Assembly (NCBI RefSeq): GCF_000495475.1
Contig: NZ_ASGZ01000024.1
Span: forward strand, 1-46,212
Length of the DNA: 46,212 nt
Direction of reading: 5' to 3'
Origin: Candidatus Halobonum tyrrellensis G22
GTDB lineage: Archaea > Halobacteriota > Halobacteria > Halobacteriales > Haloferacaceae
Shown here: positions 1 to 46,212 of the stretch, piece after piece
Layout: each line of letters starts with the position of its first letter
Position numbering within the stretch: position 1 is the first letter of the stretch
Notes under the pieces: model-generated
The model's input: only the letters and a program-made list of their open reading frames with translations
Databases searched by the model: none
Told to the model about the DNA's origin: nothing
Made by a program: the position numbers and the translations under genes

Positions 1-306
1 GTCGGCGCGGTTGACCAGCGCGCTCGCCTCGCGGGCGGCGCGTTCGGCCGCCGCGTTCACCGCGTCGTCGTCGGTGGCGGCGACCACGAGCGCCGGCGCC
101 GCCCGCTCGACCCAACCCGCCACGTCGTCGGGCGCGGGCGCCGCCCTGACGAGGTCCGCGTCGCCGAAGTCGGCGTCGGCGAAGTCGGGACTCACCACCA
201 GCGTGCGCGCCTCGCGGGCGAACCGCCGCGCCTTCCGCGCGCCGACGCGGCCGCCGCCGAACACCACCACCGTCTCGCCGGTGAAGTCGTGGAGCAGCGG
301 GATCAC
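1..306 (-). CDS. Siroheme synthase / precorrin-2 dehydrogenase, N-terminal part (partial)
   Basis: The gene runs off the left edge; only the first 102 codons are present. The product starts with IPLLHDFTGETVVVFGGG and continues RVGARKARRF, a Rossmann NAD-binding fold as in the Met8p/CysG-N family, which oxidises precorrin-2 to sirohydrochlorin and may insert iron. A GTG start at 304-306 is chosen because an in-frame stop lies 16 nt upstream and a GAGGTGAG Shine-Dalgarno-like stretch sits just before it. It begins 15 nt after the stop of the siroheme decarboxylase gene, so the two are probably cotranscribed and translationally coupled, consistent with consecutive steps of the siroheme-to-heme route. 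Whether the missing C-terminus carries the ferrochelatase part cannot be seen. Confidence 0.85.
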   Translation of the reverse strand, partial: MIPLLHDFTGETVVVFGGGRVGARKARRFAREARTLVVSPDFADADFGDADLVRAAPAPDDVAGWVERAAPALVVAATDDDAVNAAAERAAREASALVNRAD

Positions 307-321
307 GCGTCTCGGCTCACC

Positions 322-1440
322 TCACGCATCCTCGGCGACCTGTGCGTCCGCACGCTCGTCGAGCCTGATCCCGGTCTTCTTGAGGATGCGCGTCGAGAAC
401 AGCGTGTCCCAGTCGTCGTCGGTCACGTCCCAGTAGTCGGCCATGACGTCCCGCACCTGCCGGACGCGCGCCTCGCTCTCCGCCTCGTCGCGGCCGTGCG
501 TCATCGCGAAGAAGTTGTACGGCCACACCCCCTCGTGGCGCGGCCGGCGGTAACAGTGGGTGACGAAGTCGAGCGCCGCGACCGCCTCGCCCACGTCGTC
601 GACCACCTCGTCGGGCACGTCCCAGACGGTCATCCCGTTCTCCGTGTACCCGAGCGCGTAGTGGTTCGGGATGACGCCCACCCGGCGCACCTTCCCCTCG
701 GCGTCGAACCGCTTGATCGTCTCGACCACCCAGTCGGTCGGCTGGCCGATGGCCTCGGCCACGTCCGCGTACGGCGTCTCGGTTATCGGGAGTCCGCCTT
801 GGATCTCGACCACGAGGTCGCGTTCGGCGGGGGTGAGCGTCGCCGCGTCCGTCGGCGTCACGTCGGGGCCGAGCCCCGAACAGTCGAGGTCCCCCTCCGG
901 TATCGGCCCGTCGAGGAGGAACTTCGCGCCGACGTGGAACTCCCGCTGCTTCGGCATGTTGTACGTCGCCTCGCCGGTCTCGCTCTCTATCTCCGCGAGC
1001 AGTTCGTCGACGCGTTCGTTCGCGGTTCCACCGCCGCCGTTCGAGGCTCCGCCCGCCTCGCCGTCCGCCACGCTCACGACGAACCACATGTTGAGGTGGG
1101 GGTGTTCGCGCTCGTAGTTGTGCGCCACCTCGCGGTGGGCGTTGACCGTCTCGGCGACCTCGTCGAACCGCTCGGGCGGCGCGTGCGTCGCCACGAGCGT
1201 CGCGGTGCCGCCGATCTCTTCGGCGTTCACGAGCGCGCCGAACCGCGAGAGGACGCCCCGGTCGTCGAGGTCGCGCACCGCCGCGAGCAGTTCCTCGCCG
1301 GTCACGTCGACCCCGCGCTGGGAGAGCGCCGCCGCCGCGGGACCCCACGGCCGTTCGACCACGGGGAACCCGCCCTGAAACGCGTTGACCACGGCGCGGT
1401 CGAGCGTCGAGAGCTCCGCGTCGGTCCCGGCGTCTGTCAT
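322..1440 (-). CDS. Siroheme decarboxylase, tandem AhbA/AhbB-like two-domain protein
   Basis: Product of 372 residues with two AsnC/Lrp-like halves. Each half opens with a winged-helix segment holding a related motif: NAFQGGFPVVERPW near residue 20 and EIQGGLPITETPYADVAEA in the second half. The second half also has RRVGVIPNHYALGYTENG and HCYRRPRHEGVWPYNFFAM, hallmarks of the NirD/L and AhbA/B family that removes the C12/C18 acetate carboxylates of siroheme. In many archaea AhbA and AhbB are separate chains of about 150-170 residues, so this looks like a natural fusion. Such proteins are often labelled Lrp regulators; the WPYNFFAM signature favours the enzyme. The ATG at 1440 is chosen over longer frames because a TATA-like GCTTATG (1465-1471) lies about 28 nt upstream, fitting a leaderless transcript. 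The siroheme synthase gene follows. Confidence 0.85.
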   Translation of the reverse strand: MTDAGTDAELSTLDRAVVNAFQGGFPVVERPWGPAAAALSQRGVDVTGEELLAAVRDLDDRGVLSRFGALVNAEEIGGTATLVATHAPPERFDEVAETVNAHREVAHNYEREHPHLNMWFVVSVADGEAGGASNGGGGTANERVDELLAEIESETGEATYNMPKQREFHVGAKFLLDGPIPEGDLDCSGLGPDVTPTDAATLTPAERDLVVEIQGGLPITETPYADVAEAIGQPTDWVVETIKRFDAEGKVRRVGVIPNHYALGYTENGMTVWDVPDEVVDDVGEAVAALDFVTHCYRRPRHEGVWPYNFFAMTHGRDEAESEARVRQVRDVMADYWDVTDDDWDTLFSTRILKKTGIRLDERADAQVAEDA

Positions 1441-1464
1441 CGACGGCACTCGGTGGTCGTCGGG

Positions 1465-1471
1465 CATAAGC
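1465..1471 (-). promoter_or_regulatory. TATA-like box of the siroheme decarboxylase gene
   Basis: On the minus strand this reads GCTTATG and is centred about 28 nt upstream of the ATG at 1440, the archaeal TATA-to-start distance for a leaderless mRNA. It decides the start among several in-frame candidates. Confidence 0.55.
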
Positions 1472-1509
1472 GTCGCGCTCCGGCCGGCGACGCCGATAAT
1501 CGGGAGGGA

Positions 1510-1584
1510 GTCGACGGTTGGGGGAATAGTGTCGACGGTTGGGGAACGGGGTCGACGGTTGGGGGAATAGCGTCGACGGTCGTG
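1510..1584. repeat. Short tandem repeat, ~20-21-bp unit, about 3.5 copies
   Basis: Units begin gtcgacggttgggg at 1510, 1531 and 1551, followed by variable tails (gaatagt, aacggg, gaatagc). A fourth degenerate unit starts at 1572 (gtcgacggtcgtgg). It lies 70-145 bp upstream of the siroheme decarboxylase start. It could be a regulator-binding array or slippage-derived spacer; nothing distinguishes these here. Confidence 0.8.
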
Positions 1585-1956
1585 GCGGGCACGCGCGAAC
1601 GGCGCGTGCCAGCCGCCGTCAGGGAGCGATGGACGCCGGGATGGGGGGAAGACCGACGAAGTCGGTCTGCGGCGTCCGTGGGTGTCGGCGTCCCGTCCGG
1701 GCAAGGCGGGCCGCCGACGGAATCGGGCACCACGGCCCCGACCGGGCCGGCGCGGGGTGAAAAGACCCGACGCCAGGCCCGTCAGGGGAAGTACCCACGC
1801 TCACCAAGCGGCCACGCCCCCATAGGTATACGGCTCCTATGTCCGAGTGGGCGCGCGATAAGCCGAAGATAGCCGCGCGAAAGCTACCACTTCGAGGGGT
1901 TCGAATTGGCGCGTAACAAAGACACACGTACGCGTCCTAGCGTGGGGTCGCCCCGG

Positions 1957-2403
1957 TCACGGAACGGTCGTGACGCGGTCGACGCCCGACAGCTCCGAGA
2001 GCGCGGCCGCGAGCGACTCGCGGTCGAGGTCCGCCTCGAAGTAGAACACCAGGTCGAACGTCCCCTCGCGGAGTAGCTGTTGACACTCCCAGACGAACGA
2101 CTCGTCATCGACCGCCAGCCCCTGGAACTGGTTGGACGCGAAGTCGGGGTCGTCGTTGCCCGCGTGGATGTACGCCTCCTCGCCCGCGTGGTCGGCGATG
2201 ACGTCGTTGATCTCGACGGTGAGTTCGTGCATCTCCAGGTCCTCCTCGCCGGCCAGCGTCGTGTGGACGATCGCACCCGCGAGGTCGATCTCCCCGGGTT
2301 CGAGCATCGCCTTCGTCCGCTCGTAGAGGTCGCGGTCGACCGCGCGCACCTCCGTCCGACTCGTCTCCGAGTCCGTCCCGTCCGGCTGGCTCGTGTCGTC
2401 CAT
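1957..2403 (-). CDS. Conserved haloarchaeal hypothetical protein (DUF5778-like)
   Basis: Acidic soluble protein of 148 residues with no signal peptide or membrane segment. Segments such as YERTKAMLEPGEIDLAGAIV, SNQFQGLAVDDESFVWECQQ and LLREGTFDLVFYFEA resemble a family I know as DUF5778, restricted to Halobacteria; the family name is from memory. It has no recognisable catalytic motif, so no function is proposed. The ATG at 2403 is chosen because a TATA-like GGTAAGCC lies about 28 nt upstream and because residues further upstream are Arg/Pro-rich noise. It is divergent from azlC, with about 150 bp between the starts. Confidence 0.75.
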   Translation of the reverse strand: MDDTSQPDGTDSETSRTEVRAVDRDLYERTKAMLEPGEIDLAGAIVHTTLAGEEDLEMHELTVEINDVIADHAGEEAYIHAGNDDPDFASNQFQGLAVDDESFVWECQQLLREGTFDLVFYFEADLDRESLAAALSELSGVDRVTTVP

Positions 2404-2550
2404 GTCTCGCGTCTGGGGCGCTCGCGGGCTTACCGATGGCGATTCGTTGCCGCGGCGGCCGTCTCGCTCGGCCCGGTCCGGGTTCGGCGTCGACGCGGAG
2501 TCGAGCGGGGGAACCGACGCCGGTATCACGCGGCGCGCCGGCGGGAGGGT

Positions 2551-3441
2551 ATGGACGCGCGTCTCCCCGACGAGGTCCGCGCCGGCGTGCGCGACACGCT
2601 CCCGCTGCTGGTCGGGATGGTCCCGTTCGCGCTCGTCTCCGGGGTCGCCGGAACCGAAACCGGACTGACGCCGCTCCAGACGCTGGGGATGTCGGTCCTC
2701 GTCTTCGCGGGCGCGTCGCAGTTGGCCGCGCTCGACCTGTTGGGCCGGGACGCCGCCCTCGGCGCGGTGGTCCTCACGGCCGTCGTCGTCAACCTCCGGC
2801 TGTTGATGTACTCCGCGTCCATCGCCCCCCACTTCCGACACCTCCCGGCGCGCGTGCGGGTCGGCTGCGCCTACCTGCTCACCGACCCATCGTACGCGCT
2901 GTCGGTCGCGCGGTACGCCGAGGCGGGCGCGGAGCCGGGGGACGGGACGGCCGAACGCACACGCGAGGAGACGACCGACGAGGAGTCGGGACCGCGACCG
3001 CCGTACTACTACCTCGGCGTCGGCGGGACGCTGTGGGTCGTCTGGCAGGTCGGAACCGCCGCGGGCGTCGCGTTCGGCGCCGCGGTCCCCGACGGCTGGC
3101 GGCTGGAGTTCGCGGTCCCCCTGATATTCCTCGCGCTGTTGGTGCCCGCGCTGTCGGACCGCCCGCGCCTCGTCGCCGGCGGGGTCGCCGCCGCCGGGGC
3201 GACGCTCGGGGCGGGACTCCCGCTCAACGCCGGCCTGCTCGCGGGCGCGGCCGTCGGCATCGCCGCCGGACTGACGGCCGAGACGGCGGGCGTCGGCGAA
3301 CCCGACGCGGACCGGCGGGAGGACGTGGACCGACGCGCGGGCGCGGACCGGCGGGGGGACGGGAACGGTCGCGAGGACGCGGACCGCTGGACCGAACCGG
3401 AACCGGAGAGCGAGAGCGGACTCCCGGAGGACGACCGGTGA
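2551..3441 (+). CDS. azlC: AzlC-family branched-chain amino acid exporter, large subunit
   Basis: Polytopic membrane protein of 296 residues. The N-terminal MDARLPDEVRAGVRDTLPLL, the stretch GMVPFALVSGVAGTETGLTP, VFAGASQLAALDLLG and VVNLRLLMYSASIAPHFR are characteristic of AzlC/YgaZ, which with a small AzlD/YgaH partner exports branched-chain amino acids. Two unusual parts are a charged insert near residues 130-155 (EPGDGTAERTREETTDEE) and a tail of about 45 residues rich in DRR/DG repeats that probably lies in the cytoplasm. The ATG at 2551 follows a GGGAGGGT purine-rich stretch. The stop overlaps the azlD start by 4 nt, indicating coupled translation and complex formation. Confidence 0.88.
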   Translation: MDARLPDEVRAGVRDTLPLLVGMVPFALVSGVAGTETGLTPLQTLGMSVLVFAGASQLAALDLLGRDAALGAVVLTAVVVNLRLLMYSASIAPHFRHLPARVRVGCAYLLTDPSYALSVARYAEAGAEPGDGTAERTREETTDEESGPRPPYYYLGVGGTLWVVWQVGTAAGVAFGAAVPDGWRLEFAVPLIFLALLVPALSDRPRLVAGGVAAAGATLGAGLPLNAGLLAGAAVGIAAGLTAETAGVGEPDADRREDVDRRAGADRRGDGNGREDADRWTEPEPESESGLPEDDR

Positions 3442-3776
3442 CGACCGGCTACGGCCCGGCCGCGGTGTGGGCCGTCATCCTCGCCGTCGGCGCCGCCACG
3501 TTCGCGGTCCGGCTGTCGTTCATCTACCTGTTCGGGCGCGTCGAGTCGGTGCCGCCGACGGTCGAACGCGCCCTTGGCTACGTCCCGCCCGCCGTGCTCG
3601 CGGCGCTGGTCGTCCCGTCGTTCGTCCCCGCGGGGGTGGCGACGCCCGCGGCGCTCGCGGACCCGCGGCTGGTCGGCGGCGCGGCCGCCGCGCTCGCGGC
3701 GTGGCGAACCGAGAGCGTGGCGTGGACGCTCGCCGCGGGGATGGTCGGTCTCCACCTCGCGCGGTTCCTGCTGTAG
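3438..3776 (+). CDS. azlD: AzlD-family branched-chain amino acid exporter, small subunit
   Basis: Hydrophobic protein of 112 residues with about four membrane segments: VWAVILAVGAATFAVRLSF, a central VPPAVLAALVVPSFV, an Ala/Gly-rich third, and AWTLAAGMVGLHLARFLL. Length, topology and the ERALGYVPPAVLAALVVPS motif fit AzlD/YgaH, the partner of AzlC. The GTG start at 3438 lies inside the azlC stop (GTGA overlap of 4 nt), the classic coupled arrangement, and no other start would give a normal AzlD N-terminus. Confidence 0.87.
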   Translation: MTTGYGPAAVWAVILAVGAATFAVRLSFIYLFGRVESVPPTVERALGYVPPAVLAALVVPSFVPAGVATPAALADPRLVGGAAAALAAWRTESVAWTLAAGMVGLHLARFLL

Positions 3777-3801
3777 CCGGACCACACTACGGCCGCCCGA
3801 C

Positions 3802-4173
3802 TCACCGCGCGCCGCGGCCGGGGTCGTCGGCCGAATCGTCGTCCGCGTCTCCGGGGTCGGCCGCCGTGTCGTCGGGTCGCTCGCCCGGTTCGCCGGCGTC
3901 CGGGTGACCGACGCCGGCGCGCGACTCGGCGGCCCGCGCGCGCCGTTCGCCCGCGGTCGCCCGCCGCTCGTTGGCGGCCGCGATCCGCTCGTGGGCGACG
4001 ACGAACCGGTAGAACAGCCACAGCGAGAACGCGACGAACCCGACCCAGACCGGGAAGAGGACGCTCCCGGCGACGAAGAAGGAGTACGCGACCAACAGCA
4101 CGAACAGGACGACGACGCCGACCCCGGTCGGACCGGAGAGCGTCTCGCGGAGCGAGGAGGGGGACTGGCTCAC
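3802..4173 (-). CDS. Small hypothetical membrane protein
   Basis: Predicted protein of 123 residues. Residues about 18-40 (GVVVLFVLLVAYSFFVAGSV) and 42-60 (PVWVGFVAFSLWLFYRFVV) form two adjacent membrane helices. They are followed by an Arg/Ala-rich, probably helical stretch (ERIAAANERRATAGERRARA) and an acidic tail. I do not recognise the family. The GTG at 4173 is chosen because it places the first helix near the N-terminus and has GGAG a few bases upstream; longer forms would run into the promoter of the VanZ-like gene. It converges on azlD (25 nt between stops) and is divergent from the VanZ-like gene. Confidence 0.65.
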   Translation of the reverse strand: MSQSPSSLRETLSGPTGVGVVVLFVLLVAYSFFVAGSVLFPVWVGFVAFSLWLFYRFVVAHERIAAANERRATAGERRARAAESRAGVGHPDAGEPGERPDDTAADPGDADDDSADDPGRGAR

Positions 4174-4285
4174 GGCTCCGACTGCGGCGGCCGCCGGCAA
4201 GAAGGTACGGACCGACCGACACCGCTCGGCGGTACCGGGCGGGTCGAGCGCCGCGGTTATGCCGCGCCGCGACGGAGGGGGAGCC

Positions 4286-4717
4286 GTGTCCGAACCCACC
4301 CCGCGGGGACGCTGGCTCGCGGTGGTCGTCGTGGCCGGCGTCGTGGTGGTCGCGTCGCTCGTCCCGCGGCCGGCCGGGGGCGTCGCCGTGACCGTCGGCC
4401 CGGTCGGCGCGGACAAACTCCTCCACGCCGCGGGCTACGCGACCGTCGCGTTCCTCCTCGCGCGCGCGTTTCGTGTGCGCGAGCGTCGACCGGTCCGCGT
4501 CCCGTTCGCGCTCGGGGTCGCGGCGGCCGCGGCGGTCGCCCTCGGCGGCGGCGTCGAACTCCTCCAGTCGGCCGTCCCCGGGCGGACCGCGTCGGTCGCC
4601 GACGCGGGCGCGAATCTCGTCGGCGCGGTCGGCGGTGCGGCCGCGTGGCGGGCGTGGCGGCGGAGCGTCTCGGCCGGCGACGGCGGTCACGCGACGCGCT
4701 CGAACGACAGACAGTAG
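4286..4717 (+). CDS. VanZ-like family membrane protein
   Basis: About 143 residues with four membrane helices. The segment GADKLLHAAGYATVAFLLAR, then a Glu-Leu-Leu-Gln helix and PGRTASVADAGANLVGAVGG, form the VanZ-like signature (D-K-x-x-H ... E-x-x-Q ... R-x-x-x-x-x-D-x-x-x-N). The biochemical role of this family is not established; in bacteria VanZ gives teicoplanin resistance. The GTG start at 4286 has a GGAGGGGGA element about 5 nt upstream; an in-frame ATG at 4259 is a possible alternative without such a site. Its last 31 nt overlap the convergent methyltransferase gene. Confidence 0.75.
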   Translation: MSEPTPRGRWLAVVVVAGVVVVASLVPRPAGGVAVTVGPVGADKLLHAAGYATVAFLLARAFRVRERRPVRVPFALGVAAAAAVALGGGVELLQSAVPGRTASVADAGANLVGAVGGAAAWRAWRRSVSAGDGGHATRSNDRQ

Positions 4718-5358
4718 CTGTGGTCGTAGCCGTACTGGTAGTTCTCCCCCTCGTGGTCGGGCGGCCGCTCCCACGTCACGACGGTCTCGCCCGCGAACGA
4801 GAGCGCGTCGACCCCCGACACCGCGTCGGCGAGGTCCCACGCGAGCGTCGTCACCCCCTCGTCGGTCCGGAGGTTCGAGACGTCGAGGACGACCCACCCG
4901 CCCGGGGTGACCGCGTCGGCGACGCGGCCGAACGCCGTCTCGATATCCGCGAGGTAGTCGTCGTACGTCGACTCGCCCGCGTAGTTCTCGAAGGGGTTCG
5001 ACGCCATCCCCTCGGTCATGAACGGCGGCGAGGTGAAACAGAGCACACAGGCCGGCACGGTGTCGGGGTCGAACCGGAGGGCGTCGGCGTGCCGGACCGC
5101 CTCGGGGTCGGCGAGTCGGTCGACGATCCGCCGGACCCGGTCGGGTTCGTACTCCAGTCCGTGCGGCTCGCGGCCGAGTCGCTCCGCGACGGCGAGCGTC
5201 GTCCCGAACCCCGCGAACGGGTCGAACACCGCGTCCCCCGGGTCGGTCCGCTCGCGGACGAACCGCTCGACGAGGGCGTCGGGCGTCCGGACCTCGTCGA
5301 CGTAGCCCTCCGGGAGCGGCGTGTCGTGCCCGTACGGGAGCGAGAGGTACGTGTCCAC
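4687..5358 (-). CDS. N4-type (TSPPF) SAM-dependent methyltransferase, DNA or RNA
   Basis: Protein of 223 residues. Motif I is DPFAGFGTTLAVAERLG (about residues 47-65), with the acidic ribose-binding EYEP just after. Motif IV is TSPPF (about residue 109), the catalytic S/D-P-P-Y/F loop of exocyclic-amine methyltransferases; TSPP is typical of N4-cytosine enzymes. Motif I precedes motif IV, as in the alpha/gamma orders and in Trm11-like RNA enzymes. There is no target-recognition domain of usual size and no restriction nuclease or specificity gene nearby, so it is an orphan. The GTG at 5358 gives a compact N-terminus (VDTYLSLPYGHDTPLPEGY); longer forms antisense to raSEA are noise. It is divergent from raSEA. 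Confidence 0.75.
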   Translation of the reverse strand: MDTYLSLPYGHDTPLPEGYVDEVRTPDALVERFVRERTDPGDAVFDPFAGFGTTLAVAERLGREPHGLEYEPDRVRRIVDRLADPEAVRHADALRFDPDTVPACVLCFTSPPFMTEGMASNPFENYAGESTYDDYLADIETAFGRVADAVTPGGWVVLDVSNLRTDEGVTTLAWDLADAVSGVDALSFAGETVVTWERPPDHEGENYQYGYDHSYCLSFERVA

Positions 5359-5497
5359 ACCCGGTGAGGAACCCCCGCGGACAAGTGCGTTCCCCCGCGT
5401 GTGGCCGTCCGCTTCCGACCGGTCGACCGCCCGCGGGGCGCGTCGGCTTGACCCGTCGAGCGAAGCCGTTTTCCGCGGGTGTCGCCGACTCACGCCC

Positions 5498-6595
5498 ATG
5501 AGCCAGCCGACGCCCGAGGCGTACGAGCGGGGACGCGGGATGGACGCGCACAACGCGGTGATGCGCGACATCCGCGCGGAGAAGGAGGAGACGTACGACC
5601 CCCACGAGCCGACGCGGGTGTGGCTCGACGAGGACAACACGCCCGACGGCGTCCGGACGAGCCTCACGATCATCCTCAACACGGGGGGGTGTCGGTGGGC
5701 GCGCGCCGGCGGCTGTACGATGTGCGGCTACGTCGCCGAGTCCGTCGAGGGCGGCAGCGTGAGCCACGAGGCGCTGATGGACCAGATCGAGGTCTGTCTC
5801 GACCACGAAGCCGAGGAGGCGGACGACCCCGCGAGCCTGATCAAGATCTACACCTCGGGGTCGTTCCTCGACGAACGGGAGGTGTCCGCCGAGACCCGGC
5901 GGGCCATCGCGGAGGCGTTCTCGGACCGCGAGCGGGTGGTGGTGGAGTCGCTGCCCGACTTCGTCGACGCCGACAAGATAGCCGACTTCACCCGGTGGGG
6001 GCTGGACGCCGACGTGGCGGTGGGGTTGGAGACCGCGACCGACCGGGTGCGACACGACTGCGTGAACAAGTACTTCGACTTCGCCGACTTCGAGGACGCC
6101 TGCGCGGAGGCGCGCCGGGCGGACGAGGCGGCCGACGCCGCGAGCGCGGGCGTGAAGGCGTACCTGCTGATGAAGCCGCCGTTCCTCACCGAGTCCGAAG
6201 CCGTCGAGGACATGGTGTCGTCGGTCGAGCGCTGCGCCGACGTGGCGGGCTGTCACACCGTCTCGATGAACCCGTGTAACGTCCAGCGGTACACGATGGT
6301 GGACGAACTCCACTTCCGCGGCGGCTACCGCCCGCCGTGGCTCTGGTCGGTCGCCACCGTGTTGGAGCGGACCGCCGACGCCGACGCCATCGTAGTCTCC
6401 GACCCGGTGGGCCACGGCAGCGACCGCGGCCCGCACAACTGCGGCGACTGCGACGACCGCGTCCAGACCGCGATCAAGGACTTCGATCTCAGACAGGACC
6501 CCTCGGTGTTCGACCAGGTGTCGTGCGAGTGCGAGCGGACGTGGGAACTGACGCTCGACGAGGAGGCGGCGTACGCCGCCCCGCTGACCCGGTAG
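5498..6595 (+). CDS. Archaeosine synthase radical SAM subunit RaSEA
   Basis: Protein of 365 residues. NTGGCRWARAGGCTMCGY (residues 61-78) gives Cys65, Cys73 and Cys76, the unusual C-x7-C-x2-C cluster of this radical SAM family. TSGSFLDEREV, GLETATDRVR, YLLMKPPFLTE, and NPCNVQRYTMVDELHFRGGY match the archaeal RaSEA/MiaB-like Elp3-type enzyme. RaSEA works with ArcS to convert the preQ0-lysine adduct on tRNA position 15 to archaeosine. C-terminal cysteines (HNCGDCDD, CECERTW) may bind a further metal. The partners arcS (28027-29898) and tgtA (31355-32848) are also in this window but not adjacent. The ATG at 5498 gives the normal N-terminus MSQPTPEAYERGRGMD. Confidence 0.9.
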   Translation: MSQPTPEAYERGRGMDAHNAVMRDIRAEKEETYDPHEPTRVWLDEDNTPDGVRTSLTIILNTGGCRWARAGGCTMCGYVAESVEGGSVSHEALMDQIEVCLDHEAEEADDPASLIKIYTSGSFLDEREVSAETRRAIAEAFSDRERVVVESLPDFVDADKIADFTRWGLDADVAVGLETATDRVRHDCVNKYFDFADFEDACAEARRADEAADAASAGVKAYLLMKPPFLTESEAVEDMVSSVERCADVAGCHTVSMNPCNVQRYTMVDELHFRGGYRPPWLWSVATVLERTADADAIVVSDPVGHGSDRGPHNCGDCDDRVQTAIKDFDLRQDPSVFDQVSCECERTWELTLDEEAAYAAPLTR

Positions 6596-6633
6596 GCGGT
6601 CGGTACCACTCGTAGTCCGGTATTCAGATGGCC

Positions 6634-6647
6634 ACTACCCGGGTAGT
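6634..6647. promoter_or_regulatory. 14-bp perfect palindrome ACTACCCGGGTAGT
   Basis: A perfect inverted repeat lies between the raSEA stop and the small CxxC gene, 44 nt ahead of the latter's ATG. Its position near the expected promoter suggests an operator, but it overlaps no obvious TATA box. Confidence 0.4.
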
Positions 6648-6690
6648 AATCGGCTCGTAACCAAGACCGAGTCGGGTGTGGGACGGATCG

Positions 6691-6810
6691 ATGAACGAAC
6701 TAGGGGAGGTCGAATGCGTCGTCTGTCCGTCCGGGTGGGTCGAACTCCGCGACGCGTCGGTGCCGGGCCAGTGGGTCGCGAGCGACACGTTCGTCGAGTG
6801 CGAGGAGTAG
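6691..6810 (+). CDS. Small CxxC protein, 39 residues
   Basis: A short frame from ATG 6691 to TAG 6808-6810 encodes MNELGEVECVVCPSGWVELR followed by DASVPGQWVASDTFVECEE. It has haloarchaeal composition (acidic, GC-rich third positions), a CVVC pair at residues 9-12 and a third Cys at 37. CxxC micro-proteins, many zinc-binding, are common in haloarchaea; a rubredoxin-like half site or zinc knuckle is plausible but only two or three ligands are present. It is not antisense to any gene and sits alone between raSEA and purQ. No family name is assigned. Confidence 0.6.
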   Translation: MNELGEVECVVCPSGWVELRDASVPGQWVASDTFVECEE

Positions 6811-6823
6811 CGCGGCGAGGGGT

Positions 6824-7498
6824 CTAGGCGAACGCGCGCAGGACGCCCTGCCCGTCGGTGCCGCCGACGTCGGGCAGCGTCGCCCGTTCGGGGTGGGGCA
6901 TCATCACCGCGACCGTCTCGCGTGCGCCCAGCAGGCCGGCGACGTTCCCGGCCGAACCGTTGGGGTTGGCCGCGTCGGTGACGTTCCCGTCGGCGTCGCA
7001 GTAGCGGAACAGCACGCGGTCGGCCGCCTCCAGTTCGGCGAGTCGGTCGTCGCGGGTCTCGAAGCGGCCCTCGCCGTGGGCGATCGGAACCTCGACCACG
7101 TCGCCCTCGTCGTACGCCGCGGTCCAGGGGGTGTCCGCCCGTTCGACACGCAGGTGGACGTGTTCACACTGGAAGCGCGCCGAGCGGTTGGTGGTGAACG
7201 CGCCGTCGGTCAGGCCCGCCTCACAGCCGATCTGCGCGCCGTTACAGACGCCGAGCACCGGCACGCCCTCGTCGGCGCACTCGCGAACCTCGGCCATCAC
7301 GGGCGTCCGCGCGGCCATCGCGCCCGCCCGGAGGTAGTCGCCGTAGGAGAACCCGCCGGGGAGCACCACCCCCTCGGTGTCGGCGGGCAGGCCGTCCTCG
7401 TGCCAGACGCGTTCGGCGTCGATACCCAGATGCGACAGCGCGCGCACCGCGTCGCGGTCGCAGTTCGACCCGCCGAACGTGACGACGGCCACCGTCAC
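6824..7498 (-). CDS. purQ: Phosphoribosylformylglycinamidine synthase, glutaminase subunit PurQ
   Basis: Class I glutamine amidotransferase of 224 residues. It has VLPGGFSYGDYLRAGA near residue 45, the nucleophile in VLGVCNGAQIGCEAGL (Cys85) and PHPERA near the C-terminus (His202, Glu204) completing the triad. It supplies ammonia to PurL for FGAM formation, with PurS as bridging subunit. The GTG at 7498 follows GGAGGTGA at 7505-7512 with 6-nt spacing. It lies 108 nt downstream of purS on the same strand. The intergenic spacer carries a second copy of the same ribosome-binding site and first five codons; see the 21-codon frame at 7495-7560. PurL is not in the window. Confidence 0.95.
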   Translation of the reverse strand: MTVAVVTFGGSNCDRDAVRALSHLGIDAERVWHEDGLPADTEGVVLPGGFSYGDYLRAGAMAARTPVMAEVRECADEGVPVLGVCNGAQIGCEAGLTDGAFTTNRSARFQCEHVHLRVERADTPWTAAYDEGDVVEVPIAHGEGRFETRDDRLAELEAADRVLFRYCDADGNVTDAANPNGSAGNVAGLLGARETVAVMMPHPERATLPDVGGTDGQGVLRAFA

Positions 7499-7560
7499 GC
7501 CGTGTCACCTCCGTGTGCGCGGACGCTGGCGGTGGGCGTCGGAGAGACGGCCACCGTCAC
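7495..7560 (-). other. Short frame from a duplicated purQ start region (21 codons)
   Basis: Between purS and purQ the sequence GGAGGTGG (7566-7573), a 5-nt spacer and GTGACGGTGGCCGTC (from 7560) repeat the purQ signal GGAGGTGA and GTGACGGTGGCCGTC. The 17-bp block gacggccaccgtcacgc occurs at 7484-7500 and again at 7546-7562. The upstream copy opens a frame of 21 codons (VTVAVSPTPTASVRAHGGDT, then A) whose TGA overlaps the purQ GTG by three bases within GTGA. It may be a translated leader coupled to purQ or a neutral duplication. Confidence 0.5.
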
Positions 7561-7606
7561 GCGAGCCACCTCCGGCGGCGAACGCGCCGGAGGCGCGGGG
7601 CGGCGT

Positions 7607-7858
7607 TCATCGCTCGCTCACGTCCACGTCGTAGTCGTGGATCGTGGGGTTGGCGAGCAGTCGCTCGGCCATCTCGTCGGCCCGCGAGCGGGCGGCGTCG
7701 GCGTCGGCGGCGTCGAAGTCGAGTTCGTACCGGTCGGCCGACCGGAGTTCGTCCACCTCGAACCCCAGGCGTTCGAGCGCCCCCTTCGTGGTCTCGGCCT
7801 CGGGGTCGAGCACGCCCCGCTTCAGCCGCACGGTCACCGTCGCGGTGTAGGCGGTCAT
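7607..7858 (-). CDS. purS: Phosphoribosylformylglycinamidine synthase subunit PurS
   Basis: Protein of 83 residues: TATVTVRLKRGVLDPEAETT near the N-terminus, then ALERLGFEVDELRSADRYEL and the C-terminal ADEMAERLLANPTIHDYDVD. This matches the PurS fold in length and in its RGVLDPE and LLANP motifs. It bridges PurL and PurQ. The ATG at 7858 is backed by a TATA-like CGATTTTAGG at 7881-7890. It is first in a purS-purQ pair and divergent from the purU-like gene. Confidence 0.93.
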   Translation of the reverse strand: MTAYTATVTVRLKRGVLDPEAETTKGALERLGFEVDELRSADRYELDFDAADADAARSRADEMAERLLANPTIHDYDVDVSER

Positions 7859-7880
7859 CGGGTCGATCTGCGCGGTCGTG

Positions 7881-7890
7881 CCTAAAATCG
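7881..7890 (-). promoter_or_regulatory. TATA-like box of purS
   Basis: The minus strand reads CGATTTTAGG, centred about 27 nt upstream of the purS ATG, fitting a leaderless purS-purQ transcript. Confidence 0.55.
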
Positions 7891-7951
7891 GTTTTGGGTC
7901 GCGTCTCGTATGCACGTTCGTGGGTGGTGGCGTTCGCGCGAAACGACGGAG

Positions 7952-7958
7952 GTTTATC
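7952..7958 (+). promoter_or_regulatory. TATA-like box of the purU-like gene
   Basis: GTTTATC centred near 7955 would place transcription start near 7982. That leaves a leader of about 40 nt which includes the GGAGGTGA ribosome-binding site at 8007-8014. Confidence 0.5.
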
Positions 7959-8021
7959 CCCCTCGTGGATACGGGGTGACGTGTCCCGTTCGAATACGGA
8001 GACGACGGAGGTGAGGCGCCG

Positions 8022-8945
8022 TTGCGCGAACTGACCGAGATCGTGGTGGTGGGAGACGACGACACCGGACTGGTCGCGCGCGTCACCTCGCTTCTGTTCG
8101 AGCGGGGGTGTAACATCGAGGACCTCGACCAGGCGGTCCGCGACGGCGTGTTCCGGATGCGCCTGCACGCCGACTCGTCGGGGATGGTCTGTAAACCCGC
8201 GACGCTCCGGGAGGACATCCAGGAGTTGGGCGACGACCTGGGCGTCGACGTGCAGGTCCGCTTCCCGAACGAGACGGATGGCCACCGCGTCGGCCTCCTC
8301 GTCACCAAGGAGGCGCACGCGCCGCGGGCGGTGTTGGAGGCGTGCGCCGACGGCACCCTCGACGCCGAGGTGGCCGTGATGGTGGGCAACCGCGACACGC
8401 TGGAGTCGCTCGCCGCCGAGTTCGACGTGCCGTTCGTCGACGTCGGCGACGAGAACGGCTCGCACGACGAGACGCAACTGCTGTCCGTGTTGGAGGAGCA
8501 CGGCGTCGACTGCATCGCGCTCGCGCGGTTCATGCGCATCCTCTCGCCCGAGGTGGTGTTCCGCTACGAGGGGCGGATCGTCAACGTCCACCCGTCGCTC
8601 CTCCCGGCGTTCCCCGGCGCGGAGGCGTACCGGCAGGCCGTCGAGGGCGGCGCGCGCGTCGCGGGCGTCACCGCCCACTACGTGACGACCGACCTCGACC
8701 AGGGACCGGTCATCGCCCAGCGCGGGTTCGCGGTCCCGCCGGGCGCCGACGTCGAGGAGCTGAAGGAGCGCGGCCAGCCGCTCGAATCCGAGGCGCTCGT
8801 CGCGGCGCTGCGCGCACACATCGACGACGCGCTGGTGATCCGGCGCGGGCGGACCCACCTCCGCGAGGAGGTCGACCCCGACGAGTACGACCTCGGCGGG
8901 GTGGCGACGGAGACGCCGACCGCGGCCGCGCCGCCCGCGGAGTAG
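8022..8945 (+). CDS. ACT-domain formyltetrahydrofolate hydrolase/transformylase, PurU-like
   Basis: Protein of 307 residues. The N-terminal ACT domain (about 1-80) reads EIVVVGDDDTGLVARVTSLL. The C-terminal formyltransferase domain has CIALARFMRILSPEVV, the catalytic NVHPSLLPAFPGAEAY (Asn188, His190) and TTDLDQGPVIAQR (Asp226). PurU hydrolyses 10-formyl-THF to formate and THF; the same fold in PurN transfers the formyl group to GAR. The ACT domain favours PurU, but placement beside purS, purQ and purC makes a purine role plausible. A TTG start is chosen because GGAGGTGA stands 7 nt upstream and no ATG or GTG gives a full ACT domain. A charged tail of about 35 residues follows the catalytic domain. 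Confidence 0.85.
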   Translation: MRELTEIVVVGDDDTGLVARVTSLLFERGCNIEDLDQAVRDGVFRMRLHADSSGMVCKPATLREDIQELGDDLGVDVQVRFPNETDGHRVGLLVTKEAHAPRAVLEACADGTLDAEVAVMVGNRDTLESLAAEFDVPFVDVGDENGSHDETQLLSVLEEHGVDCIALARFMRILSPEVVFRYEGRIVNVHPSLLPAFPGAEAYRQAVEGGARVAGVTAHYVTTDLDQGPVIAQRGFAVPPGADVEELKERGQPLESEALVAALRAHIDDALVIRRGRTHLREEVDPDEYDLGGVATETPTAAAPPAE

Positions 8946-9021
8946 CGCTCGAACCGCTCGCGGAGCGTCTTTTCGGCGATAAGTGTAGGTGGCCCGGCCA
9001 GCGACGGGTCCCGGTCCGACT

Positions 9022-10041
9022 CTAGAGGTCGCGCACGCGGTCGACCGCCGCCGCGACCGGCGGCGCGTCGAACCAGTCGCTGCCGGTGTAGGCGTTCGCG
9101 CCCGCGGCGTACAGGTCCGCGACGGCGCCGACCACGGAGTCGGGCAGGGTGGGCGGGTCGCGCTCGCAGAGCGTCCGCCAGTCGGCGATACCTTCGTCGT
9201 CCGCGCGCGCCTTCGCGGCGCTCACGGCGTCGACCCACGCGGGGTGTTCGCGCTTGTAGTACTGCCGGACCACCTCCTTCGACACCTCCTGGCCCTCGTA
9301 GGCGAAGCGGTTCTCGTCGAACGTCCCCACCACGTCGGCGACGCGCACCTCGCCGTCGGCGTACAGACACTCGATCTTGCCGTCCTCGTGGGTGAACCCG
9401 GTCTCCTCGGCGCGGTCGGTCACCGCCTCGTTCACCCGGCGCGCGAGCGCTTCGAGGTCGTCGATCTCCGCGACGCCCGCGACGTCGTCGGCCTCCTCGC
9501 GGGTGAGGTAGCGGTCCTGCTCTTCGAACTTGGTGGAGAACTCCACCACGGGGGCGGGCAGGTCGACGGGTTCGGCGGGCCACTCGTCGCGGTCGAGTCC
9601 CACCTCGCGGGGGTCCGCACGCGACCGCAGGCTGGAGCCGACGGGAACCGCGTTCCGGAAGACCACCTCCAGGGGAACGAGGTAGGCGCCCGCCTCGTCC
9701 GCCTCGGCGTGGAACGCCTCGTAGTCGTACGCGCCGTCGCGGAACGGCAGGTCGGGCACCGTGACCAGGTCGATGGCGAGTTCCCGCGGCGGCTCCGCCG
9801 ACTCCGCCAGCGGGACCGCGTCGGGACCGACCCCGCGGTAGTGGGTGGGGACGCCCCGGTCTTCGAGGCGTTCGAGGTTGAACGCGCCCATCGTGCACAG
9901 CGACGCGCCCTTCCCCGGGATGGGGTCGGGCATCTTCCCCCAGTCGAAGACGGAGTAGTCGTCGGTGAAGGCGAACCGCCCCGCGCCGAGGTCGCCGTCG
10001 GCCGGCGGGCGGTCGACGAGGAACTCCTTGACGCTCGTCAT
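9022..10041 (-). CDS. purC: Phosphoribosylaminoimidazole-succinocarboxamide synthase PurC
   Basis: Protein of 339 residues with typical SAICAR synthetase motifs: [20 protein letters not shown] (substrate loop), [49 protein letters not shown] and [13 protein letters not shown]. It ligates aspartate to CAIR using ATP in purine synthesis. The length is above that of bacterial PurC (about 240) but usual for the haloarchaeal form. The ATG at 10041 is preceded at about 28 nt by AGATTCATACC on the minus strand, a TATA-like box. It converges on the purU-like gene with 76 nt between stops. Confidence 0.93.
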
Positions 10042-10179
10042 GGTCGAGTGGGGAACGGGCGACGGTATGAATCTTTCAGTTCCCTGCGCATCCGCCCGGC
10101 AGAACGCACAGATGTGTGCACGTCCGTGGAGTGGTCGGGCGGGGTCCCGACGCGGGACCGGGGTCGACTCGGGCGGGCG

Positions 10180-11643
10180 TCACTCCTCCGGGAGTATCTT
10201 CCCCGGGTTGAGGATCCCCCGAGGGTCGAGCGCGTCCTTGATCGCACGCATCGTGTCGACGGCCGCGCCGTGTTCCGCGCGGAGGAACTGCCGCTTGCCG
10301 GTGCCGATGCCGTGTTCGCCCGTGACCGTGCCGTCGAGTTCGAGCGCTCGCTCCACCAGGTCGACGTACGCGCGTTCCGCGCGGTCGACCGCGTCGGGGT
10401 CGTCGTGGTCGTACACCGCGAAGTAGTGGAGGTTGCCGTCGCCCGCGTGGCCGAACGCCGGCATGAACAGGTCGTACGCCTCGGCGGTCTCCTTCACCGC
10501 GCGGATCATCTCGGGGTAGTTCGAGATGGGGACGGTCACGTCCCCCGAGTGGCCCATGTCCAGATCCGGGTGCCACTCCTCGGCGGCGTACGTGATGTCC
10601 CGCCGGGCGGTCCAGAGTTCGTCCATCTCGTCGCCGTCGCTCACCTCGAACGACTCGACGTCGTGGGCGTCGAACACCGCCCGACAGAACCCGACCTCCT
10701 CGTCGACGCCGTGGTTGGCGTGGAACTCGACGAACACCATCGGCCGCTCGGGCATCGCCGTCCCCGAGTAGGCGTTGGCCATCCGGGCGGCGTCGGCGTC
10801 CATGAGTTCGATCTTCGCGACGTCCACCCCCGACGCGACGGCGTCGCGCACCGCCGCGGTCGCGTCGTCGAGCGTCGGGAACACCGCGCGGCCGCCCCGC
10901 ACCTGTTCGGGGATGCCCGCGAGTTCGAGCGTCACGCGCGTCACCACCGCGAGCGTCCCCTCCGACCCGACGAGCAGGTCGGTGAGGTTGTAGCCGCTGG
11001 AGGTCTTGGCCGCGCGCGTCCCCGTCTCGATGACGGTGCCGTCGGCTCGCACCGCCTCCAGGCTCCGCACCCAGTCGCCCACCTCGCCGTACTTCACGGT
11101 CCCCATCCCGGAGGCGTCGGTGGCGACCATCCCGCCGACCGTCGATATCTCCCCCGAGGAGGGGAGCGGCGGGAACGTCAGCCCGTGACGGGCGACGCGT
11201 TCGTCGAGGTCGGCGCCGACGACGCCGGGTTCGACGTCGACCGTGAGGTCGTCGGGCCGGACGTCGAGCACCGCGTCCATCCGGGTGAGGTCGAGGCTGA
11301 TCCCGGCTTCGACCGGCGTGACGTGCGATTCGAGGCTGGTGCCGGCGGCGTACGGCGTCACCGGCACGCCGCGGTCGTTCGCGGCCGCGAGCACCGCCGA
11401 CACGTCCGCGGTCGAGGCCGCGAACACCACGGCGTCGGGCGTCACCTCCTCCTCCTCGGGGGTCTCGTACCCCCCGGCGTGGAGGTCGCGGTCGGACGCG
11501 CCGAACGACGCCTCGCCGTCGAGCGAGAGGTCGGCGAGGAAGCCGACGGCGTGGCCGCCCGCGCCGTCGTCGGCGCGGCGGTCGCCGCCGGTCCCGGCGT
11601 CGTCACCGGCGTCGGCGCTCCCGCCGCGCGGTCCCTGGTCCAT
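10180..11643 (-). CDS. FAD-binding oxidoreductase, GlcD / D-lactate dehydrogenase type
   Basis: Protein of 487 residues of the VAO/PCMH flavoprotein family. Visible motifs are VPVTPYAAGTSLESHVTPVE (FAD pyrophosphate loop), PPLPSSGEISTVGGMVATDA, SGYNLTDLLVGSEGTLAVVT and, near the C-terminus, PAFGHAGDGNLHYFAVYD and TVTGEHGIGTGKRQFL, the FAD-oxidase C substrate/metal motifs of glycolate oxidase GlcD and D-lactate dehydrogenase. The first 30 residues are a disordered acidic leader. No iron-sulfur partner (GlcF) is adjacent, so a cytosolic 2-hydroxyacid dehydrogenase is likely; the substrate cannot be told. The ATG at 11643 (MDQGPRG) is preferred; it is divergent from cofH with 97 bp between. Confidence 0.87.
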   Translation of the reverse strand: MDQGPRGGSADAGDDAGTGGDRRADDGAGGHAVGFLADLSLDGEASFGASDRDLHAGGYETPEEEEVTPDAVVFAASTADVSAVLAAANDRGVPVTPYAAGTSLESHVTPVEAGISLDLTRMDAVLDVRPDDLTVDVEPGVVGADLDERVARHGLTFPPLPSSGEISTVGGMVATDASGMGTVKYGEVGDWVRSLEAVRADGTVIETGTRAAKTSSGYNLTDLLVGSEGTLAVVTRVTLELAGIPEQVRGGRAVFPTLDDATAAVRDAVASGVDVAKIELMDADAARMANAYSGTAMPERPMVFVEFHANHGVDEEVGFCRAVFDAHDVESFEVSDGDEMDELWTARRDITYAAEEWHPDLDMGHSGDVTVPISNYPEMIRAVKETAEAYDLFMPAFGHAGDGNLHYFAVYDHDDPDAVDRAERAYVDLVERALELDGTVTGEHGIGTGKRQFLRAEHGAAVDTMRAIKDALDPRGILNPGKILPEE

Positions 11644-11709
11644 GGGCACAGGCCGCACTCGGTCGTCAAGAGCGCTCCGGTCGGTCCCGGGACCGCCGGT
11701 TCCGCCCGG

Positions 11710-11717
11710 TTTTTATC
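11710..11717 (+). promoter_or_regulatory. TATA-like box of cofH
   Basis: TTTTTATC is centred about 27 nt upstream of the cofH ATG, indicating a leaderless message. Confidence 0.65.
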
Positions 11718-11740
11718 GTCCGACCGTGTGGGGGACGCCC

Positions 11741-13150
11741 ATGAGCCGACCGTCGGCCGCCTCGCTCGACCCCGACGACCTGGGGTTCGACCACCACCCC
11801 GAGACGGATCAGTCGTTCGAGAACGCCCTCGCGAACGCGCGCGACGGCCGCCGACTCTCCGTCGACGACGCGGTCGAACTGCTGACCACCGGAACCGACA
11901 CCGAGGGGATCGACCCCGAGCGGAAAGAACGGGTGCTCGAACTCGCCGACCGCCGCCGCGCCGAGGAGGTGGGCGAGGAGGTGACGTTCGTCGCCAACCT
12001 CAACAACAACGTCACCACCGCCTGTAACACGGGCTGTCTGTTCTGTAACTTCAAGGACACCGCCCACCGGTTCGAGGCGGACCAGGCGGACGACCACGGC
12101 GGGTTCACCAAGACGCCCGCGGAGTCGCGGGAGGCGGTCCGCGCGGCGGTCGAACGCGGCGTCTACGAGGTCACCTCCGTCTCGGGCCTCCACCCGGGGT
12201 TCGCGCTGAACGACGAACACCACGAGATCCTTCGAGCCACCGACGACGCCGCCAAGACGGTGAACTACAAGCCGCCCGAGCGGTACACCACGGACCCCGG
12301 GACGTACGTCGAGCAGATGGACGCGATGTCGGTCGACGGCGTCCACCTCCACTCGATGACGCCCGAGGAGGCGTACCACGCCCGCCGGGGCACCGACTGG
12401 TCGTACGAGTCGGTGTACGAGACGCTCGCGGACGCCGGTCTCGACTCCGCGCCCGGCACCGCCGCGGAGATACTCGTCGACGAGGTTCGCGACGTGATCT
12501 GCCCCGGCAAGATCGACACCCAGGGGTGGATGGACGCGATGGAGGGCGCCGTCGCGGCGGGGTTGGACGTGACCGCGACGATCATGTACGGCCACGTGGA
12601 AAACGAGATGCACCGCGCGCTCCACCTCGAGAAGGTCCGGGAGTTGCAAGACCGGACGGGCGGGGTCACCGAGTTCGTCCCGCTGTCGTTCATCCACGAG
12701 CGGACGCCGCTGTACGAACACGGCGTCGTCGAGGGCGGCGCGAGCGACGACGAGGACGAACTCCTGATCGCGGTGTCGCGGCTGTTCCTCGACAACGTCG
12801 AGAACGTCCAGACCTCGTGGGTGAAGTACGGCGACGAGAAGGCGCTCAAGACGCTCTCGTGTGGCGCGAACGACTTCATGGGCACCATCCTCTCGGAGGA
12901 GATCACCAAGCGCGCCGGCGGGCGGTTCGGCGAGTTCCGCAGTTTCGACGACTACGTCGAGATGGTCGCGAGCGTCGGCCGCACCCCCGTCGAACGGTCG
13001 ACCGACTACCGCACGAAACGCGAGATCGACCCGACCGGCGAGGGACCGTTCGGTCCCCGTCTCGGCCCGAAGGCCGACGGCACGCCGCTTCTCACCCGCG
13101 AAGAGCGGTCCGAACGCGCCGCCGGCCGAGGCGCGACCGCCGACGACTGA
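11741..13150 (+). CDS. cofH: FO synthase subunit CofH (F420 biosynthesis, radical SAM)
   Basis: Protein of 469 residues. TTACNTGCLFCNFKDTAHRF (residues 92-111) contains the CxxxCxxC cluster ligands Cys95, Cys99 and Cys102. SVSGLHPGFALNDEHHEILR, DGVHLHSMTPEEAYHARRGT and GTAAEILVDEVRDVICPGKI are CofH/MqnC-like active-site segments. With CofG it joins tyrosine-derived hydroxybenzyl to a diaminouracil to make FO, the chromophore of coenzyme F420. It is longer than usual (about 360-400) because of an N-terminal stretch of about 80 residues and a charged C-terminal tail, common in haloarchaea. CofG is not in the window. The ATG at 11741 fits the TATA-like box at 11710-11717. Confidence 0.9.
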   Translation: MSRPSAASLDPDDLGFDHHPETDQSFENALANARDGRRLSVDDAVELLTTGTDTEGIDPERKERVLELADRRRAEEVGEEVTFVANLNNNVTTACNTGCLFCNFKDTAHRFEADQADDHGGFTKTPAESREAVRAAVERGVYEVTSVSGLHPGFALNDEHHEILRATDDAAKTVNYKPPERYTTDPGTYVEQMDAMSVDGVHLHSMTPEEAYHARRGTDWSYESVYETLADAGLDSAPGTAAEILVDEVRDVICPGKIDTQGWMDAMEGAVAAGLDVTATIMYGHVENEMHRALHLEKVRELQDRTGGVTEFVPLSFIHERTPLYEHGVVEGGASDDEDELLIAVSRLFLDNVENVQTSWVKYGDEKALKTLSCGANDFMGTILSEEITKRAGGRFGEFRSFDDYVEMVASVGRTPVERSTDYRTKREIDPTGEGPFGPRLGPKADGTPLLTREERSERAAGRGATADD

Positions 13151-13409
13151 CCCGGTGTCGGGGGCGGTCGTACCGCACCGTCACGACGACCGGGAGGACG
13201 CACGCGAGCGACCGGAGTTCCCGTGAGCGACCGAAGGGAGCACGGGAGCACGCTAAACGAGCGAAGCGGGTCTCGCGGACGAACACGGCAGGCCCCAATC
13301 GTCGAGACGCGCGAGGCCGTCGCGGTCGCCCTCACCCGCCGCGTCGCGGACGCCGGCGAACCGGCCGACGGGGGCGCGCCGGACGCCGCGCCGTCACCGC
13401 TACGGGCGG

Positions 13410-13841
13410 CTACCCGTCGTACCGCTCGACCATCACCGGCTGGTTCGCGCTCCGGATCACGTTCTCGGCGACGCTGCCGAGCAGCACCCGGTCGAGACCG
13501 GTGTTCCCGCGCGTCCCCATCACGACCAGGTCGACTCCGTGGTCGTCGGCGTACTCGACGATCTGGTCGGAGGGAACCCCGTAGCGGACCTCGCTCCGAC
13601 AGTCGAGACCGGCGTCGGTCGCCCGCCGTTCGACCGCCCCGACCGCGTCGGCGCCGGCGTCCTCCAGGCGGTCGTGGACCGGCGACAGTTGCGCCTCCGG
13701 GACGCCGGCGTAGTCCGTCGTGTCGACGACGTACACCGCGTGGACCGTCGCGTCGCAGAACGACGCGAGGTCGACCCCCTCGGCGACCGCCGCCTCGGCC
13801 GCGTCGCTCCCGTCGGTCGGGATCAGGATATCGTCGTACAT
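13410..13841 (-). CDS. Universal stress protein (UspA family)
   Basis: Protein of 143 residues. It starts MYDDILIPTDGSDAAEAAV and ends with VVMGTRGNTGLDRVLLGSVA followed by ENVIRSANQPVMVERYDG. The GxRGxxGxxxxxLGSVAxxV motif is the ATP-binding loop of UspA-like proteins of the MJ0577 type. Haloarchaea carry many such single-domain proteins; the partner or signal is not apparent here. The ATG at 13841 is the only start giving the canonical N-terminus. A weak CCGTATGCC lies about 32 nt upstream. It is transcribed separately from mobA, 142 nt upstream on the same strand. Confidence 0.9.
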   Translation of the reverse strand: MYDDILIPTDGSDAAEAAVAEGVDLASFCDATVHAVYVVDTTDYAGVPEAQLSPVHDRLEDAGADAVGAVERRATDAGLDCRSEVRYGVPSDQIVEYADDHGVDLVVMGTRGNTGLDRVLLGSVAENVIRSANQPVMVERYDG

Positions 13842-13983
13842 AGCTCGTCTCGACGTCGTCGTCCGACCGGCATACGGGTTGTCGAGATTCCAGCGCGCGC
13901 GGAACGCCCGACAGCGTTTTCCGAGCGGTCCCCGCCCCCGACTCCGGGGTTGGATCACCGGGAGCGGGCCGGAGCCGCGCGCG

Positions 13984-14754
13984 TCAGCGGTCGAACCCGT
14001 CGGGAGGGGAGTCGGCGTCGTCGCTCCCGTCCACCCGGTCGGCTCCGCCCGCCTCGTCGGCGGCCGCCGCGAGTTCCGCCACCGTGTTGACGTTCGTCGT
14101 CGACCGGCCGAGCGGGACGCCCGCGGGCGCGTCGTCGACCGGGACGGTGTGGACGGCGTCGAGTTCCGCGAGCGCCGCCCGCGGGCCGGCCGTCGGCGGG
14201 AGTCGGTCGCGGAGGGCGGCGACCCGCTCGCGCCGATAGACGGCGTGCAGCGGGTCGAGCGCGCCGTCGGGGTACGCGACCGCGACCGCGTCGACGCGGT
14301 CGCCGGCCGTATCGAGGCTCTCGAACCGGTCGACGAGCCACGCCACCGCGGCCGGGTCGAGCAGCGGCATGTCACAGCCGCAGCAGAACACCGCCGGCGC
14401 GTCGACGGCGTCGACGGCGCCGAACAGCCCCCCGAGCGGCCCCTCGTAGCCGGGCGCGTCGAACCCGAAGGCGACGCTCTCGCCGTCGTCCCCCTCGGCG
14501 CCGAGCGCCCGCGCGTACGTCGCCCGCCGGTCGTCGTCGCGGACGACCACCGCCGGTTCTCGACCCGTGGCCTCGCGGAGCACGCGCACGGTCCGGGCGA
14601 GCAGTCGCTCGGCGTCGGGACCGGAACCGACCCGCGCGAGCGCCTTGTCCTCGCCGGCGGCGCCGAAGCGACTGCTGTCGCCGCCGGCGAGGACGACGCC
14701 GCGGACGAAGGCAGGGGCGGAGCCGGGCTCGGTGGTCGAGGGGTCGGGGGTCAC
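13984..14754 (-). CDS. mobA: Molybdenum cofactor guanylyltransferase, MobA-like
   Basis: Protein of 256 residues. FVRGVVLAGGDSSRFGAAGE (residues 16-35) followed by DKAL is the nucleotide-binding LAGGxSxRFGxDKAL loop. VFCCGCDMPLLDPAAV carries the metal-binding acidic motif, and DPLHAVYRRE the MobA substrate motif. MobA links GMP to molybdopterin to form the guanine dinucleotide cofactor used by the DMSO-reductase superfamily, which includes FdhF. It is the last gene of the formate dehydrogenase operon (22 nt after the second FdhF paralogue), which makes a dedicated maturation role likely. A GTG at 14754 is chosen because the residues upstream are Arg/Pro-rich noise overlapping the neighbour. 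Confidence 0.85.
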   Translation of the reverse strand: MTPDPSTTEPGSAPAFVRGVVLAGGDSSRFGAAGEDKALARVGSGPDAERLLARTVRVLREATGREPAVVVRDDDRRATYARALGAEGDDGESVAFGFDAPGYEGPLGGLFGAVDAVDAPAVFCCGCDMPLLDPAAVAWLVDRFESLDTAGDRVDAVAVAYPDGALDPLHAVYRRERVAALRDRLPPTAGPRAALAELDAVHTVPVDDAPAGVPLGRSTTNVNTVAELAAAADEAGGADRVDGSDDADSPPDGFDR

Positions 14755-14776
14755 GGGTACGGACTCACGCTCACGT

Positions 14777-17002
14777 TCACGAACGTGCCGAGTCGCCTTC
14801 TGTCTCACTCCCGCGCTCGCTCCCCTCGTCGCCCGCCCCATCGCCGCTCGTCCCGTCGGATCCGGGCTCGTCGGAGTCGGACTCGGACTCGTCCGCCTCG
14901 CCGGCGGTCCGTCCGGTCGCCGCAACCGCGACCGTCGACCCGTCGGTCCGGACGAGCGGGTCCGCGACCGCGGCGTGGAGGTACGCCGTCCCGCGGCGGA
15001 CGCCGTCGTCGGGGTCGGCGACCGCCTCGACGGCGGCGGCGGCTGTCGAGACGACGACGGGGTCGCCGGCGTCGACGCCGCGGTCGGCGGCGTCCGCCGG
15101 GTGGAGACGGAGCGTCCGGTCGGCCCCGGTCTCGCCGTGGAAGCCGCTCGTCCGCCCGCCCGTCACCAGCCGGAGGCGGCCGGCGCTGTCGCCGTCCGCG
15201 CTCGACTCGGAGTCGGCCGACCCGGACGCGGCGCCGGAGTCGGGGGCGCCCGGGTCGAACGCGGGGGTCGGCTGAACCGACCCGAAGGCGGCGCGGCCGT
15301 CGGCCGTCTCGAACGACTCGCGGTAGAGCGTCCCGCCCTCCGAGTCGAACGGCCACCGACGCCCGCCCGCGTCGAGGCCGTCGTACCCGACGCCCGCGTG
15401 GGTCGGCGCGACCCGCGCCAACTCGTCGAACACCGCCCCCGGGGACGCGTAGTCGAAGAGGTTCTCGCCCGCCTCGCACAGTAGCCGTCCCAAGTCGCGA
15501 AGCACCGCGAAGTCCGGCCGGGCGTCGCCGGGCGGGTCCGCGGTCGGCCGGAGCCGCTGGACCCGGCGTTCGAGGTTGGTGACGGTGCCCGCCTTCTCGA
15601 CGCCCGCCGCGGCGGGCAGCACCACGTCGGCGTGCCGCGTCGTCTCGGTGTCGACCACGTCGACGACGACCAGCGTGTCGAGCGCGTCCAGCCGGCGGCG
15701 GAGCCACGCGTCGTCCCGCTTCGACACCGCGGGGTTCTCCCCGACGACGAGCGCCCCCCGGACCCCGTCGCCGAACGCCGCGAGCAGGTCGTCGGCCGGC
15801 AGCCCCGGCTCCGCCGGCGGGTCGACCCCCCACTCGGCGGCGACCCGGGCGCGGGCGTCCGGGTCCGTGACCCGCCCGTGGCCGGGGAGCCTGTCGGGGA
15901 CGCAGCCCGCGTCGGTCGCCCCCTGTTCGTTGACCAGCCCGCGGAGCACGTACAGCCCGGTGCCCGGGCGACCGACGTTGCCCGTCAGCAACAGCAGGTT
16001 CACGAGCGCGTCGGCCGCGCTCGCGTCGCCCTCGCCGCCGGCGCCCTCGACGCCGGTGCCGACCATCGCCGCCACGCGGTCGGCGTCGGCGACGGCTCCG
16101 ACGACCCGGTCGAGCGCCTCGGGGTCGACCCCAGCCCGCGCCGTCCCCGCCCCGCGGTCGAGCTCCGCGAGGTCGGCCTCGAACCCGTCGTAGCCGGTGG
16201 TCCGCCCGTCGACGAACGCGCCGTCGACGCCGCCCGCCTCGGCGACGCCCGCGCTCAACAGGTCGAACACGAGCGCGTCCGTGTCGGGTCGGGGGGCGAG
16301 GTGGACGTCCGCGAGCCGCGTCGTCGCGTTGCCCACGGGGTCGACGTGGACCAGCGTCGCGCCGTCGTTGACCGCGGGCCGGACGAAGCTGTCGAACGCG
16401 ACCGGCTGGCGCTCGGCGGGGTTCGCGCCCGCGACGAGTATCACGTCGGTTTCGTCGAGTTCGTCCAGCCCGTTCGTCGTCGCCGGCCGGCCCAACCGCT
16501 CGGAGAGCGCGCGCGTCGTCCCGTCGTGACACAGCCGCGCGCGGTTGTCGACGTTGTTCGTCCCGAGCGTCCGCGCGAGTTTCCCGAGCAGGTAGTTCTC
16601 CTCGGTGGTGCAGTGGGGCGCGCCGAGGAACGCGAGCGCGTCCGGTCCCGCCGCCTCGACGACGCCGCCGAACCCGTCGGCGACCCGCTCGTACGCCTCC
16701 GCCCACGCGACGGGCACCAGGTCGCCGTCGCGGCGGACCCGCGGCCGGGTGAGCCGCTCGCCGTCGTCGAACGCGTCGAACGCGCCGACCCCCTTCCCGC
16801 AGAGCCGGCCGTTCGGGTTCGACGGGCCGGCGACGCCGCGGGCGCGCTCCCGGTCTTCGCCGGGTTCGAGCCGACAGCCGACCCCGCACAGCGGACAGAC
16901 GGTCCCTCGGGCGTCCGGGTCCGCACCGCGCTCGGGGGTCGACCCCGACGCCGCCGACGCCGGGTCCGGGTCCGAGTCGGGGGCCGACGCGTGGTCGCTC
17001 AC
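14777..17002 (-). CDS. Second formate dehydrogenase alpha-like molybdopterin oxidoreductase
   Basis: Protein of 741 residues, DMSO-reductase superfamily. VCPLCGVGCRLEPGED and GRLCGKGVGAF give the N-terminal [4Fe-4S] ligands Cys36, Cys39, Cys43 and Cys68. RARLCHDGTTRALSERLG carries the Mo-ligating Cys158-His159 pair that marks FDH-type enzymes (cysteine in place of selenocysteine). TGNVGRPGTGLYVLRG followed by VNEQGATDAGCVPD matches FdhF. The C-terminal molybdopterin-binding domain is present (TGGRTSGFHGETGADR) with a disordered acidic tail. It is only moderately similar to the FdhF encoded at 17755-20118 and differs in the ThrGlyArg-x-x-x-x-His motif, so a distinct substrate is possible (formate, or nitrate-like). 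The GTG at 17002 is 7 nt after the DUF1641 stop. Confidence 0.8.
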   Translation of the reverse strand: MSDHASAPDSDPDPASAASGSTPERGADPDARGTVCPLCGVGCRLEPGEDRERARGVAGPSNPNGRLCGKGVGAFDAFDDGERLTRPRVRRDGDLVPVAWAEAYERVADGFGGVVEAAGPDALAFLGAPHCTTEENYLLGKLARTLGTNNVDNRARLCHDGTTRALSERLGRPATTNGLDELDETDVILVAGANPAERQPVAFDSFVRPAVNDGATLVHVDPVGNATTRLADVHLAPRPDTDALVFDLLSAGVAEAGGVDGAFVDGRTTGYDGFEADLAELDRGAGTARAGVDPEALDRVVGAVADADRVAAMVGTGVEGAGGEGDASAADALVNLLLLTGNVGRPGTGLYVLRGLVNEQGATDAGCVPDRLPGHGRVTDPDARARVAAEWGVDPPAEPGLPADDLLAAFGDGVRGALVVGENPAVSKRDDAWLRRRLDALDTLVVVDVVDTETTRHADVVLPAAAGVEKAGTVTNLERRVQRLRPTADPPGDARPDFAVLRDLGRLLCEAGENLFDYASPGAVFDELARVAPTHAGVGYDGLDAGGRRWPFDSEGGTLYRESFETADGRAAFGSVQPTPAFDPGAPDSGAASGSADSESSADGDSAGRLRLVTGGRTSGFHGETGADRTLRLHPADAADRGVDAGDPVVVSTAAAAVEAVADPDDGVRRGTAYLHAAVADPLVRTDGSTVAVAATGRTAGEADESESDSDEPGSDGTSGDGAGDEGSERGSETEGDSARS

Positions 17003-17009
17003 GGCGACG

Positions 17010-17753
17010 CTACCGCTCTCGCACCCGCCGCCCCTGTGCTTTCAGCAGCGAGATCAGGTACGCCAGCCCCGCGCGGGCGTCCCGGCTGGTGAGTTGGCCC
17101 ACGATCCCGAGGAGGCTCGTCGGTCCCGACCGCGCCTCGCGGTGGGCGTCGCCGATCGCCGAGAGGAACGTGTCCATCCCCTCGGCCGTGTCCTCGTCGA
17201 TGTCGACGACCGACACCGCCTTCGCGATCTCGACCAGGTCGTCGAGCCGGCCCTCCCGCTGGAGGTCGAGTACGGCGTCGAGCGCGTCGACCAGTTCGGA
17301 GCCGTTGGCTTCGAGCATCGTCGCCAACTCCTCCACCTCCGCCGGCGAGAGCGACTCCGAGAACGCCGCCGCGAGCCGCACGAGGTCGTCGAGTTGCCCC
17401 TCCCGCTGGAGGTCGAGCACCACGTCGAGCGTCTCGGTGAGGTCGTCGGCGTTGTCGCCGACCGACGCCGCGAGGTCGCCCACCTCGGCCGTCGATATCC
17501 CGTCGACCGCGTCGAGCAGCGCCCCGGTCGACTCCGTGACGTGGTCGATGTCCTCCTCGTCGGCGCTGGCGACGACGAGTATCGCGGTCGTAAGCACGTC
17601 CTCCAACTCGTCGGTGTTCTCGACGGCGGCCGCGAGTCGGTCGCCGTGACGGTCGAGCGCCTCCCGGAGTTCGACCTCGTTGTCGGGGTCGGGCGTCCGC
17701 TTGCGCGCGCCGTTGGTCGCCGCCTCGGGGTACGACTCCTGTGGTTTCGCCAT
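17010..17753 (-). CDS. DUF1641 protein, FDH-associated
   Basis: Acidic helical protein of 247 residues with no cysteine cluster or membrane helix. DUF1641 proteins (YrhD in Bacillus) are encoded beside FdhA; their role is not known. Here the region contains an internal duplication, LDVVLDLQREGQLDDLV (109-125) and LDAVLDLQREGRLDDLV (158-174), suggesting two tandem helical repeats. The C-terminus has SLLGIVGQLTSRDARAGLAY, the most conserved DUF1641 segment. It starts 1 nt beyond the fdhF stop (17755-17757) and ends 7 nt before the second paralogue, so it is firmly inside the operon. A structural or assembly role for one of the FDH enzymes is an inference. Confidence 0.85.
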   Translation of the reverse strand: MAKPQESYPEAATNGARKRTPDPDNEVELREALDRHGDRLAAAVENTDELEDVLTTAILVVASADEEDIDHVTESTGALLDAVDGISTAEVGDLAASVGDNADDLTETLDVVLDLQREGQLDDLVRLAAAFSESLSPAEVEELATMLEANGSELVDALDAVLDLQREGRLDDLVEIAKAVSVVDIDEDTAEGMDTFLSAIGDAHREARSGPTSLLGIVGQLTSRDARAGLAYLISLLKAQGRRVRER

Positions 17754-17754
17754 C

Positions 17755-20118
17755 TCAGTCGTCCCCCGTGCCCGCCTCTCGCGTCGCGGTCGACAGCGCG
17801 TCGGTGTCGCCGTCGTCCCCGTCGTCGACCCGGCGGATCCGGACGGCGGACACCTTGAACTCGGGCGTCGCCGCCTCGGGGTCGAGATGTTCCTCGTCGG
17901 TCAGTTGGTTGACCGCGCTCTCGGCGAAGTGGATCGGGACGAACAGGTTGTCGGGGGCGACCCGGTCGGTGACCTGCGCGGGCACCGTTATCTCGCCGCG
18001 GCGCGACTCGATCTCGACCCGGTCGCCCGCGCGGATGCCGTACTCCTCGGCGGTCTCCGGGTGGATCTCCACGAAGTCGCTCGGCGTGTACTCCATGATC
18101 CCCTCCTCGCGGTGGGTCATCGTGCCCGTGTGGTACTGGTAGAGGACGCGCCCGGTCGTCAGCGAGAACGGGTACTCGTCGTCGGGCGTCTCCGCGGGTT
18201 CGCTGAAGCCGACCGCCTGGAGGTGGGCCTTCCCGTCGTCGGTGTCGAACTCGTCCTCGTAGAGGCGTTCGGTCCCGGGGTGGTCCTCGTCCCAGCAGGG
18301 CCACTGGAGACCGCCCTCCTCCTCGATCCGGTCGTGGGTGACGCCGCCGTAGATTGGCGTCAGCGAGTTGACCTCCTCCATGATCTCCGCGGTCGAGTCG
18401 TACTCCCACTCGCGGCCCATCCGGCCCGCGAGGTCCTGGAGGATCTTCCAGTCGGGGCGGGAGTCGCCCTTCGGCTCCATCACCTGCTTGACCATCTGGA
18501 CCCGGCGGTCGGTGTTGGTGAACGTGCCCGTCTTCTCGACGAACGAACACGCGGGCAACACCACGTCGGCGTACTCCGCGGTCTCGTTGACGAACAGGTC
18601 CTGGACCACGAGGAAGTCGAGGTCTTCGAGCACCTCGCCCGCGTGGTTGACCCCGGGCTCCGAGAGCGCGGCGTTCTCGCCGATGATGTACATCCCACGC
18701 ACGTCGTCGTTGAGGAACATCTGCGTGGTGTAGTAGCCGTACTCCGGCGAGATGTCGCAGTTCCACGCCTTCTCGAACTTGGCGCGGACCTCGTCTTTGC
18801 CGATGTCCTGATACCCCGGGAAGTTGTCGGGGAGCGGTCCCATGTCGCCGCCGCCGCCCTGGACGTTGTTCTGTCCGCGGAACGGGGAGACGCCGGCGCC
18901 GGGTTTGCCGAGGTTGCCCGTCACCGCCGCGAGGTTCGCCATCGCCATCACGTTCTCCGTCCCGTGGGAGTGTTCGGTCAGCCCGAGCGTCCACCCGAAC
19001 ACGCAGGTGTCCGCCGCGGCGATCGTCTCGGCCGCCGACGCGATCTCCTCGGGCGGGACGCCCGTGATCTCCTCGACCCGTTCGGGCGTGAACTCCTGGA
19101 CGGCCTGCTTGACCGCCTCGCGGCCGGCGTCGCGGTCCTCGGTCCGCTGGTCGCGGTCGTCGGCGGAGTCGTGTTCGGGCTCCTCCTCGGGTTCGAACCC
19201 GGTCGTGCGCTCCTCGAGGAACTCCTCGTCCTGGAGGTCGTTGTTGACGATGTAGCGGGTGATCCCGTTGATCCACACCGCGTCGTACCCCGGCTTGACC
19301 CGGCTGTACTGGGTGGCGTGCTCCGCGATCTGCACCTCGCGGGGGTCGAAGACGAGGAGATCCGCGCCGTCGCGGACGTTCTGTTTGATCCGCGTGCCGA
19401 TGACGGGGTGCGCCTCGGTGGTGTTCGACCCCGTGATCAGGTAGCAGTCCGTCTCCTCGATGTCGCCCATCGACACCGACGCGGCGCCGTAGCCGAACGT
19501 CTTGGCCAGCCCCGCGACCGTCGAGGAGTGACACAGCCGGTTGCAGTTGTCGACGCTGTTGGTGCCGAGCACCTGCCGGGCGAACTTGCCCATCAGGTAG
19601 TTCTCCTCGTTGGTCGCCTTCGAGGAGGCGATCACCGACAGCGCCTCGCCGCCGTGTTCCTCCTTGATCCCGCCGAGCCCCGCCGCGACCCGCGAGAGCG
19701 CCTCGTCCCACGTCGCGGTGCGGAACTCGCCGTCGTCGTCGCGCACCAGCGGCGACGTCAGCCGGTCGTCGGAGTTGACGAAGCCGTAGCTGAACTTCCC
19801 CTTGACGCACGTCGAGATGCCGTTGACGGGGGCGTCCTCCTCGTCGGCGGGCCGCGCCGCCAACACCTCCTCGCCGTCGGAGTAGAGGTCGAACCGGCAG
19901 CCGACCGCACAGTAGCCGCAGGTGGTGTCCTCGACGGTCAGGTCGTCCAGCCGCTTGTCGCCGATGGTCGTGGCGACGTCGAACAGTTTCCCCTCCGACA
20001 TCGTGCCCGCGGCGACGCCCTCGGCGACGTGTTCGGCGTTCTCCATCGCCTGCTTCTTCGCGCGCTGCATGTAGCCCGCGACGCCGTCCTTCTCCTCGCC
20101 GTCGTCGCGTCCGCTCAC
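17755..20118 (-). CDS. fdhF: Formate dehydrogenase catalytic subunit FdhF
   Basis: Protein of 787 residues. TTCGYCAVGCRFDLYSDG and ISTCVKGKFSY supply the [4Fe-4S] ligands Cys67, Cys70, Cys74 and Cys104. NRLCHSSTVAGLAKTFG carries Cys196-His197 (Cys form of the Sec-His pair of E. coli FdhH). GTKM-type signatures include KPGAGVSPFRGQNNVQGGGG and, in the C-terminal domain, TGRVLYQYHTGTMTHR. In Bacillus-type FDH the ferredoxin domains are fused to the N-terminus; here they are the separate upstream protein, and the GTG start at 20118 overlaps that gene's stop by 4 nt. The first 60 residues form a short helical extension. Formate oxidation to CO2, with electrons passed to the HoxU-like subunit, is the likely reaction. 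Confidence 0.92.
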   Translation of the reverse strand: MSGRDDGEEKDGVAGYMQRAKKQAMENAEHVAEGVAAGTMSEGKLFDVATTIGDKRLDDLTVEDTTCGYCAVGCRFDLYSDGEEVLAARPADEEDAPVNGISTCVKGKFSYGFVNSDDRLTSPLVRDDDGEFRTATWDEALSRVAAGLGGIKEEHGGEALSVIASSKATNEENYLMGKFARQVLGTNSVDNCNRLCHSSTVAGLAKTFGYGAASVSMGDIEETDCYLITGSNTTEAHPVIGTRIKQNVRDGADLLVFDPREVQIAEHATQYSRVKPGYDAVWINGITRYIVNNDLQDEEFLEERTTGFEPEEEPEHDSADDRDQRTEDRDAGREAVKQAVQEFTPERVEEITGVPPEEIASAAETIAAADTCVFGWTLGLTEHSHGTENVMAMANLAAVTGNLGKPGAGVSPFRGQNNVQGGGGDMGPLPDNFPGYQDIGKDEVRAKFEKAWNCDISPEYGYYTTQMFLNDDVRGMYIIGENAALSEPGVNHAGEVLEDLDFLVVQDLFVNETAEYADVVLPACSFVEKTGTFTNTDRRVQMVKQVMEPKGDSRPDWKILQDLAGRMGREWEYDSTAEIMEEVNSLTPIYGGVTHDRIEEEGGLQWPCWDEDHPGTERLYEDEFDTDDGKAHLQAVGFSEPAETPDDEYPFSLTTGRVLYQYHTGTMTHREEGIMEYTPSDFVEIHPETAEEYGIRAGDRVEIESRRGEITVPAQVTDRVAPDNLFVPIHFAESAVNQLTDEEHLDPEAATPEFKVSAVRIRRVDDGDDGDTDALSTATREAGTGDD

Positions 20119-21098
20119 GGCCAGTCCCTCCGTTCGTCGTCCCAGACCTCCGACGCCGGGTCGACGACGTCCGGCCCGTCACTCTCCGGTGGTGCCTCCT
20201 CCGATTCGAGCGTCCGCTGGTCTCGTTTCTGGGGTGTCATCTGGTTGTCCGAGCGCCCGACGGTGCCGGAACTCCCGGTACTGTCGGTGTTCTCGTACGT
20301 CTTGCCGATGCTGTTCTTCTGGTTGAATCCGGGGATCGGGATCGTCGTCGCGTTCTCGATCCCCTTCTCAACGAGCGATCCCGTGGGACAGACCGTCACG
20401 CAGTGGCCACACGAGACGCACGTCGAGTCCTCCATCGTCTCCGCGCCGTTCTGGAAGCCGATCCGGGTGTCGTTGCCGGTGCCCTCCATCCGCAGGACGC
20501 CCTCGACTTGCACGTCGTTACACGCCTCGACACAGCGGTTACAGAGGATGCACTTGTTGCGGTCGATCTGGATGAACGACGAGGAGTCGTCGAGCGGTTC
20601 GTACTGGTCGCGGTCGTCGAGCACGCCGTACCGCGGCTCCTCGACGCCCTGGTCGATCGACGCGTCCTGAAGCTCACACCGGCCGTTCTTCCCGCAGGTC
20701 GTACACCGGAGGTTGTGGTCCGAGAGGACCAGATCGAGGTTGACGTCGCGCGCCTCGGCCGCCTCGCCCGCGTCGGTGTCGACCACCGCGCCGTCCTCGG
20801 CGGGGAAGCTACACGCCGGCACCACCCCGTCGGACTCCGTCTCGACCATGCAGGTCCGGCACTCGCTCCGCGGCCCGATATCCTGCCGGCCGTAGTGACA
20901 CAGCGCGGGCACGTAGCCGTCCGTCTCGACGGCGTCGACCGCGTCCAGCAGCGTCGACCCCGCGGGCACGGTCACGTCGGTGCCGTCGACGGTGACCGTC
21001 GCCGCCTCGTCGCTCCCAACATCCGGGTCGGTCGCGGTTCCCGGTGCGATCCCCTCCGTCAGCGGTGGAACGTCCACCTCACTTCTGTCTGAACTCAT
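20115..21098 (-). CDS. HoxU/NuoG-N-like iron-sulfur electron-transfer subunit
   Basis: Protein of 327 residues that carries iron-sulfur clusters in the order of the N-terminus of FdhA or HoxU. A plant-type [2Fe-2S] domain has Cys67, Cys80, Cys83 and Cys96. A His-Cys3 [4Fe-4S] site is HNLRCTTCGKNGRCELQ (His128, Cys132, Cys135, Cys141). Two ferredoxin-type [4Fe-4S] sites are CILCNRCVEACND (183-195) and CVSCGHCVTVCPTG (227-240). It ends in about 80 residues of disordered acidic sequence. It most likely wires FdhF to the NuoF-like subunit, and this cluster content is the part usually fused to FdhA in bacteria. The ATG at 21098 overlaps the upstream stop (ATGA). Confidence 0.88.
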   Translation of the reverse strand: MSSDRSEVDVPPLTEGIAPGTATDPDVGSDEAATVTVDGTDVTVPAGSTLLDAVDAVETDGYVPALCHYGRQDIGPRSECRTCMVETESDGVVPACSFPAEDGAVVDTDAGEAAEARDVNLDLVLSDHNLRCTTCGKNGRCELQDASIDQGVEEPRYGVLDDRDQYEPLDDSSSFIQIDRNKCILCNRCVEACNDVQVEGVLRMEGTGNDTRIGFQNGAETMEDSTCVSCGHCVTVCPTGSLVEKGIENATTIPIPGFNQKNSIGKTYENTDSTGSSGTVGRSDNQMTPQKRDQRTLESEEAPPESDGPDVVDPASEVWDDERRDWP

Positions 21099-22612
21099 GT
21101 TGATGTCGTCACCTCCGGCGCCTCGCGCGCGTCGAAGCAGTTCCCCGCCGGACACTGCCCGTCGGCGTGCGCCTCGAACTCCAACGCGAACTCGGTCGTC
21201 GCCGTCCGCGCGGGCCGCCCCGCGTTGACGCCGAACTCGCAGATGCTCGACCGCTCCATCACGCCCACCAACTCCGCAACCCCCTCGGGGTCGTACTCCC
21301 CGTCGTAGACGTCACGCAGCAGGTTCGCCAGTTGGGTCGACCCCTCGCGGCACGGCACGCACCGGCCGCAGTTCTCCTCGGCGGCGTACCGCGTCCGCCG
21401 GCCGACGAACTCGACGAGACAGCGCCCCTCCGAGAGCACCTCGACGACGCCCTCGGTGCCGAGACCGGCGTCCGCGAGCGCGTCGGGTCCCGCCGCGACG
21501 CCGAGGTCGGCCGTCAGGCCGCCGAACCGGCCGCCCACGCAGGCCGCCTTGAGCGTGCCGTCGACGTCGACGGCGTCGACCGCCGCCGACAGCGACGCGG
21601 TCTCGGGGAGTTCGACCGTCGCGGGCGTCTCGACGTCGCCCCGCACGGTCACCAGCCGGGTGTCGCCGCCCTCGTCGCCGTCGTCACCTCGAAGCCCGAC
21701 CGCGAGGTGCGCGAGCGTCCGCGGCGTGTGCACCAGCGTCGGCCGGCCGTCGAGGCCGACCCGCTCGGGACCCGGCGGGCGGAGCCGCGCCTCCAGCCGG
21801 TGGTTCCCCTCGATGGCTTCGAGCGCCATCGTCGGCTCGCCCGCCCGGTACTCGGGGGGGCCGGTCACGACCTCGACCGGAACCACCGGGTCGGGGTGGG
21901 CCTCGACGGCCTCGCGGGCGGTCTCGACCGCCCGCGCGTCGTCGCTCGACGCGTAGACGACCACCTCGGTCGCGCCGACGGCGTCCGCGAGCGTCGTCGC
22001 GCCGTCGAGCACCTCCAGGGGCGCGCTCGCGAGCAACAGCGCGTCGGCGGGGCTGCCGTGGGCGTTCACGACCACCGCGGCGTCGCCGTCGGCGTCGCGA
22101 GCGGTCGCCCACGACTCGCCGACGGGGTCGTCGTGACACGCGTCGCCCCAGCCGCGGCCGCGGAGGTCCGCGCCGGCGTCGAACACGTCGGCGGCGTCGT
22201 GGTCGGCGAACCCGCCCGCCGCCTCGTGGTCGTCGGCGCTCGTCGGCCGGCGCCACCCGCACGCGCCCAACACGTCGCGCCGGCCCGCGCTCAACCCCGG
22301 CAGGTCGACCGCCGGGAGCCGGGTCGCGTCCGGGTCGTGGTCGACCACCGCGTCCGGGTCGCCCGCGGTCACGTCGTCGGCCTCCTCCGCGGCGGCGACG
22401 ACCCCCTCCAACCGGTCGACCGAACACCGCGCGTGGAACGCGGTCCGGCCGCCGCGGGTCACCGCGACCAGCGGTTCGAGCGCCGTCACGCCCGTCGATC
22501 CGACCGGGACCACCCGCGCGTCGGTCCTTTTGACCGCCTCCGGGGGGTCCGCCTCCGAACCGGCCGCGGCGACCCGTACCACCGTCCGCTCACTCGATTC
22601 GATGGAGTTCAT
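21095..22612 (-). CDS. NuoF/FdsB-like subunit with degenerate flavin/NADH motifs
   Basis: Protein of 505 residues. Residues 1-75 (VPVGSTGVTALEPLVAVT) match the domain in front of NuoF in FdsB/HoxF. The middle keeps the NuoF framework (DLRGRG at 149-154, VVVNAHG at 180-186, EYRAGEPTMALEAIEG at 254-269, GLDGRPTLVHTPRTLAHL). However, the usual GRGGxGFP, NxDEGDPG and YxCGEETAL motifs for FMN and NADH are lost. The C-terminal [4Fe-4S] site is intact: ENCGRCVPCREGS (Cys415, Cys418, Cys421) and SSICEFG (Cys458). No NuoE-like gene is present. It is first in the FDH operon. The ATG at 22612 is preferred because the TATA box at 22646-22653 then gives a leader of about 10 nt; an ATG at 22630 is possible. 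Confidence 0.85.
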   Translation of the reverse strand: MNSIESSERTVVRVAAAGSEADPPEAVKRTDARVVPVGSTGVTALEPLVAVTRGGRTAFHARCSVDRLEGVVAAAEEADDVTAGDPDAVVDHDPDATRLPAVDLPGLSAGRRDVLGACGWRRPTSADDHEAAGGFADHDAADVFDAGADLRGRGWGDACHDDPVGESWATARDADGDAAVVVNAHGSPADALLLASAPLEVLDGATTLADAVGATEVVVYASSDDARAVETAREAVEAHPDPVVPVEVVTGPPEYRAGEPTMALEAIEGNHRLEARLRPPGPERVGLDGRPTLVHTPRTLAHLAVGLRGDDGDEGGDTRLVTVRGDVETPATVELPETASLSAAVDAVDVDGTLKAACVGGRFGGLTADLGVAAGPDALADAGLGTEGVVEVLSEGRCLVEFVGRRTRYAAEENCGRCVPCREGSTQLANLLRDVYDGEYDPEGVAELVGVMERSSICEFGVNAGRPARTATTEFALEFEAHADGQCPAGNCFDAREAPEVTTST

Positions 22613-22637
22613 CTTGTCCGTCCTAAACATACACCGT

Positions 22638-22649
22638 TATTCATGAATA
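22638..22649. promoter_or_regulatory. 12-bp palindrome overlapping the FDH operon TATA box
   Basis: TATTCATGAATA is a perfect palindrome that partly overlaps and continues downstream of the AATATAAA box (22646-22653). A repressor bound here would block TBP or RNA polymerase. A second inverted repeat TTTCC/GGAAA lies at 22731-22744 nearer the transporter. Confidence 0.5.
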
Positions 22650-22653
22650 TAAA
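22646..22653 (-). promoter_or_regulatory. TATA box of the formate dehydrogenase operon
   Basis: The minus strand reads TTTATATT, the best TATA match in the window, with transcription expected to start near 22622, about 10 nt before the ATG at 22612. Confidence 0.65.
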
Positions 22654-22764
22654 TCGGGGGGATGCGATCGTGGATATGATCTTGCACCCACACCAATCTA
22701 TGTTTCGGCCGGTCGAAGATATATTAGTGTTTTCCTCCCGGAAACTTGCGAGGCTACCCGAGGC

Positions 22765-22772
22765 GTTAATCC
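22765..22772 (+). promoter_or_regulatory. TATA-like box of the OFA transporter gene
   Basis: GTTAATCC is centred about 27 nt upstream of the ATG at 22796. The divergent FDH and transporter starts share a 183-bp control region that is visibly AT-richer than the genes. Confidence 0.5.
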
Positions 22773-22795
22773 ATGATGATCGTACATGATAGGCT

Positions 22796-24076
22796 ATGTC
22801 AACCCGGGAGGCCGACAAGAACCGGTGGCTGATCGCGGTGGCGGCCGTCGCGATCCACCTGTCGATCGGGAGCATCTACGCGTACAGTATCTACCAGATC
22901 CCGCTGAACGAGACCCAGGGGTGGAGCACGTCGAGCGTCACGCTCGCGTTCTCCATCGCGGTGTTCGTCCTCGGGATCACCGCCGCGTTCCTCGGGCGGT
23001 ACGTCGAGGAGTACGGCCCGCGCAAGTCGGGGTTGGCCGCGGCCACCCTCTACGGACTCGGGATGGTCGGGTCGGGGGTCAGCGTCCAACTGGGTAGCCT
23101 CCCGCTGTTCCTCGCCACGTTCGGCGTCGTCGGCGGGATGGGGATCGGACTGGGCTACATCTCGCCCATCGGGACGCTCGTCGAGTGGTTCCCCGACCGG
23201 CGGGGGATGGCGACCGGTCTGGCGGTCATGGGGTTCGGCGCGGGCGCGCTGTTGACCGGCCCGCTGGGTAACTACCTGATCCAGCGCGTCGGCGTGGCGA
23301 CGGCGTTCTACGCGCTCGGCGTGCTCTACTTCGCGTTGATGTCGCTGGGGGCGAGCTACCTCGCCAAACCCCCGCAGGGCTGGCTCCCCGAGGGGATGGA
23401 AGGCGAGGAGAACGCACAGGAGAAGGCCAAGAGCGCGCTGTCGGGACTCGAAAACCTCACCGCGGCGGAGGCGCGCACGTCGCCGCGCTTCTGGATGGTG
23501 TGGCTGATCATCTTCATCAACGTCTCCGCGGGGATCATGCTGCTGGCGTTCGCGTCGCCGATGCTCCAACAGATCGCGGGGGCGACCGCCACCACCGCCG
23601 CGTTCATCACCGGCTACATCGGCATCTTCAACGGCGGCGGCCGGATCTTCTGGTCGACGCTGTCGGACTACATCGGCCGGACGACCACGTACGGGGCGTT
23701 CTTCGCCATCCAGATCGTCGCGTTCTTCGTGATGCCCGAACTCGTCGGCGTCTGGGTGCTCTCGGCGACGATGTTCCTCGTCATCACGTGTTACGGCGGC
23801 GGGTTCGCCTGCCTCCCGGCGTACCTCAGCGACCTGTTCGGGACCCAAGAGGTCAGCGCCATCCACGGCTACGCGCTCACCGCGTGGGGCGTCGCGGGCG
23901 TCGTCGGCCCCCAACTCGCGTCGTACGTCCTCGAGACGACGGGCAACTACACCACCGCGCTGTACGTGATGAACGGCGCGCTCGTGGTCGGACTGATCAC
24001 GGTCGCCGTCCTGCGGTGGCGGATCGGGAACCTCAAGGAGCGGAGCCGCCAGGCGGGCGCGACCCCGACCGACTGA
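22796..24076 (+). CDS. OFA-family MFS transporter (oxalate/formate type)
   Basis: Membrane protein of 426 residues with 12 predicted helices in two halves. RWLIAVAAVAIHLSIGSIYA at the N-terminus, GIGLGYISPIGTLVEWFPDR, RRGMATGLAVMGFGAGALLT, and a second-half FINVSAGIMLLAFASPMLQQ and GFACLPAYLSDLFGTQEVSA are the OFA signatures (loop 2-3 GxxxD/R-like and loop 8-9). Bacterial OxlT exchanges oxalate for formate; other members carry other monocarboxylates. Divergent transcription from the formate dehydrogenase operon, with shared control region, supports formate (or oxalate) uptake as the role. The ATG at 22796 has the TATA-like box at 22765-22772. It converges on hyuB (48 nt between). Confidence 0.88.
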   Translation: MSTREADKNRWLIAVAAVAIHLSIGSIYAYSIYQIPLNETQGWSTSSVTLAFSIAVFVLGITAAFLGRYVEEYGPRKSGLAAATLYGLGMVGSGVSVQLGSLPLFLATFGVVGGMGIGLGYISPIGTLVEWFPDRRGMATGLAVMGFGAGALLTGPLGNYLIQRVGVATAFYALGVLYFALMSLGASYLAKPPQGWLPEGMEGEENAQEKAKSALSGLENLTAAEARTSPRFWMVWLIIFINVSAGIMLLAFASPMLQQIAGATATTAAFITGYIGIFNGGGRIFWSTLSDYIGRTTTYGAFFAIQIVAFFVMPELVGVWVLSATMFLVITCYGGGFACLPAYLSDLFGTQEVSAIHGYALTAWGVAGVVGPQLASYVLETTGNYTTALYVMNGALVVGLITVAVLRWRIGNLKERSRQAGATPTD

Positions 24077-24124
24077 CGCGGCGACCGGTCGTCGGAGCGC
24101 TCGACTCGAACCGACCGCGGCCGT

Positions 24125-25942
24125 CTACTCGTCGGCGTCGGTCCCGCCCGGGTCGGCGCCGTCCGCGTCGTCCGCGTCGTAGCCGTACCGCTCACGCGCC
24201 GCCGCGGGCGTGAGTTTTCCGAGTTCCACGTCGCGAGCGACCGCGTCGGGGTCGCGGTCGGCGGGGTCGCCGTAGCCGCCGCCGCCGGGCGTCCGCACGC
24301 TGACGACCGACCCCGGCGGGAGGTCGCGGGTGTGTTTCGCGGGGAGTTTCTCCCCGCCGTCCTCGCTCCCCTCGTCGTTCCCGCCGTCGAACAGGTACGC
24401 CGCGCCGGTCCCCCCCGACTCGCCGCCCGCGAGTCCGTACGGCCGCGACTCGTGTCGCTCCGCGAGCAGGCTGAGGCGAGCGGTGTGGTCGCGCACCTCG
24501 ATGTCCCGGCGGAGACCGAGTCCGCCGCGGAACTCCCCGGCGCCGCCCGAGTCCGGCCGGAGTTCGTACCGCTCGACCCGCAGCGGGTACGCCGTCTCCA
24601 GCACCTCCGCGGGCGTGTTGAGCGTGTTCGACATGTGGACGTGGACGCCGTCCATCCCGTCGCCCGACGCGCGGCCGCCGAAGCCGCCGCCCTGCGTCTC
24701 GTAGAAGGCGTACGGGGTCCCGCTCCTGGGGTCGGTCCCGCCGAGCGTCACGTTGTTCATCGTCCCCTGACAGCCCGCGACGACCGCCTCGGGGTCGGCC
24801 TCGGCGAGCGCGCCCAACACCGCGTCGGTGACCCGCTGGCTGGTTTCGAGGTTGCCGCCGACGACCGCCGCGGGCGGCTCCGGGTTGACGATGGTGCCCT
24901 CGGGCGCCTCGATGTCGATCGGCCGGTAACAGCCGTGGTTGGGCGGGATGTCGGGGTCGGTCACGCACCGGACCGCGTAGTACGTCGCCGACGCCGTCAC
25001 CGCGAAGACGGCGTTGACCGGCCCCGCGGTCTGGGGCGCGGTGCCCGCGAAGTCGACGGTGACCGAGTCGCCCTCGACCGTCACGCTCACCTCGACCGGG
25101 AGGTCCTCGTTCCCCCGGCCGTCGTCGTCGAGTACGTCCGAGAAGGCGTAGATGCCGTCGGGCAGGTCGGCTATCTCCGCGCGCATCCGCCGCTCGGAGT
25201 ACGCTTTGATCTCCTCTAATGCCGGGCGGAGCGTCGCGCCGTGGGTGTCGGCGAGGTCGCGGAACCGCCGCCGGCCGGTCGCGTTCGCCGCGGTCTGTGC
25301 GCGGAGGTCGCCCCGGCGCTCGTCGGGCGTGCGGACGTTCGCGAGGACGAGGTCGAGTACGTCCCCGCGCACCTCGCTTTCGGGGAGGCCGTCGTCGTCC
25401 ACCGCGCCGGTCCCACGCTCGAACTTCACCGGCGGGATCCGCAGCCCCTCCTGGTAGATCTCGGTGGAGTCGGCCGCGACGCTGCCCGCGGTGGAGCCGC
25501 CGACGTCGGCGTGGTGTGCGCGGTTGGCCGCGAACGCGAGCAGGTCGCCGTCGCGGTCGTACACCGGCGTCACCAGCGTCAGGTCGGGGAGGTGCGCGCC
25601 GCCGCGGAACGGGTCGTTGAGCAGGACCGAGTCGCCCGGTTCGAGCGTCTCCGGCGGGTGGGCCTCCACCGCCGCCGCCACCGAGAACGGCATCGCGCCG
25701 AGGTGGACCGGCATCGTCTCCGCCTGCGCGACCATCTCGCCGCCCGCGTCGAACAGCGCGGTCGAGCAGTCGCGGCGCTCCTTGATGTTGGGCGAGTAGC
25801 CCGTCCGCACCAGGTCGCCGTTCATCTCCTCGGCGACCGCCTCACAGCCGTTGCGGATCACTTCGAGCGTCACCGAGTCGACGCGGCCGCCGTCCGAGTC
25901 GCCGCCCGCGCCGCCCGCGCCCGCCTCACGCACCCGCCTCAC
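24125..25942 (-). CDS. hyuB: Hydantoinase B / 5-oxoprolinase subunit HyuB-like
   Basis: Protein of about 600 residues. VDSVTLEVIRNGCEAVAEEM opens the domain, followed by PPETLEPGDSVLLNDPF, GGAHLPDLTLVTPVY, and late YETQGGGFGGRASGDGMDGV and SVVSVRTPGGGGYGDP, all diagnostic of the hydantoinase B/oxoprolinase family. With HyuA it hydrolyses N-methylhydantoin or 5-oxoproline using ATP. The GTG at 25942 overlaps the hyuA end by 17 nt; a GTG at 25933 preceded by GGGGTGA at a better distance is an equally good start. The tail is a disordered Asp-rich stretch. Coupled translation with hyuA is indicated. Confidence 0.88.
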   Translation of the reverse strand: MRRVREAGAGGAGGDSDGGRVDSVTLEVIRNGCEAVAEEMNGDLVRTGYSPNIKERRDCSTALFDAGGEMVAQAETMPVHLGAMPFSVAAAVEAHPPETLEPGDSVLLNDPFRGGAHLPDLTLVTPVYDRDGDLLAFAANRAHHADVGGSTAGSVAADSTEIYQEGLRIPPVKFERGTGAVDDDGLPESEVRGDVLDLVLANVRTPDERRGDLRAQTAANATGRRRFRDLADTHGATLRPALEEIKAYSERRMRAEIADLPDGIYAFSDVLDDDGRGNEDLPVEVSVTVEGDSVTVDFAGTAPQTAGPVNAVFAVTASATYYAVRCVTDPDIPPNHGCYRPIDIEAPEGTIVNPEPPAAVVGGNLETSQRVTDAVLGALAEADPEAVVAGCQGTMNNVTLGGTDPRSGTPYAFYETQGGGFGGRASGDGMDGVHVHMSNTLNTPAEVLETAYPLRVERYELRPDSGGAGEFRGGLGLRRDIEVRDHTARLSLLAERHESRPYGLAGGESGGTGAAYLFDGGNDEGSEDGGEKLPAKHTRDLPPGSVVSVRTPGGGGYGDPADRDPDAVARDVELGKLTPAAARERYGYDADDADGADPGGTDADE

Positions 25943-27974
25943 CCCCCGTCTCGACGACGATGTTGGCGTCGGCGTCGACGCGGGCGGTCTGGCCGGGGTG
26001 GACGACGACGGTGCTCTCGCCGCCCTCGACCACCGCCGGCCCGTCGAACGCCGCGTCGGTCGGGAGCCGCGACCGGTAGTACACCGGGGTGTCGCGCACC
26101 GCCCCGAACGTCACCTCGCGCGTCCCGACGCGCGCGTCCGCGGGGTCGCCGGCCCGCTCGTCGACCGCCAGATCCGGTGGCTCCACCAGCCCGCGGGCGC
26201 GCAGGCGGACCGTCACGAGTTCGACCGGTTCCTCGCGGTAGGCGTGGCCGTACCGCCGCTCGTGGGCGTCGTGGAACCGCGCGACGGCGGCGTCGAGTTC
26301 CGCCTCGGTCGCCTCCCCCTCGACGGGGACCGACAGGTCGAACGACTGGCCCGCATAGCGCAGGTCGAGCGTCCGCTCGAACCGGATCTCGGAGTCGTCG
26401 TGCCCCGCGCCGCGGAGCCGTTCGCCCCCCTCTGCCTCGAACTCGGCGAACTTCGCGTCGAGCGTCGCCGCGTCGACGTCCGGCCACGGCCGCACCATCG
26501 AGGTGGCGTAGTCGTACGTCACGTCGCTGATCAGCAGGCCCAGCGCCGAGAGCACGCCCGCCGCCCGCGGCACCACCACGCGGGGCACGTCGAGCGCCCC
26601 CGCGAGCGCCGTCGCGTGGAGCGGTCCCGCGCCGCCGAACGCGACGAGCGTGAACTCGCGGGGGTCGTACCCCCGCTCGACCGACACCACCCGCAGCGCC
26701 CGCTCCATGTTGGCGTTCGCGACGCGCAACACGCCCGCCGCGGCGTCCGCGACGCTCCCGCCGACCGCGTCGGCCAGCGGGTCGAACGCCTCCCGAACCG
26801 CGCTCGCGTCGCGGCCGAGCGCGTCCGGGAGGAACCCCGTCGGGTCGATCCGCCCCAACAGGAGGTGGGCGTCGGTGACGGTCGGCCGGGTGCCGCCGCG
26901 GCCGTAACAGACCGGCCCGGGGTCGGCGCCCGCCGACGCCGGGCCGACCCGGAGCGCGCCGCCCGCGTCGACGTGCGCGATCGACCCGCCGCCCGCGCCG
27001 ACGGTGTGGACGTCGACCGTCGGCACCGCCACCGGGTAGTCGCCCACCTCGGTGTCGGTCGTGACGAGGGGGTCGCCGTCGCGGACCAGCGACACGTCAC
27101 AGGAGGTGCCGCCCATGTCCATCGTGATGAGGTCGGAGACGCCGCGCCGGCCGGCGACGTGGGTCGCGCCGCGGACGCCCGCCGCCGGTCCCGACAGCAG
27201 GGTGTTCACCGGCCGCTCGCGCGCCGCCGCCGCCGCCATCAGCCCGCCGTTCGACCCCATCACCCGCAGGGGCGCGGTCAGCCCCTCGTCGGCCGCCGCC
27301 TCCGCGAGCGAGCCGAGGTAGTCGTCCATCACGGGTTTGAGCGCGGCGTTGAGGCTCGTCGCCAGCGTGCGCTCGTACTCGCGGACCTCGGGTAACACGT
27401 CCGACGAGAGCGACACCGACGCCTCGACGCCCGCCTCGCACAGCAGGTCGCGCACCCGCCGCTCGTGGCCGGGGTGTTCGAACGAGAACAGCAGCGCGAC
27501 GGCGACGCTGTCGACCGAGTCGGGGAGGTCGTCAGCGAGCGCGCGGACCGCGTCCTCGTCGAGCGGTTCGAGCACCTCCCCACGCTCGTCGACCCGCCCG
27601 GGCACCTCGAACCGGCGGTCGCGCTCCACGACGGGCGTCGGCTTCTCGGCGTCGAAGTCGTAGATGTCGGGGCGGGTCTGCCGGCCGATTTCGAGCGCGT
27701 CGCGAAACCCCGCCGTGGTGACCAGCGCGGTGTCGGCCCACTCGCCCTCCAGTACCGCGTTCGTGGCGACGGTCGTCCCGTGACCGAGAAAGTCCACCTC
27801 GGCGAGCGGCGCGTCGAGGCCGCCCAGCCCCGTCAGCACCCCCTCCTCGGGCGCGTCGGGCGTCGAGGGCGTCTTGTCGACGCGCACCCGGCCGTCGCGG
27901 ACCGTCACGAGGTCCGTGAACGTGCCGCCCACGTCGACGCCGACGCGCGTCCCGGCTCCGTCCGAGTCGTCCAT
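25926..27974 (-). CDS. hyuA: Hydantoinase A / 5-oxoprolinase ATPase subunit HyuA-like
   Basis: Protein of 682 residues. RVGVDVGGTFTDLVTVRDGR at the N-terminus is the sugar-kinase/Hsp70-like nucleotide loop. FLGHGTTVATNAVLEGEWAD, ITMDMGGTSCDVSLVRDGD, VGAGGGSIAHVD and FGGAGPLHATALAGALDVPR are the ATPase-domain hallmarks of hydantoinase A. Substrate cannot be told from sequence. It is upstream of hyuB. A CTACAAC-like TATA element near 28001 sits about 27 nt before the ATG at 27974, so hyuAB is likely a separate unit from arcS, whose stop lies 52 nt upstream. Confidence 0.9.
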   Translation of the reverse strand: MDDSDGAGTRVGVDVGGTFTDLVTVRDGRVRVDKTPSTPDAPEEGVLTGLGGLDAPLAEVDFLGHGTTVATNAVLEGEWADTALVTTAGFRDALEIGRQTRPDIYDFDAEKPTPVVERDRRFEVPGRVDERGEVLEPLDEDAVRALADDLPDSVDSVAVALLFSFEHPGHERRVRDLLCEAGVEASVSLSSDVLPEVREYERTLATSLNAALKPVMDDYLGSLAEAAADEGLTAPLRVMGSNGGLMAAAAARERPVNTLLSGPAAGVRGATHVAGRRGVSDLITMDMGGTSCDVSLVRDGDPLVTTDTEVGDYPVAVPTVDVHTVGAGGGSIAHVDAGGALRVGPASAGADPGPVCYGRGGTRPTVTDAHLLLGRIDPTGFLPDALGRDASAVREAFDPLADAVGGSVADAAAGVLRVANANMERALRVVSVERGYDPREFTLVAFGGAGPLHATALAGALDVPRVVVPRAAGVLSALGLLISDVTYDYATSMVRPWPDVDAATLDAKFAEFEAEGGERLRGAGHDDSEIRFERTLDLRYAGQSFDLSVPVEGEATEAELDAAVARFHDAHERRYGHAYREEPVELVTVRLRARGLVEPPDLAVDERAGDPADARVGTREVTFGAVRDTPVYYRSRLPTDAAFDGPAVVEGGESTVVVHPGQTARVDADANIVVETGGEAGA

Positions 27975-28026
27975 ACCCGCGACTGTGCGGGCGGGGTTGT
28001 AGGCGTTCGCCTCCCGGCGCGCGGCG

Positions 28027-29898
28027 TCAGGTCTCCTCGACGTGCCGCACCGCCACCGCGATACCGCGCGTCGAGTCGGCCATCTCCGGGCCGGACATCT
28101 CCGCGCGGCCGACCGCGAACGCGCGCGGTCCCTCGACGACCACCTCGTCGCCCACCCGTACCCCCGCGTCCGCGTCGACGACGCCCGGCGCGAGCACGCT
28201 CCCCTGCGGGACGAACCCGTCTATCTCCACCCGCTTGGTCGGCGCGTCGCTCTCGACCCACCGGCGCGCGCCCGCGAGCGTGAACGCGAGCACGCCGTAG
28301 GTGGGCACCATCGTCGCCAACTGCTCGCCCCCGCTGCCGTCGGCGTCGGTGCCGTCGGGGTCGCGGACCTGCAACTTGGGGTAGCGGCTCGTCGTGGCGA
28401 TGTCGCCGAACAGGTCGTCGCCCGCGCCGTCGCCGAGCATGTAGTCGGCGATGGCGCGCACCGTGTTGTGCTGGCGCTCGCGTTTGGTGTACTTGAGTTC
28501 GCCGTCGAGCGTCGCCATCAGGTTGCCGATGGACTCCGTCGTCGTCGGGTGCTCGGAGACGGTGTACTCGAACGGCACCTCGACCCGCGAGGCGACCCGC
28601 TCGCAGATGTCGCGGTAGCCCTCGTCGGGGACGTGTGCGATCACGCGGGGGTAGTCGTTGCGTTCGAGGTAGCGTTCGAGCACGTCCGCGACGAACCGCT
28701 TTTCGTCCTCGGACCACCGGCCCGTGACGACGGTGTCGTAGTGTTGGGCGGGGTAGGTGAGTTCGAGTTCCTGCGGGACGACGCCGATGGGCGAGGTCAT
28801 CGACGCGAGGTGGCCGCGGTACTGGATGGCGTCGTGGAACTGGGCGTGGCTCTGGCTCTCCGAGTACGGTTTGCGCGCCGAACAGGGCACCAACACCAGC
28901 GGGTTGCGGAAGCGGTTGCGGTAGCGGGTGGTGACGCGCTCGGCGAACCGCTGGATCTCGACGCGGCGGATGGTGTCGCTCGACGCCGCCGACAGGTCCG
29001 CCCCGCGGACGACCGGCGTGCGCTGTTCGAGGTAGCCGTACTGCTGGTCGAGTTCGCGGAACGTCGCGGTGAGCCACTGGTCGTGACGCGCCTGCCCCTC
29101 GATGTAGTCGCGGAGGCGGCCGTCGCGCACCCGCCGGCGCACCCGCCGGAGTTCCGCGGTCAGGGCGTTGACGTTGTGTTCCTCGCAGGCGGCGCGGTCG
29201 AACTCCGCTCTGGGAACCGCACACGCCGGACAGGCGCAGGGGAGTTCGTCTAGGTCCTCCAGGAAGTACTCGCCGTCGGTGGCGAGGTACTTCCCCTGTG
29301 ACCCCTTCACCCGGACGCGTTTGTCGTCGACCAGGTCGACGCCCGCGTACACCAGCGTCGAGACGTTCGCCGGCGTGGCGACGCCGGCGAGATACAGGGC
29401 GGTGTCGGCCGGCACCGCCTCCCGCACCCCGACCACCGCGTCGACGAACGCGCTGGCGTGGCCCACGAACCCCTGCGCGTCCGAGAGCGCGTACGCGTCG
29501 ACGGGCGCGTCGGCCGCGCCCGCGGCGTCGGGGGCGTCACTGGAGACGACCGCCGCGGACGGCCCGTCGACGTCGGGGAACGCCGTGGCGAACGAGTCGA
29601 CCACCTCCTCGCGGGTGCCCGACGGGAACGCGCGGTGGGGGAGGACGGTGAGCGTCGAGTCGTCCCCCTCGGGCACCTCGCGGTCGGCGCTCCAGAGGCT
29701 ACCCGCGTCGCGGACGGGCACCCGTTCGAGGGGGCGGCCCGAGTCGCCGCTGGCGTCGCCGCCGCCGGCGTCCCCCCCGCTCGGGTCGGCCCCGCTCGTT
29801 CCCCCCACGAGCGCGGGCGTCGCGACGGGCGTCGACAGGCGGAGTTCCCCGACGCGGGCCGCCCCGTCCCGGTCGTGGACCTCGAAGTAGTCGGTCAT
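28027..29898 (-). CDS. arcS: Archaeosine synthase subunit alpha ArcS
   Basis: Protein of 623 residues. The N-terminal TGT-like domain lacks the catalytic aspartates but keeps a zinc site, PCACPACAVPR (Cys221, Cys223, Cys226; His241). The central core carries PCSARKPYSESQSHAQFHDA (338-357), the PCSxxKPY-S-x-SxxH motif essential for preQ0-tRNA lysine transfer. A PUA domain occupies the last 75 or so residues. ArcS attaches lysine to preQ0 at G15 of tRNA, and RaSEA then releases archaeosine. A Gly/Asp-rich linker (35-55) is typical of haloarchaeal versions. The ATG at 29898 is supported by the TATA-like CGAATAAAC at 29921-29929. Divergent from the histidine kinase gene. Confidence 0.92.
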   Translation of the reverse strand: MTDYFEVHDRDGAARVGELRLSTPVATPALVGGTSGADPSGGDAGGGDASGDSGRPLERVPVRDAGSLWSADREVPEGDDSTLTVLPHRAFPSGTREEVVDSFATAFPDVDGPSAAVVSSDAPDAAGAADAPVDAYALSDAQGFVGHASAFVDAVVGVREAVPADTALYLAGVATPANVSTLVYAGVDLVDDKRVRVKGSQGKYLATDGEYFLEDLDELPCACPACAVPRAEFDRAACEEHNVNALTAELRRVRRRVRDGRLRDYIEGQARHDQWLTATFRELDQQYGYLEQRTPVVRGADLSAASSDTIRRVEIQRFAERVTTRYRNRFRNPLVLVPCSARKPYSESQSHAQFHDAIQYRGHLASMTSPIGVVPQELELTYPAQHYDTVVTGRWSEDEKRFVADVLERYLERNDYPRVIAHVPDEGYRDICERVASRVEVPFEYTVSEHPTTTESIGNLMATLDGELKYTKRERQHNTVRAIADYMLGDGAGDDLFGDIATTSRYPKLQVRDPDGTDADGSGGEQLATMVPTYGVLAFTLAGARRWVESDAPTKRVEIDGFVPQGSVLAPGVVDADAGVRVGDEVVVEGPRAFAVGRAEMSGPEMADSTRGIAVAVRHVEET

Positions 29899-29920
29899 GC
29901 CCCAGCGTGCGGGACCGACG

Positions 29921-29929
29921 GTTTATTCG
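29921..29929 (-). promoter_or_regulatory. TATA-like box of arcS
   Basis: The minus strand reads CGAATAAAC, centred about 27 nt upstream of the arcS ATG. Confidence 0.6.
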
Positions 29930-30140
29930 CTTTCGTTCTCGCGGTGAAGGCGCGATAGCCCGGTACGCCGACCGGTCGACCGACCCACACCCGGCGGCGG
30001 TGGTCGCCGAACGGTCGGCGGCGAGTTCACCGTCGAGGGGTGCGACGGGGGCGAGAGCGTGGCGACGCCCGCCTCCCGGCGGCCTGCGCCCGCGGTCGCC
30101 ACCCGGTATCCATCTCGGTTGATAATTGCGGGGAAATCGT

Positions 30141-30147
30141 TATTTTG
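30141..30147 (+). promoter_or_regulatory. TATA-like box of the histidine kinase gene
   Basis: TATTTTG is centred about 28 nt upstream of the ATG at 30172 with GGGAAATC just before it as a BRE-like stretch. The 273-bp divergent spacer with arcS shows nothing else but GC-rich sequence. Confidence 0.6.
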
Positions 30148-30171
30148 CGTCTCCGCCCGTATCAGCAGAGA

Positions 30172-31332
30172 ATGGCAACTGACGACGCGCGGACGGGCCG
30201 GAGCGGCGGTCCGCTGGCCGACCGACTCCGGCAGGTGGGCGTGCTCCCGACGGTGGAACCGCCGCCGCGTGAACGCGGTGCGGTCCGGGCGATGGCGGCG
30301 GGCAGCATCTCGCTCAGCGGGGTCGGCCTGCTGGTCCCCATCGTCGCGCAACTGTTCGCCGGGGGGAGCGGCGTCGGCACCGGGCTCGCGGTGCTGGGCA
30401 GCGTCGTCGCGGCGGCGCTGGTCGCGGTCGGCGGTCTCCTCTACCGGAGTACGATCTCGACCGACAACGCCGTCCGGATCGCGGCGTGGAACTTCCTCGG
30501 TATCGCCGTCCTCGGCGCCGTGATGCTCGCGCTGTTCGCCTACCAGCGGGCGGACGGCGGGGTGATCCAGTCGCCGGGGTTCGTACTCGGGACGCTGCTG
30601 GCTATCGGCGCGGGCGCACACATCATCATCGGCGTCTACGACGCCCGCCGGGTCCGCGCGGAGCAGTTGGCGCGCGAGCGCCGCCGGACCGCGGTGTTGA
30701 ACCGCGCGCTCCGGCACAACATCCGCAACGGCGCGAACGTCATCCTCGGCCACGCCGACCTGCTGGCGGAGGCCGTCGAGGAGGGGACGCCCGCCGCGAA
30801 CTCCGCGGCCGCGCTCCGCGACCGCGCGACCGCGATCAGCGACCTCGCCGTGAAGGCCCGGGAGTTGGGGCAGTACGCCGAGCGTCCCGCCGAGACGTAC
30901 CCGACCGACGCCGCCGAGGTGGTCGAGCGGGCGGCGGCGGTCGTCCGCGAGACCGACCCCGACGCGACCGTCCGCGTGGGGAGCGTCGCCGACGCGCGCG
31001 TCGTCGACGACGGCCGGACCGCCCGCGCGGTCGAGGAACTCGCGGAGAACGCCGCCGAACACGCCGGCCCGAAGCCGACGGTCGACATCGAGGCCCGCGC
31101 GGTCGACGGCCGCGCCGCGTTCGTCGTCACCGACGACGGCCCGGGCGTCCCCGCGGCCGAGCGGGCGGTCGTCCTCGGCGACCGCCCGATCACCGACACC
31201 GACCACGGCAGCGGACTCGGCCTCTGGCTCGCGCGGACGGTCGCCGAGACGCTCGACGGCGAGTTCGCCGTCGAGGGACGCGACGGGGAGACCGGCGGCA
31301 CCGTGGCGACGCTGTCCGTCCCGGCGGCCTGA
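30172..31332 (+). CDS. Membrane sensor histidine kinase
   Basis: Protein of 386 residues. About four membrane helices lie between residues 44 and 158 (for example SGVGLLVPIVAQLFAG, LVAVGGLLYRS, FLGIAVLGAVMLALF). The H-box is RALRHNIRNGANVILGHADL, followed by the N-box ELAENAAEHA, G1 DDGPGVPA and G2 GSGLGLWLARTVAETLDGEF. The HNIRN form of the H-box is common in haloarchaeal kinases. No response regulator or PAS/HAMP sensor domain is present, so the signal is probably sensed by the membrane helices. The ATG at 30172 fits a TATA box at 30141-30147. It stands between arcS and tgtA but shows no link to tRNA modification. Confidence 0.85.
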   Translation: MATDDARTGRSGGPLADRLRQVGVLPTVEPPPRERGAVRAMAAGSISLSGVGLLVPIVAQLFAGGSGVGTGLAVLGSVVAAALVAVGGLLYRSTISTDNAVRIAAWNFLGIAVLGAVMLALFAYQRADGGVIQSPGFVLGTLLAIGAGAHIIIGVYDARRVRAEQLARERRRTAVLNRALRHNIRNGANVILGHADLLAEAVEEGTPAANSAAALRDRATAISDLAVKARELGQYAERPAETYPTDAAEVVERAAAVVRETDPDATVRVGSVADARVVDDGRTARAVEELAENAAEHAGPKPTVDIEARAVDGRAAFVVTDDGPGVPAAERAVVLGDRPITDTDHGSGLGLWLARTVAETLDGEFAVEGRDGETGGTVATLSVPAA

Positions 31333-31354
31333 GTCGTCGACCCGCGCGGACCCG

Positions 31355-32848
31355 CTACTCCCCCTCGCCGCTCCCCAGCCCCGACAGGTCCTCGGTCGCG
31401 ACCGACCCGGGCAGGCGGTCGAGCGCGTCCGCCCCCCAGCCGTCGTGGGCGAGCGTCACCTCGCTCGCCGGGTTCGCGTCCGCGAGCGCCGCCACCCCCT
31501 CGGCGGCCGCGCGCTCGGCCGCCGCGTCGGTCCGGTCGGGGGTCTCGGCGGTCAGCGGGTACGTCTCCGAGAGCGCGCGGGGGAACGGGCCGAACGGCGG
31601 CACCACCCGCCAGACCGCGTCGTACTCGTGGTCGGAGGGGGCACCGTACTCCGAGCAGAGCAGGCGGTCGGGCGTCGACAGCCGCCCGAGTCGGTCGTGG
31701 TGTCGCGTTACCTCGGGCCGGCGAGCCGACTCGTGCGAGAGCGCGAAGAACGCCCCCTTGCTCGCGCTGTCGGCCCGTTCCAGTTGCGCCGAGTGGTCCA
31801 ACAGCGCGCGGTAGCCGTCGACCATCGCGGGGTGGCCGCGGGCGCGCTTCTCGACGAGTTCGAGCAGGTCGCCGTCGCGGACCGCCTGCTTCACCCGGCG
31901 CATCTCCTCGAACGTGACGTGGAGGTTGTGCTCGGCGAGCAATCGCTCGAACTCCTCGCCCTCCGCGGCGCGGAGGTCGTCGGGCGAGTGCTCGTGACAG
32001 ATCGGACACGAACAGGGGAGGTACTCCAACTCCGAGAGGTGTTCCGTGCCCGAGACGGTGAGGTAGCGGCCGTCGCGGGCGTAGATGGCGTACGCGGCGG
32101 AGTCGAACAGGTCACAGCCGAGCGCGACCGCGAGCGCGAACATCATCGGGTGGCCCGCGCCGAACAGGTGGACCGGACAGTCCGCGTCGAGTCCGCGTTT
32201 GGCCGCCGCCACCGCGTCGACCATGTCGTCGTAGCGGTAGGCGTTCATCAGCGGGACGACCGCGCCCACGGGGAACACGTCGAGGTCGGTCGCGGCCGCC
32301 TGCCGACCCGCCCGCTCGCGCAGGTCGGGGTAGACGCTCCCCTGGACGGGCGCGTTGACCAGCATCTCGCCCGTCTCGACCGCCGCGGCGTCCGCGAGCG
32401 CCTCCGCCGTCGTCTCCAGGTCCGCCTCCGCCCGCTCGCGACCCGCGTCCGGCGGCGTCGGGATGTCGACGGGCGTCCCGATGTCGCTGCCGACCTCGCG
32501 CTGGAACTCCAGTATCTCGCGGGTGGTGACGGATATCTCGCCGTACTCCGCGAGTTGGAACGACCCCGAGTCGGTCATGATCGCGCCGTCGAACCCCAGC
32601 ATCTCGTGGAGTCCCTCCCGCTCGGCGCGGGCGCGCAGGTCGTCGTCGTTGCGGACGATGTAGGAGTTGGTGATCAGGATCTCCGCGCCGAACTCCTCGG
32701 CGAGCCGCGACGGCTCGACGGTGAGGATGTTCGGGTTGACGACCGGGAGGAGCGCGGGCGTCTCGACGGTGACGCCCGCGCGAGGGACCGTCAGTTCCCC
32801 CACCCGGCCGGCGGCGTCGTGCGCCCGGACTTCGAACTGCTCGCGCAT
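31355..32848 (-). CDS. tgtA: tRNA-guanine(15) transglycosylase (archaeal TGT)
   Basis: Protein of 497 residues. The N-terminal part has [20 protein letters not shown] and [15 protein letters not shown] with Asp93 as general acid/base, then [20 protein letters not shown] with further active-site Asp residues and [20 protein letters not shown] for substrate binding. A zinc site follows: [16 protein letters not shown] (Cys279, Cys281, Cys284 with a downstream His). It exchanges guanine at position 15 for preQ0, the first archaeosine step on tRNA. The C-terminal third after residue 360 lacks clear PUA signatures, so it is the short, PUA-less form or a divergent one. The ATG at 32848 gives the usual [18 protein letters not shown] start. 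Convergent with the histidine kinase gene. Confidence 0.92.
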
Positions 32849-32948
32849 GTTCCGGGGTGTGCGGCCGGAACGGGAAGGGGTTCCGGTACGGGCGGCGCGG
32901 GGTCGTACCGGCAGAACACTTACGCCTCGGCGGTCGCACCGCCCGACG

Positions 32949-33545
32949 ATGCCCTCCACCGACGCCCGCGGACACGAACACGGCAGCGGACGCGTGGACC
33001 CGTCGGACACCGGGGAGCCGACGGGCGCCCCTGACGACGCCCGCCGGTTTCCCACCAAGCGCGGCGAGTGCGTCGTCGGCGACGACGCGGTCCGGATCGA
33101 GGGGAGCCGGCTGGGCTACCTCCGGAATCTCCGCGACAGCTACTGGCGGAGCGACGAAGCCTGGCGGAAGGCGGTGTTCCTCGGCATCGTCGTCGGCGTG
33201 CCGCTCGGGGCTCTCAACCCGCTGTTCGACGGGGTCGACCGGTTCGACCTCTACGTCTACGGCGCGACGGCCGCGTTGGTCGCCGTGCTCGCCGGCTACC
33301 AGCGGCTGGTCCGCGGGTTCACGACGACCGACCGGATCCCGCTGTCGGCGGTGCGGGAGGTCGCGCTCGTCGAGGGAACGAGGGGCGTCACCCGGCCGCG
33401 GTTCGTCGTCCGGTACGACGACGATGGCCGCGAGCGGCGCCGGTACGTCCACATGCCGTCGCCGTACACGCCCGACGGCGGGGAGGCAGTCGAGCGCGGC
33501 CGGGCGGCGTTCGCGGCCGCCGGCGTCGGCGTGCGCGAGGAGTGA
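32949..33545 (+). CDS. Hypothetical membrane protein with PH-like C-terminal domain
   Basis: Protein of 198 residues. The first 35 residues are polar and disordered. A segment around [19 protein letters not shown] and another [20 protein letters not shown] give two helices near residues 75-93 and 101-122. The remainder ([40 protein letters not shown]) resembles the beta-rich bacterial PH-type domain. I do not recognise a named family. The ATG at 32949 has ACTTACG about 30 nt upstream. It is divergent from tgtA. Confidence 0.7.
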
Positions 33546-33573
33546 GCCGCCGGGGAGAGGAACCCGGTCCCCG

Positions 33574-34398
33574 TCAGCCGACCAGCCCGAGTCCGAACGC
33601 CGAGACGGCCGCCTCGCTCGCGGACGTGACGGCGTCCGCGCCGGGACCGTACACCACGACGACGTACAGCAACACGAACAGGAGCGCGTCGTACGCGCCG
33701 TGGATGAACGCGGGGACGACCAGGTTGTCGGTGTACTCGTAGGTCGCGCCGAACACCAGCGTGAGTATCGAGAGCAGCCCCACGGTGACGAGACGGGCGA
33801 CCGGCGGGCCGGTGAGCGCGAGGTAGTGGACCGCACCGAAGATCACGCTCGCGACCGGGATCGCGACCCACGGCGAAAACGCCTCGCGGAGGCGGTTCTG
33901 GACGATCCCGCGGAACAGTATCTCCTCGCCGGGACCGATCAGGACGAACGCCGCCGGGATCAGGAGGAGGAGGACCTCGGGGTTCTCCGCGCCGATCCGC
34001 GCGACGTTGTTCTCGGCGGTCGGCGCGCCGAGGGCACCCACGAGCGCTCCCAGCGCGATGACGAGGGCGAACGAGCCGACGAACCCGCCGGCCGCGACGA
34101 CCACGTCGCGGAGCGACGGGAGGTGGAACAGCGACAGCGGCGACCGCCCCTGCCGGTAGAGGTACAGCGTCGCGAGTCCGCCGAACGAGACGCCTTGGAC
34201 GAGTACGAGCGACAGCCCGGTGGCTACGATCGGGGAGAACGTGACCCCTAGATACTGGAGGGGACGGACGACGACGACGGGGACGACCCACGCCGCCGCG
34301 ACCCCGGCGATGCCGATGGCGACCGCGGCCACGAGCGCCTGCACCCGCGGGTTCAGCCCCCGGTACCAGTCGCCGGCCCGGGTGGTGGATCCTGCCAT
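33574..34398 (-). CDS. CPBP-family intramembrane glutamic endopeptidase (Abi-like)
   Basis: Protein of 274 residues with about eight membrane helices. LIGPGEEILFRGIVQNRLRE carries the catalytic EE-x3-R motif, SVIFGAVHYLALTG the F-x3-H motif and PAFIHGAYDALLFV the H-x3-N/D-type motif, together the CPBP (Rce1-like) active site. The substrate is unknown; in bacteria members process prenylated or bacteriocin-related proteins. The ATG at 34398 (MAGSTTRAGDWYRG) is preferred over the frame start 39 nt upstream, and CCTTTGC lies about 28 nt upstream of it. Convergent with the PH-like membrane protein gene. Confidence 0.85.
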   Translation of the reverse strand: MAGSTTRAGDWYRGLNPRVQALVAAVAIGIAGVAAAWVVPVVVVRPLQYLGVTFSPIVATGLSLVLVQGVSFGGLATLYLYRQGRSPLSLFHLPSLRDVVVAAGGFVGSFALVIALGALVGALGAPTAENNVARIGAENPEVLLLLIPAAFVLIGPGEEILFRGIVQNRLREAFSPWVAIPVASVIFGAVHYLALTGPPVARLVTVGLLSILTLVFGATYEYTDNLVVPAFIHGAYDALLFVLLYVVVVYGPGADAVTSASEAAVSAFGLGLVG

Positions 34399-34479
34399 AC
34401 GCCCGCTCGGAGGGCCACGGGCAAAGGCCTGACTCACCGCGTCGCCCCGGCTCGGCTCGTCCCGACCGGTCGCGACGGC

Positions 34480-35100
34480 TCAGCCGTCGCTCGCCTCGTA
34501 GTTCGACACCGCGAGCACCGCGCGGCCGTCGCGGAGGTCGCCCGACAGCGCCGCCTCCCGCAGCGTCGCGTAGTCGACGGTGACCGGGCGGATGCTCTCG
34601 TCGGCGTCGAACGCGGTGTCGGCCGTCGGCGTACAGCCGCGGGCGACGAAGTGGTGGTGGACCGAGTTCGCGACCCCGTTGCTCGGCTCGACCGTGACCA
34701 GCGGGTCGAGCGTCTCCGCCTCGTGGCCCGTCTCCTCGCGGAGTTCCCGCGCCGCGGCCTCGGCGGGGTCCTCGCCGGACTCCATCGACCCCGCGGGGAT
34801 CCCCCGGTTGACGCGGCCGACGGCCTGCCGCCACTCGTCGATGCAGACGACCGACCCGTCGGGCGTGAACGGGAGCACCACCACGGCGGGCGGTTCGTCG
34901 ACGTAGTGGTACTCGCCGTCGGTGCCGTCGGGGAACCGGACCGCGTCCCGGCGCACGTCGAACCCCGGACACGAGTAGTCGAGGCGGCTCTCGCGCGTCT
35001 CCCACGCGAGTGCGCCGCCATCGTCTGCGTCGGTCCCGTCGGTGTCGACGGCGGTCCCGGTCGGCGCGTCGCCCCCGCCGTCGCGGTCGGCGTCGTCCAT
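34480..35100 (-). CDS. Nudix hydrolase, ADP-ribose pyrophosphatase-like
   Basis: Protein of 206 residues. The Nudix box is GSMESGEDPAEAAARELREE followed by TGHEA, fitting G-x5-E-x7-R-E-U-x-E-E-x-G-U. VLPFTPDGSVVCIDEWRQAV and the loop VGRVNRGIPAGSMES suggest the ADP-sugar pyrophosphatase subgroup. The N-terminal 30 residues are an acidic disordered leader. A TTTTCC element near 35127 fits a leaderless start at 35100. The substrate is not shown. Confidence 0.82.
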   Translation of the reverse strand: MDDADRDGGGDAPTGTAVDTDGTDADDGGALAWETRESRLDYSCPGFDVRRDAVRFPDGTDGEYHYVDEPPAVVVLPFTPDGSVVCIDEWRQAVGRVNRGIPAGSMESGEDPAEAAARELREETGHEAETLDPLVTVEPSNGVANSVHHHFVARGCTPTADTAFDADESIRPVTVDYATLREAALSGDLRDGRAVLAVSNYEASDG

Positions 35101-35411
35101 ACCCGGGCGTGTCCCCGACGCGGGAAAAGTCGACAGGACCGCCCGGGTCGGTCGGACCGGCGGGACGCACCGCCCCGGGCGGCGGTAGCGGCGGACCCGA
35201 AGACGGCGCCGCGGCTCCGGGTCTCGAAGTGGCTGGCCGGCGGCGCGGACGCGGTCGGTCCCGACGCGCGGCGCCGCACGACCGCGGAGCGCGCCGGGGA
35301 GGGGGTCAGCTCACGCCGGGAGTGGACGCGCTCTCGCGGATGAACCCTCGGATAGACGCGACGCCGGTAGCCACCGTCCGGCCGCGCGCGGCGCCGCCTC
35401 CTCCCGGTCGC
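35101..35411. other. Gene-free spacer between the Nudix and arylsulfotransferase genes
   Basis: This 311-bp stretch holds the Nudix gene promoter (TTTTCC near 35127) and otherwise only GC-rich sequence. Frames through it are Arg/Pro/Gly-rich with no start or family signature. Confidence 0.6.
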
Positions 35412-36746
35412 CTACCGTCGGTCGCGGACCGCGACGACCCCGCCCCCGACGACGAGCGCGAGCGACACCAGCGTCAGCCCGACCTGCGTCTCGGCGAACC
35501 AGACGGGCGCCCAGGGTGCGGCCGCGCGGAGCCCGACGACCAGCGTCGACAGCACGGGCACGCCGGCGTCGGGCGTCGCGTCGACGGGGTCGGTCGCGTC
35601 ACCGGACGCGCGCGGCAGGTCGGCGTCGACGCCGCCGACGAGTTCCCGCGGGACGCGGTCCGCCTCGTAGGGGATCCGCTCGGTGCGGTAGCTCCAGACG
35701 ACGCTGCCGTTCTCGCCGAGTTCGACCAGTCGCTTGTTCAGCGTGTCGGTGACCAGCGTGTGACCGTTCGGGAGGCGGTCGGCGTCGCGCGGCCAGTGAA
35801 ACGCCGCCCCGGCCGCCCCGGTCCGCACCCACGCGACCTCCCACTCGCCCGACTCGGTCCGGTGGAGTTCGACCACGCGGTCGTTGTCGGAGTCGGCGAC
35901 CACCACCGCGCCGTCGCCGAGCCACTGGGGGTTGTGCTGGTGGTTCAACACGTCGGGGTCGCCGCACTGCACGTCGCCGTCGCCGTCGGTGTCGCGGAGT
36001 TGGCCGTTGCCGACGCAGGAGGCGTCGCTCCCGCCGTCGTCGGCGTTGACGGTCTCGACCACCCGTCCGCCGTCGTCGGTTCGCTCGACGATCAGGAGTT
36101 GGTTGGCGTTACGGACCGACACGAGAAACCGGCCGTCGCCGATGCGGTCGGCGTCGTTGATGTGGAGCCAGTCGGTGGTGGTCGGGTCGGCGGGCGCGTC
36201 GTACACCGTCGAGGCGTTCCACGACCAGACCGCCGACCCGTTCTCGACTATCAGGAGGCGCTCGTGCTCCATGTCGGTCACGAGGAACCCGCCGCCGGGG
36301 AGCGGCTCCGCGTCGTGGACCTCGCTGTTCGAGTCCGTGCGAACGGGGAAGCCGTACTCGTCGACCACCGCGGGGCCGTCCGCGGCGTCGGGGTCGACGA
36401 TCCGGAACCCGGTGTGGGTACAGGGGGCGTCGTACGGCCCGCAGTCGGTGTACCCCGAGTCCATGAACCCCGCGAGCACGCGCCCGTCGTCGAGCCGCTG
36501 GACGTCGAAGTAGCTGTCCGCGGAGCCTTCGGTCCACGCCACGTCGGAGCCGTCGAGCAGGTAGACGCTGCCGAACCGGTGCCACCCCGTCCCGCCGCCC
36601 TGCGAGCCGACGAGCGTCGGGCGGTCGTCGTCGAGGGCGGGGGCGGGGCCGCCGGAGGGCGCTGCGAGGGCGGCGCTCGCGCCGACGGTCACCACGAACA
36701 CGAGGAGACCTGCGACGACGAGACGGCGGCCGCGGCTGGCGGTCAT
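35412..36746 (-). CDS. Arylsulfotransferase (ASST)-like secreted/membrane protein
   Basis: Protein of 444 residues. It begins RGRRLVVAGLLVFVVTVGAS, a Sec-type signal or anchor helix, and ends with a hydrophobic helix TLVSLALVVGGGVVAVRDRR, so it is probably displayed on the outer face. The middle is a beta-propeller with HDAEPLPGGGFLVTDMEHER, DWLHINDADRIGDGRFLVS, LNHQHNPQWLGDGAVVVADS and WPRDADRLPNGHTLVTDTLN. These NGHTLVTD-type blades match the ASST family, which transfers sulfuryl groups between phenols; the active-site His cannot be verified by eye. The ATG at 36746 has GGTTTTTGC about 28 nt upstream. Confidence 0.75.
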   Translation of the reverse strand: MTASRGRRLVVAGLLVFVVTVGASAALAAPSGGPAPALDDDRPTLVGSQGGGTGWHRFGSVYLLDGSDVAWTEGSADSYFDVQRLDDGRVLAGFMDSGYTDCGPYDAPCTHTGFRIVDPDAADGPAVVDEYGFPVRTDSNSEVHDAEPLPGGGFLVTDMEHERLLIVENGSAVWSWNASTVYDAPADPTTTDWLHINDADRIGDGRFLVSVRNANQLLIVERTDDGGRVVETVNADDGGSDASCVGNGQLRDTDGDGDVQCGDPDVLNHQHNPQWLGDGAVVVADSDNDRVVELHRTESGEWEVAWVRTGAAGAAFHWPRDADRLPNGHTLVTDTLNKRLVELGENGSVVWSYRTERIPYEADRVPRELVGGVDADLPRASGDATDPVDATPDAGVPVLSTLVVGLRAAAPWAPVWFAETQVGLTLVSLALVVGGGVVAVRDRR

Positions 36747-36770
36747 CGACCGTCCGGAGTCGGGTTTGGG

Positions 36771-36779
36771 GCAAAAACC
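36771..36779 (-). promoter_or_regulatory. TATA-like box of the arylsulfotransferase-like gene
   Basis: The minus strand reads GGTTTTTGC, centred about 28 nt ahead of the ATG at 36746. Confidence 0.5.
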
Positions 36780-36830
36780 TTCGGTATCGCCCCCGCGGCC
36801 GTCGGGGCGGGCGGGGTCGATACGGCCGGT

Positions 36831-37019
36831 TCAGGCCCCCTCCGGACCGTTCGTCCCCTCGGCGTTCCCCGCGCGGGCCGGCGTCGCCGCCGCGTCGCGC
36901 CGGGCGTCGTACAACTGGAGCGCCGTCCGAAGGTAGTAGCGCGCGTCGGCGTCCGCCGCGGTGTCGAGTGCGTCTTCGAGTGCCGCCCGCAGCGCTGTCG
37001 GATCCCCATCCACGCTCAT
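36831..37019 (-). CDS. Small haloarchaeal hypothetical protein, 62 residues
   Basis: Acidic, Ala-rich, probably helical: MSVDGDPTALRAALEDALDT, then AADADARYYLRTALQLYDAR, with a Gly/Pro tail. The ALEDAL...ARYYLRTALQL pattern is recurrent in small haloarchaeal proteins, but no function is known to me. The ATG at 37019 is chosen over an upstream ATG at 37127 because AAAAATT (37046-37052) sits about 30 nt upstream, as for a leaderless message. Confidence 0.65.
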   Translation of the reverse strand: MSVDGDPTALRAALEDALDTAADADARYYLRTALQLYDARRDAAATPARAGNAEGTNGPEGA

Positions 37020-37045
37020 ACGGGTAGCGCTCGGGAGAGGTCTCG

Positions 37046-37052
37046 AATTTTT
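37046..37052 (-). promoter_or_regulatory. TATA-like box of the 62-residue gene
   Basis: The minus strand reads AAAAATT, about 30 nt before the ATG at 37019, in a locally AT-richer stretch. Confidence 0.45.
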
Positions 37053-37174
37053 CTCTTGTTTCGCGTCAGAATCTAACCACGCACGTCCGGTCTGACCGTC
37101 CGGCCACTGGGTCGCTGGGTTACTCACCTGTCTGACGGCTCAGAACCGCCCAGCCGCTAGAATCGCAGAACCGC

Positions 37175-37684
37175 TCAGAACCGCTCGTGGACCCGACGGC
37201 GGGTCGTCTCGCGGTCGCCGGAGTTGTCGACGACGAGGCCGGCGTCGGCGACGGGGTCGAACTCCTCGCGGAGGAGGCGGTGGACCGCGAAGTCGGCGTC
37301 GCTCTCGTCGTCCTCGCGGGCGGCGATTCGCTCGCGGACGACCGCCTCCTCGCACTCGACTTTCACCAGCCGGAAGTCCGCGCCGGCGGCCGCGGCCGTC
37401 TCGCGGGCGCGCCCGCGGAGGTCGGCCGTCCGGAACGTGCCGTCGACGACGGCCGATCCGCCGCCGGCGAGCGTCCGCCCGGCGCGGTCGAGGAGTTCGC
37501 GGTACACCCGTTCGGTCTCGGCGTCGGTGTACGCCGGGTCCGAGACGAGTTCCTTCCGGACCACGTCGGTCCGCAGGAGGCGACCGCCGACCCGTTCGGC
37601 CACCTCGGTCGCGACGGTCGTCTTCCCGGTTCCGGGTAGCCCGCACACCACGACGAGTCGCGCCGGGTCGGATCCCTGAGTCAT
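37175..37684 (-). CDS. P-loop kinase, AAA_33 / zeta-like ATPase
   Basis: Protein of 169 residues. VVVCGLPGTGKTTVATEVAE holds the Walker A motif (GLPGTGKTT). LRTDVVRKELVSDPAYTD matches the substrate-positioning D-x-x-R loop of the small nucleotide/aminoglycoside-type kinases, followed by the acidic stretch GGGSAVVDGTFRTADLR (Walker B-like). The C-terminal VECEEAVVRERIAAREDD has the lid arginines. The substrate is unknown. The ATG at 37684 gives a compact product; no toxin-antitoxin partner is adjacent. Confidence 0.8.
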   Translation of the reverse strand: MTQGSDPARLVVVCGLPGTGKTTVATEVAERVGGRLLRTDVVRKELVSDPAYTDAETERVYRELLDRAGRTLAGGGSAVVDGTFRTADLRGRARETAAAAGADFRLVKVECEEAVVRERIAAREDDESDADFAVHRLLREEFDPVADAGLVVDNSGDRETTRRRVHERF

Positions 37685-37817
37685 TCGCCGTCTACGCGGT
37701 GGTGAGGCGGACGGTCCCTTGTGGGTTCCGTTTCCTTCCCTGCGGCTCGACTCGCCGACGAACTCACAGCGGGGTGACGGGTAGGGCCTTTCATTTCGAG
37801 CCCGTAGCGCCGAAGTC

Positions 37818-37823
37818 TTTATC
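37818..37823 (+). promoter_or_regulatory. TATA-like box of the DUF1059 gene
   Basis: TTTATC is centred about 29 nt upstream of the ATG at 37850, fitting a leaderless message. Confidence 0.6.
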
Positions 37824-37849
37824 GGCGTCTGCGGGGACGGTTTCGAACG

Positions 37850-38023
37850 ATGCCGTACAAGTTCGAGTGCTATCAGGACGGATGCAACTTCGCCGTCAGG
37901 GCGGACTCGCGCGAGGAGGTCGTCCGCCTCGTTCGGACGCACGCGGAGGCGGAACACGGGCTCTCGCTGTCCGGCGACGACATCGAACCCGAGATCGACG
38001 AGGCCGGGACGGACGACCTCTGA
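37850..38023 (+). CDS. DUF1059-family small protein, 57 residues
   Basis: The frame from ATG 37850 to TGA 38021-38023 encodes MPYKFECYQDGCNFAVRADS, then REEVVRLVRTHAEAEHGLSL and an acidic end. The paired Cys (residues 7 and 12) with the HAxxxH segment (30-35) suggests a zinc-finger-like CxxxxC...HxxxxH arrangement typical of DUF1059. Binding partner and role are unknown. A TATA-like box precedes it and the HTH regulator gene follows after 72 nt on the same strand. Confidence 0.85.
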   Translation: MPYKFECYQDGCNFAVRADSREEVVRLVRTHAEAEHGLSLSGDDIEPEIDEAGTDDL

Positions 38024-38095
38024 GTGGACCGAACGACCGGGGCGTCCGCGGCGGGGGCGGCGACACGAGCAGACGCTGGACGGTGACACGACCGT

Positions 38096-38851
38096 ATGAA
38101 CGACGACGACATCACGGAGGTGGTCAAGCGCGGCCCGATGCTCGAACGGTTGGCCGACGGACCGGTCGGGTCGGGCGACCTCGAACGCGACCTCTCGGCG
38201 TCGCGGTCGACGATCCACCGGGTGCTCGACCGGATGGGCGACCTGGGGGTCGTCAGCCGGTGCGAACAGGGGTACGAACTGACCCAGATGGGTCGGCTCG
38301 TCGCCACCCGGGTGGCGTCGGTCCGCCGTGAACTCCGAGCGATCGGCCGCGCGGAGCCGTTCTTCCGCGACGCGACTCTCGACGGCGTCGACCTGCCGCT
38401 CGACCTGCTGGCGGACGCGACGGTGGTCGAACCGCCCGCCGGGCGGGCCCACTTCACCGTCAAGCGGGTGTCGGACCTGATGGCCGACGCCGAGTCGATG
38501 CGGATGTTCTCGACGGTCGTCTCGCCGCTGTACGTCGATCTCTGCGTCCGTCACGCCAAGCGAGGCGCGGACATCGAGGCGATATTCGACCGGGCGGTCG
38601 TCGACACGCTGTTCTCGGAGTACGGCTCGGAGTCGCGCGAGGCGGCCGCCGAGGGCGGCCTGTGCGTCCGGGCGCACGACTGCTGCCCGTTCGAACTGTT
38701 CGTCTTCGACCGGACGGTCGGGATGACCGCCCACGACGACGCCGGCGTCTCCCACGCGTTCGTCGAACTCGACGGCGAGGCGGCGGTCGCGTGGGCGACC
38801 GACCTGTTCGAACGGTACGCGGCCGACGCGGAGTACGTCACCCTGTTTTGA
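38096..38851 (+). CDS. HTH transcription regulator, MarR/ArsR-like with DUF1724-type domain
   Basis: Protein of 251 residues. A winged helix-turn-helix occupies residues 15-75 (DLERDLSASRSTIHRVLDRM). A C-terminal domain follows with VDLPLDLLADATVVEPPAGR, DLMADAESMRMFSTVVSPLY, CPFELFVFDRTVGMTAHDD and FVELDGEAAVAWATDLFERY, matching the haloarchaeal regulators with a DUF1724/FilR1-type sensor. The conserved Cys residues (CVRAHDCCPFELF) could sense ligand or redox state. The effector is unknown. The palindromic GTTCCCAC array immediately downstream, at the HalOD1 promoter, is a candidate target. Confidence 0.8.
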   Translation: MNDDDITEVVKRGPMLERLADGPVGSGDLERDLSASRSTIHRVLDRMGDLGVVSRCEQGYELTQMGRLVATRVASVRRELRAIGRAEPFFRDATLDGVDLPLDLLADATVVEPPAGRAHFTVKRVSDLMADAESMRMFSTVVSPLYVDLCVRHAKRGADIEAIFDRAVVDTLFSEYGSESREAAAEGGLCVRAHDCCPFELFVFDRTVGMTAHDDAGVSHAFVELDGEAAVAWATDLFERYAADAEYVTLF

Positions 38852-38897
38852 GCGGGTCACTCGCCAGGTCACCCCGCCGGCGGCCACGCTCGCATCC

Positions 38898-38940
38898 GTT
38901 CCCACTCGTGGGAACGTTCCCACACGTGAGCAGGTTCCCG
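38898..38940. promoter_or_regulatory. GTTCCCAC operator-like palindrome and repeats
   Basis: GTTCCCACTCGTGGGAAC (38898-38915) is a perfect palindrome with 8-bp arms. It is followed by a direct copy GTTCCCAC at 38916-38923 and GTTCCCG at 38934-38940. A long AT-rich stretch with TATA-like elements (38940-38970) then leads toward the HalOD1 start at 39024. The arrangement looks like a cooperative regulator site upstream of a promoter; the neighbouring HTH protein is the obvious candidate. Confidence 0.6.
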
Positions 38941-39023
38941 TTATTTACATTTATTACCATTCGATTTTTACCTGTGCGGCCCGAGAATAGTTCAGATCCC
39001 GCGCCGGGCGGGGCCGAGAGCTC

Positions 39024-39371
39024 ATGACCCGAGAACACCGCTCCGTCGAAAACCTGTGGTACGACGACGAGGTCGGGGTGTACCGGTTCGACTACGACGC
39101 CGTCACCGACGACTTGGTGGTCGAGTTGGTGCTCGCGATCGCGGACGTACGCGGGGTCGATCCGACGGAGATCCCGCCGTTAGCCCCCGAGATCGACCCC
39201 GACCGCCTCGAAGCCTGCGTCGCCTCGCTCAACGGCGCCAACCCGAAGGTGGAGGGGAAGGTGACGTTCAGCGTCGCCGACTGCGACGTCACGGTACTCC
39301 CGGGACAGGTCGTGATCGCCGCACCCAGACACGACCGCGAGCCGAGCGGTGTCGAGCGTCGCGCCGAGTGA
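39024..39371 (+). CDS. HalOD1 output-domain protein
   Basis: Protein of 115 residues. VELVLAIADVRGVDPTEIPP, then LAPEIDPDRLEACVASLNGA and KVEGKVTFSVADCDVTVLPG are the signature of the halobacterial output domain 1, usually found alone or attached to signalling modules. It is thought to mediate output of regulatory systems, but its biochemical role is not established. The ATG at 39024 is the first good start after the operator-like repeats and AT-rich promoter region. Confidence 0.85.
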   Translation: MTREHRSVENLWYDDEVGVYRFDYDAVTDDLVVELVLAIADVRGVDPTEIPPLAPEIDPDRLEACVASLNGANPKVEGKVTFSVADCDVTVLPGQVVIAAPRHDREPSGVERRAE

Positions 39372-39380
39372 GCGTGCCGG

Positions 39381-40448
39381 TCAGTCGCCGTCCGTCCGGG
39401 AGTCCCCGTCCGCGTCTCCTTCCGCTTCCCACTGGAGCGTGACCGTCCGGCGCGTGGTGTCGCCGTCGGTCGTGGTGTGTTCGGTCACGTCGACCGCACC
39501 CGCCCGTCGGGGGCGCTCCTCGGCGGGGGCGGTCGGACGCATCCCGTCGTACCGCCCGGTCAGCCCCTCGCGGAGGTCGGCGAGGTACGTCGCGAGGTCG
39601 TCGCCGTCGAGCGACCGCTCGTCCGTCTCGGCGTCGGTCGCCCCGCGCCCGACGCCACCCGGCGCGCCGGTGGAGTGGCCGCCGAGGGCGGCGTTGACCA
39701 CCGCGCCGACGAGGAGGACCAGCCCCGAGAAGTAGAGGTACGTGACCACGACGATGACGCCGCCGAAGAACGCCCCCGAGTCGGGGTTCTTGAACGTCAG
39801 GTACACCTGGAACAATCCCTGGAGCGCCGCCCACCCCACGGCGGCGAAGACGACGCCCGGCACCACGTCGCTGACGCCCACGTCGGCGTCGGGGAAGCGG
39901 TAGTACATCGGGAAGAACGCGACGCCGAGACCGACCACGAGGACGAGCGGCGGGAGGAGACCGCCGAGCGGGAGCGCGTCGGCGAACACCGAGAAGGCGG
40001 CGCTCGCGCCCACCATCGCCACGACGGCGACGACGAGCGCTGCCAGGACGACCGCGCCGTCCTTCAACTGGTCGACCAGCGAGTTCTCGTCCTCCGTCTC
40101 GTAGATCTCCGAGAAGGCGGTGTCGAGACTCCGGAATATCTTGAGCGTCCCCCACACGAGGACGACCAAGCCGACGAACGACGCCCCCGGGGCGGACGCG
40201 TCGCCTTCGAACACGCGCGTCACCAGGTCCGCGATCGGACCGGGGAGCCACTCGCCCGCGACGGTGGCGATCCGCGCCTCCAGGCCGCCGCCGACCAGCG
40301 AGACGACCAACAACAGCAGCAAGAGCGCGGGGGCGAGCGAGACCAGCGCGTTGTACGCGATACCGCCCGCCATGAACGTGACGTTCTTCTCGGAGACGTC
40401 GGAGAAGACGCGTTTGGCCGTGCCGACGACCGACGAACTCGTAGCCAT
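39381..40448 (-). CDS. YihY/BrkB (UPF0761) family membrane protein
   Basis: Protein of 355 residues. It opens SEKNVTFMAGGIAYNALVSL, followed by APALLLLLLVVSLVGGG, LVWGTLKIFRSLDTAFSEIY, FPMYYRFPDADVGVSDVVPG and AFFGGVIVVVTYLYFSGLVL, the six-helix YihY/BrkB core (formerly called ribonuclease BN-like). A hydrophilic C-terminal region of about 85 residues follows. Bacterial members may act in envelope integrity or lipid transport; the archaeal role is unknown. The ATG at 40448 has an ACTTTCAAAC box about 27 nt upstream. It converges on the HalOD1 gene with 9 nt between stops. Confidence 0.82.
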   Translation of the reverse strand: MATSSSVVGTAKRVFSDVSEKNVTFMAGGIAYNALVSLAPALLLLLLVVSLVGGGLEARIATVAGEWLPGPIADLVTRVFEGDASAPGASFVGLVVLVWGTLKIFRSLDTAFSEIYETEDENSLVDQLKDGAVVLAALVVAVVAMVGASAAFSVFADALPLGGLLPPLVLVVGLGVAFFPMYYRFPDADVGVSDVVPGVVFAAVGWAALQGLFQVYLTFKNPDSGAFFGGVIVVVTYLYFSGLVLLVGAVVNAALGGHSTGAPGGVGRGATDAETDERSLDGDDLATYLADLREGLTGRYDGMRPTAPAEERPRRAGAVDVTEHTTTDGDTTRRTVTLQWEAEGDADGDSRTDGD

Positions 40449-40597
40449 ACCCGCGGGTCGGCCGCGGCGTTTGAAAGTGGAGTGGCCGGAGCGGCCGCGA
40501 CCGACGCTCGCCGACGGACCACCCGGCAGGTGCGTCGAGCGACGACGCCGGCGACGAGACGGTCCGCCCGCGGGTCCGAGGCGGGCCGCCGGTCGGG

Positions 40598-41680
40598 TCA
40601 GTCGTCGACCGGGACCGAGACGCCGTCGGTGGCGTCCTCGCGGGCGACGCCGTCGAACTCCAGCACGTAGTCGGGACCGAACGCCGACGCCGGCGTCTGG
40701 AAACCGTCCGCGACGTCGCCGTCGACGACGCGTCGCGCGGACTCGACGGCGGTCTCGGCGGTGAGGTCGTACGTGTCGGGCGTCCGCAGGCGGGCGGCGA
40801 CCCGGCCGCCCTCGTCGTCGGTCGCCTCCGCCCACACCCGGCTCACGCTGTTCGCGCGCTCCTCGGCGGTCGGCCCGGAGACGAACCGGTCGATCGTCGA
40901 CTCGAGCGCCCACCGGACCGGCCGCGACCCCATCAGCGGCGCGAGGTCGCGCGTCCGCTCCATGAGGTCGGCGGCGTACGCGGGGACCGTCGCGTACGTC
41001 TCGATGTCGCCGATGCCCGTGGTGTAGTACGCCGTCGAGATGTCGCCCCACGGCACCGTGACCGCCGGCTTCGCTCCCTGCCCGAGGTCGACCCGGCGGC
41101 GCCTGTACGCCGGCGGCACCTCCCGGAGCGTCCCCTCCTCGCGGACCGCACCCGGTCGGGTGAACCCCTCGACGATCGACTTGAGCGTCCCCGGCGAGAA
41201 CGTCCCCATCCCGTCGATGGCGATGGCGAGGTGGGTGGCCGACGGCAGCCGCGTCTCGACGTGTGCGGCCAGGCAGTCGGTCGGCACCACGTCGAACCCG
41301 ACCGCGGGCAACAGCGTCACGTCGGCGCGTTCGGCCTCGCGGTCGCGTTCGGCGACCGCCTCCAGGACGTCTATCTCGCCCGCGATGTCGAGGTAGTCCG
41401 TCCCGGTCTCGATACACGCCGACACCAGTCGGTCGGCGGTTCGCGAGAACGGCCCCGCGCAGTTCAACACCGCGTCGAACTCCGCGACCCGTTCTTCGAT
41501 CACGTGGGGGTGTTCGAGGCTGAACACCCGACGGTCGAGGTCCAGCGTCGTCGCCTGCGCCTCGAGCGGTTCGGCGCGCCGCCCCCCGAGGACGGGCGAG
41601 CGGCCGCGCTCGACGGCCTCCCGCGCGACGAGTTGCCCCGTGTAGCCGTACGACCCGTAGATCAGTAGTTCGTCGGCCAT
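40598..41680 (-). CDS. Saccharopine-dehydrogenase-like NAD(P)-binding oxidoreductase
   Basis: Protein of 360 residues. LLIYGSYGYTGQLVAREAVE is the GxxGxxG Rossmann loop, and NCAGPFSRTADRLVSACIET with TDYLDIAGEIDVLEAVAERD belong to the saccharopine dehydrogenase-like/trans-acting enoyl reductase family seen across archaea and mycobacteria. LPAVGFDVVPTDCLAAHVE is another family signature. The substrate is not known. The ATG at 41680 has GCTTAGTGG about 27 nt upstream. It precedes the YihY-like gene with 149 nt between. Confidence 0.8.
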   Translation of the reverse strand: MADELLIYGSYGYTGQLVAREAVERGRSPVLGGRRAEPLEAQATTLDLDRRVFSLEHPHVIEERVAEFDAVLNCAGPFSRTADRLVSACIETGTDYLDIAGEIDVLEAVAERDREAERADVTLLPAVGFDVVPTDCLAAHVETRLPSATHLAIAIDGMGTFSPGTLKSIVEGFTRPGAVREEGTLREVPPAYRRRRVDLGQGAKPAVTVPWGDISTAYYTTGIGDIETYATVPAYAADLMERTRDLAPLMGSRPVRWALESTIDRFVSGPTAEERANSVSRVWAEATDDEGGRVAARLRTPDTYDLTAETAVESARRVVDGDVADGFQTPASAFGPDYVLEFDGVAREDATDGVSVPVDD

Positions 41681-41729
41681 GACTCGGGGTTCGGGCGCCG
41701 GGCCACTAAGCGCGGTGGCTGTGCGGCGC

Positions 41730-42179
41730 TCACGCGGACGCGGCGACCTCCTTCCGCCCCGTCAGCGTCTCGGGGGCCAGCCGGTAGTGGCGGAACTCGA
41801 CCTCCTCTGGCGGCCGGTCGAACACGTCGACCTCGGGGATGTCGACCGCCCACAGCCCCGCGAGGAGCGCCGAGTCGGCGTCCGCCTCGGAAACGTCCCG
41901 CAGGCGGCCGGTCGCGACGGCGCTCCGCCACCGGTCGTCGACCCGGTCGTGGACGACGAACGTGACGGGCCGGTCGACGTACTCGCGCTTGCCGCTCCCC
42001 TCGGGGACGGAGAGTCGGAAGTAGAACGCGCGCGTCTCCGGGTCGTAGCCGTACGACACCGGCACCGCGAACGGCGAGTCCTCCGGGTCGGTGCCGAGCG
42101 ACAACACGCCGGTCCCGCCGCTCCCGAGGAACCCGTCGAGTTCGGTCGTGCTCAGTTGTACCCAGCGGAGTCCTTGCAT
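41730..42179 (-). CDS. Pyridoxamine 5'-phosphate oxidase-like flavin split-barrel protein
   Basis: Protein of 149 residues. GVLSLGTDPEDSPFAVPVSY, GYDPETRAFYFRLSVPEGSG and YVDRPVTFVVHDRV, then RWRSAVATGRLRDV fit the small PNPOx-like FMN-binding split barrel found in many haloarchaea. It probably binds a flavin or F420-like cofactor; the reaction is unknown. The ATG at 42179 has CTTTCGG about 29 nt upstream. It borders the AT-rich islet to the right. Confidence 0.8.
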   Translation of the reverse strand: MQGLRWVQLSTTELDGFLGSGGTGVLSLGTDPEDSPFAVPVSYGYDPETRAFYFRLSVPEGSGKREYVDRPVTFVVHDRVDDRWRSAVATGRLRDVSEADADSALLAGLWAVDIPEVDVFDRPPEEVEFRHYRLAPETLTGRKEVAASA

Positions 42180-42285
42180 ACCGGAGGATTGGGCCGCCGG
42201 GACCGAAAGGAGCCGAGTCGAACCCCAGTTCGTGAGAATATCCGTGATGGAGGATCATATATTAACTATATACGATCGTCACCTA

Positions 42286-42326
42286 ACCTATTAGAGATAT
42301 TTTTATTACCATCTAGACTAATAGGT
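42286..42326. promoter_or_regulatory. 9-bp inverted repeat around the YdjM-like gene TATA box
   Basis: ACCTATTAG (42286-42294) and CTAATAGGT (42318-42326) are exact inverted copies. Between them lies the AT-rich TATTTTTATT element (42299-42308), about 28 nt before the ATG at 42331. A protein bridging the arms would occlude the promoter. Confidence 0.6.
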
Positions 42327-42330
42327 AGCC

Positions 42331-42906
42331 ATGCCTTCGTACGGAAAACACCGCTCAAACGCCCTCCCACTCGCACTACTAGTAGGTTCCATAACACTAG
42401 TCGGCGGAGTCGGAAACGGATTTAACCCGGGAGTAGCGGGTATATTCGCCGGTCTCAATTTCCTACTGGTTCTCGTTGGAGCCGCGCTTCCGGATATTGA
42501 CCATCAATCCTCGATCCCCAGACGAAAGCTGAGTGTTGCAGGTGGGATTGTAGCTACCCTCGCATACGTTACTGGGCTGTTCGCTTCTGCCTCGTACCTT
42601 GACGAACTCTATTCTAATCCCATGGTAGGAGTAGGTTCAATAGTAATAGGGATGTACGTAGGATTGACACTCCTTCCGTCGGTATTGTCAGCTATAGGGT
42701 CGGCTTTCGATTCGTTTTCGACCCATCGTGGCTTCACCCATACGGCCGGATTCGTACTCTTGATGGGGGTATTGGCGTATGGATTCTTCGACTATTCGCT
42801 CGCGGAAGTGATTCCATCTGAAGGAACTGACTCAATGGCACTTCTCGCCGGACTAGCGCTTGCACTGGGAGTAAGGAAGCACATCGTAGATGACGGGATC
42901 TGGTAG
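42331..42906 (+). CDS. YdjM-like metal-dependent membrane hydrolase
   Basis: Protein of 191 residues with several membrane helices (for example ALPLALLVGSITLVGGVG and VAGGIVATLAYVTGLFASAS). GAALPDIDHQSSIPRRKL and SFSTHRGFTHTAGFVLLM hold the D-x-D-H and H-R-G-x-T-H metal motifs of the YdjM/LexA-binding inner-membrane family. Codon use differs sharply from neighbours: ATA, TTG, CTA and AGA-type codons are frequent and the region is visibly AT-rich, suggesting recent acquisition. The ATG at 42331 is the natural leaderless start after the inverted-repeat promoter. It is flanked by tRNA-Pro, a common integration site. Confidence 0.8.
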   Translation: MPSYGKHRSNALPLALLVGSITLVGGVGNGFNPGVAGIFAGLNFLLVLVGAALPDIDHQSSIPRRKLSVAGGIVATLAYVTGLFASASYLDELYSNPMVGVGSIVIGMYVGLTLLPSVLSAIGSAFDSFSTHRGFTHTAGFVLLMGVLAYGFFDYSLAEVIPSEGTDSMALLAGLALALGVRKHIVDDGIW

Positions 42907-43009
42907 ATGAGAGTAGAATAACCGAACGACGAACAATGCGCGGAAGGGTGTCGTGTTCTCTCGAATGTATTCTTGGTTAACCACTTGCGGTAAACAGATG
43001 CGGGAGAAG

Positions 43010-43082
43010 TGGGCCGGCGCGAATTCGAATCGCGGTTACGGCCACCCGAAGGCCGAAGGATACCAAGCTACCCCACCGGCCC
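43010..43082 (-). tRNA. tRNA-Pro (anticodon CGG)
   Basis: A 73-nt cloverleaf reads on the minus strand with acceptor stem GGGCCGG/CCGGCCC, an anticodon arm CGGCC-TTCGGGT-GGCCG giving anticodon CGG (reads CCG), and T arm CGCGA-TTCGAAT-TCGCG. CCA is not encoded and no intron is seen. The discriminator base is A. A CTTTAAC-type box (GTTAAAG on the minus strand at 43108-43114) lies about 29 nt upstream of the 5' end. Confidence 0.92.
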
Positions 43083-43107
43083 GCACACGGAAGGTGGCCA
43101 CGAGTTC

Positions 43108-43114
43108 CTTTAAC
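43108..43114 (-). promoter_or_regulatory. TATA-like box of tRNA-Pro
   Basis: The minus strand reads GTTAAAG, centred about 29 nt from the tRNA 5' end. Confidence 0.55.
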
Positions 43115-43177
43115 CCTTCCGGAAGTCGCGGCGAAACCCCCGGTGGCGGCGTCGCGCGCCCCGACGCGCCGCCCGCG

Positions 43178-43768
43178 TCAGTACGTCGCGTAGCCGTCGG
43201 TGTCGAGGTAGTTGTGCGCGACGGCGATGGAGTGGTCGGCGTGGACCGCCCGCGGTCCGAGCCGCACCCGCTCGTCCGCCCGCCGGGCGAGCAGGTCCGC
43301 CTCGCTGTCGGCGAAGTCGCTGTGGTCCGAGAGCACGAACACCGGGTCCGCGGGCGGGGCGAGGTCGGCGACGGGCGCTCCCGCTTCGTGCAACTGGACG
43401 AGCGTGCCGTCGAGCGAGTCGAGCGTCTCCGCGAGCCCCATCCGGTAGAGTTCCACCCCGGGCGCCACCTCCGCGGGCATGTGGCCGATGGCGTCGTCGC
43501 GGGATTCGAGCGCCGAGCGCACCCGCGCCGCCGTGCTCCGCTCGTCGGGGTGGAGCCCGCGCGCGCTCGCGCCGTCGAACCGCACGGTGTACTCGTCGCC
43601 GAGCACGAGGTGGACCCGGCTGTCCTCGCGGATGCCGTGCGAGACGAACAGCCCCGCGTTCACGCACCGACACAGCAGGTCGAGCCGTCCCGCCGCGCCC
43701 GGCAGGTCGTCGAGCGGGAAGTCGGGAGTCGTGGGCGCGTCGTGGCCGCAGACGACGAACTGGCGCAT
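43178..43768 (-). CDS. trmY: tRNA (pseudouridine(54)-N1)-methyltransferase TrmY
   Basis: Protein of 196 residues. It begins [20 protein letters not shown] and later has [20 protein letters not shown], with the SPOUT-knot segment [20 protein letters not shown] near the C-terminus. This matches archaeal TrmY (DUF358), which N1-methylates pseudouridine 54 in the tRNA T-loop, an archaeal counterpart of m5U54. The ATG at 43768 gives the standard N-terminus. It lies beside tRNA-Pro on the same strand but is likely a separate unit. Confidence 0.9.
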
Positions 43769-43969
43769 ACCCCGACTCCCGGCCGCACCGCCGTGTCGCT
43801 TGCGGTCGGACGCAGCCGACCGCGACCCGGCCGGGTCGCCGTAACCCACTCGCGGGCGACTGTGAATCGAGACGGCGGGTACCCGTACGCAGATGTGACC
43901 GAGCGGTCCGTTTTCGGGTGTGACGGCCACGACGCTTTTCGTCCGCGGCCGCGAGGCGGACGACCGAAC

Positions 43970-44230
43970 GTGACACCCAGCGACGACACCGGAGCGAGTC
44001 GACTCGGCCGCCGCCGCTTCGCCGCCGCGGTGGGAGCGGCGGGCGCCGTCGCCCTCGCGGGCTGTGGCGGCACCGGCGAGGGAGACGACGAAGGAACCGA
44101 CGAGACCGACGAGACCGACGAGACCGACGAGACCGACGAGGCGGAGGAAACCGACGAGGCGGAGGAGATCGACGAAGCCGACGAGACCGAGGAGACGACG
44201 GGCGGGTCGCCCACGCCCGACCCGAACTGA
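43970..44230 (+). CDS. Tat-exported acidic lipoprotein with repeats
   Basis: Protein of 86 residues. [20 protein letters not shown] then AGCGG is a Tat signal (RRRF) with lipobox LAGC, so the mature protein should be lipid-anchored at Cys. The mature part is almost only Asp/Glu/Thr: five exact DET repeats encoded by accgacgag copies, then [17 protein letters not shown], ending with Pro-Asp-Pro-Asn. No folded domain is apparent; it may be a spacer, glycosylated surface protein or charge reservoir. The GTG at 43970 places the signal near the N-terminus; frames further upstream are noise. Confidence 0.65.
44096..44140 (+). repeat. Tandem 9-nt repeat, five perfect copies
   Basis: accgacgag is repeated without change five times inside the lipoprotein gene and encodes Asp-Glu-Thr repeats. 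Being a multiple of three, length changes would keep the frame, and looser GAG/GAC copies follow to 44203. Confidence 0.9.
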
Positions 44231-44340
44231 GCCGAACCGAACGAGAGAACTGGGCCGGCCCGGTCCGAACCGAGTCGGGAGCGAGAGCGCCTCGACGGCG
44301 GCCCGGTCGCCGGCCGACCCCGGCGGGACCCGCGTCCGGG

Positions 44341-45960
44341 TTAGTACCCCTGCGCGTTGCCGTCCTTCCGGGGTTCGGTCGCCCCCGAGAGGGTTCCCCC
44401 GTCGTTGCGGACGATCTGTGCGCCGCCGAACAGCCCCGGCGAGAGCGTCCGCACGTCGTGGTCCTTGCGAACGAGTTTCGCCGCCGCGGCGTCGTCGAAG
44501 TGGGGTTCGAGCGCGAGTTCGCCGCTCTCGCGGTAGCGCCACCGCGGCCGGTCGAGCGCCGCCTGCAGCGGCAGGCCGTAGTCGACGATGTTGGAGACCA
44601 CCTGCAGGTGCCCCTGCGGCTGCATGTACCCGCCCATCACGCCGAACGCCGCCCAGTCGTCCTCGTCGAACTTCGCGAGCGCCGGGATCAGCGTGTGGAA
44701 CGGCCGCTTCCCCGGCCGGAGCGAGTTGGGGTGGTCGGGGTCGAGCGAGAACGACGCCCCGCGGTTCTGGAGCGCGATACCCGTCTCGCCGGCGACCAGT
44801 CCCGAGCCGAACCCCGCGAACCGCGAGTTGATGTACGAGACGACGTTCCCCTCGTCGTCGGCGACGCACAGCAACACGGTGTCGGCGTCCTCCGCGTTCG
44901 CGTCGGGGACGCCGAAGCTCACGTCGTGGTTCGCCGTCCCGCCCACCTCGGCGGCGCGCTCGCGCGCCCACGCTTTCGACCCCAGCGGCGGGTGCTCCTC
45001 GAAGGCGGGGTCGGTGATGTAGCGGTGGCCGTCGTGGAACGCGAGCTTCAGCGCCTCCGAGAAGTAGTGGACCCGCTCGGGGGAGTCGATGTCGTACTCG
45101 CCCGCGCCGAGTTCCTCCGCGACGTTGAGCGCTTCGAGCGCGATCAGTCCCTGGTTGTTGGGCGGGAGTTCGTACACCTCGGCGCCGTTGTACGTCGTGC
45201 TCACGGGGTCGAGGAACTCCGGTTCGAACGACGCGAGGTCGTCGACGGTCATGAACCCGCCCTCGCGCTGCACCTCCTCGGCGATGGCCTCCGCGATTTC
45301 GCCCTCGTACACCACGTCCGCGCCCGCCTCGGCGATCCGTTCCATCGTCTCGCCGAGTCGCGGCAGCGTCACCCGCTGGCCCACGTCGGGCGCCGCGCCG
45401 TCGAAGAGGAACGCCTCGCGGGCGTGCTCGGAGTCGAACAGTTCCTCGCCGTGTTCCCACTGGGAGGCGATGACCTCCGAGACGGGGTAGCCCTCGGTCG
45501 CGTAGCGGATCGCCGGCTGGAGAAGGTCGCCGAGCGGCTTGGTCCCGAGTTCCTCCGCCGTCACCTCCCACCCGCGGGCGGTACCGGGGACGGTGACGGC
45601 GTGCGCGCCGGTTGCGGGCATCTCGGCGTCGGCGGGGTCGACCCCCTGCTCGTCGGCGACCGACTCGCGCACCTGCTCGATAGTCGCCCCCTCGGGGGCC
45701 GGACCACAGGAGCGCATCGCCCCCACCTCGCCGTCGGCGGTGCGGTAGAGCGCGAACACGTCGCCGCCGAGACCGGTCGAGGTGGGCTCGACCACGTTGA
45801 GCGCCGCGGCGGTCGCCACCGCCGCGTCGAACGCGTTCCCCCCGTCTTCGAGGACGGAGACGCCGGCCTGCGAGGCGAGCGGCTGGCTCGTCGCCACGAC
45901 GCCCCGCTGGCCGTAGACGGTCGAGCGGCGCGAGTCGAACCGGTCGAGGTCGGGTTGCAT
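44341..45960 (-). CDS. Gamma-glutamyltransferase, YwrD-like cytoplasmic form
   Basis: Protein of 539 residues with no signal peptide. [40 protein letters not shown] and [20 protein letters not shown] are conserved GGT blocks. The autoprocessing Thr is expected at the D-A-D-T of [20 protein letters not shown] (Thr361), where most enzymes read TTH; TVLLC resembles the YwrD/acylase branch. It may hydrolyse gamma-glutamylcysteine, the main haloarchaeal thiol, or other gamma-glutamyl amides. The ATG at 45960 is preceded by ATTTTTAC at 45984-45991 (about 28 nt), with a 16-bp palindrome between. Confidence 0.88.
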
Positions 45961-45962
45961 AT

Positions 45963-45978
45963 CCGGACGTACGTCCGG
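45963..45978. promoter_or_regulatory. 16-bp palindrome at the gamma-glutamyltransferase promoter
   Basis: CCGGACGTACGTCCGG is a perfect palindrome located between the TATA-like box (45984-45991) and the ATG at 45960, that is around the expected transcription start. A looser copy (acgtccgtccgg) occurs near 46035. It is a good operator candidate. Confidence 0.55.
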
Positions 45979-45983
45979 TTCGC

Positions 45984-45991
45984 GTAAAAAT
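45984..45991 (-). promoter_or_regulatory. TATA-like box of the gamma-glutamyltransferase gene
   Basis: The minus strand reads ATTTTTAC, centred about 27 nt before the ATG at 45960. Confidence 0.6.
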
Positions 45992-46212
45992 CACCACCGA
46001 ATACATTCGGGTCGGACGCCGGCCGGGTTCCGCACGTCCGTCCGGCCCGGTCGGCGCGGTACTCCCGAACGCGCCGACGCCTCCGCCGTCCCGCGGTCGG
46101 CGCGAGCGCGGCGGTCCCGGCGGCGTGTCGGCGGGCGCCGGGCGTGCGACTCACCGCGACCCACCGCGACCCAGCGGTTCGCCGGGTGCGTCGGGGTCGG
46201 CCCGGTGGCACG

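Follow-up and report, generated by a model that had tools for sequence, protein, structure and literature searches.

In bacteria, cis-mobilizable elements (CIMEs) are stretches of att-flanked DNA without an integrase of their own. Among haloarchaea, the available part of a report on Haloferax gibbonsii LR2-5 describes integrative elements in tRNA genes, with the 3' part of the tRNA duplicated as terminal repeats, with tRNA remnants by the complete tRNAs, and with a XerC/D integrase beside the complete tRNA (PMC7921747). A preference of archaeal att sites for tRNA 3' ends is likewise in print (PMC8371274), as is, for Haloferax volcanii, the gene pair of trmY and tRNA-Pro(CGG) (PMC7237163), both in the accessible parts of these papers. 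As tRNA-integrated elements and the tRNA 3' end preference are thus already published (PMC7921747 and PMC8371274, in the same parts), the islet that we describe here adds to a known kind and is itself fairly ordinary. The less ordinary thread is the subtype of its one protein, which occurs beside Argonaute and other defence genes, and the finding directs attention to this membrane protein of predicted function.

The window that we analysed, 46,212 nt from Candidatus Halobonum tyrrellensis G22, spans the whole of contig C24, one of the 72 contigs in a draft genome of 3.68 Mb. At positions 42227 to 43000, bounds set by change points in GC content, lies an islet of 48.7% GC in a contig of 72%; the 876 other windows of the same length average 72.4% (s.d. 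3.1) and fall no lower than 62.9%. The codon use of its gene deviates as well, with a GC3 of 49% against 94.2-95.9% in four neighbouring genes. ATA and CTA (5 of 191 codons each), TTG (4) and GTA (12) are all commoner than in those neighbours, whose 1244 codons include ATA, CTA and GTA once each and TTG five times. The initial annotation had described an AT-rich stretch of about 0.8 kb with aberrant codons, and the composition profile bears this out; that the DNA of the islet is of foreign origin is near certain. The tRNA-Pro(CGG) gene (43009 to 43082; ARAGORN) lies on the minus strand and thereby turns its 3' end towards the islet, which stops about 9 nt short of it; the islet does end at a tRNA 3' end, as had been proposed. 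Beyond the tRNA stands its conserved upstream neighbour, a trmY-like RNA methyltransferase gene (PF04013; 43178 to 43768, minus strand) whose product is nearest to those of genera g5 and g17 (79-85% identity), and across the islet from the tRNA lies a pyridoxamine oxidase-like gene (PF12900; 41730 to 42179, minus strand).

The ORF list of the islet contains no integrase frame, again as annotated, and the five matches to PF00589 in the genome, four of them above the cut-off, are every one on other contigs. The islet resembles a bacterial CIME in lacking an integrase and in having candidate att flanks, but its distal att copy is degenerate and its mobilisation hypothetical. With the LR2-5 elements, as far as the available part of that report describes them, it would share tRNA integration and, if the candidate repeat is an att site, a duplicated tRNA 3' part and a tRNA remnant by the complete tRNA (PMC7921747); it differs in having no integrase, whereas theirs lies beside the complete tRNA, and the elements of the relatives surveyed below differ in turn, their integrase being at the distal end. 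No Rfam match of weight was found in the islet, and in six sampled relatives the sole match at the gathering threshold was one tRNA; some of the picked ORFs are spurious GC-rich frames and support no claim. Elsewhere in the genome, contig C21 holds a region of about 24 kb (from around position 8000 of L232 to around 12000 of L233) at 48-61% GC, with two integrase genes, between flanks of about 64-76% GC, which is another integrated element.

The single gene of the islet (42331 to 42906, plus strand, stop included) appears intact and encodes a YdjM-like protein of 191 residues (PF04307; 42.7 bits, gathering cut-off 29). Both motifs singled out by the initial annotation, DIDH and THRGFTH, are there, the former within PDIDHQSS. 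The protein retains the columns conserved in twelve relatives (H7, D55, D57, R64, H132, R133, G134, H137 and H184), and D55, D57, H132, R133, G134, H137 and H184 align with the residues of the PD.D / HRG.TH motifs. While its Pfam score and shared motifs thus tie it to the YdjM membrane proteins, it is very divergent, reaching only 15 bits against the NCBIfam equivalog PRK11648.1, far below the cut-off of 216. Its conserved H/D residues are those of a predicted metal-dependent hydrolase, a function assigned by family resemblance alone. An AlphaFold2 model from the single sequence has six long helices at low confidence (mean pLDDT 55), and the protein is probably a membrane protein of six helices. 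Upstream, haloarchaeal leaderless mRNAs lead one to expect a TATA-like box at about 27 nt from the ATG, and the box that we read at about this distance 5' of the ATG, TTTTTATTA (42300 to 42308, plus strand), fits a promoter of the leaderless type. A perfect 9-nt inverted repeat, ACCTATTAG / CTAATAGGT (42286 to 42326), is centred on this box and is a possible operator candidate, albeit a weak one, because it was equalled in 46 of 1000 Markov-1 controls.

What can be discerned from the same site in other genomes? Starting from 117 relatives with trmY, we surveyed 113 loci (G084, G097, G056 and G066 were left out) and dropped the 16 in which tRNA-Pro(CGG) was not found, which left 97 relatives, none from the genus of the window. 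The tRNA follows trmY in all 60 of the first-fetched relatives and was found in 97 of the 113 loci overall; the sequence after it varies between genomes. Distal copies of the tRNA end were sought beyond 400 nt downstream, either as its exact last 13 nt or as 20 nt with at most 3 mismatches; they occur in 6 of 97 loci (0.95 Mb) versus 0 of 97 in an upstream and opposite-strand control (1.48 Mb). The relatives with exact distal copies, of 13-20 nt, number seven once Haloferax elongans is added. Four of the seven have an integrase within about 300 nt of the copy, in L278, L293 and L294 at 55-300 nt ahead of it, and the fifth, L292 (a longer refetch of L060), has a C-terminal integrase fragment and an exact repeat of 28 nt, in which 13 nt belong to the tRNA and 15 nt to the trailer. 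Judging from these repeats and the genes beside them, the 3' end of tRNA-Pro(CGG) is an integration site within the family, in keeping with the role that the initial annotation gave to the tRNA end. One tRNA gene would thus have served as a repeated integration site across a haloarchaeal family, leaving integrase-less islets from about 1 kb up.

In Haloferax elongans (L077, L295 and L296), the site is occupied by a 42.7-kb integrative island of about 50% GC, which is closed off at +42.7 kb by an exact 20-nt copy of the tRNA end. The GC content goes up at this point, and an integrase precedes the copy by about 280 nt. Besides a second integrase, the island encodes an N6 methylase/Eco57I-like protein, a ResIII-type helicase, an HSP90-like ATPase and a NurA-domain protein. 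Its first gene, at +831 from the tRNA, is YdjM-like, so that a YdjM-like gene does ride a tRNA-Pro(CGG) element, though it is a distant relative of ours, with 25% identity over the alignment and 35% over the best stretch, and with respect to the tRNA it is turned the other way from the islet gene. Among the 97 relatives, this is the only YdjM-like gene downstream of the tRNA; the conserved synteny that the initial annotation had set against its own proposal was not seen.

Of the direct repeats around the islet, the longest joins a tRNA-proximal att candidate (42998 to 43022, minus strand), in which the final 14 nt of the tRNA are followed by 11 nt of trailer in the register of the L060/L292 repeat, to an att-like copy at the edge opposite the tRNA (42178 to 42202, minus strand) that is identical at 19 of 25 positions (76%). 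The search for an att duplication, proposed as a check, thus yielded a copy at the right place, but no exact one: nowhere else in the window is there an exact copy of the tRNA end. The distal copy is the only non-self match of at least 19/25 to the 25 nt of tRNA end and trailer on either strand of the window, and it is in direct orientation. Compared with random windows of the contig, its chance probability under +1/-1 scoring is 0.0014 (90-nt zone, 2917 draws) or 0.0058 (200-nt zone, 2916 draws); under strict +1/-2 scoring it is 0.13. The 13-nt core recurs elsewhere in the window, in the orientation of the tRNA, at 11/13 three times and at 12/13 once, and the trailer start CTTCTCCCGCA is common to 35 of the 97 relatives. 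As a sequence, the repeat at 42178-42202 is suggestive of a decayed att site.

We consider it reasonably probable that the islet is a reduced remnant of, or a passenger left by, an element integrated at tRNA-Pro(CGG); as it contains no integrase, we file it as such and not as a complete element. This is because its composition and codon use are foreign and its presence lineage-specific, because relatives bear distal copies of the tRNA end with integrases near several of them, as well as, in 43 of 97, copies of the tRNA tail closer by, because the Haloferax elongans element at the same tRNA holds a YdjM-like gene, and because the repeat at 42178-42202 stands in the expected register; the low-GC region of C21 with its two integrases and the conserved residues kept by the protein lend further support. 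An element would have integrated at the 3' end of the tRNA and left horizontally acquired DNA behind. Recombination by the integrases of the family would involve some 13 nt from the 3' end of the tRNA, joined in one relative by 15 nt of trailer, so that the tRNA would be rebuilt on integration and a copy left at the far end of the element, where repeats and integrase genes are observed in the relatives. The element may then have shrunk to about 0.8 kb, or may always have been of that size. The residue would lack an integrase; it would consist of a single gene under a leaderless-type promoter of its own and of a distal att copy, now decayed, that lies immediately short of the adjacent gene. The protein, by its family resemblance, probably hydrolyses a membrane-associated substrate and, in the weakest step of this scenario, might serve as accessory cargo of the element, perhaps in defence or exclusion.

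Of the integrative origin put forward by the initial annotation, foreign DNA at a tRNA 3' end is therefore well supported, while integrase-mediated entry hangs on one degenerate repeat, whose significance depends on the scoring. Against an element there is also the YdjM protein of Haloferax elongans, which is not closely related and whose gene is turned the other way with respect to the tRNA. In none of the 60 relatives checked did the gene on the far side of the islet turn up beside tRNA-Pro(CGG), so the empty site is not alignable. It is possible, if rather unlikely, that homologous or illegitimate recombination placed a horizontally acquired gene in the variable region next to the tRNA 3' end without the help of an integrase or att site, the 25-nt repeat being a product of chance. 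The space behind the tRNA does differ among genomes, and the lack of an integrase, of an exact copy of the tRNA end in the window and of a significant repeat under strict scoring would be expected on such a route, which is harder to reconcile with the best match to tRNA end and trailer in 46 kb falling at the islet edge in direct orientation, and with integrase-bearing, att-flanked islands at the same site in relatives.

The initial annotation had also held proteins with these motifs to be frequent on mobile replicons. This survives in part for the divergent subtype, which is patchy and partly found in mobile or defence settings; YdjM as such is common across the family (PF04307 in 119 of 119 genomes, with 11 copies in that of the window), so only the divergent subtype points to mobility. 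With the islet protein as query, 26 of 391 genomes across the class and 13 of 170 in the family gave matches, own genome counted, the best non-self match having 41% identity and no close relative being found in these genomes. The same query gave one plasmid match and none among phage records and viral contigs, the latter searched with the protein alignment as well, and the islet DNA matched no plasmid; a viral origin was rejected on these grounds, although the low-complexity filter of tblastn blunts searches with so hydrophobic a protein (the self match of a pAgo-linked relative reaches only 100 bits). In a tree of 40 rows, which excluded the window itself (L220) and two loci with no frame chosen (L007 and L224), the islet protein forms an unplaced branch of length 1.99, apart from the nine placed paralogues of its own genome. 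Its closest rows by tree path are proteins linked to plasmids or to defence, foremost three pAgo-PLD-linked ones, to whose subtype it has 29% identity.

The best match lies on a plasmid of Salinirubellus salinus, flanked on one side by a Piwi-domain gene and on the other by one annotated as tyrosyl-DNA phosphodiesterase, which has a weak PLD-like match under the cut-off. A trio of pAgo, YdjM-like and PLD-like genes is seen at L189:9251-14622, L195:7036-12405 and L192:7257-12622, the gene order being kept in three genomes with about 88-94% identity between them. The pairing of pAgo with a PLD protein has been published as the APAP defence system, in a paper whose accessible text contains neither the word YdjM nor the word hydrolase (PMC11442185). 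The haloarchaeal pAgo-AgaP operons described there thus compare with our locus through a relative that sits between the two partners; the window, in contrast, has neither a pAgo nor a PLD-like gene. The neighbours of other relatives include integrases (in L190 and L194), a ParA-like gene and a SIR2-like gene that has a match to a candidate defence family. An integrase-like frame (E 1e-3 or better) is present in the fetched stretch of 6 of 25 YdjM loci, or 5 without L195 (E 7e-4), and absent from that of the majority; a motif search for integrases, which found one, was too insensitive, and the YdjM HMM was built without the L008 row.

With either origin, the gene could be stand-alone cargo for immunity or exclusion, its subtype being that of the YdjM gene flanked by pAgo and the PLD partner. 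We hold this to be doubtful: the nearest tree rows, the conserved trio, the integrases and SIR2-like gene beside other relatives and the restriction-modification-like genes of the Haloferax elongans element favour it, but the protein has 29% identity to that subtype and is unplaced in the tree, PADLOC gave no match, and no Piwi domain match was found in the genome of the window. More speculative still is the idea that, in haloarchaeal defence, the divergent subtype (PDIDHQxS ... THRGFTH) acts as a mobile effector at the membrane, which rides tRNA-Pro(CGG) elements, forms a third component between pAgo and PLD, and in the window makes up a one-gene, att-flanked immune islet. Finally, an ancestral chromosomal gene, merely AT-rich and lost from relatives, is highly improbable despite YdjM-family genes in every family genome searched, since the islet protein sits on a very long branch away from its own paralogues, matches nothing else in the 391 class-wide genomes at more than 41% identity, and differs far from its neighbours in GC3.

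Tail copies of tRNA-Pro(CGG) of at least 14 nt are also present within 400 nt downstream in 43 of 97 relatives (e.g. L070, L094 and L107; control 1 of 97), often 100-175 nt away across hairpin-rich spacers. At first sight these might be att scars, but in L070, L073 and L105 the trailer repeats after the copy as well. Some are therefore tandem repeats of the tail, and none was counted as an island. At the lower end of the seven relatives with distal copies, no integrase was found in the islets of L290 (1.87 kb) and L282 (0.87 kb), the latter being the weakest case because its interior is not AT-rich (62.8% versus 60.9% upstream). The first 874 nt after the tRNA in L282 form a very short islet, flanked by copies of the tRNA end, with one small frame that is possibly antitoxin-like.
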